From the NCBI GenBank assembly GCA_027858915.1, contig JAQIBT010000110.1:124001-188000 (forward strand): a stretch of 64,000 nt of DNA. Direction: 5' to 3'. Source of the DNA: Salinisphaera sp. (lineage in GTDB: Bacteria; Pseudomonadota; Gammaproteobacteria; Nevskiales; Salinisphaeraceae). A program made the translations under genes and the position numbers. Positions 1 to 64,000 of the stretch are shown here, in pieces; positions within the stretch are counted from its first letter, which is position 1; every line of letters begins with the position of its first letter. Under the pieces are notes generated by a model, which ran no database searches, was not told the DNA's origin, and worked only from the letters and a program-made list of their open reading frames with translations.

Positions 1-462
1 CGTGCGCAGCAGAACGTCCTCAACCAGGCGCGGCGCCGGCTTGGGCGCCGATTCGTCGGCACAGCGCGTGACCTTGAAGTAGCCGCGCGTGTCGCTCTCC
101 TGCATCGCACGATCGAGCCCACGCCGGCTCTTGCCCGTCGCCACTGCCAACGCGAAACCATCCTGCTTAAGCTGAGCCAGCGTTTCCCGAACGGGCTCGA
201 ACAGTACCGCCCGGCTCCGGGGCCAGCCGCAACGTTCGCGGTAGCGAGACAGTCGCTCCTTGACGCGCCACGGATCCAACTCGGGCCATAGCCGCGCCAA
301 TACGTCATTGATGCCCAGCCCGATCAGCTCACGCATCTGAGCCGGCGTGCGCTCGGGCAAGCCCGTGTCCTGAATGGCCTGCTGCATGGCGCCGACAATC
401 TCGTGCGCCGAATCCATGATCGTGCCGTCCCAGTCGAAGATGATCAGCTCGTAGCGTTTCAT
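1..462 (-). CDS. HAD-family hydrolase (phosphoglycolate-phosphatase-like), 3' end outside window
   Basis: This is the N-terminal 154 codons of a haloacid-dehalogenase-type phosphatase; the rest lies beyond the left edge. The protein opens MKRYELIIFDWDGT, giving the nucleophile/acid pair D10 and D12 of HAD motif I. Motif II is in the ATGKSRRGLD stretch. The helical cap between them is of the phosphoglycolate phosphatase/YjjG type. The start ATG overlaps the rluC stop as ATGA, so the two are translationally coupled. The order rne / rluC / HAD hydrolase matches Pseudomonas. The exact substrate cannot be told from the sequence. Confidence 0.85.
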   Translation of the reverse strand, partial: MKRYELIIFDWDGTIMDSAHEIVGAMQQAIQDTGLPERTPAQMRELIGLGINDVLARLWPELDPWRVKERLSRYRERCGWPRSRAVLFEPVRETLAQLKQDGFALAVATGKSRRGLDRAMQESDTRGYFKVTRCADESAPKPAPRLVEDVLLRT

Positions 463-1346
463 GTAGATGCCTTCATGGAGCTCAGCAGCTGCGCCAGATC
501 TGCTGGCAACGACGTTTCAAGATGCAAGGCCCGGTCGCCGAAGGCCAGCCGTATGGACGCGGCATGCAGGAACATCCGTCCAAGCCCGCGTTGCTTCCAG
601 ATCGCCATGCGAGCGTTGGGCCCATATTTGTCGTCGGCTGCCACTGGGTGCCCGGCGTTTGCCGCGTGCACGCGTATCTGATGCGTTCGGCCGGTCTGGA
701 TCTCGACTTCCATCAAGGTCGCATCGTCGAAGTACTCCAGCGGCGTGAACAAGGACTGGCTCGGCCGTCCGTTCTCGCGATCAACCGTGACTACGCGCTC
801 GCCGGCCCGCTCCTGGTCACGAGACAGGGGCAGATCAATTTTCAGTTGGCCATGATTCCAGCGCCCTTCCAGCAGCGCCAGATAGCGCTTGGTGGCCGCG
901 GAATCATTAAGCCCCGCGCGCAAGCCGTCCAACGCTTTTCGCGAGCGCGCCACCAGCAGGCAACCGCTGGTATTCCGGTCCAGCCGATGCACCAGTTCGA
1001 AGTACTCGTTTGGACGCGCCGCACGCAGCACTTCGATAAGACCGAAACGCAGCCCGGTTCCCGCATGTACGGCCAGACCAGCAGGTTTGGCGAACATCAG
1101 GTAATCTGGTGTCTCATCGCAGATGGCGCGCAGCACGCGATCAACAAGACCGTCAGGCGGCCGCCCCGGCTCGGCACTGATTTTCTGGTGCACCGGGGGC
1201 AGACGCACCTCATCGGCTTCGGCCAGTCGGGTGGCAGGCTTGGCCCGACCCTTGTTGATTCGGACTTCACCACTGCGAATGATCTTGTAAATGCGGGATT
1301 TGGGTACGTTCTTGAACAGGCGCAGGAGAAAATTGTCCAAGCGCAT
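459..1346 (-). CDS. rluC: 23S rRNA pseudouridine synthase RluC
   Basis: This 295-aa enzyme is predicted to make pseudouridines at 955, 2504 and 2580 of 23S rRNA (E. coli numbering). An S4 RNA-binding domain occupies about residues 1-55 (RLDNFLLRLFKNVPKSRIYKIIRSG begins it). The RsuA/RluA catalytic domain follows, with HRLDRNTSGCLL containing the catalytic Asp and the later GRTHQIRVH motif. It diverges from rne with about 370 bp between the two start codons, the same arrangement as in E. coli and Pseudomonas, which supports RluC over its paralogue RluD. Its stop overlaps the downstream HAD hydrolase. Confidence 0.93.
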   Translation of the reverse strand: MRLDNFLLRLFKNVPKSRIYKIIRSGEVRINKGRAKPATRLAEADEVRLPPVHQKISAEPGRPPDGLVDRVLRAICDETPDYLMFAKPAGLAVHAGTGLRFGLIEVLRAARPNEYFELVHRLDRNTSGCLLVARSRKALDGLRAGLNDSAATKRYLALLEGRWNHGQLKIDLPLSRDQERAGERVVTVDRENGRPSQSLFTPLEYFDDATLMEVEIQTGRTHQIRVHAANAGHPVAADDKYGPNARMAIWKQRGLGRMFLHAASIRLAFGDRALHLETSLPADLAQLLSSMKAST

Positions 1347-1382
1347 ACCGTGGTCGTTGGCATCGACCCGGACGTACCGTAC

Positions 1383-1411
1383 TTGAGGCCGCGACGTAGT
1401 CAGATTACACT
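1383..1411 (+). promoter_or_regulatory. Probable sigma-70 promoter of rne
   Basis: TTGAGG (1383-1388) and TACACT (1406-1411) are separated by exactly 17 bp and point at rne. Transcription would start near 1418, giving a leader of about 300 nt, similar to the long autoregulatory leader known for rne in E. coli. This is a pattern match only. Confidence 0.5.
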
Positions 1412-1430
1412 CCCAAGGTCGTGCAGTTGC

Positions 1431-1461
1431 GCGGCAAGAAGGCTTTTTTGCCCTTGCCCGC
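1431..1461 (+). promoter_or_regulatory. Hairpin in the rne 5' leader
   Basis: GCGGCAAG-AAGGC, a T6 loop, then GCC-CTTGCCCGC form a strong stem-loop with one bulged C. It lies just downstream of the predicted rne transcription start. In enterobacteria RNase E represses its own synthesis by acting on hairpins (hp2/hp3) in the rne leader. The position suggests an equivalent role, but the T-run is in the loop rather than after the stem, so it does not look like a terminator for rne. Confidence 0.45.
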
Positions 1462-1716
1462 GCTCGCCGACCGACAGTTCAGCAACACGCTTGCGCGCTT
1501 TGCAAAAGCCTATCACGGGCACAGCGCGCGCCGTGTCGTTACCCCACAGAGTTTTCTATTCACCAATGCGCTCCTGCTTAACCGCCTTCATTCATGTTGT
1601 GCTGTCTGCTCTCGTTATCGAGCAGCCACGGCGACGTGCGGCGGCTCGCGTGTCTTTACGCGATGGTCTGCCACTTATACGGACCAGCAGTCGAGCGCCG
1701 TACGGGACCCTTCTCA

Positions 1717-4700
1717 ATGAAACGAATTCTGGTCAATGCCACCCAGCCGGAAGAGCTGCGCGTGGCCATCGTCGATGGACAGAAACTGCATGATCTCGAT
1801 ATCGAGGTCGGCAGCCGTGAACAACGCAAGTCAAACGTCTACAAGGGCCGCGTCACGCGCGTAGAGCCCAGTCTAGAAGCCGCCTTCATTGATTACGGCG
1901 GTAACCGGCACGGATTCCTTCCCCTGAAGGAAGTCGCCAAGGAATACTTCAAGAAGAACGACAGCAACGGCAAGGACAACATCAAGTCCGCGTTGGCCGA
2001 AGGCCAGGAAATCATCGTCCAGGTTGAAAAGGAGGAGCGCGGCAACAAGGGCGCCGCGCTGACTACCTTTGTCAGCCTGGCGGGCCGCTATCTGGTCCTG
2101 ATGCCCAACAACCCGCGCGCTGGCGGCGTGTCGCGTCGTATTGAAGGCGAAGAGCGCAACGAACTGCGCGAAGCGCTCAGTGAGGTCCAGGTCCCCAACG
2201 GCATGGGCGTAATCGTGCGCACCGCCGGCGTCGGCCGCTGCGCCGAGGAACTGCAGTGGGATCTGGATTATCTCGCACAGGTCTGGAAAGCGATCAACGA
2301 CGCCGGCGCCGAGCGCAAGGCGCCTTTCCTGATCTATCAGGAGTCCAATGTCATCATCCGCGCGTTGCGCGATTACCTGCGCGATGACATAGGCGAAGTC
2401 GTCATCGACCAGGAAGACGTGTACGACACCGGTCGTGAGTTCATGCAGCAGGTCATGCCGCATGCATTGAACAAGCTCAAGCGATACAAAGACGACACCC
2501 CGCTGTTCTCGCGCTTTCAGGTGGAGTCACAGATCGAGTCGGCGTTCGAGCGCAACGTCACCCTGCCTTCCGGCGGCTCGGTGGTCATCGACCATACCGA
2601 GGCAATGACTTCGGTCGACATCAACTCCGCGCGCGCCACCAAGGGCAGCGGCATCGAGGAAACCGCGTTCAATACCAACCTGGAAGCCGCGGAGGAAATC
2701 GCGCGCCAGCTACGTATCCGCGATCTGGGCGGGCTGGTCGTGATCGATTTCATCGACATGGAAAGCTCGAAAAATCAGCGCGAGGTCGAAAATCGTCTCA
2801 AGCAGGCCGCGCGTGCCGATCGAGCGCGCATCCAGATTGGTCGCATCTCGCGCTTCGGTCTGCTGGAGATGTCGCGCCAGCGCCTCAAACCGTCGCTTTC
2901 CGAGTATTCCAGCCACGTCTGCCCGCGCTGCCTGGGTCGCGGCACCATTCGCAGCGTCGAGTCCTTGTCGCTGTCGATCCTGCGGCTGCTGGAGGAGGAA
3001 GCGATGAAACCCTCGACGGGTCGCGTCATCGTCCAGCTGCCGGTGCCCGTTGCCAGCTTCCTGCTGAATGAAAAACGTCGCGATCTGGCCGACGTGGAAA
3101 CGCGCTCGAAAACACAGATCACGCTGGTTCCCAACAACGATCTGGACACCCCGCACTACGAGATCAAGCGCGTCCGCGGCGATCAACTCGGCGAAGACGA
3201 TAACGATGCCGCGAGCTACAAGATCGATACCCACGTGGATATCGAGAAACCCGCTGAACCAGATCACAAGGCCGCGGCTCAAAGCGCGCGTGAAGAGCCC
3301 GCGGTCAAGCGCGTCGAACGCGTGGACGCGCCGGTAATCGAACAGGCGACCACGACGGCGACTCCCAAGAATGAAAGCACAGCGCACGACGCGGCTGCAG
3401 CAACGGCCATGTCGCCGTGGCAGCAGCTCTGGGACGCGCTGCGCCGAATCTTCGGCAGCGAAGCCGAGGCGGCAGGCAGCGCAAGCGCCAGGCCAGCTCC
3501 CGAACAGGACAAGAGCGGGCACAGCAAAAAGACCAGCGAACAAGGCCAATCCGGCCAGCGCAAAAAATCCGGCGGCAACGGCACGCCGCACAAGACCAAG
3601 CCGAAACGGCCCAAGAACGACAGCGGCAAGGTCGACAGCGACGATAAAGACAACAGTCGTCAAAACGATAAGGATGACGCCCAGGAGGACAGCGAATCCG
3701 GCAACGGGCGTTCGCGTCGCGGTGGCCGCAATCGCCGCGGCGGACGTAATCGCAACCGCAACAAGCAGAATGAAAACGAAAGCAGCAATAACCAGACCGC
3801 GGAATCGAATGAGGACGCAGCCAAGAGCAATGCCGATAAGGCAGCCGAGAATCGTCGCGTAGCCGCAGCGAAAAATGCGGAGTCAAACGACCGCGACCAC
3901 GCCAGCCAGAATAGCTCGCTGACAAACGAGGATGCCGCCCAGCACTCGTCTGACAGCAGTAGCGCTGCCAACGACCACGACAGTGCCAGTCAGAACCAGA
4001 ACGACGACAGCGCTGACGACAACGAGCAGAAAAGCGAAGGCAGACGCGGACGTCGCCGCCGGGGCGGACGTGGCCGCCGCGGCGGGCGCAACCGCACCGC
4101 CAACGATTCGTCCGATGCACAGGACGGCGAGCAGAAGGAGCTCAACGCGTCGGCCGACCAGGAAGTTCAGACCAACGAACCCGACGCGGCACAGAACGAG
4201 AATACGCCGTCCGCGACAAGCCCGTCTCAGGCATCGCCCGACAACAGCCCGGTGGCCGAGCATAAGCGCACGGAGGCGGCATCTGACCAGGATATGAGCG
4301 CTCAGAGTGCTGCCGACGACTCAGCCGACAAACCGTCGTCAAAGCAGCTATCCCAGAAATCACCCCAGCGCAAGGCCAATTTGCCAACCGTAGAGGACAA
4401 ACCCTGGTCGGCAGTCACCGCGAGCGAGAACGCGCGTGCCGCATCGAGGCCGGATTCCGATCGATCGATAGACGCTGCCGCAAAGACAGATTTGTCGGAA
4501 TCTGCAGCCGCCGAGTCGACGCACAACATCAACGTTGTAAAATCTGACGACAAGCCCGCCGAGGCTGGATCAGAGTCCACAGCGCAAACGTCAACCGATA
4601 ACGCAGAGGCCAAGGAGCCCTCCTCAAGCGACGCCGACGTAGAGGCAAAGCCGCAAGGTGACGCCGGTTCAGATGCGCACGCGAACGACGACGCCGAAGA

Positions 4701-5286
4701 ATCCCCCAAGCCCAAGCGTCGTCGCAGATCCCGCTCGCGCAAGAAGCCTGCTGAAGCGAAGGATGCAGGCGAAGAACCCTCGTCGGGATCCAGCGACGAA
4801 GCCAGCCAGGCGAAGAGCGACAATACGACACAGCTGCCAGAACCGCCGGCCGCTGCGCCGACGCAAGTGGTCGCTGACTCAGTGGCCGACGATACCGCCG
4901 TTGATACGCGGCCGGTATCGGTCGAGGCAGACTCGGCAGCGCCAGAAACGACAGCTGCCGCTGCTGAGCACGAGACGCGTTCGGAGCAGCCCGAGACCGG
5001 CCCCACTCAGCCGGTTGAAACCCGATCGGAGAGCGCGACGTCTCAGGATGAAAGCGAGGATGAGGTCAGGAATGCGACGGACACATCCCGTGAACACCTT
5101 ACCGACGGTCAGAAGGCTACCGAGGTAGCTCCCATGCCTACCCGCGTGCCGGCATCCGAGGTCGTCGCGCAGAAGCCCAAGTCGACGTCGAAGCTGCAGC
5201 AGATCGAGACCGTGACCACCCACGCCGACGATGCCGATGGCGCCTCGTCGGAAGCAGATCAAGACGGCAACCACAAGTCGGTTTAG
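1717..5286 (+). CDS. rne: Ribonuclease E
   Basis: This 1189-aa endoribonuclease organises mRNA decay and rRNA/tRNA processing. The start was set at [21 protein letters not shown], the conserved RNase E/G N-terminus; the frame is open further upstream. The S1 domain is at about 35-125. The DNase I-like domain carries the metal-binding acids in [10 protein letters not shown] and VVIDFIDM, and the Zn-link CPRCLGRG follows. From about residue 510 to the end the protein is low-complexity, acidic and rich in S, D, E and A. Arg-rich islands ([37 protein letters not shown]) interrupt it and probably bind RNA or partners. At 1189 aa it is longer than the E. coli enzyme (1061 aa). A terminator follows directly. 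Confidence 0.96.
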
Positions 5287-5302
5287 AGCGCGACCGATAG
5301 GT

Positions 5303-5342
5303 AAAAAGCCCCGATCCGCCGTCCGGCGGGTCGGGGCTTTTT
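5303..5342. terminator. Bidirectional Rho-independent terminator after rne
   Basis: AAAAAGCCCCGATCCGCC, a short GTCC loop and GGCGGGTCGGGGCTTTTT form an 18-bp stem with one G-U wobble. A T-run is present on both strands. It sits between convergent rne and the phosphatase gene and can serve both. Confidence 0.9.
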
Positions 5343-5399
5343 CATGCTTGCAGTCCGTCGCGCTCGATCGTCATTTCGAACTCGCGGAGCAATGGCCGG

Positions 5400-5900
5400 T
5401 CAGCGACGAACGGTATCCGCCAGTTCTTCGATCAGACCATCGACGCAGCTCTCGATCATATCGATCACCTGCTCGAAACCGTCGTCACCACCGTAATACG
5501 GATCGCCGACCGGCTGACCATGGAATCGCGGGCTGAAATCACCCAGCAAGGCCAGTCTGGCACGCGCGTCAGCCTGTGCGTCGGCCAACGCCTGCAGATC
5601 TGCCAGGTTCTCGTGATCCATGGCGATGACATAATCGAAGTCGGCAAAATCGGCGGACGCTACCTTGCGTGCGCGCAGATCGCTGATATCGATATTTCGT
5701 GCAGCGGCCGCGGCCATCGCGCGCTCGTCGGGCGGACTGCCGATATGCCAGGTACCGGTCCCGGCAGATGCTACCTCGATGCGATCAGCCAGCGCGTGCC
5801 CGACCAATCGCGCGCGCAGTATGCCGTGTGCAGTAGGCGATCGACAGATGTTGCCCAAACACACAAACAGCACGCGAATCCGTGGTTGATCATCGTTCAT
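5400..5900 (-). CDS. Low-molecular-weight protein-tyrosine phosphatase
   Basis: The P-loop CLGNICRS (CX5R-S) lies near the N-terminus, and DPYYGGDDGF near the C-terminus supplies the general-acid Asp, as in the LMW-PTP/Wzb/ArsC-like fold. The length of about 166 aa is normal. I chose the ATG at 5900 because GGAA lies six bases upstream; an in-frame ATG at 5912 is also possible. It follows kdsB by a few bases. The same gene sits beside kdsB and rne in Pseudomonas. The substrate is unknown. Confidence 0.9.
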   Translation of the reverse strand: MNDDQPRIRVLFVCLGNICRSPTAHGILRARLVGHALADRIEVASAGTGTWHIGSPPDERAMAAAAARNIDISDLRARKVASADFADFDYVIAMDHENLADLQALADAQADARARLALLGDFSPRFHGQPVGDPYYGGDDGFEQVIDMIESCVDGLIEELADTVRR

Positions 5901-5919
5901 CACTTGTTCCATCCAATCG

Positions 5920-6666
5920 TCATCTCTGGCTCATACTCTGCTGCACGGCAATCAGATCCTGTTCGGTATCCACACCGGGGCCGGGTCTGGCCACGGCGTC
6001 AACCAGCACGATCTGCAAACCGATATCAAAGGCGCGTAGTTGCTCGAGCGATTCCTGTTGTTCGAGGCGTGTAGGCGGGGTCGCCGCGAAACGCTTGAGC
6101 GCGCCGGCCCTGTAGGCATAGATACCGAGATGTCGGCGCGCGCTGGCAGCAAAATCCGTATTGGCACTCTCCCGATGATACGGAATCGGCGCGCGGCTGA
6201 AGTACAGGGCTCGTCCTTGCGTCGACGCCACCACTTTCACGACGTTCGGATTGACGAACGCCTCGAGCTCGTCGATCGCGGTGGCCGCCGTAGCCATGTC
6301 GGCCCAGGACGTGGTCACCAGCGCCCCGCCGACCTGATCGATCAATGCGGGCGGCATCATCGGCTCGTCTGCCTGCACGTTGACGATGATCTCGTCATCC
6401 GCCCAACGCTCGGTGGCCAGCAGTTCGGCAATACGATCGCTGCCACAGCTATGGTGCGACGCGGTGCGCACAGCGCGCGCGCCTGCCTGTTCGGCGGCCA
6501 TGGCAATAGCATCGGAATCGGTGGCCACGCTCACCGAAGTCGCCGCGCTGGCAAATGCTGCGCGACACACGTGCTCGATCATCGGTCGGCCTGCGATATC
6601 GCGCAGCACCTTGTTCGGCAGGCGAGTGCTCGCCAGCCGAGCCGGTATCACTACATGAAAACTCAT
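5920..6666 (-). CDS. kdsB: 3-deoxy-manno-octulosonate cytidylyltransferase
   Basis: This 248-aa enzyme activates Kdo as CMP-Kdo for lipid A-core assembly. The start MSFHVVIPARLASTRLPNKVL carries the nucleotide-binding PARxxSxRLPxK signature. The CTP-binding stretch NVQADEPMM and the family end motif LEQLRAFDIGLQIVLV are also present. The ATG overlaps the lpxK stop (ATGA), so the two are coupled. Grouping with lpxK and msbA makes this a lipopolysaccharide block. Confidence 0.95.
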   Translation of the reverse strand: MSFHVVIPARLASTRLPNKVLRDIAGRPMIEHVCRAAFASAATSVSVATDSDAIAMAAEQAGARAVRTASHHSCGSDRIAELLATERWADDEIIVNVQADEPMMPPALIDQVGGALVTTSWADMATAATAIDELEAFVNPNVVKVVASTQGRALYFSRAPIPYHRESANTDFAASARRHLGIYAYRAGALKRFAATPPTRLEQQESLEQLRAFDIGLQIVLVDAVARPGPGVDTEQDLIAVQQSMSQR

Positions 6667-7685
6667 GAACTCTCCACGGATTTTTTGTTCGATACCGGCG
6701 TGCCGCACAGCACATCAAGCAATTGATCGAGGCGTTCGGCAGCTGCCGGCGCCAGGCAGGTTTCAACCGGCACGTACCACACACCGGCACCGGCGATAGT
6801 CTGACATTTGACTGCGTCCTTCTCGGTCATCAACACCGGACATGCGTCATCAAACGACAGCTCAGCCGCCGTGTAGACGTGATGGTCGGGCATCGGATGC
6901 TCAAGCACCGTCAGACCGGCACCGCGCAACATATCGAAAAACCGGGCCGGATGGCCGATTCCGGCGATCGCATGCACGGTCTGGCCCGAAAAAGCCTCGA
7001 GCGCGCGTGAATGTTCACTGATCAGCTCTCGCGCATCGGCTGGTACCAGCCAGAAATCATCATCGACGCCCTGCACGCATTCCAGATCGATATTGGCCAG
7101 ACGAGACAACGGCTCACGGAGCGGACCGGCCGGTAACAACCAGCCGTTGCCATAGCCCCGTGCACCATCGCGGACGGCAATCTCGGCGTCACGTTGCAGC
7201 CGGTAGTGCTGCAGGCCATCGTCAGCGATCAGCACATCGGCCTGATAGCGCTCGATTGCCAGAGACGCCGCCCGGCAGCGATCCGGATCCACGACCACCG
7301 GTACGCCGGTGCGTCTGGCCAGAAGCAGCGGCTCGTCTCCCGACTCTTCAACCGGCGTATCCGCGCGCACGGCCAGCGGATAGGCCGGCGCCCGGCCGCC
7401 ATAGCCTCGGGAAATCACGGCCGGCCGCCGACCACGCGCCTGCAGACGGGCTACCACCGCCATCGTCAGCGGCGTCTTGCCGCTGCCGCCCACGCTGATG
7501 TTGCCGATCACCAGCACCGGCACTGCCACGCGCTGACTGGCCAGCCAGCCACGCCGATAGGCATGGCGTCGCAGACGCACCAGCAAACCGTGCAGGATCG
7601 CCAACGGCACCAGCCCCCCGATCAGCAGGCCGACAGGTCCAGGCTGGTACCAGCGACGCTCCAATGCAGCGATCAGGCGACGCAT
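6663..7685 (-). CDS. lpxK: Tetraacyldisaccharide 4'-kinase
   Basis: This 340-aa kinase phosphorylates the 4' position of the lipid A disaccharide at the inner membrane. The N-terminus has one hydrophobic helix (GPVGLLIGGLVPLAILHGL). The Walker A-like loop is GNISVGGSGKTPLT, and a DDGLQHYRL motif follows, both typical of LpxK. It is 8 bp downstream of msbA and overlaps kdsB by 4 bp, so it is part of one operon. Confidence 0.95.
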   Translation of the reverse strand: MRRLIAALERRWYQPGPVGLLIGGLVPLAILHGLLVRLRRHAYRRGWLASQRVAVPVLVIGNISVGGSGKTPLTMAVVARLQARGRRPAVISRGYGGRAPAYPLAVRADTPVEESGDEPLLLARRTGVPVVVDPDRCRAASLAIERYQADVLIADDGLQHYRLQRDAEIAVRDGARGYGNGWLLPAGPLREPLSRLANIDLECVQGVDDDFWLVPADARELISEHSRALEAFSGQTVHAIAGIGHPARFFDMLRGAGLTVLEHPMPDHHVYTAAELSFDDACPVLMTEKDAVKCQTIAGAGVWYVPVETCLAPAAAERLDQLLDVLCGTPVSNKKSVESS

Positions 7686-7693
7686 GGGACGGG

Positions 7694-9463
7694 TCAGACG
7701 ACCTCGGGACGGGAGAACTGGATATCGTGCAGGCTGCGATAGTGTCCGCCACGGGCCATCAGTTGCTCATGGCTTCCTTGCTCGACCAGCGCCCCGTCAT
7801 GCAGGACGACGATATGATCGGCGTCCTGGATAGTCGACAACCGATGCGCGATCACCAGCGTGGTGCGATCGCGCATCAGGTTTTCCAGGCCCTGCTGGAT
7901 CGCCCGTTCGGATTCGGTGTCCAGCGCCGATGTCGCTTCATCGAGAATCAGAATCGGCGCATCCTTGAGCAGTGCACGGGCTATCGCAATGCGCTGGCGC
8001 TGGCCGCCCGACAACATGATGCCGTTCTGGCCCACCAGCGTGTCGTAGCCTTGCGGCAACTTGTCGATAAAATCAGCTGCAAAGGCTCGCTCTGCGGCAT
8101 CGATCACGCGCTCCCGGTCGGCGCCGCCCAGCGCTCCATAGGCAATATTGCCGGCAATTGTATCGTTGAACAGCACCACGTTCTGATCTACCAGACTGAT
8201 CTGGCGGCGCAGATCAGCCATTCGATAATCCCGCAGATCCTGCCCGTCCAGCCGGATACTGCCTTCACTGAAGTCGTAGAACCGCGGCAACAACGACAGC
8301 AAAGTCGACTTTCCGCTGCCAGAACGCCCAACGAATGCCACGGTCTGACCCGGCTGCACCTGAAAACTGATATCGCGCAGTGCATCACGTTCGGACTGCG
8401 AATATCGGAATGACAGGTGTGCTACCTCGATCCGGCCCTGGGCGCGCTCAACACTCAGAGTGCCACGATCATCCTCGCCTGGCTCGTCGATCAGTTCGAA
8501 GATGGCGCCAGCGGCCGCCATGCCCGCCTGGATGGTGGCGTTGACGCCGGTCAGGCGCTTGATCGGCTGCATCATGCCCATCATGGCGCCAAAAAACGTC
8601 GCCAGATCACCCGGCGACATTACGCCGCCGCCGGTATTCCGGATCGCGATCGATACCACGAATGCCGCAGCGATACCGGTGATGATCTGAATCACCGGGA
8701 TACTGACCGCGGTGGTAGTGGCTTTGCGCATGGCGATGCGCTGGTTGTGACCATTGACGCGCTCGAAGGTTTCTGCCTCATGCGTCTCGCCGCCAAACAC
8801 CTTCACTACCCGCTGACCGGTGAGGACTTCTTCGCTTATATGGGTAAAGTCGCCCATCGATTGCTGAAGGGTCGCGCTATAACGTCGAAAACGCTTCGAT
8901 ACATGGCTGATGATCAGCGCAATCAGCGGCCCAACCAGGAACGCGATCAGCGCCAACGACCAGTTCACCCAGAACATCAGAAAGGTAAAGCCCACAATTC
9001 GCAGTGAATCCTGGATCAGGATCGTGACCGCGCTGGTCGCCGCACCGGAAATCTGGCCGGTGTAGTAGGTCAGCTTCGCCGTGGTCTTGCCGGTGGAGTT
9101 GGCGTCGAAGAAACTGGCCGGCAGTTGCAGGAACTTGGCAAACAGATCCGAACGAACGTTATAGACGACGCGGTTCGACAACCAAGCCATGCCGTAGGTG
9201 GCTAAAAAACCTGAGAGGCCGCGCGCAACCAGAAGTCCAAGCATGAAGATTGGTATCCAACGGATCATCCAGGGGTCGCGGTTGACGATACTGCCGTCGA
9301 GCAGCGGCTTGAGGATATAGATCAGCGCCGTATCGCTGACGGCATATAAGCCCATGCCGATTGCGGCGATACACAGCCATTGCTTGTACCGCCACGTATA
9401 GCCAAGCAGCCGCGGATAGATTTCCGCGGTCGGCTTGTCGGTGTCAACTTTCTTAGGTGCCAA
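7694..9463 (-). CDS. msbA: Lipid A export ABC transporter MsbA
   Basis: A half-size ABC exporter of about 589 aa that flips lipid A-core across the inner membrane. Six hydrophobic segments fill about residues 20-320. The ATPase domain has Walker A GRSGSGKST, signature LSGGQRQR and Walker B LILDEATSALD. The start is not obvious: a TTG at 9463 has GGGAG seven bases upstream and gives a normal length, while an in-frame GTG at 9514 lacks a good ribosome site. It stands next to lpxK, as in many Gammaproteobacteria. Confidence 0.92.
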   Translation of the reverse strand: MAPKKVDTDKPTAEIYPRLLGYTWRYKQWLCIAAIGMGLYAVSDTALIYILKPLLDGSIVNRDPWMIRWIPIFMLGLLVARGLSGFLATYGMAWLSNRVVYNVRSDLFAKFLQLPASFFDANSTGKTTAKLTYYTGQISGAATSAVTILIQDSLRIVGFTFLMFWVNWSLALIAFLVGPLIALIISHVSKRFRRYSATLQQSMGDFTHISEEVLTGQRVVKVFGGETHEAETFERVNGHNQRIAMRKATTTAVSIPVIQIITGIAAAFVVSIAIRNTGGGVMSPGDLATFFGAMMGMMQPIKRLTGVNATIQAGMAAAGAIFELIDEPGEDDRGTLSVERAQGRIEVAHLSFRYSQSERDALRDISFQVQPGQTVAFVGRSGSGKSTLLSLLPRFYDFSEGSIRLDGQDLRDYRMADLRRQISLVDQNVVLFNDTIAGNIAYGALGGADRERVIDAAERAFAADFIDKLPQGYDTLVGQNGIMLSGGQRQRIAIARALLKDAPILILDEATSALDTESERAIQQGLENLMRDRTTLVIAHRLSTIQDADHIVVLHDGALVEQGSHEQLMARGGHYRSLHDIQFSRPEVV

Positions 9464-9602
9464 GACTGCACTCCCTGTGGCCGCCCGGATAGAGGCAACG
9501 GCTCGCTGCGGCACTTGCGCAGTATTGACGACGGGGTCCTGTCATTCTGCTGGTCGATGCCGCCGGCCGAGCGCGCATGATAATCACGCGGTGTCGGCGC
9601 GG

Positions 9603-11939
9603 CTACCCGCCGGCCCTCGGCAGCTGCCAGAAACGACGGTGCCAGACGCGCCAGCGTGTGAGCTGTGGCTCGGCCCGGTCTGGGCTCATGCGGACCCGCA
9701 ACGCGCCGTCGATCGCAGTATCGGACACCTGCGCTCCAACGGCTCGCAACCGCCTGAGTACCGATATGCGCGGAAAACCCCAGCGGTTGTGCCAGCCCGC
9801 AGAAATCAGTGCCAGACGCGGATGCACCGCCGCCAGAAATTCGGCCGAAGACGATGTATTGCTGCCGTGGTGGGCTACGACCAGCGTCTTTGCTGCCAGG
9901 GCTTGCCCGTAGCGCGCCACCAGCGCGTGTTCAGCCGGCGCTTCGATATCGCCGGTCAGCAGGCTCGCACCGCCCGCGCCCGAGACGCGCAGCACACATG
10001 AGCGCTGGTTGCTGGCAGATGCATTGCGCACCTGAGCGGCGCTCGGATAAAGCACGGCGAATCGGACACCGTCCCATTGCCAGTGCTGGCCGGCACGGCA
10101 GGGATGCCTGCTGCCAGCACCGACACGCGAAGCCACCGCCAGCGCCTCATCGATGGCCGCGGCGCCGCCAATATGATCGGTATCACTATGACTTATCATC
10201 AGCCGGTCGACGTATGATCGCCCAACATGCCTCAGATATGGCACCACGATCATGGCGCCGGCATCAAAGCCGGTGCGGTAGGCCGGGCCGGCATCGAAGA
10301 TCAGAGTGTGGTGTGCGGTTTCGACGATATTCGACAGACCCTGACCTACATCCAGCACGGTCAGCCGATAGCCGCCCGGCGCGATCGTCGGCCCGGGGGC
10401 CACGCCAAGGCCGAACGCGGGCAACAGCAGGACCAGACCCAGCCAACGCGTTTGCCACGGCCACGGTATGAGCAGCCAGGTCGCGCCCAACATCGCGCCG
10501 GCCACAACCCAGACGTTCGACAGGCTCTGATGGAAGAAGGCCGCCGGCAACTCGGCACACCAGACGAGCGACGGCCAGCCCTGGGCCATCAGGGCAGCCA
10601 GCCCAGCCAGTACTGGCCCGAACAGCGCCGGCACGATCAACGTCGCAATCACGACGAGCAACACAAACGGCACGAAGATGCCCGCCAGTGGGATAAGCGC
10701 TGCATTGACAAAAGGAGAGACCAGCGACGCCTGGCCAAACAACCAGAGCGTGATCGGCGTCAAGGCGGCGACCAGACCGAGCTGCATCGCCGCCAGACGC
10801 CACCAGCGCGGCCCACGAACGACATTCGAAAGAAAAATCAACCACGCCACTGCGGCAAAGGACAACCAGAAACCCGGCGCCAGAACCGAGGCGGGCGCCC
10901 AGACCAGTACTGCCAACGCTGCCCATGCCAGCGCGCGGCTGAGCGGCATGTCGCGGGCCAGAGTCAGGGCCAGCAAACCCGCCGTTACCATGACCACCGC
11001 CCGCTGGGTCGGTAATGCCCAGCCCGCCAGCGCTGCATACGTTACGGCACCAATGATAGCTGCGCCCGCGCCGATACGCTGGGCCGGCCAGCGCCCGGGC
11101 CATCTCAGTGCCAACCAGCGCGCGACGAGGAACAGCAGGCCGGCGATCAGGCCGACGTGCAGTCCGGAAATAGCCACCAGATGCGTTGTGCCGGTCGCCC
11201 GAAGTGTCTTCCATTGTGCATCGGTAATGTGCTGGCGCACCCCGAACGACACGGCCTCGATGATGCCGCGCATCGGTGCGTTGCGCAGATAGGGTGCCAG
11301 TCGGGCCAGCGCCAACGCACGCAGACGCGCCAGTGTCCACAGCGGCGCGCGCGAGCAATCGGCGGTCTGGCGCACATAGCCGGTGGCATCGATACCACGA
11401 CGAAACAGCCATGCTTCGTAATCGAATCCGCCCGGGTTGGCCGAGCCGTGCGGGGCCGATAGTTTCGCCTTGATGCGCAGACAATCTCCCGGCACAAGTC
11501 GCGGCGCATCGCGGTACCAGGACAGACGCACGCGATCCGGGCGCTCGCCGCCTGTATCGATCACAAACCGCGTACGAAACGGCCCGCGCTCGGGCAATGT
11601 CGCGACCGTGCCGGTCAACCAGCGCACATCACCATCTGCGCTGGCCGGCAATCGATCGACAAGTGCCCAGTGTGCGCTGACACTGGCCCAGGCAACCACC
11701 ATCAGCACTGCGGCGCAAAGACCACGGCCTGGAAAACGCCACAGACAAAGCGCCAATGGGGCGAGGAACCAAAGTGGCGATATCAGAGAAGGCTGCGTAT
11801 ACAGCAGCAGCACCGCAAGCACGCAGACAGTGGCCACGACCCGGATATCCACCGCGGCTCGGCCGAGATGATCGATCAGCCGATCATCTCGCTGTTGCTC
11901 GATATGCCCACCGACGCGCCCTGCCATCGCCCCTGCCAT
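9603..11939 (-). CDS. comEC: ComEC/Rec2-family DNA uptake channel
   Basis: This 778-aa protein is a polytopic membrane protein with a C-terminal metallo-beta-lactamase domain, the architecture of the inner-membrane DNA translocation channel for competence. Hydrophobic segments occur in the N-terminal quarter and again across the competence domain (about 230-510). The lactamase domain begins TVLDVGQGLSNIVET and carries HSDTDHIGG, then a HHGSNTSSSAEFL motif. The order msbA/comEC/lolD is conserved in related bacteria. No other competence genes are in this window, so its use in transformation is inference. Confidence 0.9.
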   Translation of the reverse strand: MAGAMAGRVGGHIEQQRDDRLIDHLGRAAVDIRVVATVCVLAVLLLYTQPSLISPLWFLAPLALCLWRFPGRGLCAAVLMVVAWASVSAHWALVDRLPASADGDVRWLTGTVATLPERGPFRTRFVIDTGGERPDRVRLSWYRDAPRLVPGDCLRIKAKLSAPHGSANPGGFDYEAWLFRRGIDATGYVRQTADCSRAPLWTLARLRALALARLAPYLRNAPMRGIIEAVSFGVRQHITDAQWKTLRATGTTHLVAISGLHVGLIAGLLFLVARWLALRWPGRWPAQRIGAGAAIIGAVTYAALAGWALPTQRAVVMVTAGLLALTLARDMPLSRALAWAALAVLVWAPASVLAPGFWLSFAAVAWLIFLSNVVRGPRWWRLAAMQLGLVAALTPITLWLFGQASLVSPFVNAALIPLAGIFVPFVLLVVIATLIVPALFGPVLAGLAALMAQGWPSLVWCAELPAAFFHQSLSNVWVVAGAMLGATWLLIPWPWQTRWLGLVLLLPAFGLGVAPGPTIAPGGYRLTVLDVGQGLSNIVETAHHTLIFDAGPAYRTGFDAGAMIVVPYLRHVGRSYVDRLMISHSDTDHIGGAAAIDEALAVASRVGAGSRHPCRAGQHWQWDGVRFAVLYPSAAQVRNASASNQRSCVLRVSGAGGASLLTGDIEAPAEHALVARYGQALAAKTLVVAHHGSNTSSSAEFLAAVHPRLALISAGWHNRWGFPRISVLRRLRAVGAQVSDTAIDGALRVRMSPDRAEPQLTRWRVWHRRFWQLPRAGG

Positions 11940-12068
11940 CGCCCCTGTCCCCGGTCTGCCCAGGGTTCAGGCTACACGGTTTGACCACGCCGGCGGGTCG
12001 GCAGAGCGACCAGACACAGCTTGGCCGCCGTCGATGATCGTCGAGCCGGTTGTCGACCGCCCCGCCAG

Positions 12069-12824
12069 TCAGCCGATATCTTTTGCCTCCGCCGGCTTCA
12101 TATGACCTTCGGTCAGCGTCCAGATACGATCCATGCGCTGTGCCAGCTGACGATCATGGGTCACCATCACCAGACTCGTATTCAGTGACTCGTTGAGTTC
12201 CAGCATCATGTCGAACACGCTGGACGCCGTGCGGTAATCGAGGTTGCCGGTCGGCTCGTCAGCCAGAATACAGGCCGGCTTGGTGACCAGCGCGCGGGCA
12301 ACGGCGGCGCGTTGACGCTCCCCGCCCGACAGTTCGGTCGGCTTGTGTTCCAGGCGCGCGCCTAGCCCGACCTTCTTGAGCAGATCGCGTGCCGCGTCCA
12401 GCGACGGCTTGATCGGGCCGCGACGGATCAGCAACGGCATAGCAACGTTTTCGACCGTCGTGAACTCCGGCAGCAGATGATGAAACTGGTAGATGAACCC
12501 CAGTTTTTCGTTGCGCAGAAGCCCACGCGCCGAATCCGACAGCCGGGTCATGTCCTGATCACCGATATAGATCTTGCCGCGAGTGGGCGTATCCAGCCCA
12601 CCGAGCAGGTGCAGCAGCGTCGACTTGCCAGAGCCGGATGCGCCGATGACCGCGATGCGCGCACCGGGTTCGACGTCCATATTCACGTCTTGCAGTACGG
12701 TGATTGGCTCGCGTACTTCGGTGAAGGTCTTGGTCAGGTCGTTACAGGAGAGAACGGTCATGCCGCGTTGATCTGTCGCCAGATCAACGGCCGACGGTCT
12801 GTCTTCAAGGTGATGTTCACTCAT
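12069..12824 (-). CDS. lolD: Lipoprotein-releasing system ATP-binding protein LolD
   Basis: This ATPase powers extraction of outer-membrane lipoproteins from the inner membrane. Walker A is GASGSGKST, the signature is LSGGERQRAAVARAL, and Walker B ends in ILADEPTGNLD. The ATG at 12824 overlaps the end of the upstream permease gene by 8 bp and has GAGG in front, giving 251 aa. An internal ATG at 12761 would give 230 aa, closer to E. coli LolD. The pairing with a LolC/E permease fixes the identity. Confidence 0.93.
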   Translation of the reverse strand: MSEHHLEDRPSAVDLATDQRGMTVLSCNDLTKTFTEVREPITVLQDVNMDVEPGARIAVIGASGSGKSTLLHLLGGLDTPTRGKIYIGDQDMTRLSDSARGLLRNEKLGFIYQFHHLLPEFTTVENVAMPLLIRRGPIKPSLDAARDLLKKVGLGARLEHKPTELSGGERQRAAVARALVTKPACILADEPTGNLDYRTASSVFDMMLELNESLNTSLVMVTHDRQLAQRMDRIWTLTEGHMKPAEAKDIG

Positions 12825-14067
12825 AGCGCAAAGCCTCGGCCGGTTGCACTCGCGAGGCGCGCCATGCCGGATACAACGTAGACAGGAACGACAGCACCAG
12901 CGACAGACCGCTGATCCGCAGCACATCGGCTTCGTGCAACTCGCCCTTGAGCTGGCTGATGTAGTACACGTCGGCCGACAGCAGGTTGGTATGCAGCACT
13001 TTCTCCACGAACGGCACGATGGCTTCCATGTTTACCGACAGCAATACGCCGAGAATCACGCCGACGACGGTACCAATCACGCCGATCAGAATGCCCTGCA
13101 CCATGAAAATGGCCATGACTGATTTCGGTTTCATACCCAGCGTTCGAAGAATCGCGATATCGCCCTGCTTGTCGGTAACCACCATGACCAGCATGGAAAC
13201 GATATTGAAGGCAGCGACCGCGATGATCAGGGACAGGATGATGAACATCATCGTCTTCTCGGTCGCGATCGCGTGGAAGAAATTAGCGTTCTGCTGCGTC
13301 CAGTCGGTTACCTGGTCGGTGTACGGCAGCATGCCCTGCAACTCATGGCTCACCTTGGGCGCGTTGAACATATTGTGCAGACGCAATCGCAGCCCGGTGA
13401 CCCCGCCGTTCAGATGGTAGAGCGTCGATGCATCGCCCATCGAGATGAGCACCATGCCACTGTCGTATTCATACATGCCAACGCTGAATATGCCGGATAC
13501 GGTGAAACGTCGGAAACGCGGCACAATGCCGGCCGGCGTGACGTTGGCCTGGGGAATCAGCAGATCGACCTTGTCGCCCACGCCTACCCCGAGCGAATTT
13601 GCCAGATCGACGCCAAGCACCATGTTGTAGCTGTGCGGCTGCAGCGATTTGAACGAGCCGGCCACCATATGACTCGCCACATCGGATACGTCTTTCTCGC
13701 GTTCGGGTACGACGCCGCGAATCAGCGCGCCGGAGATGCTGCGCCCGCTGCGCACCATGCCCTGGCCGCTCACATAAGGCGCCGAGCCGGCTACCTCCGG
13801 CAGTTTCTTGTCGACCATCTGGCGCAGATCCTGCCAGTCGTGCAGGCTGCCGTCCGCCGCAGAAATCTCGACGTGGGCCGCCATGCCAAGAATCCGATCG
13901 CGCAGTTCTGACTCGAACCCGTTCATCACGGACAGCACGGTGATCAGCAGCATCACTGCCAACGCGATGCCGCACATCGATATCGTCGAAATGAACGATA
14001 TAAAATGGTTGCGGCGCTTGGCCCGCGTGTAACGCAGGCCGATATAGAGTTCGAGCGGTCTAAACAT
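12817..14067 (-). CDS. LolC/LolE-family lipoprotein-releasing permease (possibly LolF)
   Basis: This 416-aa permease has the MacB/LolCE layout. TM1 is at about 24-50 (FISTISMCGIALAVMLLITVL), then a large periplasmic domain of about 220 residues, then three TM segments at about 275-300, 320-345 and 375-400. The periplasmic domain contains VTPAGIVPRFRRF, resembling the Hook loop through which LolC binds LolA. Only one permease gene accompanies lolD here; the next gene upstream is unrelated and divergent. A homodimeric LolF-type transporter is therefore plausible unless a second gene lies elsewhere. Confidence 0.88.
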   Translation of the reverse strand: MFRPLELYIGLRYTRAKRRNHFISFISTISMCGIALAVMLLITVLSVMNGFESELRDRILGMAAHVEISAADGSLHDWQDLRQMVDKKLPEVAGSAPYVSGQGMVRSGRSISGALIRGVVPEREKDVSDVASHMVAGSFKSLQPHSYNMVLGVDLANSLGVGVGDKVDLLIPQANVTPAGIVPRFRRFTVSGIFSVGMYEYDSGMVLISMGDASTLYHLNGGVTGLRLRLHNMFNAPKVSHELQGMLPYTDQVTDWTQQNANFFHAIATEKTMMFIILSLIIAVAAFNIVSMLVMVVTDKQGDIAILRTLGMKPKSVMAIFMVQGILIGVIGTVVGVILGVLLSVNMEAIVPFVEKVLHTNLLSADVYYISQLKGELHEADVLRISGLSLVLSFLSTLYPAWRASRVQPAEALRYE

Positions 14068-14144
14068 GGCCGCGCATTAAATCACAACGGAACCGGTCGG
14101 CGCAGGATTCATGCGCCGGAAAGTGTCGTGGGGAAATCGTCATC

Positions 14145-14615
14145 ATGCGAGTCAGAACCTCAAGGACCGAATTAGTTCATGCGTGTGCGGCATTGGTGCT
14201 GCTGTTTGCGTCGTCAGCGCACGCCGACGCCGACTATGGCGCGGCGAACTATAACGATCATCACGCAACTGATACGAGCGTAACGACCACTGCGACGCCA
14301 CGCGGCATTCTGGCGCCCGACAGAAACGAGAATGACGTCGACCAGATCACAGGCGCCAGCTCGGCCCGTGCGCAGGCATGGAGCGCCACGGTACCTCATC
14401 GCGGGATGACCCAGGCCCAGGTGCGCGCAGATTACGGCACGCCGATGCGCGTCCACCCACCGGCTGGCAAGCCGCCAATCACGCGCTGGGACTATGCCGG
14501 CTTCCATGTGTACTTCGAATCCGACCACGTGATTCACAGCGTGATCCCGGACGACCCTATGCCGCTCGATCATAGGTCGCAGTTGCAGCCGGGCCGACAG
14601 GAGAGCCGTCGATGA
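14145..14615 (+). CDS. Small secreted protein with a SmpA/BamE-like C-terminal module
   Basis: This 156-aa protein begins with a signal peptide (LVHACAALVLLFASSAHA, cleavage expected after AHA). A low-complexity linker rich in T, A and D follows. The last 60 residues (from GMTQAQVRADYGTP through RWDYAGFHVYFESDHV to IHSVIPD) have the pattern of the SmpA/OmlA (BamE) fold: a G-M-T helix, a G-x-P turn and a beta strand with W-x-Y. Its stop overlaps the aguA start (ATGA), so it is translationally coupled to agmatine deiminase. The function is unknown. Confidence 0.7.
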   Translation: MRVRTSRTELVHACAALVLLFASSAHADADYGAANYNDHHATDTSVTTTATPRGILAPDRNENDVDQITGASSARAQAWSATVPHRGMTQAQVRADYGTPMRVHPPAGKPPITRWDYAGFHVYFESDHVIHSVIPDDPMPLDHRSQLQPGRQESRR

Positions 14616-15652
14616 GTCGCTTCCTGCCGCCCGAGTGGGCACCACAGTCGTCCACGCTGCTGGTATGGCCGCGCGACAAGGCAGACTGGGGCAACGGCCT
14701 GGATGCTGCGCGCAGCGTCATCGCCGCCATGGCACGCACGCTTGTGCGTTTTCAGCCGGTGATCATGGTAGCGCCGGACACCGAATGCCTTGCGTCGATA
14801 GACGCCGCACAGAAATCCGGCGCACTCCCCATGAACGCGGTCAGCATAGTCGACATCGCCGCCGACGATATCTGGGCTCGTGATACGGGTCCGATCACGG
14901 TGATCGAGCACAACGCGCGTTGCTTTGTGGATTTTCGCTTTGATGGATGGGGCGGCCAGTTTGCCGCCAGCGCAGATGATGCGCTCACGGCTGGCCTGCA
15001 CGCAGCCGGCGCGCTGCCCGAAGGCTGTCTCGATCGGCGCGAGATCACGCTTGAAGGCGGCAGCATTGAAGTCAACGGGGCCGGCACGTTGCTGACCACC
15101 GAACGCTGCCTGATTGGCGGTCGGCGCAATGACGGCATCAACCACGCCGCCGCGGCCGCTATGCTTGGCGATGCGCTGGGCGTGACCGACGTACAGTGGC
15201 TGCGCCACGGCGACCTGATTGGCGACGATACCGACGGTCATATCGATACGCTGGCGCGATTCGTCGATGCCCACACGATTGTCTATCAGGCCTGCGAGGA
15301 TCCCGCCGATCCGCATCATGCCGAGCTGTCGGCAATGGCCGACGAACTGGCGGCGCTGCGCCAACCCAACGGCTGCGTCTACCGGCTCGTACCGCTGCCC
15401 TTGCCAGCGCCGCAATACGATCCGGACGACGGCCATCGGCTACCAGCGGGCTATGTCAATTTCCTGATCGCCAACGACTGTATTCTCATGCCCGCCTTCG
15501 ACGATCCGGCCGATAGCCGCGCCGCCGAGATAGTCGGCCGCTGTTTTCCTGAACGCGGGATCATCCCCATCGACAGCCGCAGCTTGATTCGCCAGCACGG
15601 CGGCCTGCACTGTGCGGCCATGCAGATTCCCGAAGTGGTTTTTCCTGGCTGA
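14612..15652 (+). CDS. aguA: Agmatine deiminase
   Basis: This 346-aa enzyme of the peptidylarginine-deiminase superfamily hydrolyses agmatine to N-carbamoylputrescine. It shows the family motifs WARDTGPI, LEGGSIEVNG, HGDLIGDDTDGHIDT and the C-terminal GGLHC with the catalytic Cys at about 334. It overlaps the upstream small gene by 4 bp. The next enzyme of the pathway (aguB) follows 165 bp downstream. Together they give the arginine-decarboxylase route to putrescine; the decarboxylase itself is not in the window. Confidence 0.94.
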   Translation: MSRFLPPEWAPQSSTLLVWPRDKADWGNGLDAARSVIAAMARTLVRFQPVIMVAPDTECLASIDAAQKSGALPMNAVSIVDIAADDIWARDTGPITVIEHNARCFVDFRFDGWGGQFAASADDALTAGLHAAGALPEGCLDRREITLEGGSIEVNGAGTLLTTERCLIGGRRNDGINHAAAAAMLGDALGVTDVQWLRHGDLIGDDTDGHIDTLARFVDAHTIVYQACEDPADPHHAELSAMADELAALRQPNGCVYRLVPLPLPAPQYDPDDGHRLPAGYVNFLIANDCILMPAFDDPADSRAAEIVGRCFPERGIIPIDSRSLIRQHGGLHCAAMQIPEVVFPG

Positions 15653-15709
15653 CCTTTGCGAGGTATGAACCTATTTTGCCCGTCGCCGACGCGCATCAGG
15701 TGTTCCTGC

Positions 15710-15760
15710 CTTGAATCTGCGTAATCTGCGGGTCAACTTGTCTGTATTATTTGCGGACGA
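15710..15760. repeat. Dispersed intergenic repeat, copy 1
   Basis: In the 165-bp gap between aguA and aguB, a 22-base block (15710-15731) containing GCGTAATCTGCGG and a 12-base block ATTTGCGGACGA (15749-15760) recur at 30407-30428 and 30388-30399, upstream of recO. The two blocks are in the opposite order there. They look like modules of a short dispersed intergenic repeat family. Confidence 0.55.
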
Positions 15761-15817
15761 GATGCCTTTTGCTCTTGGCACATCGCGCTCAATATTTATG
15801 CATCCTGGGATAAATCC

Positions 15818-16711
15818 ATGACGGATTCGAGCACGCTCAAAGTCGCCATCGCGCAATATGCCTGTGCGCCCGACACGGAAACCAACCTGGCAACCGCCGA
15901 GCGTTATATCGCCGATGCCGGCGCCGCCGGGGCACAACTCGTATTGCTGCCAGAACTGCACAACACCCGGTATTTCTGCCAGCGCGAGGACCCAGCGATC
16001 TTCGATTACGCCGAAGCCATCCCGGGGCCATCAACCGAACGGTTGGCCACCGCTGCACGCCAGGCCGGCGTAGTGGTAGTCGCGTCGTTGTTCGAACGTC
16101 GAACAGCCGGTATCTACCACAACACCGCCGTGGTACTGGACGCCGACGGCAGCCTGGCCGGGCGCTATCGCAAGATGCATATCCCGGACGACCCTGAGTA
16201 TTACGAAAAATACTATTTCACGCCGGGCGATCTGGGTTTCACGCCGATCGATACCTCAATCGGCCGGCTGGGCGTGCTCGTCTGCTGGGACCAGTGGTAT
16301 CCGGAAGCCGCACGCCTGATGGCGCTGTCCGGTGCCGAACTGCTGATCTATCCGTCGGCGATTGGCTGGGACGACGTCAACGACGACCAGGCCGAACAAC
16401 GTCGCCAGCTTGGCGCCTGGCAAGGCGTACAACGCGGCCACGCCATTGCCAACCATCTGGCCGTGGTCACCTCCAACCGGGTCGGCGTGGAGGCAGATGA
16501 GACCGGCGGCGCGACCGATATCCGTTTCTGGGGCCACAGTTTTGTATTCGGGGCGCAAGGCGAAACCCTCGCCGAGGCCGGGGAAGAGCCCGAGCTGCTG
16601 CTGGCCGATATTGACCTGCATCGCACCGAGGTGCTGCGTCGTATCTGGCCGTTCTTCCGCGATCGTCGTATCGATGCCTTCGCGGATCTCACCCGGCGCT
16701 TTCGCGACTGA
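15818..16711 (+). CDS. aguB: N-carbamoylputrescine amidase
   Basis: This 297-aa nitrilase-superfamily amidase converts N-carbamoylputrescine to putrescine, CO2 and ammonia. The catalytic triad is visible as E46 (LLPELHN), K119 (YRKMHIPDDP) and C156 (VLVCWDQWYPEAAR). The DDPEYYEKYYF sequence after the Lys is characteristic of the AguB subgroup. It is downstream of aguA on the same strand, separated by a repeat-containing spacer that may carry its own promoter. Confidence 0.94.
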   Translation: MTDSSTLKVAIAQYACAPDTETNLATAERYIADAGAAGAQLVLLPELHNTRYFCQREDPAIFDYAEAIPGPSTERLATAARQAGVVVVASLFERRTAGIYHNTAVVLDADGSLAGRYRKMHIPDDPEYYEKYYFTPGDLGFTPIDTSIGRLGVLVCWDQWYPEAARLMALSGAELLIYPSAIGWDDVNDDQAEQRRQLGAWQGVQRGHAIANHLAVVTSNRVGVEADETGGATDIRFWGHSFVFGAQGETLAEAGEEPELLLADIDLHRTEVLRRIWPFFRDRRIDAFADLTRRFRD

Positions 16712-16779
16712 CGCCGCGCCCGTGTTTTCGCCAACGGCCGGCGGCAAGCGCCCCGACTGTGCAATAATTCGCGCCCGCT

Positions 16780-19700
16780 ATGGCTGATCAAAAATCCAAA
16801 ACCGCTGTCTTGAGCCCGCTTACGCCGCCTGCGTTGACGCCGGGCGCCGGTAAGCACTGGCACAATCTGGCCGGCAGTGCCGCCGCCATTGCGCTGGCGC
16901 GCGCAGCTGCTGCGCGCGACGGGCTGACCGTGGCTGTGGTCGCCGACGAACATCGAGCCTATCGGCTGCAAGAAGAACTCAAGTTCTTTGCCGCCAGTGA
17001 TCTGGCAGTAAGGCATTTCCCGGACTGGGAAACCCTGCCCTATGACGTCTTCTCGCCACACGCGGATATCGTCTCCGAACGTCTGGCCTTGATGCAGGCC
17101 TTGCCCGACATGGCTCGCGGCATCCTGATCGTGGCCGCCGATACCTTGTTGCAGCCGTTGCCGCCGGTGCATTTCATCGCCGGGCGGGCGATGGTATTCG
17201 CCGTCGGCCAGACGCTGGATTTTCATGTCCTGCGCGAACGTCTCGAGGCCGCCGGCTATGCCGCGGTATCCGAAGTACGCGTACACGGCGAATACGCAAT
17301 CCGCGGCGCGGTGATGGATCTGTTCCCCATGGGCGCCGATACGCCTTATCGACTGGATCTGTTTGACGACGAGATCGATACCATCCGCGTATTCGATCCG
17401 GATACCCAGCGCTCTACCGAAAAGATCGAGCAGATCCGGCTGTTGCCGGCCCGCGAGTTCCCGCTCGACGACGACGCGATCAAGGCATTTCGCCAACGCT
17501 ATCGACAACGCTTCGAAGGCGATCCGGGCGCGAGCATGATCTATCGCGATGTCTCGCGGGGCATGCCACCGGGCGGCATTGAATCCTATCTGCCGTTGTT
17601 TTTCGATGACACCGCATCGCTGATCGATTATCTGCCAGCTGCTGCCTGTGTAGTCGAACTGGGTGATGTCGTCGGCGCACTGGATACCGCCTGGCAGGCG
17701 ATCGCAGCGCGCTACGAACAACGCAGCGTCAATCCCGAGCGGCCATTGCTGGCCCCGGCCGAAGCGTTCGTCAATCCATCTACGCTGCGCACCGCCTTCG
17801 ATAACCTGACCGGCGCGCGCCTGCAGGCACAAAGTGACAGCCACGTCAGCGACGGCGTGGTGTTCGACGTGACCGACGTGCCGGCGCTGGCCGGACCAGA
17901 TGTCGCCGCCACCGGTCGCGCGCTGCGCGAGTTCTTCGACGCCTTCGATGGCCGTATTCTGATTACCGGCGACTCGGCCGGACGCCGCGAAGCCATGCGC
18001 GACTGGCTGACCCAGCTCGGCCTGGCGCCTGCGCGCAGCGAGAACTGGGCAGATTTTCTCCAGCACAACAAACGTATTGCAGTGACCGCCGCGCCGCTGG
18101 AAGCCGGCTGCATACTGGCCGGCGATCAGCTTGCGATCATCGCGGAAAACCAGCTCACCGGCGCTCGTCCACCGGCCAAGAAACGCCGGCGCGTCGTACG
18201 CGATCCGGAAACCGCGATCCGCGAGCTCACCGATCTCGCGCCAGGCGCCCCGGTCGTACATCAGGATAACGGCGTTGGCCGCTACAAAGGCCTGCAAAAA
18301 CTCTCGGCCGGCGGCGTCGACAACGAATTCGTCACCATTGAATATGCCGGCGGCGATCTGTTGTATGTACCGGTCGCTTCGTTGCATCTGGTGCATCGCT
18401 TCACCGGCGGTGATGCCGAAACCGCACCGCTGCATCGGCTGGGCAACGAACGCTGGGCCAAGGCGCGCAAGAAAGCCGCCGAGAAAGCGCGCGATACCGC
18501 CGCCGAACTGCTCGAGATTCAAGCCAGGCGCGCCGCCCGACAAGGCGTGGCGATGGCGCCAGACGAAGACGACTATGCGCGCTTCTCGGCGGCCTTCCCG
18601 TTTACCGAGACCCCCGATCAGCAACGGGCAATCGACGAGGTCATGGCCGATCTGGCTCGGCCCAATCCAATGGACCGCGTAGTCTGTGGCGATGTCGGCT
18701 TCGGCAAGACCGAAGTCGCCCTGCGCTCGGCGTTTGTGGCCGTGTCCTCGGGTTATCAGGTCTGCGTGCTGGTCCCGACTACCCTGCTCGCCCAGCAGCA
18801 CTATCAGAGTTTTGCTGACCGTTTTGCTGATTTTCCGATCCGGGTAGCGGCTCTCTCTAGATTGCGCACCGGCAAGCAGCGCGACGAGCTGCTGACCGAG
18901 ATGGAAGACGGCAAGCTGGATATCGTCATCGGCACCCATCGACTGCTGCAAAAAGATATCCGCTTCAAGCGCCTAGGCCTGCTGGTAGTAGACGAAGAGC
19001 ATCGTTTTGGCGTGCGCCACAAGGAACGCATCAAGGCACTGCGTGCCCAAGTCGATCTGCTTACGCTGACCGCCACACCGATCCCGCGCACCCTCAACAT
19101 GAGCCTGTCGGGCCTGCGCGATCTATCGATCATTGCCACGCCGCCCGAATCCCGATTGGCGATCGAGACCTTTGTGTCGCGCGGCGACGGCGCGCTGATT
19201 CAGGAAGCCGTACGCCGCGAAATGCGCCGTGGCGGCCAGATCTATTATCTGCATAACAAGGTCAAGGACATCGAGCGCAAGGCAGCCGAGCTGGCCGAGC
19301 TGGTCCCCGAAGCGCGTATCCGGATTGCCCACGGCCAGATGCACGAGCGCGAACTGGAATCGGCCATGCTCGATTTCTATCATCGACGCTTCGATATCCT
19401 GTTGTGCACCACCATCGTCGAGTCCGGCATCGATGTGCCCTCGGCCAACACCATCATCATCGATCGTGCCGATACCTTTGGCCTGGCCCAGCTGCACCAG
19501 CTACGCGGCCGCGTGGGGCGCTCGCATCATCGTGCCTATGCCTATCTGCTGACGCCGGAGGCGTCGGCGATGACGCCAGACGCCCAGAAACGTCTCGACG
19601 CGCTGGCCTCGCTGGCCGACCTCGGGGCTGGTTTTGCCTTGGCGACCCACGATCTGGAGATCCGCGGCGCCGGCGAACTGCTGGGCGAAGGCCAGTCGGG

Positions 19701-20292
19701 CCAGATCCAGGAAATCGGCTTCGATCTGTATCGCCAGATGCTCGAACGCGCGGTCGCTGCCTACAAGCGCGGCGAAGTGCCCGAAGCCGATGCCGCTGAT
19801 CTGATGAGCGCGACCGAAGTCGAGCTGGGTGCCACCTCGCTGCTGCCAGAAGACTATATCCCCGATGTCCACATACGGCTGGTGCTCTACAAGCGCATCA
19901 GCGCAGCTAGGGATTATCCGGCCCTGCGCGCCTTGAAGGTAGAACTGATCGACCGCTTCGGGCTGTTGCCGCCGGCCACCGAAACATTGTTCGCAGCGAC
20001 CGCCATCAAGCTGCAGGCAGCCGAACTCGGCATGGCCAAGATTCAGGCTGGCCCGGACGTCGGGCGCCTGCATTTCGGCAAGTCGAGCCGCATCGACCCG
20101 GCTCGCCTGATCGCCATGGTTCAATCTGATGCCAAACGCTACCGGCTGGAAGGCGATGCCCGGCTAGTGTTCTTCCGTGACATGCCGGACGTGGATACAC
20201 GCGTGGAACGCCTGCATGAGCTGTTGGAATCGCTGGGCGCGCCGCGTCTGGATGAAGCCGAGCAAGCAGTGATCGAGTCGGCAACGGCCTGA
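16780..20292 (+). CDS. mfd: Transcription-repair coupling factor
   Basis: This 1170-aa translocase removes RNA polymerase stalled at lesions and recruits UvrA. The UvrB-homology region is at about 10-350. The RNAP-interacting CarD-like domain follows at about 470-545 (GAPVVHQDNGVGRYKGL). The RecG-like motor has Walker A GDVGFGKTEVA, DEEHRFG and the TATPIPRTLNMSL motif. The C-terminal TRCF domain is at about 1000-1120. The length is normal for Mfd. The start ATG is 68 bp after aguB. Confidence 0.96.
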   Translation: MADQKSKTAVLSPLTPPALTPGAGKHWHNLAGSAAAIALARAAAARDGLTVAVVADEHRAYRLQEELKFFAASDLAVRHFPDWETLPYDVFSPHADIVSERLALMQALPDMARGILIVAADTLLQPLPPVHFIAGRAMVFAVGQTLDFHVLRERLEAAGYAAVSEVRVHGEYAIRGAVMDLFPMGADTPYRLDLFDDEIDTIRVFDPDTQRSTEKIEQIRLLPAREFPLDDDAIKAFRQRYRQRFEGDPGASMIYRDVSRGMPPGGIESYLPLFFDDTASLIDYLPAAACVVELGDVVGALDTAWQAIAARYEQRSVNPERPLLAPAEAFVNPSTLRTAFDNLTGARLQAQSDSHVSDGVVFDVTDVPALAGPDVAATGRALREFFDAFDGRILITGDSAGRREAMRDWLTQLGLAPARSENWADFLQHNKRIAVTAAPLEAGCILAGDQLAIIAENQLTGARPPAKKRRRVVRDPETAIRELTDLAPGAPVVHQDNGVGRYKGLQKLSAGGVDNEFVTIEYAGGDLLYVPVASLHLVHRFTGGDAETAPLHRLGNERWAKARKKAAEKARDTAAELLEIQARRAARQGVAMAPDEDDYARFSAAFPFTETPDQQRAIDEVMADLARPNPMDRVVCGDVGFGKTEVALRSAFVAVSSGYQVCVLVPTTLLAQQHYQSFADRFADFPIRVAALSRLRTGKQRDELLTEMEDGKLDIVIGTHRLLQKDIRFKRLGLLVVDEEHRFGVRHKERIKALRAQVDLLTLTATPIPRTLNMSLSGLRDLSIIATPPESRLAIETFVSRGDGALIQEAVRREMRRGGQIYYLHNKVKDIERKAAELAELVPEARIRIAHGQMHERELESAMLDFYHRRFDILLCTTIVESGIDVPSANTIIIDRADTFGLAQLHQLRGRVGRSHHRAYAYLLTPEASAMTPDAQKRLDALASLADLGAGFALATHDLEIRGAGELLGEGQSGQIQEIGFDLYRQMLERAVAAYKRGEVPEADAADLMSATEVELGATSLLPEDYIPDVHIRLVLYKRISAARDYPALRALKVELIDRFGLLPPATETLFAATAIKLQAAELGMAKIQAGPDVGRLHFGKSSRIDPARLIAMVQSDAKRYRLEGDARLVFFRDMPDVDTRVERLHELLESLGAPRLDEAEQAVIESATA

Positions 20293-20369
20293 AACCAGGC
20301 AACGAGTCAAGTAGAGCCTACATCGCTACTGAAGAGTATCGGCAAGGCGTGTCCCAGCTAAGGCGATCG

Positions 20370-20415
20370 TTGCCGGATACTCGATGAGCATCTATATTGT
20401 TGAAATATTCAACAA
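20370..20415 (+). promoter_or_regulatory. Promoter with overlapping operator for the VapBC-type module
   Basis: TTGCCG (20370-20375) and TATATT (20393-20398) are spaced by 17 bp. A perfect inverted repeat, TTGTTGAA-ATA-TTCAACAA (20397-20415), overlaps the -10 end and the expected transcription start. This is the classical layout for autorepression by a ribbon-helix-helix antitoxin or antitoxin-toxin complex. The antitoxin ATG is 13 bp downstream. Confidence 0.65.
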
Positions 20416-20427
20416 TCGATCAACGAT

Positions 20428-20679
20428 ATGAGCACGGTCAATTTCTCGGTTCCCGAAGAGCTGAAAGAGGCCTTCAATCGGACCTTCGAAGGTCAGAACA
20501 AGAGCGCGGTGATTGCCGGCTTGATGCGCGACGCCATCGAGCAGGCCGAACGCAAGGAGCGCGCGCGCGCCGCGTTTGAACAACTAACGGCGCGCCGCCC
20601 CTTGCGAGGAGTCCACGGCGACGCAACCATTCAGGCAGTGCGAGAGGAATTGCGCGCAGATCCGCCGTACAGTCGCTGA
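20428..20679 (+). CDS. Antitoxin of a VapBC-type module (ribbon-helix-helix)
   Basis: This 83-aa protein starts MSTVNFSVPEELKEAFNRTF, a beta strand plus helix typical of ribbon-helix-helix DNA-binding antitoxins. A helical, charged tail (EQAERKERARAAFEQL) follows and would wrap the toxin. Its stop overlaps the toxin start by one base (TGATG). It probably binds the palindrome at 20397-20415. It lies between mfd and the purine-salvage genes, so the pair may be a late insertion. Confidence 0.8.
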   Translation: MSTVNFSVPEELKEAFNRTFEGQNKSAVIAGLMRDAIEQAERKERARAAFEQLTARRPLRGVHGDATIQAVREELRADPPYSR

Positions 20680-21107
20680 TGCACTGCGTGATTGATGCCA
20701 GCGTCGTCGTCAAGTGGATGCTCGATGATCCAATTCGCGAGTCGCACACCGACAGCGCGCGAGAGCTTGTGAACCACGTCACGGGACGTCATGTCGTGTG
20801 GCAGCCAGTGCATTGGCTGGTAGAAGTTGCCGGCGTGCTCTCAAGACTGGAACCCGCCACCGTACAGACGGATATCACGCTGCTTTCGGAACTGGATTGG
20901 CGAATCGCAGATCGCGTCAACATCATGCAACGCGCAGCACAGCTATCGACCGAGCTGGCGCATCATTACTTCGATACGCTCTACCACGCAGTCGCTCTCG
21001 AAACAGACAGCGTGCTGATCACGGCCGATCAGCGTTATTTAAGCAAGGCACGCCATCTGGGAAATATCACAGAGCTTGCCGATTGGCGCACGGCGCTCGT
21101 CGTTTGA
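20679..21107 (+). CDS. PIN-domain toxin (VapC-like ribonuclease)
   Basis: This 142-aa protein has the PIN nuclease acids: D in VIDASVVVKWML near the N-terminus, E in HWLVEVAG, D in YFDTLYHAVAL and D in LITADQRYLSKA. This is the VapC pattern of an Mg-dependent ribonuclease, usually cleaving tRNA or rRNA. It is coupled to the antitoxin by a one-base overlap. All acidic positions look intact, so the toxin may be active; its target is unknown. Confidence 0.85.
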   Translation: MHCVIDASVVVKWMLDDPIRESHTDSARELVNHVTGRHVVWQPVHWLVEVAGVLSRLEPATVQTDITLLSELDWRIADRVNIMQRAAQLSTELAHHYFDTLYHAVALETDSVLITADQRYLSKARHLGNITELADWRTALVV

Positions 21108-21128
21108 TAGCAGCAGCGAAGCACGCCG

Positions 21129-21884
21129 TCAAAGCGCCGGCACCGCCGTTTCCAGTATCGCCTGCATGTCGCTCATGCCACGGGCCAGGGTGGCTTCGAT
21201 CTCGGCGTGGATCGCGGTGCCGCCGCTGCGCCCGGCGGCCTTGTTGACCACAACGGCACAGCAGGCGTAAGCCATTCCTGCTTCGCATGCCAAGGCGGCT
21301 TCGGGCATGCCGGTCATGCCGACGATATCGCAGCCGTCTCGCTCCATGCGGTCGATCTCGGCGGCTGTCTCCAGCCGTGGCCCCTGGGTAACGCCGTGTA
21401 CGGCACGGCTCGCCGGATCCAGACCGAGGTTCTCGGCGGCGGCTAGTAATACGTTGCGGAGCGTCGGCGCATAGGGATCGGTGAAGTCGATATGATCGAG
21501 CGGCGCGTCCTGGGGATCGTCGTAGAAACTGTGCTCGCGGCCCCAGCTGTAATCGATAATCTGATGCGGCACCACGATCCGGCCGCTGCGCATCGGCTCG
21601 GTGATGCCGCCAACGGCAGCAATGGCAATGACCTGCCGACAACCGGCATCCGCCAGCGCCCGGATATTCGCACGATAGTTGATACGGTGCGGTGCCAGCT
21701 TGTGGCCTGGGCCGTGGCGCATCAAGAAACAGACATCGCGGCCGGCGAGTTCACGGCGAACCAGCGGGCCGGAGGGCGGGCCATAGGGCGTGGATACGCA
21801 CGGCTCTTGATCGCCCTTGGCCACCACTACACCCGCCAGCTCGGCAAGCGCGGTGCCGCCGATGATCCCGATCGGCACACTCAT
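21129..21884 (-). CDS. S-methyl-5'-thioinosine phosphorylase
   Basis: This 251-aa member of the PNP/MTAP family starts MSVPIGIIGGTAL. It has the phosphate-binding RHGPGH and the MTGMPEAALACEAG motif. The base-specificity position is Asn214 (VVVNKAAG) where methylthioadenosine phosphorylases have Asp. This points to a 6-oxopurine substrate, as in the Pseudomonas methylthioinosine phosphorylase. The products would be hypoxanthine and methylthioribose-1-phosphate. The stop of the upstream hpt gene overlaps its start (ATGA), and hpt can reuse the hypoxanthine. Confidence 0.85.
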   Translation of the reverse strand: MSVPIGIIGGTALAELAGVVVAKGDQEPCVSTPYGPPSGPLVRRELAGRDVCFLMRHGPGHKLAPHRINYRANIRALADAGCRQVIAIAAVGGITEPMRSGRIVVPHQIIDYSWGREHSFYDDPQDAPLDHIDFTDPYAPTLRNVLLAAAENLGLDPASRAVHGVTQGPRLETAAEIDRMERDGCDIVGMTGMPEAALACEAGMAYACCAVVVNKAAGRSGGTAIHAEIEATLARGMSDMQAILETAVPAL

Positions 21885-22459
21885 GCGCTTTCCTGATCCC
21901 GGCCGATCGCCCAGACGCCGGGCAGCTGGCGAAAATACCCCTTGTAATCCATGCCCGCGCCAAAGACATAGCGATCGGCGACCTCGCAGCCGACATAGTC
22001 AGCCTGTACGCCGGGCGCCCGACGATCATGATCCTTGCGCAACAGCATGGCCGTGCGCACAGACGCGACGCCCTGGCCTTCGATTGCTGCGATGATCGCC
22101 GCCAGCGTATGGCCTTCATCAATGATGTCGTCGACAATCAATACGTGTCGGTCGGCCAGACGCAGCCCGGGACTGACCTTCCATACCAGTTCGCCGCCGC
22201 TGGTCTCGCCGCGATAGCGAGTCGCGTGCAGATAATCCAGCTCGAAAGGAAAAGTCAGGCGCTTGCCCAGTTCTGCCGTGGCCTGCAAACCGCCGAGCAT
22301 GACGCAGATCACAATCGGATCGAGGTCGGCCATATCCGCCGTCACGGCTGCGGCTATACGGTCATAGGCTGCGTTAATCTGATCTTGATCGATCAAGCAG
22401 TCGGCGCCGGCGTAGATCGCCTTCGCCTCTTCGTATCGCTGTGGGTCGAACCCGCTCAT
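21881..22459 (-). CDS. hpt: Hypoxanthine(-guanine) phosphoribosyltransferase
   Basis: This 192-aa PRTase has the PRPP-binding loop VLIVDDIIDEGHT and an N-terminal flexible loop region around LHATRYRGETSGG. It converts hypoxanthine or guanine to the nucleotide with PRPP. Four-base overlaps on both sides place it between the mechanosensitive channel and methylthioinosine phosphorylase genes. The coupling to the phosphorylase suggests salvage of the purine from methylthioinosine. Confidence 0.88.
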   Translation of the reverse strand: MSGFDPQRYEEAKAIYAGADCLIDQDQINAAYDRIAAAVTADMADLDPIVICVMLGGLQATAELGKRLTFPFELDYLHATRYRGETSGGELVWKVSPGLRLADRHVLIVDDIIDEGHTLAAIIAAIEGQGVASVRTAMLLRKDHDRRAPGVQADYVGCEVADRYVFGAGMDYKGYFRQLPGVWAIGRDQESA

Positions 22460-23706
22460 GATTGTCCTTCTTCGCTGGCGTTGTCGGGGCCGTAGCGTCC
22501 GCGTTGGCTGGCTTTTTCACGCGCTACGGCCTGGGATCGCTCGGATTGTACCTTGCCGGTGTCAATATCTTCCTGCTCGTTTCCGGCATGACGGCCGCCG
22601 GCACACGAAACCTGCAGTTCACCCGGTATGTGAAGCGTCGTGGTCGGATAGGCGATTGCCGCGTCGTGATCGCGCACGATATCCTGAATGCGCTGCAGCA
22701 CGCTCTGATTGATTGCCAGATACTCGGCCCAGTCAGTGGTGTAGGTATAGCAGTACACCATGAGCTTCAGGGATGAATCAGACAGCGAGTCCAGCGACGT
22801 CAGCACCACCTGATCGCTGTCGATCGCGTCGTCGCCGTCCAGCATGTCTCGTATCGCTTCCACAATATCAGGCACAGCGGCTGCGTCGGCATAGCGCAGG
22901 CGGATAGTTTCCATGATCCGACGATGGCTCATCCGCGACGGATTCTCGAGCGCTACGTTGGAGAATACGGCGTTCGGCACGTACAGCGGCCGCATATCGA
23001 AACGTCGTACCGTGGTCGCGCGCCAGCCAATGGCCTCGACCACGCCTTCGATGTCGCGATCCGGAGACCTGATCCAGTCGCCGACCGAGAATGGCCGGTT
23101 CAGATATACCGTCATGCCGCCAAAGATATTGGCCAGCACGTCGCGTGCAGCAAAGCCGACGGCGATGCCGCCGATACCCGAAAATGCCAACAGGCTGGAC
23201 GGCGGCACGCCGAACTCCTGCAGCAGGGCCAGCGCCATCAGGATCAAGACCAAGCCACGCGCGAGCTTGGCGATCGCATCGGCCGTGGTGGGGTCAAGAT
23301 TGTTGTCGGCCTGCGCGGCACGGTCCAAGGCGTTGGATTCAATGCTGCCGATCAGGCGAAAGAAAAACCAGGCCACAATCAGGACGATCGCCAGTCGACG
23401 AATCGTAGCCACATAGACACGCCAGTCTGCGTTCGCGGACGATCCGATATGAATGGCGATCGATAGCCCGGCCGCCCACAGGAGAGCCTGCAGCGGGCCG
23501 TTGAAGCTGCGATAGAGCGCGTCGTCCCACAGATTATCGGTCGCCGAGACCTTGCGATACAGCCATGCAAACAACAGGCGCGTGATCAGATCCAAAGCAC
23601 CGGTCGCCACCAGAATGACCGCCATATCCAGCGCGGTGCCCCACTGGTTATGAAGCGACAGATAGTGATCCATGAACTGCTGATAGGCCGCGACCAGTTC
23701 GTTCAC
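22456..23706 (-). CDS. MscS-family mechanosensitive channel
   Basis: This 416-aa protein starts at a GTG that overlaps the nagZ stop (GTGA). Several N-terminal membrane segments (about 25-48, 70-90, 100-120, 150-170) precede the pore helix LLAFSGIGGIAVGFAARDVL, the MscS TM3 signature rich in G and A. The beta domain (GDWIRSPDRDIEGVVEAIGWRATTV) and an alpha/beta domain follow. The C-terminal 60 residues are charged and probably cytosolic. It would act as an emergency valve under hypo-osmotic shock. The subfamily (YnaI/YbdG-like) is not certain. Confidence 0.87.
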   Translation of the reverse strand: MNELVAAYQQFMDHYLSLHNQWGTALDMAVILVATGALDLITRLLFAWLYRKVSATDNLWDDALYRSFNGPLQALLWAAGLSIAIHIGSSANADWRVYVATIRRLAIVLIVAWFFFRLIGSIESNALDRAAQADNNLDPTTADAIAKLARGLVLILMALALLQEFGVPPSSLLAFSGIGGIAVGFAARDVLANIFGGMTVYLNRPFSVGDWIRSPDRDIEGVVEAIGWRATTVRRFDMRPLYVPNAVFSNVALENPSRMSHRRIMETIRLRYADAAAVPDIVEAIRDMLDGDDAIDSDQVVLTSLDSLSDSSLKLMVYCYTYTTDWAEYLAINQSVLQRIQDIVRDHDAAIAYPTTTLHIPGELQVSCAGGRHAGNEQEDIDTGKVQSERSQAVAREKASQRGRYGPDNASEEGQS

Positions 23707-24764
23707 GAGGCGGCCCTGTCGTGGGCCGCCAATCGTTCGGCCAGTGCGGCTGCGGACTGCCAGCGCGGATCCTGACGCAGGCTTTCGCGATCCAGAGCTC
23801 GCTGGTCGCGATGCCCGATCGCCTGCACCAGACGCGCGCGCCGATCGGCGCCACGGTCCTCGACACCTTCCAGCGCAGCCAGCGCGGCAAGTGCCGCCTG
23901 GCGGTCGTTGCAGACCGGCAGATAGTCGCAGCCTGCTGCCAGTGCCAGCCGGGTTCGACGGGTGTAGTCACCCAGCGCTGCCGCCCCGCCCATGCTCAGA
24001 TCGTCACAGAATACGCAGCCGTGGAACCCGAGCTCGCCGCGCAGGATGTCCTCTATCCAGATCGGCGACAGACTAGCGGGCCGTTCGTCCACGGACGGAT
24101 AGCGCACATGGGCCATCATCACCGACGCTAGACCGTTGGCAATCAACGGCCGGTACACCGCCATATCGGCCGCGATCGCCGGATAGTCACGATCGTCGGT
24201 CGGCAACTCGGCGTGCGAATCGGCCGCCACAAAACCATGCCCAGGGAAATGCTTGGCCGTGGCTGCACTTCCCGCGGCAACCAGCGCCGCAGCAAAGCGG
24301 CCGCCCAGTTCGCTCACCTGATCAACGTCGCTGGCAAACGCCCGACTGCCAATTACCGCCGATGCCCCATAATCCAGATCCAGCACCGGCGCGAGCGGCA
24401 TATCGACGCCGACCGCCGCCAGCTCGCTGGCCATCAGCCAGGCGAGTTCCGCTGCAGCCTGGCGCGCTGCCGGAGCATCTTGTGTATACAGGCGGCCCAG
24501 CGCTCGCATCGACGGAATCGGGGTAAATCCATCGCGGAATCGCTGAACCCGCCCACCTTCATAGTCGGCAACAATCAGCAGCCCGGGGCGCACCTCACGC
24601 ATGGCGGCCGTCAACGCAGAAAGCTGATCCGCATCGTCATAGTTGCGGCTGAACAGAATCGCGCCACCCACGCCCGGATCGGCCAACAGTTCACGGTCCA
24701 GATCGGTGAGCTCGGTCGCGGCCACGTCGACCAACAACGGGCCAGGGCTAGCCGCGGCCGTCAT
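23703..24764 (-). CDS. nagZ: Beta-N-acetylhexosaminidase NagZ
   Basis: This 353-aa family-3 glycosidase removes GlcNAc from anhydromuropeptides in cytoplasmic wall recycling. It shows IVADYEGGRVQRF, KHFPGHGFVAADSH (with the catalytic Asp/His pair) and the nucleophile region VFCDDLSMGGA. The length is typical of proteobacterial NagZ. It overlaps the CYTH/L,D-transpeptidase gene and the MscS gene by 4 bp each, so a peptidoglycan-related operon is likely. Confidence 0.93.
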   Translation of the reverse strand: MTAAASPGPLLVDVAATELTDLDRELLADPGVGGAILFSRNYDDADQLSALTAAMREVRPGLLIVADYEGGRVQRFRDGFTPIPSMRALGRLYTQDAPAARQAAAELAWLMASELAAVGVDMPLAPVLDLDYGASAVIGSRAFASDVDQVSELGGRFAAALVAAGSAATAKHFPGHGFVAADSHAELPTDDRDYPAIAADMAVYRPLIANGLASVMMAHVRYPSVDERPASLSPIWIEDILRGELGFHGCVFCDDLSMGGAAALGDYTRRTRLALAAGCDYLPVCNDRQAALAALAALEGVEDRGADRRARLVQAIGHRDQRALDRESLRQDPRWQSAAALAERLAAHDRAAS

Positions 24765-25738
24765 GACAGCTTGCGCTCGTGAATCGAGACGACGGTGCCG
24801 ATGGGGATGCGATCGAACAGATCGATCACATCGGCGTTGCGCATGCGGATGCAGCCATGGGAAGCCGGCTTGCCCATCGGCACGTTGTCGGGCGCGCCGT
24901 GGATATAGATATAGCGCCGCATGGTATCGACCGCGCCCAGCCGGTTGACGCCCACTTCGTCGCCCGACAGCCAGAGGATGCGGCTGAGAATCCAGTCGCG
25001 GTCAGGATATGTCTCGTCGAGTTCCTCAGACCAGCGTTCACCAGTGGGTCGGCGGCCGACAAACACCGTGCCCGGCGCTGCATCCGTGCCGATCTTTGCC
25101 CGGACATGATGACGGCCGCGCGGCGTCTGGAAGCTGCCTTCGAACTCGCCGCCGCCCTTGGCAGCCGTGGACACCGGATAACGGACTATCTCCTTGCCGT
25201 GACTGTCCCAGACGATCAGCCGTTGCTGGTGCAGGTCGATATCGATTCGAGGCGCCGACGACGCCGACTGCGCCCAGTGGTTGTATGGATGAAAAGCCAG
25301 CGCATGATTGTAGTAACGCGCGTCGTCGGTAACCTCCTCGCCGAGCCACGACGGCCGTTCAAATGCTTCATCCGGCTCATCAAGCTCGATCTCGGCCACG
25401 ATCAACGGCGTGTTCTCTCCCGAGAATTCATCGATCTCCCAAGTATGCCCGGCATGCTCAACCCAGTGGCGTGTCTTTTCGACCGGCACCGTCAGTGACA
25501 GCGTGTCGAGCATCTCGCGCGCATCGGCCAGCGGAATCTCATATTCATATTCAGCACGAGCGCTGCCCACCTGGGCTGCCTTGATATTGATATTGGCGCG
25601 CTGGCCTTCAATCCGGATACGCACCGAGGCCTTGCCGGCACCGTTCAGATAACCCTGGGCAAAGGACTCGCTGGCTTTCACCGCTTGCCGCCAGCCGTCG
25701 TCGGCGAGCAGGAACTTGCGTTCGATCTCCATGCCCAT
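24761..25738 (-). CDS. CYTH (triphosphate tunnel) domain fused to an L,D-transpeptidase domain
   Basis: This 325-aa protein joins two domains in one frame. Residues 1-155 form a CYTH domain: the EIERKF motif, then RIRIEGQRANINIKA, EYEYEIPLADA, TWEIDEFSGEN and EIELDEPDE, close to the small tripolyphosphatase type. Residues about 163-325 form a YkuD L,D-transpeptidase domain. Its motif is ASHGCIRM, with His294 and catalytic Cys296, preceded by YIYIHGAPD. I see no signal peptide or membrane segment, which is odd for a peptidoglycan cross-linking enzyme. It sits between rlmD and nagZ with a 4-bp overlap to nagZ. Confidence 0.85.
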   Translation of the reverse strand: MGMEIERKFLLADDGWRQAVKASESFAQGYLNGAGKASVRIRIEGQRANINIKAAQVGSARAEYEYEIPLADAREMLDTLSLTVPVEKTRHWVEHAGHTWEIDEFSGENTPLIVAEIELDEPDEAFERPSWLGEEVTDDARYYNHALAFHPYNHWAQSASSAPRIDIDLHQQRLIVWDSHGKEIVRYPVSTAAKGGGEFEGSFQTPRGRHHVRAKIGTDAAPGTVFVGRRPTGERWSEELDETYPDRDWILSRILWLSGDEVGVNRLGAVDTMRRYIYIHGAPDNVPMGKPASHGCIRMRNADVIDLFDRIPIGTVVSIHERKLS

Positions 25739-25741
25739 TAG

Positions 25742-27073
25742 CTAGTCTCCCGTTTTGACGAACACGGCCATCGATTCGATATGGGCCGTGTGCGGAAACA
25801 TATCCATGACGCCAGCGGCTTCCAGCCGGTAGCCGTAGCGGTGCACGAGTTCATCGGCATCGCGGGCCAGGGTCGCCGGATGACAAGAGCAATAGACAAT
25901 CCGGCTCGCACCGGTGGCCGCGATCTGCGGCAGTATCTCGAGCGCCCCAGAACGCGGCGGATCGATCAATATCTTATCGGCGCGTGCTGGCAACCACTCT
26001 GGTCGGCGCGACGGCTCGAACAGATTGTCGACGTGTGCTTCGATATTGGCGACGCGATTGAAGCGCGCGTTCTCACGCGCACGCTCTACCAGCCCTGTGT
26101 CGCCCTCGACCGTGATCACCCGCGCCACGTGGCGTGCCAGCGCCACCGAGAAATTACCCAGGCCCGAAAACAGTTCGAGCACGGTATCCGTAGGCGCCAG
26201 CTGCAACTGTGCAATCGCCGAGTCGACCATCGCGGCATTGATGCCGGCGTGAATCTGGACAAAGTCGTTGGGCTGGAAATACAGCCGCGCATCAAACCCC
26301 GGCAGTTCGTAATACAACGCCGGCGCGTCTGGCGACAACGGCGCGATTGTGGATTCGTTGCCGGGCTGCAGATAGATGGAAAAGCCGTGTTCGTCGCCGA
26401 ATGCCTCGAGAATTCGACAATCGGCATCGGTAGGTGCTTCGAGCACGCGAAACACCAGCGCAATAGCGTTATCGCCTGCGGCGACCTCGATCTGTGGCAG
26501 TGCGCCGCGAATCGACAGACCGTCGATCATATGGGCCAGGTCGGTGAGTTTATCGCCGACCCCGGCTACCAGCACTTCGCAGCGCGTGAGCAGCGCGATG
26601 AACGGCGCGCCACGCTCACGAAAACCCACCAGCGTGCCGCCTTTCTTGGCGACATATTTCACCCCCAGGCGTGCCCGTCGGCGATATTGCCAACGCGCTG
26701 CCGACAACGGCGCCAGCACCGTTTCGGGCGCCACGTGACCTACGCGTTCGAGCGCCGACAACAGCTGCCGTTGCTTGAATAACAACTGAGCATCGCCGTC
26801 GACGTGCTGAAGCGCACAGCCGCCACAAAGACCAAAATGCTGACAGCGCGGCGTGACGCGGTCCGCCGCGGCCGAGAACAACGTCTCCAGCGCGGCTTCC
26901 TCGAAATCACGCTTGCTCTTGGTCGGCCGGTAGAGCACCTGCTCGCCGGGCAACGTATCGGCGACGAACACGGCCTTGCCGTCGACGTGGCCTACGCCGC
27001 GTGCATTGCTCGCCAGATCGGTAATATCGACCACACCGCGCGGCGCCGCGCGGCGTTTTTTCTTCCGGCTCAT
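25742..27073 (-). CDS. rlmD: 23S rRNA (uracil-1939-C5)-methyltransferase
   Basis: This 443-aa SAM-dependent enzyme has an N-terminal TRAM domain, a [4Fe-4S] cluster motif (CQHFGLCGGC plus a later Cys in LLTRCEVL), the SAM site LELFSGLGNFSVALAR and the catalytic region YCSCHPATLARD. It makes m5U1939 in 23S rRNA. The N-terminus is basic (MSRKKKRRAAPRG). Its start overlaps the next upstream gene by 4 bp. Confidence 0.93.
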   Translation of the reverse strand: MSRKKKRRAAPRGVVDITDLASNARGVGHVDGKAVFVADTLPGEQVLYRPTKSKRDFEEAALETLFSAAADRVTPRCQHFGLCGGCALQHVDGDAQLLFKQRQLLSALERVGHVAPETVLAPLSAARWQYRRRARLGVKYVAKKGGTLVGFRERGAPFIALLTRCEVLVAGVGDKLTDLAHMIDGLSIRGALPQIEVAAGDNAIALVFRVLEAPTDADCRILEAFGDEHGFSIYLQPGNESTIAPLSPDAPALYYELPGFDARLYFQPNDFVQIHAGINAAMVDSAIAQLQLAPTDTVLELFSGLGNFSVALARHVARVITVEGDTGLVERARENARFNRVANIEAHVDNLFEPSRRPEWLPARADKILIDPPRSGALEILPQIAATGASRIVYCSCHPATLARDADELVHRYGYRLEAAGVMDMFPHTAHIESMAVFVKTGD

Positions 27074-27711
27074 GCCTCAACAGCCTGGAGTTCTCGAGCC
27101 AGCGCGTCTTGGCGCGCATCAATTTCCGCCGCACTCAAGCTGCCCTGGCTCGCCTGCCAGGCAAGCCAGAGACGATAACGAGCAACCGCGCGCTCTGTCA
27201 GCAATCTCGGTGCCGACTCATGACCGGACAGCCGATAATATTCAGACTCGACCTCGTCCGGATCGGCTGGATGATCCAGCGCAGCCGGCGCCAGGCATCC
27301 GCCCAGCCCGACGTGCGTCTGGCGCTGCTGCAGCATGGCTGGTATCACCAGGCCGTGGCGGCAGGCCCGCGCCATCAACAGACCGACGATATCGCCGTGC
27401 CAGTCCACAACGGCGCCGTCCTGCGTGGGCCAGGCGTCGAACAGCGCTTGCAGCAGCGACGCTTCGTCGCCGCAACCAGCCAGATCCCAGTGTCGTAGCC
27501 GTAGCTCCGTGCCCTGCTCCACCAACGCCGCGACGCGCGAAAGGCGTATCAGATGTGCCGGGCAGTCAGCCCGGCCCCAGCGCTGCATATGCACCTGCTC
27601 CAGCCCACGCGCTACGCCCTGATCGTCCAGATCACCGTATTCGTTGAGAGCGCGCGCGGCATCGACGTCGAGTTCGGTAGACGTCGCCAGTACGATCGCA
27701 GTTGGCCTCAC
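27070..27711 (-). CDS. PolB-type 3'-5' exonuclease homologue, apparently without catalytic acids
   Basis: This 213-aa protein starts at a GTG overlapping the cysM stop (GTGA). It is not an obvious match at first, but the pattern follows the DNA_pol_B_exo2 family (predicted PolB-like 3'-5' exonucleases). Examples are DAARALNEYGDLDDQGVARGL, CPAHLIRLSRVAAL, DEASLLQALFDAW and AVVDWHGDIVGLLMARACRHGL. At the family DIET position it has LATS (8-11). The SWNGxxFDLP position reads DWHGDIVGLL, the DLMD position GLGG, and the C-terminal YCxxDVxNTY position LLTERAVARY. All metal ligands therefore seem to be lost while the frame is intact. Family consensus is from memory. Confidence 0.5.
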   Translation of the reverse strand: MRPTAIVLATSTELDVDAARALNEYGDLDDQGVARGLEQVHMQRWGRADCPAHLIRLSRVAALVEQGTELRLRHWDLAGCGDEASLLQALFDAWPTQDGAVVDWHGDIVGLLMARACRHGLVIPAMLQQRQTHVGLGGCLAPAALDHPADPDEVESEYYRLSGHESAPRLLTERAVARYRLWLAWQASQGSLSAAEIDARQDALARELQAVEA

Positions 27712-28604
27712 GGTTTGTCGTAGACGCCGGTCGACAGATAGCGATCGCCGCGGTCGCAGATGATCATGGCGATGGTCGCGTTTTCGACCTCGCTGGCAAT
27801 GGTAAGAGCGGCAAACACGCTGCCACCAGACGATGGACCAGCAAAGATGCCTTCTTCCCGCGCCAGTCGCTTCATCGTGATTTCTGCGTCGGCCTGTTCG
27901 ACATCGATCACGCGGTCGATACGTTCCGGCTCGAAGATCTTCGGCAGATACTCTTTCGGCCAGCGACGGATGCCGGGAATTTTCGACTCGCCAGCTGGCT
28001 GCACGCCGATGATCTGAATATCCGGATTCTTTTCCTTGAGGAATCGGGAGCAACCCATGATGGTGCCGGTCGTCCCCATGGTCGCCACAAAATGCGTGAT
28101 CTGCCCGTCTGTGGCGTCCCACAGCTCGGGCCCGGTGGTTTCGTAGTGCGCCCGTGGATTGTCGGGATTGGCAAACTGATCGAGAACCACGCCCTCGCCA
28201 TTAGCGTGCATCCGCGCTGCCATGTCCCGCGCGCCTTCCATACCATCGGACTCCGAGATGGAAATGATCTCGGCCCCGTAGGCCCGCATCGAGGCCCGGC
28301 GTTCTTCGCTCATGTTCTCGGGCATGAGCAACTTCATGCGGTAGCCCTGCATGGCCGCCACCATGGCCAGGGCAATACCGGTATTGCCGCTGGTGGCCTC
28401 GATCAACGTGTCGCCCGGCTTGATCTCGCCGCGTTCGGCGGCACGACGGATCATGCTGTAAGCCGGCCGGTCCTTGACCGAACCGGCGGGATTGTCGCCC
28501 TCGAGCTTGGCCAGCACGGTATTCGATGAATCACCCGGCAAGCGCTGGAGACGGGTAAGCGGCGTAGCGCCAACAAAACTGGCGAGTGTAGGATAATTTT
28601 TCAT
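27708..28604 (-). CDS. cysM: Cysteine synthase B
   Basis: This 298-aa PLP enzyme makes cysteine from O-acetylserine with sulfide or thiosulfate. The PLP lysine is in AGSVKDRPAYSM, the substrate loop is EATSGNTGIA, and TMGTTGTIMG binds the cofactor phosphate. The short C-terminus and the RRWPKEYLPKIF loop fit CysM better than CysK. A 46-bp gap separates it from pdxJ upstream. Neighbouring rlmD is conserved beside cysM in Pseudomonas. Confidence 0.93.
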   Translation of the reverse strand: MKNYPTLASFVGATPLTRLQRLPGDSSNTVLAKLEGDNPAGSVKDRPAYSMIRRAAERGEIKPGDTLIEATSGNTGIALAMVAAMQGYRMKLLMPENMSEERRASMRAYGAEIISISESDGMEGARDMAARMHANGEGVVLDQFANPDNPRAHYETTGPELWDATDGQITHFVATMGTTGTIMGCSRFLKEKNPDIQIIGVQPAGESKIPGIRRWPKEYLPKIFEPERIDRVIDVEQADAEITMKRLAREEGIFAGPSSGGSVFAALTIASEVENATIAMIICDRGDRYLSTGVYDKP

Positions 28605-28650
28605 CGCAAGATTCTAACAGTGGTGTGCAGAAGTCCGTCCAGAGGGTCGA

Positions 28651-29415
28651 TCAGCTCGCCCGCTCTCGGCCGGCATCCATGGCGATCCGCATTTCGCTCA
28701 CGGCGCGATCCAGGCCGACGAATACCGCCCGGGCAATGAGCGCATGGCCGATGTTGAGTTCGACCACCGGCGCAATGGCCGCGATCACCTGCACGTTCTC
28801 GGCATGCAGGCCGTGCCCGGCATGCACTTCCAGACCCAAGGACTCGGCCAGGCGGGCACCGTCGACGATCCGCGCCAGCTCGGTTTCGACCTGGGCGTCG
28901 TCCTCAGCATCGGCATAGGCGCCGGTATGCAACTCGATGTGATGGGCGCCAACTTGCGCCGATGCGCGTATCTGGTCGGCGTCCGGATCGATGAACAATG
29001 CCGTCTGGATACCGGCGTCGTGAAGCCGCGCCAGGGCCTCGGCGACGCGATCTTTCTGGCCGACGATATCCAGACCGCCTTCCGTGGTGAGCTCTTCTCG
29101 ACGCTCCGGCACCAGACAGGCATCGCGCGGGATGAGCCGCGTCGCGATCGCCAGCATCTCGTCGGTGAGTGCCAATTCCAGATTGACCGGGATATCGGCC
29201 CGCGCACAAAGAGTCACTACATCAGCATCCTGAATATGCCGGCGATCCTCACGCAGGTGAACGGTAATACTCGCAGCCCCCGCCTGCATCGCTATTTCGG
29301 CGGCCCTTTCAACGTCGGGATAGCGGGTACCTCGCGCTTGGCGCAGCGTAGCCACGTGATCAACATTCACGCCCAGTCGGATAGGCTGTAAGGCACGTGG
29401 GCTGGTACTACTCAT
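28651..29415 (-). CDS. pdxJ: Pyridoxine 5'-phosphate synthase
   Basis: This 254-aa TIM-barrel enzyme performs the last ring-closing step of de novo vitamin B6 synthesis. Diagnostic motifs are [16 protein letters not shown] at the N-terminus, [12 protein letters not shown], and [10 protein letters not shown] near the end. The start was set at [15 protein letters not shown], overlapping the recO stop by 8 bp. The recO-pdxJ order is classic for this operon. Confidence 0.95.
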
Positions 29416-30169
29416 AAATCTCTCCGGGCGGCGGCGCCGGAGGCGAACGGCCGCCGGCGGCAAATTGTTGCATGGCCTGCAGGGTCTGTACGGATTTTAA
29501 CGGACGATTGCCCAGATGCGGCGCAATGGCCGCCTGCATCAGATTACGTGCCTCGCGGATCGCATCGCGGCTAGCAAAACGTCCTTCGACCAAGCCGATC
29601 AGCGCGTGGCCGGACAGGGCTATCTCGCCGTCCCGAACGACGCCGCCACCGATATATACACCTCGATCCGCATGATAACGATAGCTGGCGTCGGCCTGCA
29701 CCAGCGTACCGGTATCGCTGGTATGCATGAAATCAATGCCGTAGCCCAGCTCGTCCAGCAGATCGCGCTCGAAGAAACGCAGACCCACGATCGGCGGCGC
29801 ACCGTTGACCAGCGCTGACAGCAGCGCCAACAGACTGTCGTAGATCATCGGATGCGGATCATCACGCGCGGTCAGGCGCATGATCAATTCGCTGGCATAC
29901 AGCCCGCCCATCAGCGCCTTGCCTTTCAGCGGATAGCTGCGTGCAATCTCGACGCCAGTGAGCGTATACAGCTCACCGCGCCCGGACCAGGAGAGCTCGA
30001 CTGCCGAGAGCGGCTCCATCAAACCGCGCCAGCGCGATGTCGCGCGTCGTGCGCCCTTGGCGATCGCCGCGATCCGGCCGTGCTCGCGCGACAGGGCTTC
30101 GATGATCAAACTGGTGTCGCGCCACGGGCGGCGATGCAGGATCAGAGACGGTGTTAGCTCTACCCGCAT
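29408..30169 (-). CDS. recO: DNA repair protein RecO
   Basis: This 253-aa protein loads RecA on SSB-coated gaps together with RecF and RecR. The N-terminal OB fold begins [22 protein letters not shown] and has the family pattern [15 protein letters not shown]. The helical C-terminal domain follows. The zinc-binding cysteines found in some RecO proteins are absent. It is followed by pdxJ with an 8-bp overlap. A 271-bp repeat-containing gap separates it from era, so it may have its own promoter. Confidence 0.9.
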
Positions 30170-30187
30170 TGTTTCGGAAGGCTTGTT

Positions 30188-30428
30188 GTCCGCAAATGAA
30201 CGCGAATGAGTGCGAATGAAGACAAACAAATATTAACTTTCATGAGGTTTGAGCGATTGTCGTGTTGTGCCCTGCACTCTGGCGCGCGCTCTGGGAAGAT
30301 GTGGGGACTCGGGACTCGGGCTCCAAGCACTACGGCTGAACATTTCGAGTCCGCAATCTCTTGTCGTCTTTCTTTTTATTCGCGTTCATTTGCGGACGAA
30401 TTCCGTCTTGCATCGGCGTAATCTGCGG
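30188..30428. repeat. Dispersed intergenic repeat with a 20-bp perfect inverted repeat, copy 2
   Basis: The gap between era and recO contains an exact 20-bp inverted repeat. The left arm is at 30188-30207 (begins GTCCGCAAATGAACGCG) and the right arm at 30378-30397, with 170 bp between them. A second partial unit (TGCGAATGAA) follows the left arm. Blocks at 30388-30399 and 30407-30428 match 15749-15760 and 15710-15731. The content suggests a non-coding mobile repeat; I see no protein-coding frame in it. Confidence 0.65.
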
Positions 30429-30440
30429 ATAACGTCTTGT

Positions 30441-31343
30441 TCAGTGGCCGAGATCGCGCACGCTGGCCTCACTATCGATCCAGTTTTCGCGCACCTTCAC
30501 CCATAGCCGCAGGTCAACCCGGTGATCCAGGCGTGACACCAGATCGAGACGCGCGGCGCGCCCGATCTTCTTGAGCATCTGGCCACCGCGGCCAATCACC
30601 ATCGCCTTGTGGTTGGCGCGCGATACCCAGATACAGGCATGGATTTCGATCTGCTCGCCGCTGGTATCGAAGCGCTCGATCTCGATGGCCGCCGAATACG
30701 GCAGTTCCTGCTGCAGGAACATCGTGAGTTTTTCGCGCACCGTCTCGGCGGCGATGAAGCGCATGGTGCGATCGGTATATTCGTCGTCCGGAAACAGGAA
30801 CGGGCCTTCCGGCATTCGGCTCGCACACTCGGCGATCAGCCCGTCAAGGTTGTCTCGTTTCATGGCCGAGACCGGCACCACAAATTCGAAATGGCGCTTG
30901 GCGGCCATCTCTTCCATGAACGGCAGCAGCTCGCGCTTGTTCGGGGTGCGATCAGTCTTGTTAATGACCAGGCCGACCGGCATGCGCAGTTTTTCCAGAC
31001 GTACGAGTGCAGCGGCATCATCCGCACGCCACTGGCCGGCTTCCACGATGAACAACACCACGTCGATGCCCGACAGGCTTGAGACAGCGGTTTCGTTCAT
31101 GACCCGGTTGAGCGCGGTTTTCTGGCTGGTGTGCAACCCGGGCGTGTCAACCAGCGCAATCTGCAGCCCTGGCGTGGTCAACACGCCGATGATGCGATGG
31201 CGCGTAGTCTGCGGCTTGGGCGTGACAATACTCACCTTCTCGCCCACCAGTGCGTTGACCAGCGTGGATTTGCCCACATTCGGCCGCCCGACAAGCGCGA
31301 CCATGCCGCTCCTGCTGGGTGTGGTCGGTTCAATATCGCTCAT
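30441..31343 (-). CDS. era: GTPase Era
   Basis: This 300-aa GTPase acts in 16S rRNA/30S maturation. The G1 motif is GRPNVGKST, G3 is DTPGLH, G4 is NKTD and G5 VSAMKRDN. The C-terminal KH domain has GRGGQMLKKIGRAAR. The start MSDIEPTTPSRSG overlaps the rnc stop (ATGA), matching the usual rnc-era coupling. Confidence 0.96.
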   Translation of the reverse strand: MSDIEPTTPSRSGMVALVGRPNVGKSTLVNALVGEKVSIVTPKPQTTRHRIIGVLTTPGLQIALVDTPGLHTSQKTALNRVMNETAVSSLSGIDVVLFIVEAGQWRADDAAALVRLEKLRMPVGLVINKTDRTPNKRELLPFMEEMAAKRHFEFVVPVSAMKRDNLDGLIAECASRMPEGPFLFPDDEYTDRTMRFIAAETVREKLTMFLQQELPYSAAIEIERFDTSGEQIEIHACIWVSRANHKAMVIGRGGQMLKKIGRAARLDLVSRLDHRVDLRLWVKVRENWIDSEASVRDLGH

Positions 31344-32041
31344 CGGGATTCCTGGTTGAGACGATCGAGCATACGGCGAGCAGCGACCTGTTCGGCCTTT
31401 CGGCGTCCGCCGCCTTCGCCCTGGACGGTATCGTCGCTGTCCGCCAGACCACAACTGACCACGAAGTGCTGAGCGTGATCAGCACCGGTCACGCTGGTTA
31501 CATGATACGCCGGCCGGCTGCGACCGCGGGCCTGCAACCACTCCTGCAGCTGCGTCTTGGCGTCCTTGAGGCTGTCCGCGCTCGGCAGATCAGCCAGTCG
31601 CGGTTGATAGAGCAACAACACAACACGCCGGGTCGAATCGAAACCGGCATCGCAGTAGATTGCGCCCAGTATGGCCTCAACGGTGTCGGCGCGGATCGAG
31701 GATCGTCGTCGGCTGCCGTCGGTATTCTCGCCTGGGCCAAGTACGATCAGCTCTCCCAGCGATAGCTCGTCGGCAATGGCAGCCAGGGTGCGCTCGCGAA
31801 CCAGTGAGGCGCGCAGACGAGACAGATCGCCCTCAGACGCGTTCGGCTGCGCCTCGAACAAGGCCGCCGCGATAATGAAATTGAGCACGCCGTCGCCCAG
31901 GAATTCCAGACGTTCATTATGGTTGGCCGACGCACTGCGATGCGTTAACGCGCGCGCCAGCAGGCTGCGGTCGGCAAAACGATAATCGAGTCGTTCCTCC
32001 AGTGTCGCGCGATCGCGGGCGCGATTGACGTCGCTATTCAC
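31340..32041 (-). CDS. rnc: Ribonuclease III
   Basis: This 233-aa double-strand-specific RNase processes rRNA precursors. The signature NERLEFLGDGVL carries catalytic acids, and ADTVEAILGAIYCDAG supplies the second set. A dsRNA-binding domain spans about 155-228. The start overlaps the DUF4845 gene by 8 bp, and the stop overlaps era by 4 bp. Confidence 0.96.
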   Translation of the reverse strand: MNSDVNRARDRATLEERLDYRFADRSLLARALTHRSASANHNERLEFLGDGVLNFIIAAALFEAQPNASEGDLSRLRASLVRERTLAAIADELSLGELIVLGPGENTDGSRRRSSIRADTVEAILGAIYCDAGFDSTRRVVLLLYQPRLADLPSADSLKDAKTQLQEWLQARGRSRPAYHVTSVTGADHAQHFVVSCGLADSDDTVQGEGGGRRKAEQVAARRMLDRLNQESR

Positions 32042-32426
32042 TGCCGTCGCCTTTCATCGAAACCTTTTCGTTGAAGGAGTAGACCATCGACATATTGAAG
32101 AACAGCGGGCGGCGGACCTCGTAGATCACCTCCAGCTCGCGATGCTTGCCAACCTGCTTGACGGCGACGTCGCGGCCCGTGATGTTGGATACATAGCCGG
32201 CATCGAAATGCTTCTGTACGGCATTCTGTATCTGCCGGGCACTGGCATTGCCCATGTCCGGCTGCGACGCCACGTCCTGCAGCGTCTTTTTCACGTCATA
32301 CGCGTTCAGATATACCGGCACGCTCTTGACCGCAACTATGCCGACCAGCCCCAGCGTGATCAACACGTAAAGCAAAGACCAGAGCGTCATTCCGCGCTGT
32401 GTGTTCTGGTTGACCTGCGATGTCAT
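32034..32426 (-). CDS. DUF4845 family single-pass membrane protein
   Basis: This 130-aa protein has one N-terminal membrane helix (SLLYVLITLGLVGIVAVKS) after a short basic/polar N-terminus. A periplasmic or extracytoplasmic domain follows, ending FFNMSMVYSFNEKVSM. The N-terminal pattern QRGMTLWSLLYVL resembles a pilin-like start. DUF4845 genes occupy exactly this place between lepB and rnc in Pseudomonas and relatives. The function is unknown. Confidence 0.85.
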   Translation of the reverse strand: MTSQVNQNTQRGMTLWSLLYVLITLGLVGIVAVKSVPVYLNAYDVKKTLQDVASQPDMGNASARQIQNAVQKHFDAGYVSNITGRDVAVKQVGKHRELEVIYEVRRPLFFNMSMVYSFNEKVSMKGDGSE

Positions 32427-33208
32427 CGGTTGAGCATATCCCCGATACGTGAGAATCGAATATCGAAGTCCGAAAAGTCCACGCTCAACCAGATCATGAA
32501 CGCCCTGCCGACCAGATTGCCTTCGGGTACGAATCCCCAGATACGCGAATCGGAACTATTGTCGCGATTGTCGCCCATGCAGAAATACATGCCCTTGGGG
32601 ACGGTAACGTCTGTTTGCGGTCCCTCGCGGCCGATGATGTGCAGCATCTTGTGGGGTTTCTTCACGCCGGGCAGATCCTCAGAGAACAGGCGCATCTGAT
32701 CGAGCACGTCGGCGTCAGGCCCGTCATAGATGCCCAGATCCTTGCGCGGCACCGCCTTGCCGTTCACGTACAACTGCTCATCGTGATACGAGATCTTGTC
32801 GCCCGGCAGGCCAATCACACGTTTGATGTAATCCTCATCGGGATTACGCGGGTAGCGGAACACCACCACATCGCCACGATGGGGCTCACCGGTCGACAGT
32901 ATCTTGGTATGGGTGACAGGGAGGCGCAGACCGTAGCTGAACTTGCTGACCAGGACGAAATCGCCCACCAGCAGCGTCGGCACCATCGATTTCGAGGGTA
33001 TCCGGAACGGCTCGAATACAAATGCCCGCAGCAGCAGCACGGCGAGCAGCACCGGGAAGAAAGAGCGGGCGAATTCGACTGCCCAGTTCCCTTCCTCGTT
33101 CTTGCCACGTCTTCTGGAAAGCACCAGCTTGTCGATAAGCCAGATAATTCCGGTCACAAAACAGGCAAGCGTCAGCCAGGCTTCGAAATTCATGTCGATA
33201 CTGCTCAC
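32423..33208 (-). CDS. lepB: Signal peptidase I
   Basis: This 261-aa enzyme removes signal peptides from exported proteins. Two N-terminal membrane segments are visible (about 10-27 and 48-66). The catalytic Ser is in RIPSKSMVPTLLVGD and the Lys in EDYIKRVIGLPGD; GDNRDNSSDSRIWGFVP is box E. The listed start is a GTG; an ATG at 33193 would shorten it by five residues. It overlaps DUF4845 by 4 bp and follows lepA by 36 bp. Confidence 0.95.
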   Translation of the reverse strand: MSSIDMNFEAWLTLACFVTGIIWLIDKLVLSRRRGKNEEGNWAVEFARSFFPVLLAVLLLRAFVFEPFRIPSKSMVPTLLVGDFVLVSKFSYGLRLPVTHTKILSTGEPHRGDVVVFRYPRNPDEDYIKRVIGLPGDKISYHDEQLYVNGKAVPRKDLGIYDGPDADVLDQMRLFSEDLPGVKKPHKMLHIIGREGPQTDVTVPKGMYFCMGDNRDNSSDSRIWGFVPEGNLVGRAFMIWLSVDFSDFDIRFSRIGDMLNR

Positions 33209-33244
33209 AGTCAGGGCTATCCTTTACACAACTCGGCTAGGTGT

Positions 33245-35044
33245 CTAGTCACTGTCGTCGGTGGACAACACGGCCAGGAAGGCTTCCTGCGGAATCTCCA
33301 CGCTGCCGAGCTGCTTCATTCGTTTCTTGCCTTTCTTCTGTTTTTCCAGCAATTTTCGCTTGCGCGACACGTCGCCGCCGTAACACTTGGCCGTGACATT
33401 CTTGCGCATGGCCTTAACCGTAGAGCGCGCAATGATGCGGGTTCCGATGGTGGCCTGAATCGCGACGTCGAACATCTGGCGCGGCACGATCTTCTTGAGT
33501 TTCTCCACCAGTGCCTTGCCGCGCTCGTGGCTACGGTCCCGATGCACGATATGGGCCAGCGCGTCGACCGGCTCGCCGTTGATCAGTACGTCCAGACGTA
33601 CCAGCGAGGCCGCCTGAAAGCGGGCAAAGTCATATTCGAACGAGGCAAACCCGCGCGAAACCGATTTCAACTTATCAAAGAAATCGAGCACGACCTCCGA
33701 CAGCGGCAATTCGAAGTTCATCGACACCGAGTTGCCCATGTACTGCATATCCTTCTGTACGCCGCGTTTTTCCATACACAGCTGCATGACTGCGCCGACG
33801 AACTCGTGCGGTAACAGGATCGACGCATGGATGATCGGCTCGCGGATCTCTTCGATCTGGCCAACATCCGGCAGCGACGTTGGATTGCTGATCGCCAGTT
33901 CATCGCCGGACGTGGTCAATACCTGGTACACCACGGTGGGCGCGGTAGTGATCAGGTTCAGGTTATATTCGCGCTCCAGGCGCTCCTGCACGATCTCCAT
34001 GTGCAGCATGCCCAGAAATCCGATACGAAAGCCAAAACCCAGCGCCGCCGACGTTTCTGGCTCGTAGTTCAGCGAGGAATCGTTGAGCCGCAGCTTGGCC
34101 AGCGCATCGCGGAAATCCTCATAGTCGTCCGAATCGACGGTATACACGCCGGCAAACACGCGCGGCTGGATCTGGCGGAAGCCCGGCAGCCGCTTGTCAC
34201 AGGGCGCATGGGCATGGGTCAGCGTGTCGCCAACCGGCGCGCCGTCGATATCCTTGATCCCGGCGATGACGTAACCGACTTCACCGACCTCCAAGGCATC
34301 GCAGGGTGTCTTCTTGGGCGTGAAGATGCCGAGGTCGTCGATCTCGTGCTCGCGCCCGGTCGCCATCACCTTGATCCGATCTCGCTTGGCCAGTCGGCCG
34401 TTGACGATACGCACCAGCGATACCACGCCAAGATAGTTGTCGAACCATGAATCGACAATCAAGGCCTGTAGCGGCTGGTCTGCATCGCCGCTGGGCGGCG
34501 GTATGCGCCGGATGATCGCTTCCAGCACATCGGTCACGCCCAGCCCGGACTTGGCAGATACCAACAGCCGATCCGTGGCGTCCAGCCCGATCACATCCTC
34601 GATCTGCTGCGAGACACGGTCCGCGTCTGCGGCCGGCAGGTCGATCTTGTTGAGCACCGGTACGACTTCCAGGTTCTGCTCGATCGCCGTGTAACAGTTG
34701 GCCACACTCTGTGCCTCGACGCCTTGGGATGCGTCCACCACCAGCAGCGCGCCTTCACAGGCGGCCAGCGAGCGAGAGACTTCGTAGGAGAAATCCACGT
34801 GTCCCGGTGTGTCAATGAAATTGAGCTTGTACGTTTCGCCGTCCGCCGCCGTGTAGTCGAGCGTGACGGCCTGCGCCTTGATGGTGATACCGCGCTCGCG
34901 CTCGATGTCCATCGAATCGAGCACCTGCGCCGACATTTCGCGATCGGTCAGGCCGTGACAGGTGCGAATGAACTGATCCGCGAGCGTCGACTTGCCGTGA
35001 TCGATATGCGCGATGATGGAAAAATTGCGAATGCGTGACTGCAT
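33245..35044 (-). CDS. lepA: Elongation factor 4 (LepA)
   Basis: This 599-aa translational GTPase has the E. coli length. Its start [20 protein letters not shown] includes G1; DTPGHVDF is G3 and NKIDLP G4. The C-terminal LepA-specific domain ends with the basic region [21 protein letters not shown]. The lepA-lepB order is standard. It is 109 bp downstream of mucD. Confidence 0.97.
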
Positions 35045-35153
35045 GGTCGAAAAGCTGGGCCCCCGGCGGCACAAAACAGTCGCCCCGGCACAAGACCGGG
35101 GCGAGACAATGGGCGGCAAGTATACGCCCGACGGTTCAGGGTTTCAGAACCAG

Positions 35154-36695
35154 CTATTTCCTCCCCGGATCCATCGGCAGATACAGGCGTCTACTATCGC
35201 GCAGCACCAACAGCGCAACCGGACCGTCGGTGTTCTTGAGAGTATCGACCAGCGTTCCGGCGTCCTCGATATGCTTCGAACCGATTGCCAGCACCACGTC
35301 GCCGGGGCGCAGACCGGCCCGTGCCCCGGCTCCCGGCGCTACCGCAGTCACCTTTACCCCGCCGCGCTCGAGGCCCAGCGCATGACGGGCTCGCGTATCC
35401 AACGATTCCAGGGTCAGCCCGAACGGCTTCTTCCTGGGCTTCGGGATTACCTGCCCAAAGCGACTGCCGCGGCTGTCAATATGCGCCGGCAGTGCTTCGA
35501 TCTTGACGTTGATGGTCTGCCGGCTGCCATCACGCAGAATCTTGACCGGAGCCTCCTGACCGGGCGCCACTGCGCCCACAAGGGGTGGCAAGTCGGTGGC
35601 CGAATCCACCGCGTGGCCGTTGAAGGCCAGAATTACGTCGCCGGCGGTAAGCCCCGCCGCAGCAGCCGGGCTGTTCTTCAGCACCTGGGCTACCAGGGCC
35701 CCTTCGGGCCGGTTGAGTTTGAATGATTGCGCCAGTTTGCGATCCACGTCCTGGATCTGCACGCCGAGCCATCCGCGTGTGACATGGCCCTTCTCGCGCA
35801 ACTGCCGCGCGGCGTTCATCGCGATATCGATGGGAATCGCAAACGATAGCCCCTGATAGCCCCCGGTCTGGCTGTAGATCTGGGAATTGATACCCACGAC
35901 CTCACCAGCCAGGTTGAACAATGGTCCGCCCGAGTTACCCGGATTGATCGCCACATCGGTCTGCAGAAACGGCACATACTGATCGTCCGCCAGGCTGCGC
36001 TGCTTGGCCGATACGATGCCGGCAGTCACCGACGTTTCAAAACCGAACGGTGAGCCGATCGCCACGACCCAGGCACCGACCGGGAGTCTGTTGGGATCGC
36101 CGATCTTCACGGTCGGCAGGTTTTTGGCGTCGACCTTGAGCACCGCAACGTCGCTGTCTGCATCCGCACCCACGACCTTGGCCACTAGTTGCCTGCGATC
36201 ATTGAGCTTGACTACGACCTGGCCGGCACCGGCAATGACGTGCCGGTTGGTGAGAATATAGCCATCGGAACTGATGATGAAACCCGACCCCAACGAGACA
36301 TGCTGACCATCATCGGGCATCTGCGGGGTGGGACCCGGGTCGCCGCCGCCCTGGGGGCCGTCACCAAAGAAACGATGCAACCAGTCACGCAGCTGGCCGT
36401 CGCTCGGACGATTCCCGGGGCCGCTATCGGCATTGGGGTGGCTGCGGTCTTCGACCGGCGGTGTCGCGCTGATATTGACCACAGCCGGCGATACTTCCCG
36501 CACCAACCCGCTGAAATCCGGTAGCCCGGCGATCGGTTGGGCGGGTTTTGCCGAGGCATGGCCGGCATCAGCCGTAGCTGACGGCCCTGATTTTGCAGCC
36601 GTTGTGCCGTCACCGTCGCCACATCCGGCGATCAGCACCGTACTGCACACAAGCAGGCCAAGCACGGTCAAGCGTGCGGGAACAATACGCATCAT
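35154..36695 (-). CDS. mucD: DegP/MucD-type serine protease, predicted lipoprotein
   Basis: This protein of about 513 aa is a periplasmic HtrA protease that clears misfolded envelope proteins and restrains the sigma-E/AlgU response. The catalytic triad is seen in TNRHVIAGA, DSDVAVLKV and GNSGGPLF. Two PDZ domains follow, at about 290-385 and 415-505. The N-terminus (LLVCSTVLIAGCGDGDG) has a lipobox IAGC, so it is predicted to be lipid-anchored rather than soluble. The linker before the protease domain is long and G/P/D-rich. Its place after mucB matches the Pseudomonas algU operon. Confidence 0.92.
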   Translation of the reverse strand: MMRIVPARLTVLGLLVCSTVLIAGCGDGDGTTAAKSGPSATADAGHASAKPAQPIAGLPDFSGLVREVSPAVVNISATPPVEDRSHPNADSGPGNRPSDGQLRDWLHRFFGDGPQGGGDPGPTPQMPDDGQHVSLGSGFIISSDGYILTNRHVIAGAGQVVVKLNDRRQLVAKVVGADADSDVAVLKVDAKNLPTVKIGDPNRLPVGAWVVAIGSPFGFETSVTAGIVSAKQRSLADDQYVPFLQTDVAINPGNSGGPLFNLAGEVVGINSQIYSQTGGYQGLSFAIPIDIAMNAARQLREKGHVTRGWLGVQIQDVDRKLAQSFKLNRPEGALVAQVLKNSPAAAAGLTAGDVILAFNGHAVDSATDLPPLVGAVAPGQEAPVKILRDGSRQTINVKIEALPAHIDSRGSRFGQVIPKPRKKPFGLTLESLDTRARHALGLERGGVKVTAVAPGAGARAGLRPGDVVLAIGSKHIEDAGTLVDTLKNTDGPVALLVLRDSRRLYLPMDPGRK

Positions 36696-36857
36696 GGAAC
36701 TACCAATATGGACAGGCCAGCGGGCAGTACGCCCGATCATCGCTGCAGGTTAGCGCGTCGAATACGGATCTGGCCAGCTTGGCGATCACCGTCTCGGACG
36801 TCGGCGCGAGAGTCGGTCTTCGTGGAGTCGCCGCCTGCAGGCCTTATTGTCGAGGGC

Positions 36858-37874
36858 TTATTTCGACGCTTCGGTAGTCGACTTTGTCTTCGGCTTGGTC
36901 CGAATCAGATTCTGAGCGATCTTGCGCGCGGTCACCGCAGGCACTTCCCCGACCACCGTAATCTGCATGTCGCCAACCACATCACCGTAGGCGTTGACTG
37001 CACCCATGCGGGTCGCTCCCTTGAGCGGCGCGCGCAGGCCCGCCGGCGCGATGAATGCCGATACGGTCGCCACGCCGTCGGTGAACAACATCTGACGTAC
37101 GAAGCCGTGCTTGGTGACCTGCCGCACCCCATCCTCCGCGAGTTCAAAACCGGGCGGCAGATCTTTTGCCTTCCAATCGTCCTCGGGCACGCTGGCCTGA
37201 TCCTGGACGTGGATCGCTTCATGTTTCACAACGCGAAAGCCACTGACGTCATAGGTGGCCAGGAAATCCTTGCCAGGAATAGACTTCGGAAACGAAATTT
37301 CCGTAAATATCAGCTGCTCGAGCACCTTGTTGCCTTGGCGCAGCTCAAGCTTGAGAGGCAGCTGTTTCTGCTGATCTATCAACATCCGGTAGCCATAGCG
37401 ATACCGGTCCCTGGGCTGGATGCTGATCACCCGGCAGCTGCGCCCCGCAAACCGCTCGGTACCCTTGTCAACCACCTTGTAGTGCGCGCGCAACTGCTTG
37501 GTCGAGAACCGAGTGACTGAGCCGAGGAGACTCTTGGGCGCATGCTGGGAAATCAGCACCAGCTTGTGGCTTGGCAGAATCGAGGTGACCTGATTACCAT
37601 CGCGAATCACTTCTCGCGGGGGGCCGGTCAAGGAAAGCAGGCGCTCCTGCTCATGGTGATTGTGGAACCGATGTACCACTTTCAGCGTATCGAGCTGGCC
37701 GTGTCTCAGATAGACAAGAACGCCACGATAGCTTTCATGACGTACCGCCTGCGACGCATTGGCCAGCAGTTGAATCGCACTGGTCGGATCTTTCGCGGGC
37801 TGGCCATTCGTCGCGGCCGTTGCGCCACCGATCAGCCCGAACCAAAGGATGAACGCAATCAGCGCTCTCGTCAC
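36858..37874 (-). CDS. mucB: Sigma-E regulatory protein MucB/RseB
   Basis: This 338-aa periplasmic protein binds and shields the anti-sigma factor and senses envelope lipids. A signal peptide (LIAFILWFGLIGGATA) is followed by the MucB/RseB N-terminal LolA-like domain (SYRGVLVYLRHGQLDTLKVVHRF) and a smaller C-terminal domain from about 230. It starts at a GTG overlapping the mucA stop (GTGA). No mucC lies between mucB and mucD. Confidence 0.92.
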   Translation of the reverse strand: MTRALIAFILWFGLIGGATAATNGQPAKDPTSAIQLLANASQAVRHESYRGVLVYLRHGQLDTLKVVHRFHNHHEQERLLSLTGPPREVIRDGNQVTSILPSHKLVLISQHAPKSLLGSVTRFSTKQLRAHYKVVDKGTERFAGRSCRVISIQPRDRYRYGYRMLIDQQKQLPLKLELRQGNKVLEQLIFTEISFPKSIPGKDFLATYDVSGFRVVKHEAIHVQDQASVPEDDWKAKDLPPGFELAEDGVRQVTKHGFVRQMLFTDGVATVSAFIAPAGLRAPLKGATRMGAVNAYGDVVGDMQITVVGEVPAVTARKIAQNLIRTKPKTKSTTEASK

Positions 37875-38704
37875 TGCGTTGTTTCCTGCCCGTATGTGGC
37901 GACGCGCACCAGCGCCGGGGTCGTACCTGACAGGCCGTAACCGCGAGACATGCCGTTGTGATCGACCAGATAGCCGTTCAACTCATCCTGTAGCGCCGGA
38001 TCGGAGACCGACCAGTGATCGGCCGGGCCCTGACTGACCGATTGGGTATCGGCGACTGCCTGTACACTGCCGGACGCATCCGAAAGCACCTGTTGCCTCG
38101 GCACGACACTCGCGATATCCAGGCCGCGCGTGAGATTACTGGAACGCGCCGCCGAAAATGTCGGGGCCTGCGACGGCGCCTGCATGAATGCACTGGCAAT
38201 AGCGCTGCCTGTCTCGAAGGTCGGTACCATGGAGGATCGATCCGACGAAATCGCCGATGCATTACGTGCCTCGGCTACGCGAGGAGTCGACGCCACCGGG
38301 TCTGACGCGCTGCGATCACTGCCGCCTGAGCGTGGCAATGGCGAGCCAATCAACAAAGCAATACCAGTCACCGAAGCTACCGCCGCCACACTGGCTGCGC
38401 GATTGCGCCAGCGACGCCGGCGACGCGATGTGGCAGTCGTCGCATGAGGCATCAGCGCTGGCGAGGCAACGCTGACCGACTCGTGACTCTCATCGGCCGC
38501 AATTGCCTGCATTACCCGCGAAGAAAAATTCGGATCCAGGGCGACCGCGGTTTCACTGACGTGAGCCCTGAGTGTCGTTCGCAGCCAATGCTGGCGACTC
38601 CAGCTTTCGCGCAGCAATTCGTCACGCAGCAACGCATTGATGACCGAATCGGTCTCGTCGCGAGAGGCTTCGTTATCCAGGAATGCGGAAAACTGCTCGT
38701 TCAT
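37871..38704 (-). CDS. mucA: Anti-sigma-E factor MucA/RseA
   Basis: This 277-aa inner-membrane protein holds RpoE inactive. The cytoplasmic RseA_N domain (MNEQFSAFLDNEASRDE to about 75) has the expected start. After an Arg-rich stop signal (SRRRRRWRNR) a single TM helix follows at about 104-124, then a periplasmic region rich in S, A and T. At 277 aa it is longer than the MucA and RseA proteins I know (about 195-215 aa), mainly in the periplasmic part. It is 8 bp after rpoE and overlaps mucB. Confidence 0.88.
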   Translation of the reverse strand: MNEQFSAFLDNEASRDETDSVINALLRDELLRESWSRQHWLRTTLRAHVSETAVALDPNFSSRVMQAIAADESHESVSVASPALMPHATTATSRRRRRWRNRAASVAAVASVTGIALLIGSPLPRSGGSDRSASDPVASTPRVAEARNASAISSDRSSMVPTFETGSAIASAFMQAPSQAPTFSAARSSNLTRGLDIASVVPRQQVLSDASGSVQAVADTQSVSQGPADHWSVSDPALQDELNGYLVDHNGMSRGYGLSGTTPALVRVATYGQETTQ

Positions 38705-38711
38705 AACTACC

Positions 38712-39287
38712 TCACTTGTCCGAGAGGGAGATCAACTTCTGCTCGATCGCGGCTCGGGCACGAAATATTCGCGACCTGACGGTTCCGACCGGACAATCCA
38801 TTGATTGTGCTATCTCTTCGTAACTCATACCGTCCAACTCGCGCAACATGATCGCGGTGCGCAGGTCCTCGGGCAACTCGCGAATCGTTGCAATCACGGT
38901 ATCGCGAATCTCTTCGCTTTCCAGTAACGCTTCGGGCGTGTCCTGTTCGGAGAACTGATCCGTAAACCCATAGGCCTCGGCGTCGGCCACGTCGATATCC
39001 TGACTGGCGGGCCGTCTCGAACGGGCTACCAAATAGTTCTTCGCTGTGTTGATCGATATACGGTAAAGCCATGTATAAAAAGCACTATTACCTTTAAAAC
39101 CGCCAAGCGCCTTGTAGGCCTTGATAAAGGCCTCTTGGGCCACGTCTGGCGCATCAGCCGGACTGACATAGCGAGCTGCGAGCTTGACGATCTTGTGCTG
39201 ATACTTTCGTATGAGCAGATCGAAAGCACGATTGTCGCCTGCCTGTGCCCGGGCGACGAGCTGTTCGTCGGACGCGTCTTCGTTCAT
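38712..39287 (-). CDS. rpoE: RNA polymerase sigma factor RpoE (AlgU)
   Basis: This 191-aa ECF sigma factor controls the envelope stress response. Region 2 carries DNRAFDLLIRKYQHKI and DVAQEAFIKAYKAL; region 4 carries LPEDLRTAIMLRELDGMSYEEIA and the helix-turn-helix CPVGTVRSRIFRARAAIE. It heads the operon with mucA, mucB and mucD. A sigma-E-type promoter lies about 100 bp upstream. Confidence 0.96.
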   Translation of the reverse strand: MNEDASDEQLVARAQAGDNRAFDLLIRKYQHKIVKLAARYVSPADAPDVAQEAFIKAYKALGGFKGNSAFYTWLYRISINTAKNYLVARSRRPASQDIDVADAEAYGFTDQFSEQDTPEALLESEEIRDTVIATIRELPEDLRTAIMLRELDGMSYEEIAQSMDCPVGTVRSRIFRARAAIEQKLISLSDK

Positions 39288-39383
39288 CTAACCGTGACGC
39301 CGCGGACCCGGGAAACCAGTTGTCAGTCGTTCGATGCGCGAAAATACCCTGCTATTGCATGACGTCTTGAAGGCATTGTGGTT

Positions 39384-39410
39384 GTAGACCACGGCCCCGC
39401 CAAATAGTTC
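39384..39410 (-). promoter_or_regulatory. Candidate sigma-E (AlgU) promoter of rpoE
   Basis: Read on the minus strand, GAACTA (39410-39405) and TCTAC (39388-39384) are separated by 16 bp, close to the sigma-E/AlgU consensus GAACTT-N16-TCTGA. The leader to rpoE would be about 90 nt. This fits the usual autoregulation of rpoE, but the -10 matches only three of five bases. Confidence 0.4.
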
Positions 39411-39542
39411 GCCAGATAATTTGCAGGGTCTTGTCGTTGATTCGCCGATCGTCATACGCCTGTCTTCCAACCCCAGGGGGTCGCATCAAAGCCGACAGTT
39501 TATCGATGGCAGGCCTCTGCGTCATGCCGACTCTGTCGACAA

Positions 39543-41012
39543 TCACTGCGGACGCTGCCGGTAAGGCGCAGCCCAGTCCGCGCCGACGGCACAACCGGGC
39601 AAGTCAGCGCGCGCGATAAACCGCGCCACGACCTGCTGCGCACATCGGTTGTCCAGCGTCGCCGCATGCCCCGCACCCGGTATCAATACGCCTAGCGTCC
39701 ACCGCTTGCTCTGCGCCAACGCGGCAATGGGTCGGGCAGGCGTGACCGTATCGTCTGCGCCGTGGATAACCAGCGTCGGGCGTAGTGGCCAGGGCGGATC
39801 GGGATCGACCTTGCCGACTGTCGGCCACGCACAATCCTCGCCGCCCGAGGTTGGCAGATAGCGTGCCAGCCAGGCAGGGGCTTGGCGTACGGCGCGATGC
39901 TGGTCCTGTGAGCGGAAATACGCACAGCGTGTGACGTCGAATACCAGGCGACTGTGCCCGGGGTTGTCTACTGTGCGCACCAATCCGGCAACCAGAGGCG
40001 ACAGAACACGCAGATCTGCGCTGCTAGCGAATTTCTGCAGTTGCCGAACCGTTGTGGCTGCCTGCGATGGACGGTAACTGGCCAGCGCCAGCGCCGACAG
40101 CAGGCGTTCCGGCGTGAGGCGTACGCGCCAGCGGCGTCGCGGGACATCGGCGCCAGTCACCTCGGGCGCGCGCCGATCGTAGGCCGCCAGCATTTCCGCA
40201 AGGGTGGCCTTCAGAGACGGGACTTGCAGCCGGCAGACGAGCCGTTGGCGACAGTCGGCCAGCAGCTTCTTCAGCGCACGGACGACAACGGCCCGTCGGT
40301 CGGCCGAAGGCGGACCGACGGTTGTGACCGGCGAGTCAAGAATCAAAGCGTTTACGCGAGCCGGAAACAAGGCAGCAAACGTGCGCGCAATACGGCTGCC
40401 GTAGGACACAGCCCATAGGTCGGCGCTCGAGACATGCAACGCATCCAGCAGGCGCGCTATATCCGACGCCTGTGCCATGGGTCCGAGCGATTCGATCGAT
40501 GACCTGGCGCTGGGGGATGAGCAGTCCAGCACGACCCGCGGTGGCGGCGGGCCAGCAGATAGGCTGTCGCGGCACTGGACTCGCGGCCGGCTGAGTCCAG
40601 TCGCGCGTGGATCGAACAGCACGATGTCACGCGGCCATGCGGCGTATTGCTGGAATCGGCGCCAGCGGACTAGCGCTGCCCCAGCCAATCCGGCGGCATC
40701 GCCCGGCCCACCCGGTATATAGACGACTGGCTGCCGGCTGTCGCGATCCGGGCGCGCCCGCAGCACGACGACCCGCAACCGCACCCCCTGACCATCAATA
40801 CGGCTGCCGGTATGCAACCAGCCGCATTGCATCCGAGCGCCGCTGACCGGGGCGTTGGCTAAGCTCGCCGGGCAACCGCTCCAGACGATTCGCGAGTCGG
40901 CAACGGGCGCTGCGCTGGCGAACGCGTTGCTCGGCAACCATAGCAGCACGACAACCGCGACGCGCAACACGTCAGTCAACGGTATCCGAATCACGGCCGC
41001 GGCCGCGCACAT
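39543..41012 (-). CDS. Alpha/beta-hydrolase, tripeptidyl-aminopeptidase-like, exported
   Basis: This protein of about 489 aa has the alpha/beta-hydrolase layout of the proline-iminopeptidase/tripeptidyl-peptidase group. The oxyanion motif is YIPGGPGD, the nucleophile Ser is in AVSYGSRIA, the acid in IHGADDTVTP and the His in GAGHAATLDN. An N-terminal hydrophobic segment (VLRVAVVVLLWLPSNAFASA) indicates export. The start is uncertain: several in-frame ATG/GTG codons (41051, 41012, 40994) all fall inside the end of ygfX. The physiological substrate is unknown. Confidence 0.82.
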   Translation of the reverse strand: MCAAAAVIRIPLTDVLRVAVVVLLWLPSNAFASAAPVADSRIVWSGCPASLANAPVSGARMQCGWLHTGSRIDGQGVRLRVVVLRARPDRDSRQPVVYIPGGPGDAAGLAGAALVRWRRFQQYAAWPRDIVLFDPRATGLSRPRVQCRDSLSAGPPPPRVVLDCSSPSARSSIESLGPMAQASDIARLLDALHVSSADLWAVSYGSRIARTFAALFPARVNALILDSPVTTVGPPSADRRAVVVRALKKLLADCRQRLVCRLQVPSLKATLAEMLAAYDRRAPEVTGADVPRRRWRVRLTPERLLSALALASYRPSQAATTVRQLQKFASSADLRVLSPLVAGLVRTVDNPGHSRLVFDVTRCAYFRSQDQHRAVRQAPAWLARYLPTSGGEDCAWPTVGKVDPDPPWPLRPTLVIHGADDTVTPARPIAALAQSKRWTLGVLIPGAGHAATLDNRCAQQVVARFIARADLPGCAVGADWAAPYRQRPQ

Positions 41013-41433
41013 GGGCTCTGGCACGCAGCCGTCGATGGATCGGCGCATCAACGGCGTCGCACGCTATCCACAACCCACGCCGACGCCAACGTGATCGATC
41101 AACCGCGAGCGACAGTCGCAGCATCAATGTGCCGATCAATTGGGCATCGATACAATCGCTTGCCCATGGCCGACCGGACGGATCGGTCCAGTGAAGACGA
41201 TCATCGTCAGTCCAGCGGAAACAGCCGTCGGCCGGCATCCAGGCCGGCATTGGCGCGCGCAGATGCTGCCAGGCGTTGGCCACCACCAGCAAAACAAGTG
41301 GCACTGCCCAAAGCGTTCGCCACGCCAGGATGAATGCAGCAGACAGCGCCACACCGTGGGCGACTAGGCAAATAGCCATCAACAAGGTCGAGCGACGCAG
41401 TTTGAAGTGCAACGTGTCGACGAATGGATTCAC
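40972..41433 (-). CDS. ygfX: YgfX-like membrane protein
   Basis: This 153-aa protein starts at a GTG (GTGAATCCATTC). It has two adjacent hydrophobic segments (STLLMAICLVAHGVALSAAF and LWAVPLVLLVVANAW) and a C-terminal soluble part ending in an Arg-rich tail, the layout of E. coli YgfX. It follows sdhE by 24 bp, as ygfX follows sdhE (ygfY) in E. coli. The role is uncertain. Its 3' end overlaps the exported hydrolase gene. Confidence 0.75.
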   Translation of the reverse strand: MNPFVDTLHFKLRRSTLLMAICLVAHGVALSAAFILAWRTLWAVPLVLLVVANAWQHLRAPMPAWMPADGCFRWTDDDRLHWTDPSGRPWASDCIDAQLIGTLMLRLSLAVDRSRWRRRGLWIACDAVDAPIHRRLRARAHVRGRGRDSDTVD

Positions 41434-41457
41434 AAGCCTCCGAGTCGCCGGGCCCGC

Positions 41458-41709
41458 TCAGATTCCGGCGGCGGGCCGAAACTGTCGGATGCGGCTCAAC
41501 AACTCGGCCTGGATGCCGTTGGGCGCTTCCATCCGACCCATGACCAGATAGTAGAGATCCGGATCCTCGTTCTGCAGCAGCGCGATCATCTCTTCGACCT
41601 GAATCTCGGACAGCGCGTCATAGTCCGAGGCCACAAAACGCTCCAGAAGTACGTCCAGCTCTTTCATCCCGCGCCGACAGAGCCAGCGCACCCGAGATTT
41701 TTCGCTCAT
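41458..41709 (-). CDS. sdhE: FAD assembly factor SdhE
   Basis: This 83-aa protein promotes covalent flavinylation of SdhA. The start MSEKSRVRWLCRRGMKELDVLLERF contains the conserved RGM-x-ELD motif, and EEMIALLQNEDPDLYYLVMG is the family core. It lies just after sdhB, but a strong terminator-like hairpin (41726-41761) separates the two, only 17 bp before this start codon. Confidence 0.93.
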   Translation of the reverse strand: MSEKSRVRWLCRRGMKELDVLLERFVASDYDALSEIQVEEMIALLQNEDPDLYYLVMGRMEAPNGIQAELLSRIRQFRPAAGI

Positions 41710-41725
41710 TTCCTGCTCTCGTGCG

Positions 41726-41761
41726 TAAAAACGGCAGCACCGTCAGTCACGTGCTGCCGTT
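41726..41761 (-). terminator. Terminator-like hairpin between sdhB and sdhE
   Basis: On the minus strand AACGGCAGCAC, a 10-base loop and GTGCTGCCGTT form an 11-bp perfect stem, followed at once by a T-run (five T, forward 41727-41731). It is placed to end sdhCDAB transcripts, with sdhE starting 17 bp further on. Partial read-through would set a low level of SdhE and YgfX relative to the enzyme subunits. Confidence 0.8.
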
Positions 41762-41774
41762 GTGTCGGCGGGCG

Positions 41775-42554
41775 TCAACCGCGGCGTTCGACCATCAGCT
41801 TCTTGGTCTCGGCGATCGCTTTGGCGGGATTAAGACCCTTCGGGCAAGTGCTGGTGCAGTTCATGATGGTATGACAGCGATACAGCTTGAAGGGATCTTC
41901 CAGCTCGTCCAGGCGGTCACCGGTCGCCTCGTCTCGGGAATCGACAATCCAGCGGTAGGCCTGCAGCAGCACCGCAGGACCCAGGTAACGCTCGGGGTTC
42001 CACCAGTAACTCGGGCAGGCCGTAGAACAACAGGCACAGAGAATGCATTCGTAGAAACCGTCCAGCTTGGCGCGGTCTTCCGGCGTCTGCAGACGCTCAC
42101 GCGTGGGTGCCGGACTGTCGGTCTTGATCCACGGCTCGATCGATTCGAGCTGGGCATAAAAATGCGTCAGATCTGGCACCAGATCCTTGACGATGGGCAT
42201 ATGTGGCAACGGGTAGATACGCACGTCGCCATCGGTGTCTTCAATACGGGTGATGCAGGCGAGCGTGTTCTTGCCATCAATATTGAAGGCACAGGAGCCA
42301 CAGATACCTTCGCGACAGGAGCGGCGAAACGCCAGCGTCGGATCGATCTCGTTCTTGATCTTGATCAGCGCGTCCAGAACCATCGGGCCACAGCGATCCA
42401 GATCGAGCGTATAGCTGTCTACGCGCGGATTTTCGCCCGCTTCCGGCTCCCAGCGATAGATACGGAACGTCTTGGTATTTTTCGCATCCTTGGGCGCCGG
42501 ATAGCGCTTGCCCTTGGAGATGCGGGAGTTCTTGGGCAGTCGAAATTCAGCCAT
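41775..42554 (-). CDS. sdhB: Succinate dehydrogenase iron-sulfur subunit
   Basis: This 259-aa subunit carries three clusters: [2Fe-2S] [11 protein letters not shown] with a later Cys in KNTLACIT, [4Fe-4S] [16 protein letters not shown], and [3Fe-4S] [14 protein letters not shown]. It passes electrons from FAD to ubiquinone. It is 66 bp after sdhA, and a terminator follows. Length and motifs are normal for the family. Confidence 0.97.
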
Positions 42555-42620
42555 GTGAGGCCTCCGTGTCCGAAAGTCGAGCCGGCCGCGCGCTGGCGAC
42601 CGGCGACAAATACGAAAATC

Positions 42621-44411
42621 CTAGTAAACGCGTTCTTTCGGCGGGATGTGTTCCATCTCGTCGGTCATCGGCTGCAGGTGCACCGGACGATAGTCGATCT
42701 TCACGTCCGAGCCGCCGTGATGCCACGTCAGCGTGTGCTTCATCCAGTTTTCGTCGTCCCGCTTGGTGTACTCCTCGTGCGCATGGGCACCGCGGGTTTC
42801 CTTTCGATTCGCGGCGGCGTGCATGGTGCAGACAGCACAGCCCAGTAGATTCTCCAGCTCCATGGTTTCGACCAGATCGCTGTTCCAGGTCATCGAACGG
42901 TCCGAGACACCCACATCGGCAAACGATTCGACTTCCTTGTTGATCTGCTCAACACCCTTTTCAAGATTCTCGATGTTGCGAAACACCGCAGCGTGCTTCT
43001 GCATGGAATCCTGCAGGCTGGCGCGCAGTTCGGCGGTCGGCGTACTGCCCTTGGCATGGCGCAGCTTGTCGAAGCGGTCCAGCGCTTTCTCCTCGGCTGC
43101 CTTGGTATCAGCTCGGTGCATTGCACCCTGGGTCACCAGCTCCGTACAGCGATGCGCGGCGGCTCGGCCGAACACCACCAGATCAAGCAGCGAATTGGAA
43201 CCCAGACGATTAGCCCCGTGTACAGACACACAGCCGGTTTCGCCGACTGCCATCAGGCCCGGAATAACCGAGTTCGGATCGCCGTCCTTGAGCGTGACGA
43301 CCTCGCCGAAGGCGTTGGTGGGAATACCGCCCATGTTGTAGTGCACGGTCGGCAACACCGGAATCGGCTCCTTGGTGGCATCGACGCCGGAGAAGATCAT
43401 CGCCGTTTCAGTGATCCCAGGCAGACGCTCATGCAGCACTTCCGGGCCGAGATGCTCGAGATGCAGCAGAATATGGTCCTGCTTTTCGCCCACGCCGCGG
43501 CCCTCGGCAATCTCGACCGTCTCGGCGCGGCTCACGACGTCGCGCGATGCCAGATCCTTGGCATTGGGCGCATAGCGCTCCATGAAGCGTTCCCCTTCCG
43601 AGTTGGTCAGATAGCCGCCCTCGCCGCGCGCGCCCTCGGTGATCAGGCAGCCCGCTCCGTAGATGCCGGTCGGATGAAACTGGACGAATTCCGGATCCTG
43701 CAATGGCAATCCCGCCCGCAGCGCCATGCCCATGCCGTCGCCGGTACAGGTATGTGCCGAGGTGCAAGAGAAGTAGGCTCTGCCGTAACCGCCCGTGGCC
43801 AGAATGACCTGGTGCGCCCGGAAGCGGTGCAGCGTCCCGTTCTGAAGATCCCAGGCCATCACGCCCTTGCACTCGCCGTCCTCGGTCATCAGCAGATCGA
43901 TGGCAAAATATTCGATGAAGAACTCGGCGCGTGCCTTGAGCGACTGCTGGTACAGCGTATGCAGCAACGCATGGCCGGTGCGATCGGCTGCCGCACAGGT
44001 GCGCTGGGCGTTGCCCTTGCCAAAGTGAGTGGTCATGCCGCCGAACGGGCGCTGATAGATGCGCCCGTCCTCGGTACGTGAGAACGGCACGCCGTCGTGC
44101 TCGAGCTCGATGATGGCCGGGATGGCTTCCTTGGTCAGATATTCGATGGCGTCCTGATCACCCAGCCAGTCGCCGCCCTTGATGGTGTCGTAGGCGTGCC
44201 AGCGCCAATCGTCCTCGCCCATGTTGCCAAGCGCCGAGGCAATGCCGCCCTGGGCCGCCACGGTATGACTGCGGGTCGGAAAGACCTTGGTGATACAGGC
44301 GGTTTTCAGGCCGGCGTCGGCCAGCCCTCGGGTGGCCCGCAGGCCGGACCCGCCGGCACCGACCACGACCACGTCGTGCTGGTGTTCAATGATGTCATAG
44401 CTTTCGCTCAT
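42621..44411 (-). CDS. sdhA: Succinate dehydrogenase flavoprotein subunit
   Basis: This 596-aa subunit oxidises succinate. The FAD site begins [23 protein letters not shown]. The flavinylation His is in [11 protein letters not shown], and the active-site Arg region is in [20 protein letters not shown]. The ATG at 44411 overlaps the sdhD stop by one base (TGATG), giving tight coupling. Confidence 0.97.
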
Positions 44412-44797
44412 CAAGCGGCTCCCACAAGAATCATAAGTACAGAAACAATGGCGGATACGGCCAGCAGGATGTTGATCAGCTGCAAGCTGATCAACGCGCC
44501 GATCTTGGCGGCTTCCATGTGGACATAGTCTTCAATGATGGTCTGCAGACCCAGCTGCGAGTGGTAGAAGATTGCAGCGAGATAGATCGCCAGCAACGAC
44601 GCCTGGAACGGCGACGACAGCCAGTTCGTCACGCTGGAGTAGCTGGCGCCAAACTGCGAGGCCAGGCAGGCAACAAACCACAGCGTCAAGGGCACAAGCG
44701 CGATTGCGCTGACGCGTTGCGCCCAGAAATGGCCTGTGCCTGACTTGGCGCTGCCAAGACCCCGGGCGCCGGCCAGCGAAGAACGAATAGAGCTCAT
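44411..44797 (-). CDS. sdhD: Succinate dehydrogenase membrane anchor subunit SdhD
   Basis: This 128-aa protein has three membrane helices (about 28-48, 60-82, 100-125). The quinone/haem helix shows [17 protein letters not shown], matching SdhD. It is placed between sdhC and sdhA and overlaps the sdhA start. Confidence 0.92.
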
Positions 44798-44840
44798 CTG
44801 GATACTCCCAAGAACAAGAATCGGTGACGGATACGAACGC

Positions 44841-45227
44841 TCAAGCGATCAGCGCCCAGATCCATACAAAAATAGTAAGAGCCGCAGCTACACCAATAGC
44901 CGCGAAACCAGTCAAGCGAGCGGTTTCCAGATCAAGACCCAGACCGACGTCCCAGATCAGGTGCCGGACGCCGTTGCACAGGTGATAGAACAGCGCAAAG
45001 GACCAGAAAAACATGATCAACTGGCCGAACCATGACGCAGCCAGACCGTTGACCGAAGCGTAAGCATCCGGGCCGTTTGCGGCAGCGATCAGCCAGATCG
45101 CAAGGAAGATACTTCCCACCGCCAGCACAATGCCGGACGCGCGATGGGCGATCGAGGTCAGCATGGATATCTGCCAGCGATAAATCTGCAGATGCGGCGA
45201 AAGCGGTCGGTTGGGCTGGCTACTCAT
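44841..45227 (-). CDS. sdhC: Succinate dehydrogenase cytochrome b556 subunit SdhC
   Basis: This 128-aa subunit has the family start RPLSPHLQIYRWQISMLTSIAHRASG and three membrane helices. The haem-ligand His lies in FYHLCNGVRHLIWDVG. It is first of the four enzyme subunits and is preceded by an SDHAF4-like gene. Confidence 0.95.
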   Translation of the reverse strand: MSSQPNRPLSPHLQIYRWQISMLTSIAHRASGIVLAVGSIFLAIWLIAAANGPDAYASVNGLAASWFGQLIMFFWSFALFYHLCNGVRHLIWDVGLGLDLETARLTGFAAIGVAAALTIFVWIWALIA

Positions 45228-45272
45228 GACTGTCCCCAGGGAAACGGTGATATCGAAGGCGGAAAGGTAGTG

Positions 45273-45488
45273 CTAGAAGTCGATGCAGCGACCGTTTTTC
45301 TCCCAGTCGCCATAGCGCACGGGATCCGGGCCCTTGCGGCCACCGTATTCGCGCGGGCGTTCCGATCCGCCGGCGGGAAGATGGCGATCCGTATCGATCG
45401 GCTCGCTGCCGGGGCGGCGTGCATCGGCATCCGGCCCAGCGGCCGGTCGAGGACTTGGGATCGGGCTCGATTTTGTGTCGTCTGGCAT
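45273..45488 (-). CDS. DUF1674/SDHAF4-like succinate dehydrogenase assembly factor
   Basis: This 71-aa protein has a disordered Pro/Asp-rich N-terminus and the diagnostic C-terminus GGRKGPDPVRYGDWEKNGRCIDF, the end signature of DUF1674 (SDHAF4/Sdh8 family). In mitochondria that family binds free flavinylated SDHA and helps it meet SDHB. Here it lies 45 bp upstream of sdhC on the same strand, which supports the same role. With sdhE downstream, both ends of the operon carry assembly factors. Confidence 0.85.
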   Translation of the reverse strand: MPDDTKSSPIPSPRPAAGPDADARRPGSEPIDTDRHLPAGGSERPREYGGRKGPDPVRYGDWEKNGRCIDF

Positions 45489-45604
45489 GGCAGTACTCTA
45501 AACGGCGGCGATCTTGCTGGCAATATGAATAGCCCCTGAATCGGTCATCCGCGATGGGTTTACATTCACACTACAATACGGTTTTAGCCTGATATGGATG
45601 CATT

Positions 45605-46483
45605 ATGAATGAAGCGGCGAAGGCCATGGGCTCGACGCTGGGAGTGATCGGCGTCGCCGGCCCGGACGCCGGGGATTTTCTCCGTAATCAGCTCACCAAT
45701 GATGTCCGGCGCCTGGGCTCCGATCGCCATTTCCTGGCAGCTTGGTGCGATCCCAAGGGCCGTGTTCTGATGCTTGCGCGGGTCGCCGTCTTCGAACAGC
45801 GCTATCTGCTGATCGTTCCGCGTTCGATGATCACGGCGCTGATCCAGCGCCTGCGGATGTACGTGTTGCGCGCCAAGGTAGAGGTTACCGACGAGTCAGA
45901 TCGATTTCGGCTGGCGGGTTTGTGCAGCAATGATCTGCCCGACCCCGATGCCACCGACATACGCGACGACGTGATCACGCTCGGACTGCCAGCCGGGCAA
46001 ACCAACCCGCAACGCGCCATGCTGCTCGCTGGCCATGCGAGTTCGCTGCCGCCCGACTCGATGGCGGTTGACGATTCCCGCTGGCAGCTCGGCCAGATCG
46101 ACGCGGGCATACCCCAGATCACCCTGGAGACACAAAACACATTCGTACCGCAGATGCTCAACCTGCACTGGTTACACGCAGTCGACTTCGACAAGGGCTG
46201 CTATCCCGGACAGGAGATCGTGGCGCGACTGCACTACCGGGGCCGACTGACAAGACGCGTCTACCGCCTGCAGTGGAACGCCGAACAGCCCCCTGCGGCC
46301 GGCAGTCTGATCACCACCGACAGCGACGATAATGCAGGCACCGTGCTGCAGGCAGCCGAGGACGGCACAGGTCATGGCCGGCTACTGGCCGTACTGAAGA
46401 CGGCGCGGGCAACCGTCGCCAGTCTGCGCTGCGGCTCCGCATCGCTCCAGACACTGGATCTGCCCTACGCCACGCCGGACTGA
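45605..46483 (+). CDS. ygfZ: Folate-binding Fe-S cluster protein YgfZ
   Basis: This 292-aa protein is related to the T-protein of glycine cleavage and helps repair or assemble Fe-S clusters in enzymes. The diagnostic motif KGCYPGQEIVARLHYRG is present, with the N-terminal part RNQLTNDVRRL. It diverges from the sdh operon with a 116-bp gap; Fe-S-containing succinate dehydrogenase is a reasonable functional neighbour. Confidence 0.93.
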   Translation: MNEAAKAMGSTLGVIGVAGPDAGDFLRNQLTNDVRRLGSDRHFLAAWCDPKGRVLMLARVAVFEQRYLLIVPRSMITALIQRLRMYVLRAKVEVTDESDRFRLAGLCSNDLPDPDATDIRDDVITLGLPAGQTNPQRAMLLAGHASSLPPDSMAVDDSRWQLGQIDAGIPQITLETQNTFVPQMLNLHWLHAVDFDKGCYPGQEIVARLHYRGRLTRRVYRLQWNAEQPPAAGSLITTDSDDNAGTVLQAAEDGTGHGRLLAVLKTARATVASLRCGSASLQTLDLPYATPD

Positions 46484-46518
46484 TCCGGCGCGGCCTAGGC
46501 GACGACATAGGCAGTCGG

Positions 46519-48042
46519 CTAACCGGTCGAGCGAGGACGCAGCTGCGGGAACAGCAGCACATCGCGGATCGCCGACCGTCCGGTCAGCAACATGATCACC
46601 CGATCGATGCCGATACCGGCCCCTGCGGTCGGCGGCAGTCCATACTCGAGCGCATTGATATAGTCGGCATCGTAATACATCGCCTCGTCATCGCCGGCGT
46701 CCTTCGCGGCTACCTGATCACGAAAACGCGCGGCCTGGTCTTCGGCGTCGTTGAGCTCGGAAAACCCGTTGGCGATCTCGCGCCCTGCGACAAACAACTC
46801 GAAGCGCTCGGTCACTTCCGGGCGGTCATCCCGACGACGCGCCAGCGGTGATGTCTCAGCCGGATAATCGGTAATGAACGTTGGCGCGATCAGCCGCTGT
46901 TCGACGGTTTGCTCGAATAGTTCGGTCAACCACTTGCCCGGCCCCCAGTTAGGCTCGCCCTTGATACCGGCTTTCTCGGCCGCGGCCTTGAGGCACACCG
47001 GGTCATCCAGATCGCCCGGCTCGATACCGCTGTTGTACTCAAGCACCGCATCGCGCATCGACAAGCGTGCAAATGCGGTATCGAAATCGACGGCATCCTC
47101 GCTGCAGGCATCGGCATGAACCGAGCGAATATGGGCCGAGAGCGAACGCAGCAGAGCTTCGATCTCATCCATCAGATCGTGGTAGTCCGCGTAGGCCTGA
47201 TAGAACTCCAGCATCGTGAATTCGGGGTTGTGCCGGGTCGATACGCCTTCGTTACGAAAATTCCGATTGAGCTCGAACACACGCTCCAGACCGCCAACCA
47301 CCAGCCGCTTGAGATACAGCTCTGGCGCTACCCGCAGGTAGAAATCGTGATCCAGCGCGTTGTAGTGGGTCACGAACGGACGCGCGGCGGCGCCGCCCGG
47401 GATCGCCTGCAACATTGGCGTCTCGACCTCGATGAAGCCGCGCTCCTCGAAGAAATTGCGGGTCTGGCGGAGCACCGCGCTGCGCGCCATGAATACAGCG
47501 CGCGAATCCGGATTCATGATCAGATCGACATAGCGCTGTCGATACCGGGCCTCGGTATCCGACAGCCCATGCCATTTTTCCGGCAACGGACGCAGCGACT
47601 TGGTCAGCAGCCGAAGCTCGGTCGCCTTGACCGACAGCTCACCCTTGTTGGTTCGGGCCAGCCGCCCGCGCACCCCAACGATGTCGCCAATATCCAGCTG
47701 CTTGAACGACTTGTAGACGTCCTCGCCCAGCAGATCGCGCTGCACGAACAATTGGATCCGGCCGCTGCCGTCCTGCAGCGTAGCGAAGCTCAGCTTGCCC
47801 ATAACCCGCTTGGCCAGTAGTCGACCGGCCACCGCGACCTCGTGTCCCCCGGCCTCCAGCGTCTCGGCGTCATCGTCGACGTGCCTGGCCTGCAGATCGG
47901 CAGCGGCCGCATCCGGACGAAAGTCATTGGGAAACGCCGCGCCGGTCGCGCGCCAGCCCGCCAGTTTTTCCTTGCGCTGAGCTACCAGCCGATGGGTTTC
48001 CTCGGCGCTTGCCGGCTCGTTTTGGGAATCGGTCATGGTCAC
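46519..48042 (-). CDS. lysS: Lysyl-tRNA synthetase, class II
   Basis: This 507-aa class II synthetase has an N-terminal OB anticodon-binding domain (about 60-170), motif 2 [23 protein letters not shown] and motif 3 [13 protein letters not shown]. The GTG at 48042 has AAGGA eight bases upstream; an ATG two codons on is the alternative. It follows prfB by 2 bp, the same prfB-lysS order as in E. coli. Confidence 0.96.
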
Positions 48043-48044
48043 AC

Positions 48045-49143
48045 TTAGAGTCCTTGTTTGAGACTTTCCTCGACGAACTGGTCGAGATCACCATCGAGTA
48101 CGGCCTGCGTATTGCCGACTTCGACGCCGGTTCGCAGATCCTTGATTCGGGACTGATCCAATACGTACGAACGAATCTGACTGCCCCAGCCGATATCTGA
48201 CTTGTCGGCTTCGGTGGCATCTGCGGCCTCGCGCCGTATTGCCAGCTCTCTTTCGTAGAGCTTGGACTTCAGCTGCTTCATCGCCGTGGCGCGGTTCTTG
48301 TGCTGTGATCGATCGTTCTGACACTGCACCACGATATTGGTCGGAAGATGGGTGATACGCACCGCCGACTCGGTCCGGTTGACATGCTGCCCCCCGGCAC
48401 CGCTGGCACGATAGACATCCACCCTCAGATCCGACGGATCGATTTCGATCGAAATATCGTCATCGATCTCAGGGGCCACGAACAACGCCGCAAAAGACGT
48501 ATGCCGCCGCGCCCCGGAATCGAACGGTGACTTGCGCACCAGGCGATGTACGCCGGTTTCGGTCCGCAGCCATCCATAGGCATAACTGCCGGTGACCGCA
48601 ATGGTCGCGCTCTTGATACCGGCCACATCGCCAGATGACAGTTCGGTCACCTCAGTCTGGAAACCGCGCCGCTCGCACCACTTGAGATACATGCGCAGCA
48701 GCATTTCGGCCCAGTCCTGTGCCTCGGTGCCACCGGATCCGGCCTGGATATCGACAAACGCATTGTTGCCATCGGCTTCACCGGAAAACATGCGCTGGAA
48801 TTCCAGCGATTTCAGGTGATCTTCGACCCGGTCGAGATCGGCCGCAATATCGTTGAACAAGTCACCGTCACCCTCCTCCTCGGCCAGCGTCACCAGCTCC
48901 TCGCCGTCATCGAGCGTCGCCATCGAAGCCTCGATCGGACCGACGATTTCCTCGATCCTGGCTTTCTCCTGACCAAAGGCCTGGGCCTTGTCCGGCGACT
49001 CGGCCCATATCTCGCCGCGAGCCAGCTCAGCGTCCAATTCATCTAGGCGGTCTTTCTTCTCCGCGTAGTCAAAGATACCCCCGGAGGTCGCCCAGGCGTT
49101 CTCGAAGTTCCTGCATACGGCTTTTAAGCGAGTTTGCGTCCAT
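48045..49143 (-). CDS. prfB: Peptide chain release factor 2, with programmed +1 frameshift
   Basis: RF2 reads UGA and UAA stops. The gene is in two frames. Codons 1-24 start at the ATG at 49143 ([20 protein letters not shown]...), reach an in-frame TGA at 49071-49069, and the rest continues in the +1 frame from GAC at 49070. The product is 365 aa, the E. coli length. The stop-recognition tripeptide SPF is in [12 protein letters not shown] and the hydrolysis motif in [14 protein letters not shown]. It lies 2 bp before lysS. Confidence 0.96.
49068..49086 (-). promoter_or_regulatory. RF2 programmed frameshift signal
   Basis: On the minus strand the site reads CTCCGGGGGTATCTTTGAC: a Shine-Dalgarno-like GGGGG three bases before the slippery CTT, then TGA followed by C, the known weak stop context. 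When RF2 is scarce the ribosome slips forward by one base and completes RF2. This is well-known autoregulation, seen directly here. Confidence 0.93.
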
Positions 49144-49218
49144 AATATTCAAGCTCTTGGAACCGGGAAACCGTGAATGATCACAGGTTGATTTTTTTTT
49201 CACAACTGGCTTTTCGAA

Positions 49219-49247
49219 TAGACAAATTCATCAAAAGGTCGCATACT
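49219..49247 (+). promoter_or_regulatory. Candidate promoter of the OmpA-family porin gene
   Basis: TAGACA (49219-49224) and CATACT (49242-49247) are spaced by 17 bp, upstream of a leader of about 87 nt. A good ribosome site (AAGGGAG) precedes the start codon. This is a pattern match only. Confidence 0.4.
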
Positions 49248-49340
49248 CAGCGGGTACGTCACCGGTCCAAGAACAACTGTTCTCTGCTGGTGAATGGGAT
49301 CGCACAATAAACCTAAACCCGTTCAAGGGAGTTTTGAGCT

Positions 49341-50534
49341 ATGCAATTCAAGCAACCGCTTACCGCATGTGTTGCCGGCGCGCTGGGGCTTGCCTTCTCC
49401 GCAGGCGCGTTCGCACAGAGTAACGTTCCGCAGGACAAGCGCTTTTATGTCGCACCAATGGTGTCCTACGGCTTCTTCCAGAATGATACTGTTGGCAACA
49501 ATTCCAGCAGTTTCGGTAAGTTGCACGTTGGCAACGACAACAGCGTTGGTGGCAGCTTGGCAGTCGGCAAGCCGATTAACAGCTGGTTGAACCTGGAGCT
49601 GTACGGCTTCTACTTCAACCCCGGCCAGCAGCTCAACGGTCACGACGCCGGGAATGCTGACGTCTATGGCTTCGGTCTCGACGCGCTGTTCTTCCCAGCC
49701 CGCGACACTCTGCCGGTCTATGGCATTCTGGGCGCGTCCTGGGGCAAGACCAATCCGGGCTATGGCTCGATCAACAATCGTAAAGTCGGTAATAACGCAG
49801 ATACACAATATCTCGACGCCGGCGTGGGCTACATGTACACCCTCAACGACTACGGCATGAAGGTTCGCGCCGAGTATCGTTATCGTTACACCACGGTGAA
49901 TAGTTCGGACGTGTTGGGTTCGGGCTATGAAGACGCCCATTACAACAACAACATCCTGTCGCTTGGTCTTCAGATTCCGCTGGGTGCACCGCCGCAGGCT
50001 CAGGCTCCGACCCCGGCTCCGGCGCCGACCGGCCCGATGGATAGCGACGGCGACGGCGTGATTGACGCCAACGATCAGTGCCCAGGCACGCCGCGCGGCA
50101 CGGAAGTTGACGCACGTGGCTGCCCGATCGAGAAACAGGCGCCGATCGTGTTGAAGGGTGTTACCTTCGCATTCGACTCGTCCAAGCTCACCGCGGGGGC
50201 CGAAAACCGCTTGAACAACGTGGTTGATGCACTGCAGGCCAGCGACGGTGTGGATTTCCGTATCGATGGTTATACCGACAGCATCGGCACCGAGAAGTAC
50301 AACAAGGGTCTGTCGCAGCGTCGTGTGAACTCTGTTCGCAGCTACCTGCTGAACCACGGCATCAGCTCCACCCGTATCACGGGCACGGAAGGCCACGGTG
50401 AGCAGAATCCGGTCGCTACCAACAAGACCGCTGCCGGTCGTGCTCAGAACCGCCGTGTCGAGTTGCACGTTACCAATCAAGGTGACGAAAACTCGAGCGA
50501 CAGCTCGAGCAAGAACAGCGATTCCAGCATGTAG
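49341..50534 (+). CDS. OmpA/OprF-type outer-membrane protein
   Basis: This 397-aa protein has a signal peptide ending AGAFAQ, an eight-strand-type beta-barrel domain (about 30-215), and a Pro/Ala/Thr linker. One calcium-binding thrombospondin-3-like repeat follows (DSDGDGVIDANDQCPGTP...GCP), then a C-terminal OmpA domain that holds peptidoglycan (FAFDSSKLTAGAEN, GYTDSIG, NRRVELHV). This is the OprF layout, so it is a structural porin. The tail is Ser/Asn/Asp-rich. A strong terminator follows. Confidence 0.93.
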   Translation: MQFKQPLTACVAGALGLAFSAGAFAQSNVPQDKRFYVAPMVSYGFFQNDTVGNNSSSFGKLHVGNDNSVGGSLAVGKPINSWLNLELYGFYFNPGQQLNGHDAGNADVYGFGLDALFFPARDTLPVYGILGASWGKTNPGYGSINNRKVGNNADTQYLDAGVGYMYTLNDYGMKVRAEYRYRYTTVNSSDVLGSGYEDAHYNNNILSLGLQIPLGAPPQAQAPTPAPAPTGPMDSDGDGVIDANDQCPGTPRGTEVDARGCPIEKQAPIVLKGVTFAFDSSKLTAGAENRLNNVVDALQASDGVDFRIDGYTDSIGTEKYNKGLSQRRVNSVRSYLLNHGISSTRITGTEGHGEQNPVATNKTAAGRAQNRRVELHVTNQGDENSSDSSSKNSDSSM

Positions 50535-50577
50535 TCGAGTGGGTAGACCACAAGAGTACAGCTGCATAAGCTGACAG

Positions 50578-50607
50578 CCCGGCCTCAGAAGAGGCCGGGT
50601 TTTTTTT
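50578..50607 (+). terminator. Rho-independent terminator of the porin gene
   Basis: CCCGGCCTC, an AGAA loop and GAGGCCGGG form a perfect 9-bp stem followed by eight T (50600-50607). It lies 43 bp after the porin stop and is well suited to a highly expressed gene. Confidence 0.93.
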
Positions 50608-50623
50608 GACTACACTGTTATTG

Positions 50624-51109
50624 ATGAGTTATCTACCACAATCAGTTCAGCGGTTTGTCGACAAGACCATAGCCAGGCATACCCCAGAAACGCTTGTCGA
50701 ACTTGCGCCCTCGCCCTGCCTAGTGCCCGAAGCCTGGCCCGGGGTTGTTATCCGTCATTGCCCGCTAAGCCGCGAGTTCCGATTGAATGAGCTGCGGCAG
50801 CACAGGCCAGTAGCGCTTGCATTGATCGTCGATGCGCCAAATACGATCGGACGAAATCAGACCGAGCAATTACTCGCCTACATGCGTCACGCCGGTGCCA
50901 AGGCAGTATTAGCGGTATTCTCGTGCGCCGAGAAAGACGGCGAGCAAAGCTGGCGGCAGCGGGACTTCATCGCACTGGGCTTTCGTCGCGCCGAAGGATC
51001 TCGCCCGCTAAGCCCGGCCTATTCGATCTACCGCTACGATATCGACGATTATAAGATCACGCCGAGTTGGCTGAATTCCAGATACTGGGCCAATCCAGAA
51101 CGCTGGTAG
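50624..51109 (+). CDS. DUF6231-like protein of unknown function
   Basis: This 161-aa soluble protein starts at MSYLPQSVQRF, 17 bp after the porin terminator, with no clear ribosome site. The C-terminus YDIDDYKITPSWLNSRYWANPERW resembles what I recall of the DUF6231 family in Pseudomonas and relatives. The middle (VALALIVDAPNTIGRNQTEQLLAYMRHAGAKAVLAVF) has an alternating strand/helix pattern. No catalytic motif is recognised. Confidence 0.6.
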   Translation: MSYLPQSVQRFVDKTIARHTPETLVELAPSPCLVPEAWPGVVIRHCPLSREFRLNELRQHRPVALALIVDAPNTIGRNQTEQLLAYMRHAGAKAVLAVFSCAEKDGEQSWRQRDFIALGFRRAEGSRPLSPAYSIYRYDIDDYKITPSWLNSRYWANPERW

Positions 51110-51116
51110 TAGGAGG

Positions 51117-52010
51117 TCACACACTCACTTGAATCGTATCCACGGCCGGTACATTCTCGACTGCCCATCGCTCGACCGCCCACCCCAGGAGGTCGGCCAC
51201 GGGCGCATTCTTCAATTCCATACCCGGCGTCTGGCCCAGCCATTCGAGACAGCGCCAAAGCTGGCCGGACACATCGGCCGATGCCAACGCCAACGCGCCC
51301 GTGCTTTTGCCGAGTTTTTGGCCAATCCGATCGACAAGTACCGGAACGTGTGCATACGCCGGCCGAGGATAAGCCAATAGGTCCAAGAGCCATATCTGGC
51401 GCGGCGTGGACGACAGCAGATCGCCGCCCCGCACAATATCCGTCACACCCAGATAGGCATCGTCAACCACGGTCGCCAGCTGATAAGCCGCCACCTGGTC
51501 CGACCGCCGAATGACAAAATCACCTACCTCAGCCGCAAGCCGCTGCCCGAATTGACCCTGGATACGGTCGACCAGACACACTGAACAGTTTCCCGCGCGC
51601 ACTCGAATCGACCGTTCCGTTCGCCCGACGGGCAACCCTCGGCGGCAGGTTCCCGGATAAATCGGCCCCTCGCTTCCGTTCGGGCCGGTCTGTGCTTCTC
51701 GTCGGGTGCAGCCGCAGGGGAACGCCGCGCCTCTTTCCATCAGGTGTCGAATCGCGTCTTCGTAGGCTTCACGTCGATCGCTCTGGTACAGAACCGGCCC
51801 ATCCGACTCCAGACCAAAGCGTTTCAAGGTTTCGAGAATCAACAGGTCCGCGGCAGGAACCACACGGTCGGAATCCAGATCGTCGATACGCAGCAACCAG
51901 CGGCCACCACGCGAGCGTGCGTCCAGATAACTCGCCAAGGCGGCGAGTAGCGATCCCAGATGCAACGGGCCAGTGGGCGATGGCGCATAACGGCCTACGT
52001 ATGCCGGCAC
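51117..52010 (-). CDS. gluQRS: Glutamyl-Q tRNA(Asp) synthetase
   Basis: This 297-aa enzyme attaches glutamate to the queuosine base of tRNA-Asp. It is a shortened GluRS: the HIGH-like PSPTGPLHLGSL and KMSKS-like KLGKSTGA motifs are present, and the zinc site is CGCTRRE with a later YPGTCR. The anticodon-binding domain is missing, as expected for this family. It converges on the DUF6231-like gene. Confidence 0.94.
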   Translation of the reverse strand: MPAYVGRYAPSPTGPLHLGSLLAALASYLDARSRGGRWLLRIDDLDSDRVVPAADLLILETLKRFGLESDGPVLYQSDRREAYEDAIRHLMERGAAFPCGCTRREAQTGPNGSEGPIYPGTCRRGLPVGRTERSIRVRAGNCSVCLVDRIQGQFGQRLAAEVGDFVIRRSDQVAAYQLATVVDDAYLGVTDIVRGGDLLSSTPRQIWLLDLLAYPRPAYAHVPVLVDRIGQKLGKSTGALALASADVSGQLWRCLEWLGQTPGMELKNAPVADLLGWAVERWAVENVPAVDTIQVSV

Positions 52011-52076
52011 GTCATATCAACCCGACAATTAGAGTTGGCTGGAAACGTTTTCAAATCGTCGGTCTTGTGCTGCGGG

Positions 52077-52970
52077 TCACTTGGGCGGCTCGTAGCCCGG
52101 TTCCCCCGGCCCTGGCTGCGCCTTGCCTCCGCCAAACAGCAGGCTATCCGGATTGCGCTGCAACCGCTGTGTGAGAGCATCAACATGATTTGCCGTTAAA
52201 TTCAGCTGATCAGTCAAAGCCCCCAGTTTCGGCATGACGTCGTTGTTGAACGATTCAATCGCGCGGTTGGAAGAGCCGAGCAGGCGATGCAGTTCCACCG
52301 CGTCGGAGTGACTCTGTCGCATGAGCCCGGATCCTTGCGCCATTGTCTTCTGCGCAGCATCCAGCAACTTCGGCAGATCGTTCACTATCGGGAGCATGCC
52401 CGCCTCGATCGCGTTGAGTTTACTCGTCACCGCATCGAGCTGGGCCAACGTTTTCGAGATGTATTCCTTATTTTTTTTGTCGAGTAGCGTTTTCAGCTGA
52501 TGGCTGATGTCCTGTACGTTCGCGGCGATTTTCTTGCCGGATTGCTCGAGACGCTGTGTGAGTGCGCGTTGAATAGGAACGGTTGCGGGATGCTTGTGAT
52601 CGGTTTTCAACGCCGGCGCATGGGGCTTTTTCTCGTGCAGCGCGATTGAGCTGACACCCGTAATGCCGTTCGAGGACAACTGTGCGTACGTTGCCTTCGT
52701 CACCGGCGTGTTTTGCGTCACTCCGATGCGGATCAGGACTTTTTCGGGGTCGTTAGGGTCGAGTTCCACGTGATGCACGCTGCCAACCCGAATGCCCTTG
52801 AACATGACCGGCGCCTGAGCCTTCAGTCCCGAGACGCCATACGGCGAAAGAATTTTGTAGATCTTGTCTTCTGAACGCCCGGCCTGGAGCCACCAGGCAG
52901 CGAAGGCCGCGCCGACAAAAAGTACGACCAGAAAGATCGAAGCAATCAGAGCATGAGATCGACTTTCCAT
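52077..52970 (-). CDS. MCE-domain substrate-binding subunit (MlaD-like)
   Basis: This protein of about 297 aa has one N-terminal membrane helix (LIASIFLVVLFVGAAFAAWW) and an MCE domain at about 40-115 (YGVSGLKAQAPVMFKGIRVGSVHHVEL). A long helical region follows, with coiled-coil character to about 280, and a Gly/Pro-rich tail. MCE proteins form hexameric rings that carry lipids across the periplasm. The ATG at 52970 is preferred over an upstream TTG. It is last of a permease-ATPase-MCE set. Confidence 0.88.
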   Translation of the reverse strand: MESRSHALIASIFLVVLFVGAAFAAWWLQAGRSEDKIYKILSPYGVSGLKAQAPVMFKGIRVGSVHHVELDPNDPEKVLIRIGVTQNTPVTKATYAQLSSNGITGVSSIALHEKKPHAPALKTDHKHPATVPIQRALTQRLEQSGKKIAANVQDISHQLKTLLDKKNKEYISKTLAQLDAVTSKLNAIEAGMLPIVNDLPKLLDAAQKTMAQGSGLMRQSHSDAVELHRLLGSSNRAIESFNNDVMPKLGALTDQLNLTANHVDALTQRLQRNPDSLLFGGGKAQPGPGEPGYEPPK

Positions 52971-52975
52971 GACTT

Positions 52976-53767
52976 TCAAAGTCCTCGCTGCTGTAGTGCC
53001 GCGGCGCCACGCGAACCGTGGAAGAAACGCTCGATGAACGGATTATCGATATCGACAACATCCTGCAAACTGCCCACCGTGAGCAGCCGACCGCTGTCTA
53101 CGACCGCAACGCGGTCGCTGAGCGCAGCCAGTGTATTGATATCGTGTGTCACCACCAACGCGCTCAGGTTCAGCGTTGCATGCAACTCGCCCAGCAACTG
53201 GTCGAATTCGGAGGCCGAGTCAGGATCGAGCCCCGACGTCGGCTCGTCCAGAAGAAGAATATCCGCATCCAGCACCAACGCACGCGCCAGGGCCACCCGT
53301 TTGGCCATACCGCCTGAAAGCTCCGCCGGCATGAGCCATGCGATATCCCCTTTGAGGCCAACCATTTCGAGCTTTAGTATCACCAGCGCATGAATATCGG
53401 TTTCGGAGAGCCCGCCGCGCCGCTTTTCCAGTTCGCGCAGTGGAAAGGCAATATTTTCAAAGACGGTCAACGCGCTGAACAAAGCGCTGTGCTGGAATAG
53501 CACGCCCCAACGCGCACGCAGCATGCGCGCAACCTCGTGATCGTCGTCATGTACCGAGTGGCCCAGCACATGCACGCTGCCCTGGCTTGGACGCGACAAA
53601 CCGATGATCTGGCGCATGAGCGTGGTCTTGCCGCTGCCGCTGGCACCCACCAGCGATAGAATCTCGCCGCGCTTGAGATCGAGGTCGATATGCTCGAGCA
53701 CCCATTGGGAGCCAAAGCGGACACCCAGGTCGCGCACCTCGACAACAGCATCGGTCGCGTTCTCCAT
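52976..53767 (-). CDS. MlaF-like ABC transporter ATPase
   Basis: This 263-aa ATPase has Walker A GASGSGKTTLM, the signature ELSGGMAKRVALARAL (the GGM-K/R-R form typical of MlaF/MCE ATPases) and Walker B ILLLDEPTSGLDP. Its ATG overlaps the permease stop by one base (TGATG). With the MCE subunit and permease it forms a lipid transporter of the inner membrane. Confidence 0.92.
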   Translation of the reverse strand: MENATDAVVEVRDLGVRFGSQWVLEHIDLDLKRGEILSLVGASGSGKTTLMRQIIGLSRPSQGSVHVLGHSVHDDDHEVARMLRARWGVLFQHSALFSALTVFENIAFPLRELEKRRGGLSETDIHALVILKLEMVGLKGDIAWLMPAELSGGMAKRVALARALVLDADILLLDEPTSGLDPDSASEFDQLLGELHATLNLSALVVTHDINTLAALSDRVAVVDSGRLLTVGSLQDVVDIDNPFIERFFHGSRGAAALQQRGL

Positions 53768-54906
53768 CAACCGAGTCCCACGCCTGACATGACGACGCCG
53801 AGAATACCGTCGAGCGTCAACACCATCGCCAGATTGAACACCACGGAACGCGTGGTATTCATGGTCAGGCTCTGCGTGTTCGAAGCGGCGCTCAGCCCGT
53901 AATAGCTGGCCACCAAACCGATCAGGCCGCCAAACAGAATGCCCTTGCCGAAGCCGATGATGAAATCCGACCAAGGCACAGCGTCTGGAAACATGACCAG
54001 CCACATGCCATATGTCACGTTCAGTTTCGCGGTAGACACCAGGATCGCGCCAATAATACCGCAGAAATTGGTCCATACCACCAGCAACGGCATCGCCAGC
54101 GCCAGGCCCAGCACCTTCGGAAGTACCAGTCGTAGCGTCGGCGAACAGCCAAACGCCTTCAAGGCATCGATTTCGCCGGTCATTCGCATGGCCGCGATCT
54201 CTGCAGTAAAAGACGACCCGCTACGCCCCACGATGATTATGCCGGCGACAAACGGCCCGAGCTCTCGCAGAAATCCCAGGCCGACCGCACCGACCACCGC
54301 CGTACTCTGACCAAATTGCACCAGTTCGCCAGCAATCTGATCGGTCAGAACAACACCGGTGATCAAACCGACAAACGTAAGCAGCGGCAGGGCCTGCACG
54401 CCGGCCCGATAAACAGTCGCCGATATCTCATGCAGGGGAAGTGCTCGCGGATGGCGCAGACAGTACAGCGTGTCGATCACCAATTGCCCGGCTAATAGCA
54501 ACATGCCGGCAATCTGCAGAGCAATATCCACCAACCACGCGCCAAGCGCCTGCAGCGGCGCAAGCCAGTGGTATTCTGGCGGCGAAACCACCAGATCGAT
54601 ATGTTCGAGATGATCGAACAGGACACGATGCTCATCGCTGACCTGGAAGGCTTTCGGTTTACTCCCGTCCCAGGCACGCCAGAGAAACACGGCTCCGGCA
54701 CTATCAAGAGCATCAACCGCAGTTAGATCCCAGGTATTGTTCGGATTCTCGGCCATGGCGCGCAATCGACGGAAAAATTTACGATCCGTGCGACCGAGCA
54801 TTAGGAATGTCCAAGCACCCGACAGATTGACCCTCTGGCCTGGTTCCTCCCGGTCTGTTTCCCAGCTCGGCGGCGAAGCAGATATCTCTTCCAGGGGCGC
54901 GCTCAT
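53767..54906 (-). CDS. MlaE-like permease with N-terminal STAS-like domain
   Basis: This protein of about 379 aa has an N-terminal STAS-like domain of about 100 residues (WDLTAVDALDSAGAVFLW), taking the place of a separate MlaB. The MlaE/YrbE membrane domain follows with five or six helices (for example LLTFVGLITGVVLTDQIAGELVQFG, GPFVAGIIIVGRSGSSFTAEIAAM). The ATG at 54906 gives a sensible N-terminus; a GTG at 54927 is in frame. It leads the three-gene minus-strand unit. Confidence 0.9.
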   Translation of the reverse strand: MSAPLEEISASPPSWETDREEPGQRVNLSGAWTFLMLGRTDRKFFRRLRAMAENPNNTWDLTAVDALDSAGAVFLWRAWDGSKPKAFQVSDEHRVLFDHLEHIDLVVSPPEYHWLAPLQALGAWLVDIALQIAGMLLLAGQLVIDTLYCLRHPRALPLHEISATVYRAGVQALPLLTFVGLITGVVLTDQIAGELVQFGQSTAVVGAVGLGFLRELGPFVAGIIIVGRSGSSFTAEIAAMRMTGEIDALKAFGCSPTLRLVLPKVLGLALAMPLLVVWTNFCGIIGAILVSTAKLNVTYGMWLVMFPDAVPWSDFIIGFGKGILFGGLIGLVASYYGLSAASNTQSLTMNTTRSVVFNLAMVLTLDGILGVVMSGVGLG

Positions 54907-55175
54907 GTCGTGCTTACTTACTGCCACAGATGATTACCGTATTTCCTTTGCTCACACCGTAGTTTCACAAAGTGGGGACATGAGGCAGTTCGCGATTTCG
55001 ATCGATTGTTAACGACAGAAAAGCGGCATGCCAGCTTGCTGTAGTATGCAGGCCTGCGTGTTTCCCGGACACCCGGCTTTCTACGTATAGCCGCGACGCG
55101 GTGGCAGATATTAGAATTGAGATAGGTCTAGACACGGCCACCGCACAATCCAGCCGTCTACGCGCGCGAAAAGCC

Positions 55176-55796
55176 ATGAATACGCCCCTGTTGAAATTTA
55201 TCTTGCCGCTGCTCGTTGGCGCCGGATTATTAAGCGCTTGCAGCGTGCTGCCTGCGCACAAGACACCACAGAAAGCCTACGACCTCGGAACGCTGTCCCA
55301 TGCGCCACCGGCAAAGTTCGTCGTCCCGGCCAATGTCGAAATTGGCAATATCGAATCGACGCCGTGGCTGCAAGGTTCAAATATTTATTACCGATTCGTA
55401 TTCACCGACGCGACGCGCTTACGCCGTTACACTCGTAGCCGCTGGCTCACGCCGCCCGCCACCCTGCTCGGCGAGCGATTGAGAGCGGTCATGTCAACGC
55501 CCGACAGGACCAAATCGTCAAAAAGCGCGACATTGCGGCTAAATTTGCATGTCGAGCGCTTCGAGCAGGTTTTTACCACGCCCGAGCGTTCGCACGCGCT
55601 GCTGCAAGTCGATGCGTCACTCACGTCTCAGGACAGTGACGATACGATCGCCGAGCAGGAATTTCGATTGCGTAAGCCGAGTCAATCGGCCGACGCCCAA
55701 GGGGCAGTGAATGCCCTCGCCTCCGCATCCAACGAGTTTATACAGCAGCTCTCGCAATGGTTGCGGAAAGTTGACCCGCAAGCAGACGCCGGTTAG
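55176..55796 (+). CDS. ABC-type transport auxiliary lipoprotein (PqiC/YmbA-like)
   Basis: This 206-aa protein has a lipoprotein signal (ILPLLVGAGLLSAC, lipobox LSAC). The ABC_trans_aux pattern follows: YDLGTL near the start, IESTPWLQGSNIYYRFVFTDATRLRRY, and a helix at the end (FIQQLSQWLRKV). It would be an outer-membrane partner of the MCE transporter encoded next door. Unusually it is divergent from that unit, with about 270 bp between the starts, rather than being its last gene. Confidence 0.85.
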   Translation: MNTPLLKFILPLLVGAGLLSACSVLPAHKTPQKAYDLGTLSHAPPAKFVVPANVEIGNIESTPWLQGSNIYYRFVFTDATRLRRYTRSRWLTPPATLLGERLRAVMSTPDRTKSSKSATLRLNLHVERFEQVFTTPERSHALLQVDASLTSQDSDDTIAEQEFRLRKPSQSADAQGAVNALASASNEFIQQLSQWLRKVDPQADAG

Positions 55797-55892
55797 TGCC
55801 CTAGACTTAGCCATATTCGCAAAGCTCGCCAGACCAGTACGGTGCCAGTGTCCCGCCCGACAGCCTCTCTCATGAAACATGACTTTATTCTT

Positions 55893-57206
55893 TTAGAACG
55901 CGTTACCGAAAGATAAATAGATCAGGCCTTGGCTTTCGCGGCTGAAGCCGGCATCCAGACGCGCAGCCAGAGCCTCACCCAACGCTATATGCAGTCCCGT
56001 GCCGTAGCTGTATTGGATTCGATCGCCAAGCCCGGGGGCTATCTGAGGCTCTGACTGCAGCAGAGCGTCGGGAAGTTTCGAACGATCGAGAAATACCCGA
56101 CCCGCACCCGCGAAGATGGCGCCGTCCAGCCGCACTCGCCAGATATGGTAGAAATCGAAATCTGCCAACAACGTCTGATATCCGACCTGACCGAACAACC
56201 GCGCCTGGCCAAGAAAACGATTGGGATTGAAACCCTCCAGTTTGTTGATACCGCCGATCGTGGCGAATTCGTAAAATGGCAGATTGTCGCCACGACCGTC
56301 GACATATACGCCATCGATGCGAATGCCTATCAAGTGGTCGGGCGAGACGACCGGGTGCAGGTAGCTCGCATCGGCGGTATAGCGCGTGTAGCGAAATCGG
56401 TTCCCTAGCTCCGGCCCGATATGCTGCACCTTGGCGATCACGTTCCAGCCGCGGGCGGGTCGGGTAAGGTCGTGTCGCGTGTTATAGATGAGGGACAGCG
56501 AAAGCGGGTTGTTATAACCGCCGGACAAGCCGGGCAACTCAGGAAACGTATGCGTCGTAATGGGCAGCCCGTCTGGTTTACCAGATCCTATCGTGATGCG
56601 CTCGTAGCCAATACTACCCGCAAGAACCCAGTGCGGTGCCAATCTTCTGCCGAGCGTAAACAACGCCGATGTCCCATGCTCTTCGTGCCTCGTCAGCGCC
56701 GTGTCGCCGACGCTGTTGTTGCCCAGACCATAGAAGTTCATGGAGGGCGTGAGATGATACCCAAGCTGAACGAGACCGATGAAATCGGTACCGAACAGAT
56801 GCGGCGCTCCCAGAGCGAGATCAAATTCAGTCTCGCCGTCGGTCGATTGGGTCGCCCCAACATCGAGATTCATATCCGACGGGCCAAAGCCGATATCGCT
56901 GAACTTGGCGCCGACAATGAAACCGGCCGCTGGGTCATAACCCAACTGCGGCAGCACCGCGACATTGCTCGAAGTCGATACCTCTTGTGGCGGTTCAGCC
57001 TCTCCAGGCCGAGGCAAAGCCACGCTCGGCGCCCTTGCTTGAGACTGACCCAGCGCCCGGCGTTCGTTGTCGATGACGATCATCTGGCCAATACTGCGGT
57101 CGCCGTCGAGATTCGGCCCCGCATAGACGCACAAGTCGGGTAACAACAGTGCGCCGACTACGCCGAGAAACGCGTTGCGCCATAAGATGCCATAAAACCG
57201 TCGCAC
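55893..57206 (-). CDS. Outer-membrane beta-barrel of the BamA/TamA surface-antigen type without POTRA
   Basis: This 437-aa protein starts at a GTG and has a signal-like N-terminus (AFLGVVGALLLPDLCVYA). From about residue 90 the chain alternates aromatic and polar residues in barrel strands (QLGYDPAAGFIVGAKFSDIGFG, IYNTRHDLTRPARGWNVIAKV). It ends in YLSFGNAF with the C-terminal Phe recognised by the BAM complex. No POTRA repeats are visible. Bac_surface_Ag-like proteins of this size are common, with unknown roles. It converges with the auxiliary lipoprotein gene. Confidence 0.8.
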   Translation of the reverse strand: MRRFYGILWRNAFLGVVGALLLPDLCVYAGPNLDGDRSIGQMIVIDNERRALGQSQARAPSVALPRPGEAEPPQEVSTSSNVAVLPQLGYDPAAGFIVGAKFSDIGFGPSDMNLDVGATQSTDGETEFDLALGAPHLFGTDFIGLVQLGYHLTPSMNFYGLGNNSVGDTALTRHEEHGTSALFTLGRRLAPHWVLAGSIGYERITIGSGKPDGLPITTHTFPELPGLSGGYNNPLSLSLIYNTRHDLTRPARGWNVIAKVQHIGPELGNRFRYTRYTADASYLHPVVSPDHLIGIRIDGVYVDGRGDNLPFYEFATIGGINKLEGFNPNRFLGQARLFGQVGYQTLLADFDFYHIWRVRLDGAIFAGAGRVFLDRSKLPDALLQSEPQIAPGLGDRIQYSYGTGLHIALGEALAARLDAGFSRESQGLIYLSFGNAF

Positions 57207-57713
57207 GAGTTACACTCCCAGCGCACAAGAGTGCGTCCTGTATTATTGCTGATAGTCGCGGATCTCAAACCGCTTGAAACTATAGGCTCATGAGCACTTT
57301 ACAGGCAACCGGGTCGTACCTGAATCCTGTCTTTTTGATGCTCATTGGGCCGGCGCCCGGGCCAGCCTCTAGCTGCAGCCGGGCCTACGCCGCCTACGAT
57401 CTCCGGAGACGCGCACCAGCGGTGAAGATCAGAAAACTTTTATGCGGGGCTGAACCACGTCTCTACGCCGCACTCCGTTTATTGCCATTATGGGCAAAAG
57501 CGACGGCCAACTCCCGTCGCGTCGCGTTTTGCAAGCACGATCGAAGGCGCGACCCACCAAATCGCAAAACAAGCCGGAAATTCAGCCGCCGCTTGGTTCG
57601 GCAGTCAGACACAATAAAGCGGGCAGTTGCCGGCTTTGCTCTATGTCGATCTGCGCGCATTGATCTCGGCAGATGCTTGAACCTACTGCCTTCCGAAAAC
57701 CTGCCAATGCTCG
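57207..57713. other. Non-coding stretch before the half-tRNA
   Basis: About 500 bp with no recognised gene. Open frames here are in poor codon context. An imperfect hairpin (AAAGCGGGC-AGTT-GCCGGCTTT, near 57617) and a GC-rich palindrome (GGGCCGGCGCCCGGGCC, near 57348) are visible; neither has a T-run after it. Confidence 0.5.
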
Positions 57714-57755
57714 TCGGGGTAGCAGGATTCGAACCTACGACCTTCTGCACCCCAC
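57714..57755 (-). pseudogene. 3' half of a tRNA (Pro-like), probable attachment-site scar
   Basis: Read on the minus strand, the segment has an anticodon-loop-like GTGGGGT, the 3' anticodon stem GCAGA, a variable region AAGGTC, a complete T-arm GTAGG-TTCGAAT-CCTGC and the acceptor strand TACCCCG with discriminator A. The match stops in the anticodon loop; upstream sequence does not supply the 5' half, and CCA is not encoded. The GGG loop and CGGGGTA acceptor partner suggest tRNA-Pro. Such 3' halves are typically left by integrase-mediated insertion. Confidence 0.7.
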
Positions 57756-58712
57756 ATATACTACGGGAACTTTTTTTATTTATTCAATTCAATAGCTTGT
57801 ATAATATTCTTTCCAGTTTTATGCACGGCCATTGAAAAACAATGAGATACGTGCTGATTTCGGGAAGAGCCAGAGAGTCGTTTGACGCGACACTGGCCAT
57901 ACCAGCTCTCCGAAGAAGAGCAGATGCAGATCGTCGCACATCGCCAGAGAGCGGTATATCTACTGAGCCATTCGACGAGATGAACGCCTGATTGGCCTAT
58001 TTTGCAGATTCGACACAAAACGCATCGAAGCGTACGCATGAGCAACTGCATGGCCGCCGTATCGGGCAGTCAGCTTGTCGTGTCATGGGCTATGCGCGCG
58101 CGCAGTGCCGCGTCCCCGAGGCGCGTGACGGCGCGCTTAAAGAACGCCTCGAACTCCGGATCGGCAACTACGTCTGAGCCTCGGCCAGTTCTTATCGGTG
58201 AGGATTCTTCGATGCGCCGCAGGCTCGTGTCGTGTTGGTGTGCCGGCTCACGATACGAGCTGCTCTTCCTGAAATCAACACTGTAAAGCGGAACGGCAAC
58301 AATCCCGCGACTAAGGTGGGATACCTCGCTCCATCGCTGCCGGCCAAACTCGGTCAAGTATTACGAGCCCATCACTCCTGTGTAAAGGCGAAATCGGTCC
58401 GATGCATGAGCGCAGAGGACGTGGGCAAAAGATCACCACACTGATATCCGCCAGGTTGCCTCAGCTGACCTCGTTCGGCTTTTGGGTGAGTATGGCGATC
58501 GGGGCATCTTCATCGCCTGTGTGCTGATATTTCGCCTCGGCGTCGTCGGCGAGTTGGCTTATCTGCTGGGCTCGCGCCCCGCACTGCCAGTAGCTGGCGA
58601 AATTTCGTGCACGCAAGCGCAGGAATCGGCAAGAAGCAGAGCCTGGTGCCAGCCCGGAGCGAACCGAGCTTCCGGCGCCGCTCAAACGATAGCCTATGAA
58701 GGAAGTATTCTC
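57756..58712. other. Low-coding stretch, possible gene remnants
   Basis: Nearly 1 kb with AT-rich sequence just after the half-tRNA (57770-57830), then ordinary GC. Short open frames on both strands (for example minus 57776-58051 and 58070-58357) have no recognised similarity. The layout suggests island debris. No complete gene can be supported. Confidence 0.5.
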
Positions 58713-59960
58713 ATGCGAATCAAAGCATTATCCATAACACTCGGCGCGGGTTTGATCGCGCTCACTAGCTTGGGCGCGTCTGCCGCCGGTGTCTCTGGCG
58801 GTGTTGTCAAGATCGGCGTTTTGACCGACATGTCGGGCGTCTACGCCACAGGCACCGGCAAGGGCTCGGTCGCGGCCGCGCAAATGGCGATCGAGGATTT
58901 CGGTGGTACCGTACTCGGCAAGCCGATCAAGCTGGTCTCGGCCGATCATCAGGACAAGCCCGATCTGGCCTCGTCGATCGCCCGCCGGTGGATCGACAGC
59001 CAAGGCGTGGACATGATCACCGACCTGGTGACCTCATCGATCGGCATTGCAGTGCAACAACTCGCCTCGAACAAGCACGTACTGACCTTCAACACCGGCG
59101 CCGGCACGACCGCCCTGACCAACAAGTACTGCACGCCGTATGGCATCCATTATGTCTACGACACCTATGCGCTGCCCACGGGCACCGCAACGGCCGTGGT
59201 CAAGAACGGCGGCAAGTCGTGGTTTTTCATCACCGCGGACTATGAGTTCGGTCATTCGCTCCAAGAGAACACCACACGGGTGGTGAAAAAACTAGGCGGC
59301 ACCGTGGTTGGCCACATTGATGCGCCGCTTTCGACCAACGATTTCTCGTCGTATCTACTCCAGGCGCAAGGCTCGGGCGCGCAGGTGATCGCGCTGGCCA
59401 ACGCCGGCCAGGATTTTTCTAATGCGGTCAGTCAGGCCCACGAGTTCGGCATCACCCAAGGCGGCCAGCAAATTGTCGCCCTGCTAGCGACCCTGCCCGA
59501 CGTAAAGGCGCTGGCCAGGAAAGACGCCGCAGGCCTGATGCTGACGACAGCGTTCTACTGGAATCGCACGCCAGGGTCCCGCGCCTTCGCCAAGCGTTTC
59601 TACAAGAAGGTGGGCGCCATGCCAGACATGATCCAGGCCGGCGACTACTCCGCAGTGATGACCTATCTCAAGGCAGTCAAGGCAGCGGGCACCGATGACG
59701 CTGACGCGGTGCGCAAGCAGCTCGCTCGTACGACCGTAAAGGACATGTTCACCGACAATGGCCATATCCGCGCCGACGGCCTCATGGTGCACGACATGTA
59801 TCTGGTTCAGGTCAAGAAGGCGGCGGATTCCTCCGGGCCCTGGGATCTGTACCGTATCGTGCGTACCATTCCCGGCGATCAGGCGTTTCAACCCATGGCC
59901 CAAGGCTCCTGTGCGCTGTCTAAGCCTTCGGCGAGCTCGGGAAAGTCCGATTCGCCATAG
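58713..59960 (+). CDS. ABC transporter substrate-binding protein (Leu/Ile/Val-binding-like)
   Basis: This 415-aa protein has a signal peptide (ALSITLGAGLIALTSLGASAA). The periplasmic-binding type 1 fold begins VVKIGVLTDMSGVYATGTGKGS and continues with KLVSADHQDKPDLASSIARRWID and WFFITADYEFGHSLQ, matching Peripla_BP_6 receptors for amino acids, urea or aromatic acids. The ATG at 58713 has GGAAG ten bases upstream. No permease or ATPase genes are next to it, so it is an orphan here. Its 3' end runs into a degraded crotonase gene on the other strand. Confidence 0.87.
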   Translation: MRIKALSITLGAGLIALTSLGASAAGVSGGVVKIGVLTDMSGVYATGTGKGSVAAAQMAIEDFGGTVLGKPIKLVSADHQDKPDLASSIARRWIDSQGVDMITDLVTSSIGIAVQQLASNKHVLTFNTGAGTTALTNKYCTPYGIHYVYDTYALPTGTATAVVKNGGKSWFFITADYEFGHSLQENTTRVVKKLGGTVVGHIDAPLSTNDFSSYLLQAQGSGAQVIALANAGQDFSNAVSQAHEFGITQGGQQIVALLATLPDVKALARKDAAGLMLTTAFYWNRTPGSRAFAKRFYKKVGAMPDMIQAGDYSAVMTYLKAVKAAGTDDADAVRKQLARTTVKDMFTDNGHIRADGLMVHDMYLVQVKKAADSSGPWDLYRIVRTIPGDQAFQPMAQGSCALSKPSASSGKSDSP

Positions 59961-60286
59961 GCGTATTCGCCAGACGCGGCAATTGGCTTGTTGAGATGAA
60001 TCATCTGCTCCAGCTAGCGGTGATGAAGTCGCATCTGATCCTGACGTCTCGCGAGCTGATCGCGGGCGTCAAGCATGACCCTGATATGGCCGGGGAAAGG
60101 CCCCGCCAGCCACGATGATCATGAGCGCGCGCACATCATCGGGGTCACGCACAGTGATCACCGCCTCGGCAAGTTGATCGGTTATGAGCGCGCTGAACGC
60201 ATTGTCTACTTGAGCCGATTGAGCATAATCGTGGCCACGCCTTGGGCGTCCGTCGCGTATTCGATGTGCGTACGCGTGTCATCGCC
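59950..60286 (-). pseudogene. Enoyl-CoA hydratase/isomerase (crotonase) remnant
   Basis: On the minus strand crotonase-like text appears in pieces: THIEYATDAQGVATIMLNRLK then a TAG. One base later the frame reads NAFSALITDQLAEAVITVRDPDDVRALMIIVAGGAF. A further shift gives IRVMLDARDQLARRQDQMR, then a stop. LEQMIHLNKPIAAS-GEYAYG ends it. At least two frameshifts and two stops are needed, and the C-terminal half is missing. It directly follows the citryl-CoA-lyase-like gene and was probably the last gene of that operon. Confidence 0.65.
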
Positions 60287-61072
60287 CTATTCCGGCCGAA
60301 TATGTGCAGTAGCCTCATCCTCAACGCGCTGCCACAGTTCCACTGCCATCGGGTTTTCGGATTCCTCGAGGATGTGACCAACCAGGCCGATGGCACGCGC
60401 CATAACGCCGAAGCCACGCACGATATGTCCCGGGAAACCGAACTCGCAGCAGATCGCTCCGATCGCGCCGGTGGCGTTGATCGGCAGCTGCTTGCCATAC
60501 GCTGATTCGGCCTCTGCATGTATCTTGCCCAGGAGTTGGACATAGCGGCCTGACATGCCGTTTTCCTCGGCGATAGTGAACAGCCTCGGGGTGCGCGGAT
60601 CGACTGGCTTGTGCAGCGGATGCCCCAGGCCGGGAATGATTTGCCCGCGCGCCCGGTAATCGGCCACCGTATGTTTGGCAATCGCATCCAGATCCACGTC
60701 GTCTGACGCACCCTGCGGCAGCCCCTCGTAGAGCATCTTCGCCGCGCCTTCCATACTGCCAACAAAGACAGTCCCTAAGCCACAAAGACCTGCGGCGACG
60801 GCTGCCTGCAACGATTCCGGCGCGCCGGCATAGGTCAATCGGGCGGCCAGTGCTGAGGGCGTGATGCCATGCTCGACCAAGGTGATGACAATGGCATTGA
60901 ACACCTTCGACTCAGCCTCGCTCGGTGTCTTTCCCGTCACCTGCAGGTACGCCAGGTCACCGAGATTGAAGTGCCCGAGTATATCGTCGGGCAAGCTTTT
61001 GCCGCGCACCTCGATGCGGTCGCGCGTGCTCCAGGCGATATCGGAACGGATGGGCTTGGATTGCCGGCTCAT
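60287..61072 (-). CDS. Citrate-synthase-fold protein, citryl-CoA-lyase-like
   Basis: This 261-aa protein starts MSRQSKPIRSDIAW behind a strong GAGGAG site. It matches the short citrate-synthase relatives annotated as citryl-CoA lyase: LGDLAYLQVTGKTPSEAE, IIPGLGHPLHKPVDPRTPRLF (catalytic His region), LPINATGAIGAICCEFGFPGH and RGFGVMARAIGLVGHILEE. Where citrate synthase has its catalytic Asp I see a Thr in NATG, so the chemistry is uncertain. It may cleave citryl-CoA or a similar hydroxyacyl-CoA to acetyl-CoA and an oxoacid. It lies between broken thioesterase and crotonase genes. Confidence 0.78.
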   Translation of the reverse strand: MSRQSKPIRSDIAWSTRDRIEVRGKSLPDDILGHFNLGDLAYLQVTGKTPSEAESKVFNAIVITLVEHGITPSALAARLTYAGAPESLQAAVAAGLCGLGTVFVGSMEGAAKMLYEGLPQGASDDVDLDAIAKHTVADYRARGQIIPGLGHPLHKPVDPRTPRLFTIAEENGMSGRYVQLLGKIHAEAESAYGKQLPINATGAIGAICCEFGFPGHIVRGFGVMARAIGLVGHILEESENPMAVELWQRVEDEATAHIRPE

Positions 61073-61095
61073 GGGAAGCTCCTCAGATGAAAACG

Positions 61096-61355
61096 TTACA
61101 AGTGAAAGCTCAGCGGGCGGCATCGTGTCGCGGATGCTTGCGAAAAGCGAACGAGCCACGCCCGGTGGCGAGGTGGCGCCGATCGGCATCGAACACATTG
61201 GCCACACCGACCCCAACCTGCCGGCCCTATTCGACCACCGAGGCGCTAGAATAGATACGCTCCTGGTCCGAGGGACGCAGGAAACTTACGTCGAGATCGA
61301 TCGTCAACGGGCCGATGTCGTACTGGAAGGCCGAACGCACGGCGGCGCCAAACAC
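61096..61355 (-). pseudogene. Hotdog-fold (PaaI-type) thioesterase remnant
   Basis: On the minus strand the text FGAAVRSAFQYDIGPLTIDLDVSFLRPSDQERIYSSASVVE, a TAG (61229-61227), then GRQVGVGVANVFDADRRHLATGRGSFRFSQ follows the PaaI/acyl-CoA thioesterase pattern. A stop also lies just before this segment. A possible HGG motif (LHGGLSAL) is at about 61480, next to the CoA-transferase stop, separated by about 100 bp of unrelated text. It therefore seems to be broken by an in-frame stop and a disrupted N-terminus. It sits between CoA-transferase B and the citryl-CoA-lyase-like gene. Confidence 0.65.
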
Positions 61356-61493
61356 CTAGCGATATCCTTGCGGCCACGTCGAAGCGCGTACATATTGTGC
61401 TGTACGGCTCGAACGGCAAGATCCTGGGGAAACGACGCGCATTTGCGACGACCGCCCGTTCGGATGACAGCGCGGATAGACCACCATGCAGGC

Positions 61494-62135
61494 TCAGGCG
61501 GGCGGCAGCAATCGAGCGCCCGTAAGTTGTTGAACCTCATCCAAGCTGTTCTCACCGTGCATCTCGATCACTTGGAAGCCGTTGTCGGTGATGTCGATCA
61601 CGGCAAGATCGGTATAGATGCGACTGACAACGCTGGCGCCGGTGAGCGGATAGCTGCACCGCTCAACAAGCTTGGGCGTGCCGTCCTTGTGCGTGTGGCG
61701 CGTGATCACGAATAGCTGTTTCGCACCTACCGCGAGATCCATGGCCCCACCAACGGCGGGCGGATAGATTTCGCTTCCAGTCGACCAGTTGGCGAGATCG
61801 CCATTCGCCGCAATCTGAAACGCGCCCAGCACGGAGATATCGATATGTCCGCCGCGCATCATTCCAAACGAGTCGGCTTGGTGAAAGAACGCGCCACCCG
61901 GTTGCATGGTGATGTACTGCTTGCTGGCGTTAATCAAGTCCGGATCTTCGGTGCCCGGCTCAGGTGCCGTACCAAAGCCGAGCACGCCGTTTTCGCTGTG
62001 ATAAATCACTTCCCGGCCGGCCGGCACGTGGTTGGCAACCTCAGTTGGCATGCCGATCCCGAGGTTGACATAGGCACCGTCTGGGATGTCCTGTGCGCAA
62101 CGCGCTGCGATCTGTTCAGGCGTGAAACGAATCAT
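61494..62135 (-). CDS. 3-oxoacid CoA-transferase subunit B
   Basis: This 213-aa beta subunit has the catalytic Glu motif HSENGVLGFG, an N-terminal YVNLGIGMPTEVANHVP and the GGAMDLAVGAKQLFV region, as in ScoB/PcaJ/AtoA. Family I CoA-transferases move CoA from an acyl-CoA to a free acid through a glutamyl-CoA intermediate. Its ATG overlaps the subunit A stop (ATGA). The substrate cannot be told. Confidence 0.92.
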   Translation of the reverse strand: MIRFTPEQIAARCAQDIPDGAYVNLGIGMPTEVANHVPAGREVIYHSENGVLGFGTAPEPGTEDPDLINASKQYITMQPGGAFFHQADSFGMMRGGHIDISVLGAFQIAANGDLANWSTGSEIYPPAVGGAMDLAVGAKQLFVITRHTHKDGTPKLVERCSYPLTGASVVSRIYTDLAVIDITDNGFQVIEMHGENSLDEVQQLTGARLLPPA

Positions 62136-62806
62136 ACGAATACCTGGTCGACTTCGATTACACGGTCGAGAAAAATGCCGGGGGTAACCACGCTTTCAGG
62201 ATCAAGCGCGCCCAATTCCACGATCTCGGAAACCTCCGCGATCACAGTTGTCGCGGCCGTTGCCATGATCGGATTAAAATTTCGGGCAGTGGTGTGGTAG
62301 ACGAGGTTGCCCCAGCGATCACCTTGACTGGCCTTGAGCAGGGCCACGTCAGCGGCCAGTGGGCGTTCGAATACGTACCCGACGCCGTCGATGACCTCGG
62401 TTCGCTTGCCTTTCGCCAATTCCGTGCCGTAACCGGTTGGCGTATAGAAGCCACCCAGGCCGGCGCCAGCTGCGCGTATACGCTCGGCCAACGTACCTTG
62501 AGGCACGAGTTCGAGATCTATCGCACGTTCCTCGTAGCGCCGCTCGAACCAGATCGAGCCGGGCGAACGCGGATAGGAACAGATGACTTTGGCGACCCGA
62601 TGCTCGCGCAACAGTTTGGCGACGCCGGTCTCGCCCACACCAGCATTGTTCGCGATGATCGTGAGTTCGCGTGCGCCCTGCTCGAGCAACGCATCGAGCA
62701 AATTAAAGGCAATACCCGAACTGCCGAAGCCGCCGCACATAACGGTAGCGCCGTCGCTGATAGGGCCGATGGCCTCGTTTATCGAATCGACGATTTTATT
62801 AACCAT
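62132..62806 (-). CDS. 3-oxoacid CoA-transferase subunit A
   Basis: This 224-aa alpha subunit begins MVNKIVDSINEAIGPISDGATVMCGGFGSSGIAFNLLDALLEQG, with the glycine-rich CoA-binding GGFGSSG. ANNAGVGETGVAKLLR and GGFYTPTGYGTELAKGK are further signatures of ScoA/PcaI/AtoD. A strong AAGGAG site precedes the ATG at 62806. It leads the minus-strand acyl-CoA operon. Confidence 0.92.
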   Translation of the reverse strand: MVNKIVDSINEAIGPISDGATVMCGGFGSSGIAFNLLDALLEQGARELTIIANNAGVGETGVAKLLREHRVAKVICSYPRSPGSIWFERRYEERAIDLELVPQGTLAERIRAAGAGLGGFYTPTGYGTELAKGKRTEVIDGVGYVFERPLAADVALLKASQGDRWGNLVYHTTARNFNPIMATAATTVIAEVSEIVELGALDPESVVTPGIFLDRVIEVDQVFV

Positions 62807-63190
62807 GCGCGTGTTTCTCCTTAGCTGCGAAGCATCGGTGTTCCGGATCGTCGAGCGCCGCCTGGCGATTGTTGCACCTTTGAGCCGCATGCGCGCATTG
62901 CAGGCTTAGTGCCCGGCATTTCCGCCGGATCGTTCGCCCCCTCTTTGGGAATCACGTCGAATACCTACACACCATAGGGTCTTTCCTGTGGTATCCGCGG
63001 CGGCTTTGTCTGCGGCCAGTGGAGATCGAGCAGGGTAGAAGATTTTTCGCGCTGTAAATTGCACGCCACGCTGCTCAGCTGGCCGGTGGGACAGCGTTTG
63101 AAGAGCGCTTGCGCCGGCTCTATCTCAAAGGCACTCTAAGATGCTGGACGTATATAGCGTCGAAACGGGCTTGTTCTGATGCATCCATAT
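62807..63190. other. Non-coding stretch upstream of the CoA-transferase operon
   Basis: About 380 bp without a supported gene; it should hold the promoter of the minus-strand operon. The text around 63070-63140 has a short plus-strand coding look (GTAFEERLRRLYLKGTL) but no start or family match. Confidence 0.45.
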
Positions 63191-63240
63191 CACTTCTCCT
63201 TCGAGGATTCGCACCCGGGCTTGGGTGTGAAGGAGAAGTG
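63191..63240. repeat. Large two-stage stem-loop
   Basis: CACTTCTCCTTC (63191-63202) and GAAGGAGAAGTG (63229-63240) are perfect 12-bp inverted repeats. Inside them CACCC (63212-63216) pairs with GGGTG (63223-63227) around GGGCTT. There is no T-run, so it is not a simple terminator. It lies just before the cassette-like region. Confidence 0.75.
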
Positions 63241-63294
63241 TGTCGTTTTGGCGTCCTGTTTCTTAGCGGGTTGTTCCTGCCGCGGAGCGGCTTC

Positions 63295-63393
63295 GTTCAA
63301 CGAGTCGCTGCAGTGGATCGCCCAAAGCGGTGCCGCGCTTCGGGTTCTCTACGCGGCCTTCGGCTCCGGCGGCATTGAGCTTTGGCGTTAGGC
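63295..63393 (+). other. Candidate integron recombination site (attC-like) upstream of the NTF2-like gene
   Basis: The segment ends in the core site GTTAGGC (63387-63393), which fits GTTRRRY. A stem can form: GCCCAAAGC with GCTTTGGC, and TGCCGC with GCGGCA inside it. A possible RYYYAAC core (GTTCAAC) begins at 63295. The structure fits an attC site of about 75-99 bp, though the left core is not a strong complement of the right core. Confidence 0.5.
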
Positions 63394-63425
63394 GTCTTCG
63401 AACGCATCAACCCGGAGAGATCGCT

Positions 63426-63815
63426 ATGACAATTGATACGCTGTCTACCTGGCATGCACTCGTAGAGTCACGGAACGCGAAGGGCCTCAACTCGCTCCTT
63501 GCAGACAACGTAGTCTTCCACTCACCTGTCGTTCATACGCCGCAGGTCGGAAAGGCAATCACGGTTCAATACCTTTCTGCCGCGTTCCACGTTTTCTTCA
63601 ACGAGTCTTTCAAGTACGTTCGAGAAGTCACTGGTCCTGCCGACGCAGTGCTGGAGTTCCAGGTAGAAATCGATGCCATCAGCGTCAACGGCGTTGATAT
63701 GCTCAAGTGGGACGGCGAGGGAAAAATCGTTGAATTCAAGGTACTGATTCGTCCACTCAAGGCGATTAACTTGATCCATCAGAAAATGGCAGCAATGCTC
63801 CACGCCAAGCAGTAG
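63426..63815 (+). CDS. NTF2/SnoaL-like protein in a probable gene cassette
   Basis: This 129-aa protein has the SnoaL/NTF2 cone fold pattern: STWHALVESRNAKGLNSLLADNVVFHSP at the start, HTPQVGKAITVQYLSAAF, and VDMLKWDGEGKIVEFKVLIRPLKAIN near the end. A ribosome site (GGAGAG) precedes the ATG by seven bases. It is flanked by GTTAGGCGTC (63387-63396) and the inverse GACGCCTAAC (63825-63834), core sites of integron cassettes. NTF2-like genes are common cassette cargo. The catalytic role is not clear. Confidence 0.75.
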   Translation: MTIDTLSTWHALVESRNAKGLNSLLADNVVFHSPVVHTPQVGKAITVQYLSAAFHVFFNESFKYVREVTGPADAVLEFQVEIDAISVNGVDMLKWDGEGKIVEFKVLIRPLKAINLIHQKMAAMLHAKQ

Positions 63816-63827
63816 GCAAATACAGAC

Positions 63828-63859
63828 GCCTAACCCGTCCCTTATGTCGGACGTTGGAT
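63828..63859 (+). other. Short attC-like site downstream of the NTF2-like gene
   Basis: GCCTAAC (63828-63834) matches the RYYYAAC core and GTTGGAT (63853-63859) the GTTRRRY core. CGTCC (63836-63840) can pair with GGACG (63849-63853). At 32 bp it is shorter than classical attC sites (usually at least 55 bp), so it may be truncated. The remaining 140 bases of the window hold no supported gene. Confidence 0.45.
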
Positions 63860-64000
63860 TTACTGTTCAAGGTAGGGGGCGTATTGTTATAACTACGAGT
63901 TCCGCAGAGCCTCGATCGTCGGTACAACTGCAGAAAAGGTCTTGAAGGAAGCATTCCGTTCATCTGCCGCCGAGCGGCGGTGACCGTCGCTCGCGACACG

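Follow-up and report, generated by a model that had tools for sequence, protein, structure and literature searches.

How an integron gene cassette came to lie near the right-hand end of the window (the whole stretch of DNA analysed, 64,000 nt of Salinisphaera sp., positions 124001–188000 of contig C160), and what borders it on the left, are the questions raised by this locus. A first-pass annotation had placed a probable integron gene cassette encoding an NTF2-like protein at 63295–63859. The order of elements in this interval was GTTCAAC ... GTTAGGC, a 129-aa gene, and GCCTAAC ... GTTGGAT. Taken as a whole, the locus is very probably a stranded cassette: an IS91-type element would have inserted at R'' of the upstream attC, with decay following later. 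The features are collected in Table 1.

Table 1. Features at the right-hand end of the window (window coordinates)
Feature	Position	Strand	Evidence
Terminus remnant of an IS91-type element with tyrosine recombinase; end hairpin CCTGCCGCGGAGCGGCTTCGTTC	63134–63298	-	88% identity to contig C110; copy comparison
Start of truncated recombinase gene (22 codons, then stop)	63120–63188	-	Comparison with C110 recombinase
Hybrid R''-like box GTTCAAC	63295–63301	+	Copy comparison
Genus-type attC without original RYYY; R' GTTAGGC at 63387–63393	63299–63393	+	Covariance model match at 63299–63397
Cassette, TTAGGC through the last base of its attC remnant	63388–63859	+	Exact 10-base complement of ends
SnoaL_2/NTF2-like protein, 129 aa	63426–63815	+	Pfam SnoaL_2
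attC of a different type, lacking its middle; R'' GCCTAAC at 63828–63834, R' GTTGGAT at 63853–63859	63828–63859	+	Motif patterns, related sites
Start of transposase segment	63983–64000 (on to the contig end; 63983–64101 in window numbering)	-	Full identity with the contig end of C42

The inverted 10-bp pair noted in the first-pass annotation as bracketing the gene was an exact complement: GTTAGGCGTC (63387–63396) and GACGCCTAAC (63825–63834) matched at 10 of 10 bases, as a circular cassette requires of its two ends. The start codon (ATG at 63426) lies 29 bases after GTTAGGCGTC. The open reading frame thus sits between the R' (GTTRRRY) of one attC and an attC of its own with a complementary R''; by convention, the last bases of the latter, TTGGAT, are assigned to the next cassette. 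The encoded protein matched SnoaL_2 in Pfam (PF12680, E 1.3e-7), in agreement with the NTF2-like assignment; going by the family name, its role might be guessed to be that of a small-molecule cyclase or isomerase. It shared 91% identity with a Caenimonas soli protein and 87% with a Caldimonas mangrovi protein, compared with 60–64% for relatives named Salinisphaera, from which we infer a Burkholderiales-like origin for the gene. Of 107 homologue loci 80 were kept, and none of these showed both cassette ends around the gene (GTTRRRY within 90 bases upstream and RYYYAAC within 110 downstream). The attC-like motif CTAACCCNTCCMTCGAG, allowing one mismatch, was found right after the stop codon in two of the 80 (L049, from Caldimonas, and L055, from a Burkholderiales metagenome-assembled genome), and nowhere else in the loci. 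It is the same attC-like start as that of the downstream site of the window, a hint that elsewhere, too, the gene has been carried as a cassette. The cassette region had no match in the phage collection and one among plasmids, in Variovorax.

The segment upstream of the gene had been thought to fold like an attC. Generic folding of the sites gave weak results (upstream z -0.85 and +0.26), no Rfam match was present at 58000–64000 at E ≤ 5, and the upstream site reached p 0.31 in the arm-pairing test described below. Since generic folding lent no support, a covariance model was built from 19 attC sites of six other genomes of the genus, running from AAC to just beyond R'. Scoring with such a model, as the first-pass annotation had proposed, gave 83.9 bits (E 7.2e-26) for 63299–63397; the next best match in the 64-kb window reached 15.1 bits, and the maximum in control DNA (30 of the 80 homologue loci) was 16.2 bits. 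The upstream segment is therefore an attC, its identity resting on homology to the sites of the genus. With this attC, the remnant downstream and the complementary ends, the reading as an integron gene cassette was borne out.

No complete attC follows the SnoaL-like gene. Both ends of one are there, 32 bases in total, and the middle is gone: GCCTAACCCGTCC is followed immediately by CTTATGTCGGACGTTGGAT. Patterns composed after inspection of this site and of related ones were used to search the window; the left half, RYYTAACCCNTCC, occurred once (0.03 expected), and so did the right half, CTYATGTCRRACGTTRRRY (0.00 expected), directly adjoining it. Related sites in IMG/VR contigs read GCCTAACCCTTCCATCGAG...CTCATTTCGGACGTTAGGC, and in one contig the start motif was matched four times. 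Truncation by a transposable element, leaving half an attC, was also considered for this site and rejected, because the IMG/VR sites show that both ends were kept. Further right, the 119 bases at 63983–64101 recurred without mismatch at the end of contig C42, and the first frame of the C42 transposase segment matched HTH_Tnp_1; by eye, the segment is IS3-like. The contig ends at 188101, 101 bases beyond the window and inside this transposase gene, where the assembly is broken; the cassette may be either the edge of an array or a lone one. The region to the left of the cassette has two genes for CoA transferases and one for a citrate-synthase-like protein, a neighbourhood that we take as ordinary chromosome.

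The left edge is of a different nature. The GTTCAAC with which the interval begins is not a native R''; it marks the fusion of an IS91-type element end with the attC. Positions 63134–63296 were 88% identical to positions 2465–2626 of contig C110, and over residues 1–18 of the C110 recombinase the truncated gene of the window matched at 78%. The C110 element carries a gene for a tyrosine recombinase (Phage_integrase, Phage_int_SAM_4) and one for an IS91-type transposase (Y2_Tnp, Zn_Tnp_IS91); the latter matched NF033538 at E 4.8e-106 and has the Y2 HUH and zinc-binding domains of the IS91 family. An element of this type, now mostly deleted, thus forms a junction with the attC at the left edge. 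In the hybrid box, GTTCAA probably comes from the element and the final C from the attC, one to three bases being ambiguous; the AA was assigned to the element because distant elements at other sites also end in GTYCAA. The other end of the element was preceded by GCCCAAC in C110, GCCTAAC in C2 and CCCTAAC in C162, all with the look of an R'' box. AAC, or part of it, is found on both sides of the element, which can be read as an overlap or as a duplication. Nine such left ends were read (C110, C2, C162, L181, L182, L183, L186, L194 and L195); AAC preceded the element in all nine and a strict RYYYAAC in four, although for four of the nine (L182, L186, L194 and L195) the search pattern itself started with AAC, L182 having also been read without such a pattern.

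To avoid any choice of motif, further copies were sought by protein similarity alone in 369 genomes of the class (E ≤ 1e-60). Nine genomes had a match, one of them being the present genome. In all eight others, the same hairpin terminus, ending in CGTYC, preceded the recombinase gene, and the bases that followed were AAC in six, AAT in one and AAA in one. A terminus pattern from which CAAC had been left out was found in three of the 369 genomes, each time with CAAC next; in viral contigs it was found in 11 stretches, with CAAC next in three and not in eight. The pattern AGCGGCTTCGTTCAAC gave 61 stretches in viral contigs; most of them lacked the hairpin and looked by eye like coding sequence of phages. 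The recombinases of the nearest plasmid relatives (H2–H7) were 50–55% identical. In the Escherichia coli record NZ_LT985243, aadA1 and qacEdelta1 stand on either side of the element, whose flanks read TGTCTAAC and AACAATTCGTTCAAGCC; the uninterrupted aadA1 attC in NZ_CP019647 reads TGTCTAACAATTCGTTCAAGCC, and the two flanks are its two parts. A megablast search with this element against 5,426 E. coli genomes gave no match, and at low stringency matches were found in nine plasmid records. For the Photobacterium record NZ_CP150465, the flank is a repeat that occurs 563 times across 183 plasmid records, of which 128 are Vibrio, with as many as 40 occurrences in a single record; in the 14 non-self matches listed, the match always begins at AAC. 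Such a distribution is as would be expected of attC arrays.

Whether the flanks of these elements are attC sites was assessed with a pairing score, in which the first 26 flank bases were compared with an arm preceding a GTT 38–140 bases onward; the background was formed by 9,139 AAC positions from the 80 loci with homologues. The sensitivity of the test was 48 of 68 known attC sites of the genus at p < 0.01 (73 seeds, less five with no placeable AAC; sites of the present genome were included). At the same threshold 10 of 17 element ends passed: six of the eight protein-selected copies of the class, three of the seven plasmid ends, and the IMG/VR end L235. The copies selected by protein were thus found in attC above expectation. 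The seven that failed were the window, L182, L183, L194, L195, L186 and L189. Among these, the class copies L186 and L189 had p values of 0.15 and 0.34, L189 resembling a short attC by eye. Of the plasmid ends, L194 is the NZ_CP150465 repeat, L182 is similar to that repeat by eye and L183 was borderline at p 0.086. The remaining one, L195 from Photobacterium ganghwense, lies in a site that is not an attC; nor is the element-free counterpart in Vibrio sp. dhg, with which its similarity starts at AAC. At this site (L195/L277), AAC still adjoins the junction, and a short AAC...GTT stretch resembles a hairpin. Solo termini gave p values of 0.02 (L219), 0.45 (L212) and 0.37 (L265). Judging from these flanks, elements of the nearer clade usually lie inside an attC at one and the same base, rebuilding the R'' box.

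Five distant elements, with recombinases 36–38% identical and the same GTYCAA end, had no flank passing even p 0.05 (0/5; p 0.07 to 0.60). Since their flanks fail the test, a preference for attC seems to be a property of the nearer clade. The loci L271–L275 have more distant IS91 elements with a tyrosine recombinase, from Alphaproteobacteria, Betaproteobacteria and Chloroflexota; these share a terminus TTGRACKAA beside a hairpin, and the sites that they occupy do not resemble attC.

The recombinase of the element had as its best NCBIfam match the integron integrase model TIGR02249, at 143.6 bits and thus below the cut-off of 265. An extra segment distinguishes IntI proteins. In the alignment it was present in IntI1 and in five Salinisphaera IntI proteins, and the element recombinases had a gap there. 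In a tree of 19 rows, the element recombinases formed a clade of seven with support 100/100 and the IntI proteins one of six with 100/99; L193, L185 and L187 had been dropped for want of a reading frame and L273 for a wrong frame, the XerD row starts from an internal methionine, and a long-branch warning applies. By alignment and tree, the element recombinase is not an IntI.

An integron integrase above the curated cut-off was found in 12 of the 14 genomes of the genus, the exceptions being G009 and the present one, G000. The first-pass annotation had seen no integrase in the window, and the same is true of the whole assembly at this cut-off; as this is a draft of 169 contigs, an intI gene may have been missed. 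The genus attC model found at least 18 sites in the genome (E ≤ 0.01, on 12 contigs; 17 at 29 bits or more), a lower bound, as 150 of 3656 candidates were scored. Stretches similar to 63000–64000 occur on contigs C107, C112, C49 and C2 of the same genome; all 14 genomes of the genus had matches to the cassette region, and the attC repeat forms arrays at loci from seven. What is present here is therefore not a complete integron with an intI gene, but attC sites without a neighbouring integrase (CALIN/SALIN). The annotation was to be abandoned if there were no attC score and no cassettes or integrase nearby; an integrase is indeed absent, while attC sites score and other cassettes occur elsewhere in the genome. 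One of these, on C107 (L010:4548-5432, minus strand), lies beside attC sites of the genus type; its product is an ion-channel protein (Ion_trans_2, E 2.2e-12) with a TTLGYGD stretch, which we take to be like a potassium-channel filter. The next C107 cassettes (L010:2033-3604, minus strand) include a protein with GmrSD_N and HNH domains, possibly an anti-phage nuclease. Seeming toxin-antitoxin pairs were seen by eye in the attC-flanked stretches L013:1130-2490 (C2), L012:740-1280 (C49) and L011:7200-7750 (C112).

The following course of events would account for the locus. A genus-type attC would have been followed by a cassette with the SnoaL-like gene from a Burkholderiales-like source. An element with a Y2/HUH transposase and a tyrosine recombinase would then have entered this attC at R'', most simply between RYYYAA and C. 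IntI cuts R' at G|TT, and G|TT is what the opposite strand would read at this insertion point. The element end GTYCAA, joined to the remaining C, would create a new R''-like box RYYYAAC (GTTCAAC or GTCCAAC), so that the attC would still look complete. Afterwards the element would have been mostly lost, the middle of the cassette's own attC would have disappeared, and a further transposable element would have come to lie on the right. As the genome lacks an integron integrase, the cassette is probably immobile.

The attC might instead have been a passenger, dragged along as neighbouring DNA by the one-ended rolling-circle transposition proposed for IS91 and ISCR elements. Passages of PMC9330008 describe IS91-type elements as mobilising flanking DNA, and the window retains nothing of the element but a terminus. 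Yet the type of attC varies from copy to copy and fits the host (genus type here, aadA1 in E. coli, a Vibrio-type repeat in Photobacterium), and in the aadA1 case one part of the attC stands on each side of the element, which makes this account improbable. Less probable still is that an integrase acting in trans placed a lone cassette at a secondary site and that the IS91-type terminus adjoins it by chance: single attC sites without an integrase are common in Shewanella, according to passages of PMC9229058, and this genome has its attC matches dispersed over many contigs, but genomes that are not related show this element end joined to attC at one and the same base.

Given the preferred reading, an insertion into the attC, the enzyme responsible could be either of the two that the element encodes. 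The Y2/HUH transposase alone may have picked the attC, by its single-stranded fold and a GTT-like target, the tyrosine recombinase having another task, such as resolving circles; IS91 uses GTTC/CTTG targets. The distant elements favour this assignment, as all five share the terminus and fail the attC test, so that the presence of a recombinase is not enough for targeting; against it stand the integron integrase as best match of the recombinase and a junction at the position where IntI cuts. We hold the chances of the transposase having acted alone to be about even. More tentatively, and with some doubt, the element might be a parasite of integrons: the joint of its circular form would carry a GTTRRRY-like box, which its own tyrosine recombinase would cross with the R'' of a folded attC at G|TT, rebuilding the attC and leaving the element in a new cassette that the host integrase could move. 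These last two estimates concern the choice of enzyme only and do not add up with that for the explanation as a whole.

A stranded cassette is in itself common; what is new here is the recurring junction of element and attC at its left edge. The locus resembles the SALIN/CALIN described in passages of PMC9229058 for Shewanella in having an attC and a cassette without intI, and differs in that the attC was apparently entered by an IS91-type element and that the next attC is internally deleted. In the same passages an IS91-like element, ISShvi3, is placed in a Shewanella integron, with no IS reported as interrupting an attC, whereas the junction here is read as an insertion; ISShvi3, compared here by its description, may or may not be the same element. 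No description of an IS91-type insertion into an attC was found in the open PMC literature, mainly in its listings and passages, where IS91-like elements are noted only beside attC. Such is ISCR28 of the sul4 modules, IS91-related and with attC at or right after gene/ISCR28 in the passages of PMC12772301, whose authors discuss passive shuffling with cassettes; it is likened to the present element by description only. Targeting of attC by IS1111-type elements is established, as passages of PMC11187229 relate. These IS1111-attC elements (ISKpn4, ISPst6) likewise target one attC end; they have a DEDD transposase, and the present element has Y2_Tnp and Phage_integrase. Elements that enter attC decide which cassettes stay mobile, including resistance cassettes on plasmids, and one that recreates the R'' box can pass for a mere neighbour of a complete attC and escape notice. 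Should a tyrosine recombinase other than IntI act on attC, it would be a second type of enzyme using such sites.

The group IIC-attC introns (passages of PMC9229058 and PMC7923331) are also invaders of attC, although as retroelements they work by an unrelated mechanism. An intron is present at the end of the C110 element as well: a group II intron with reverse transcriptase and maturase domains, and with RF00029 in its 3' part (L014:2620-4433), starts within the IS91-type terminus, directly after CTTCGT, where other copies continue with TCAAC or CCAAC.
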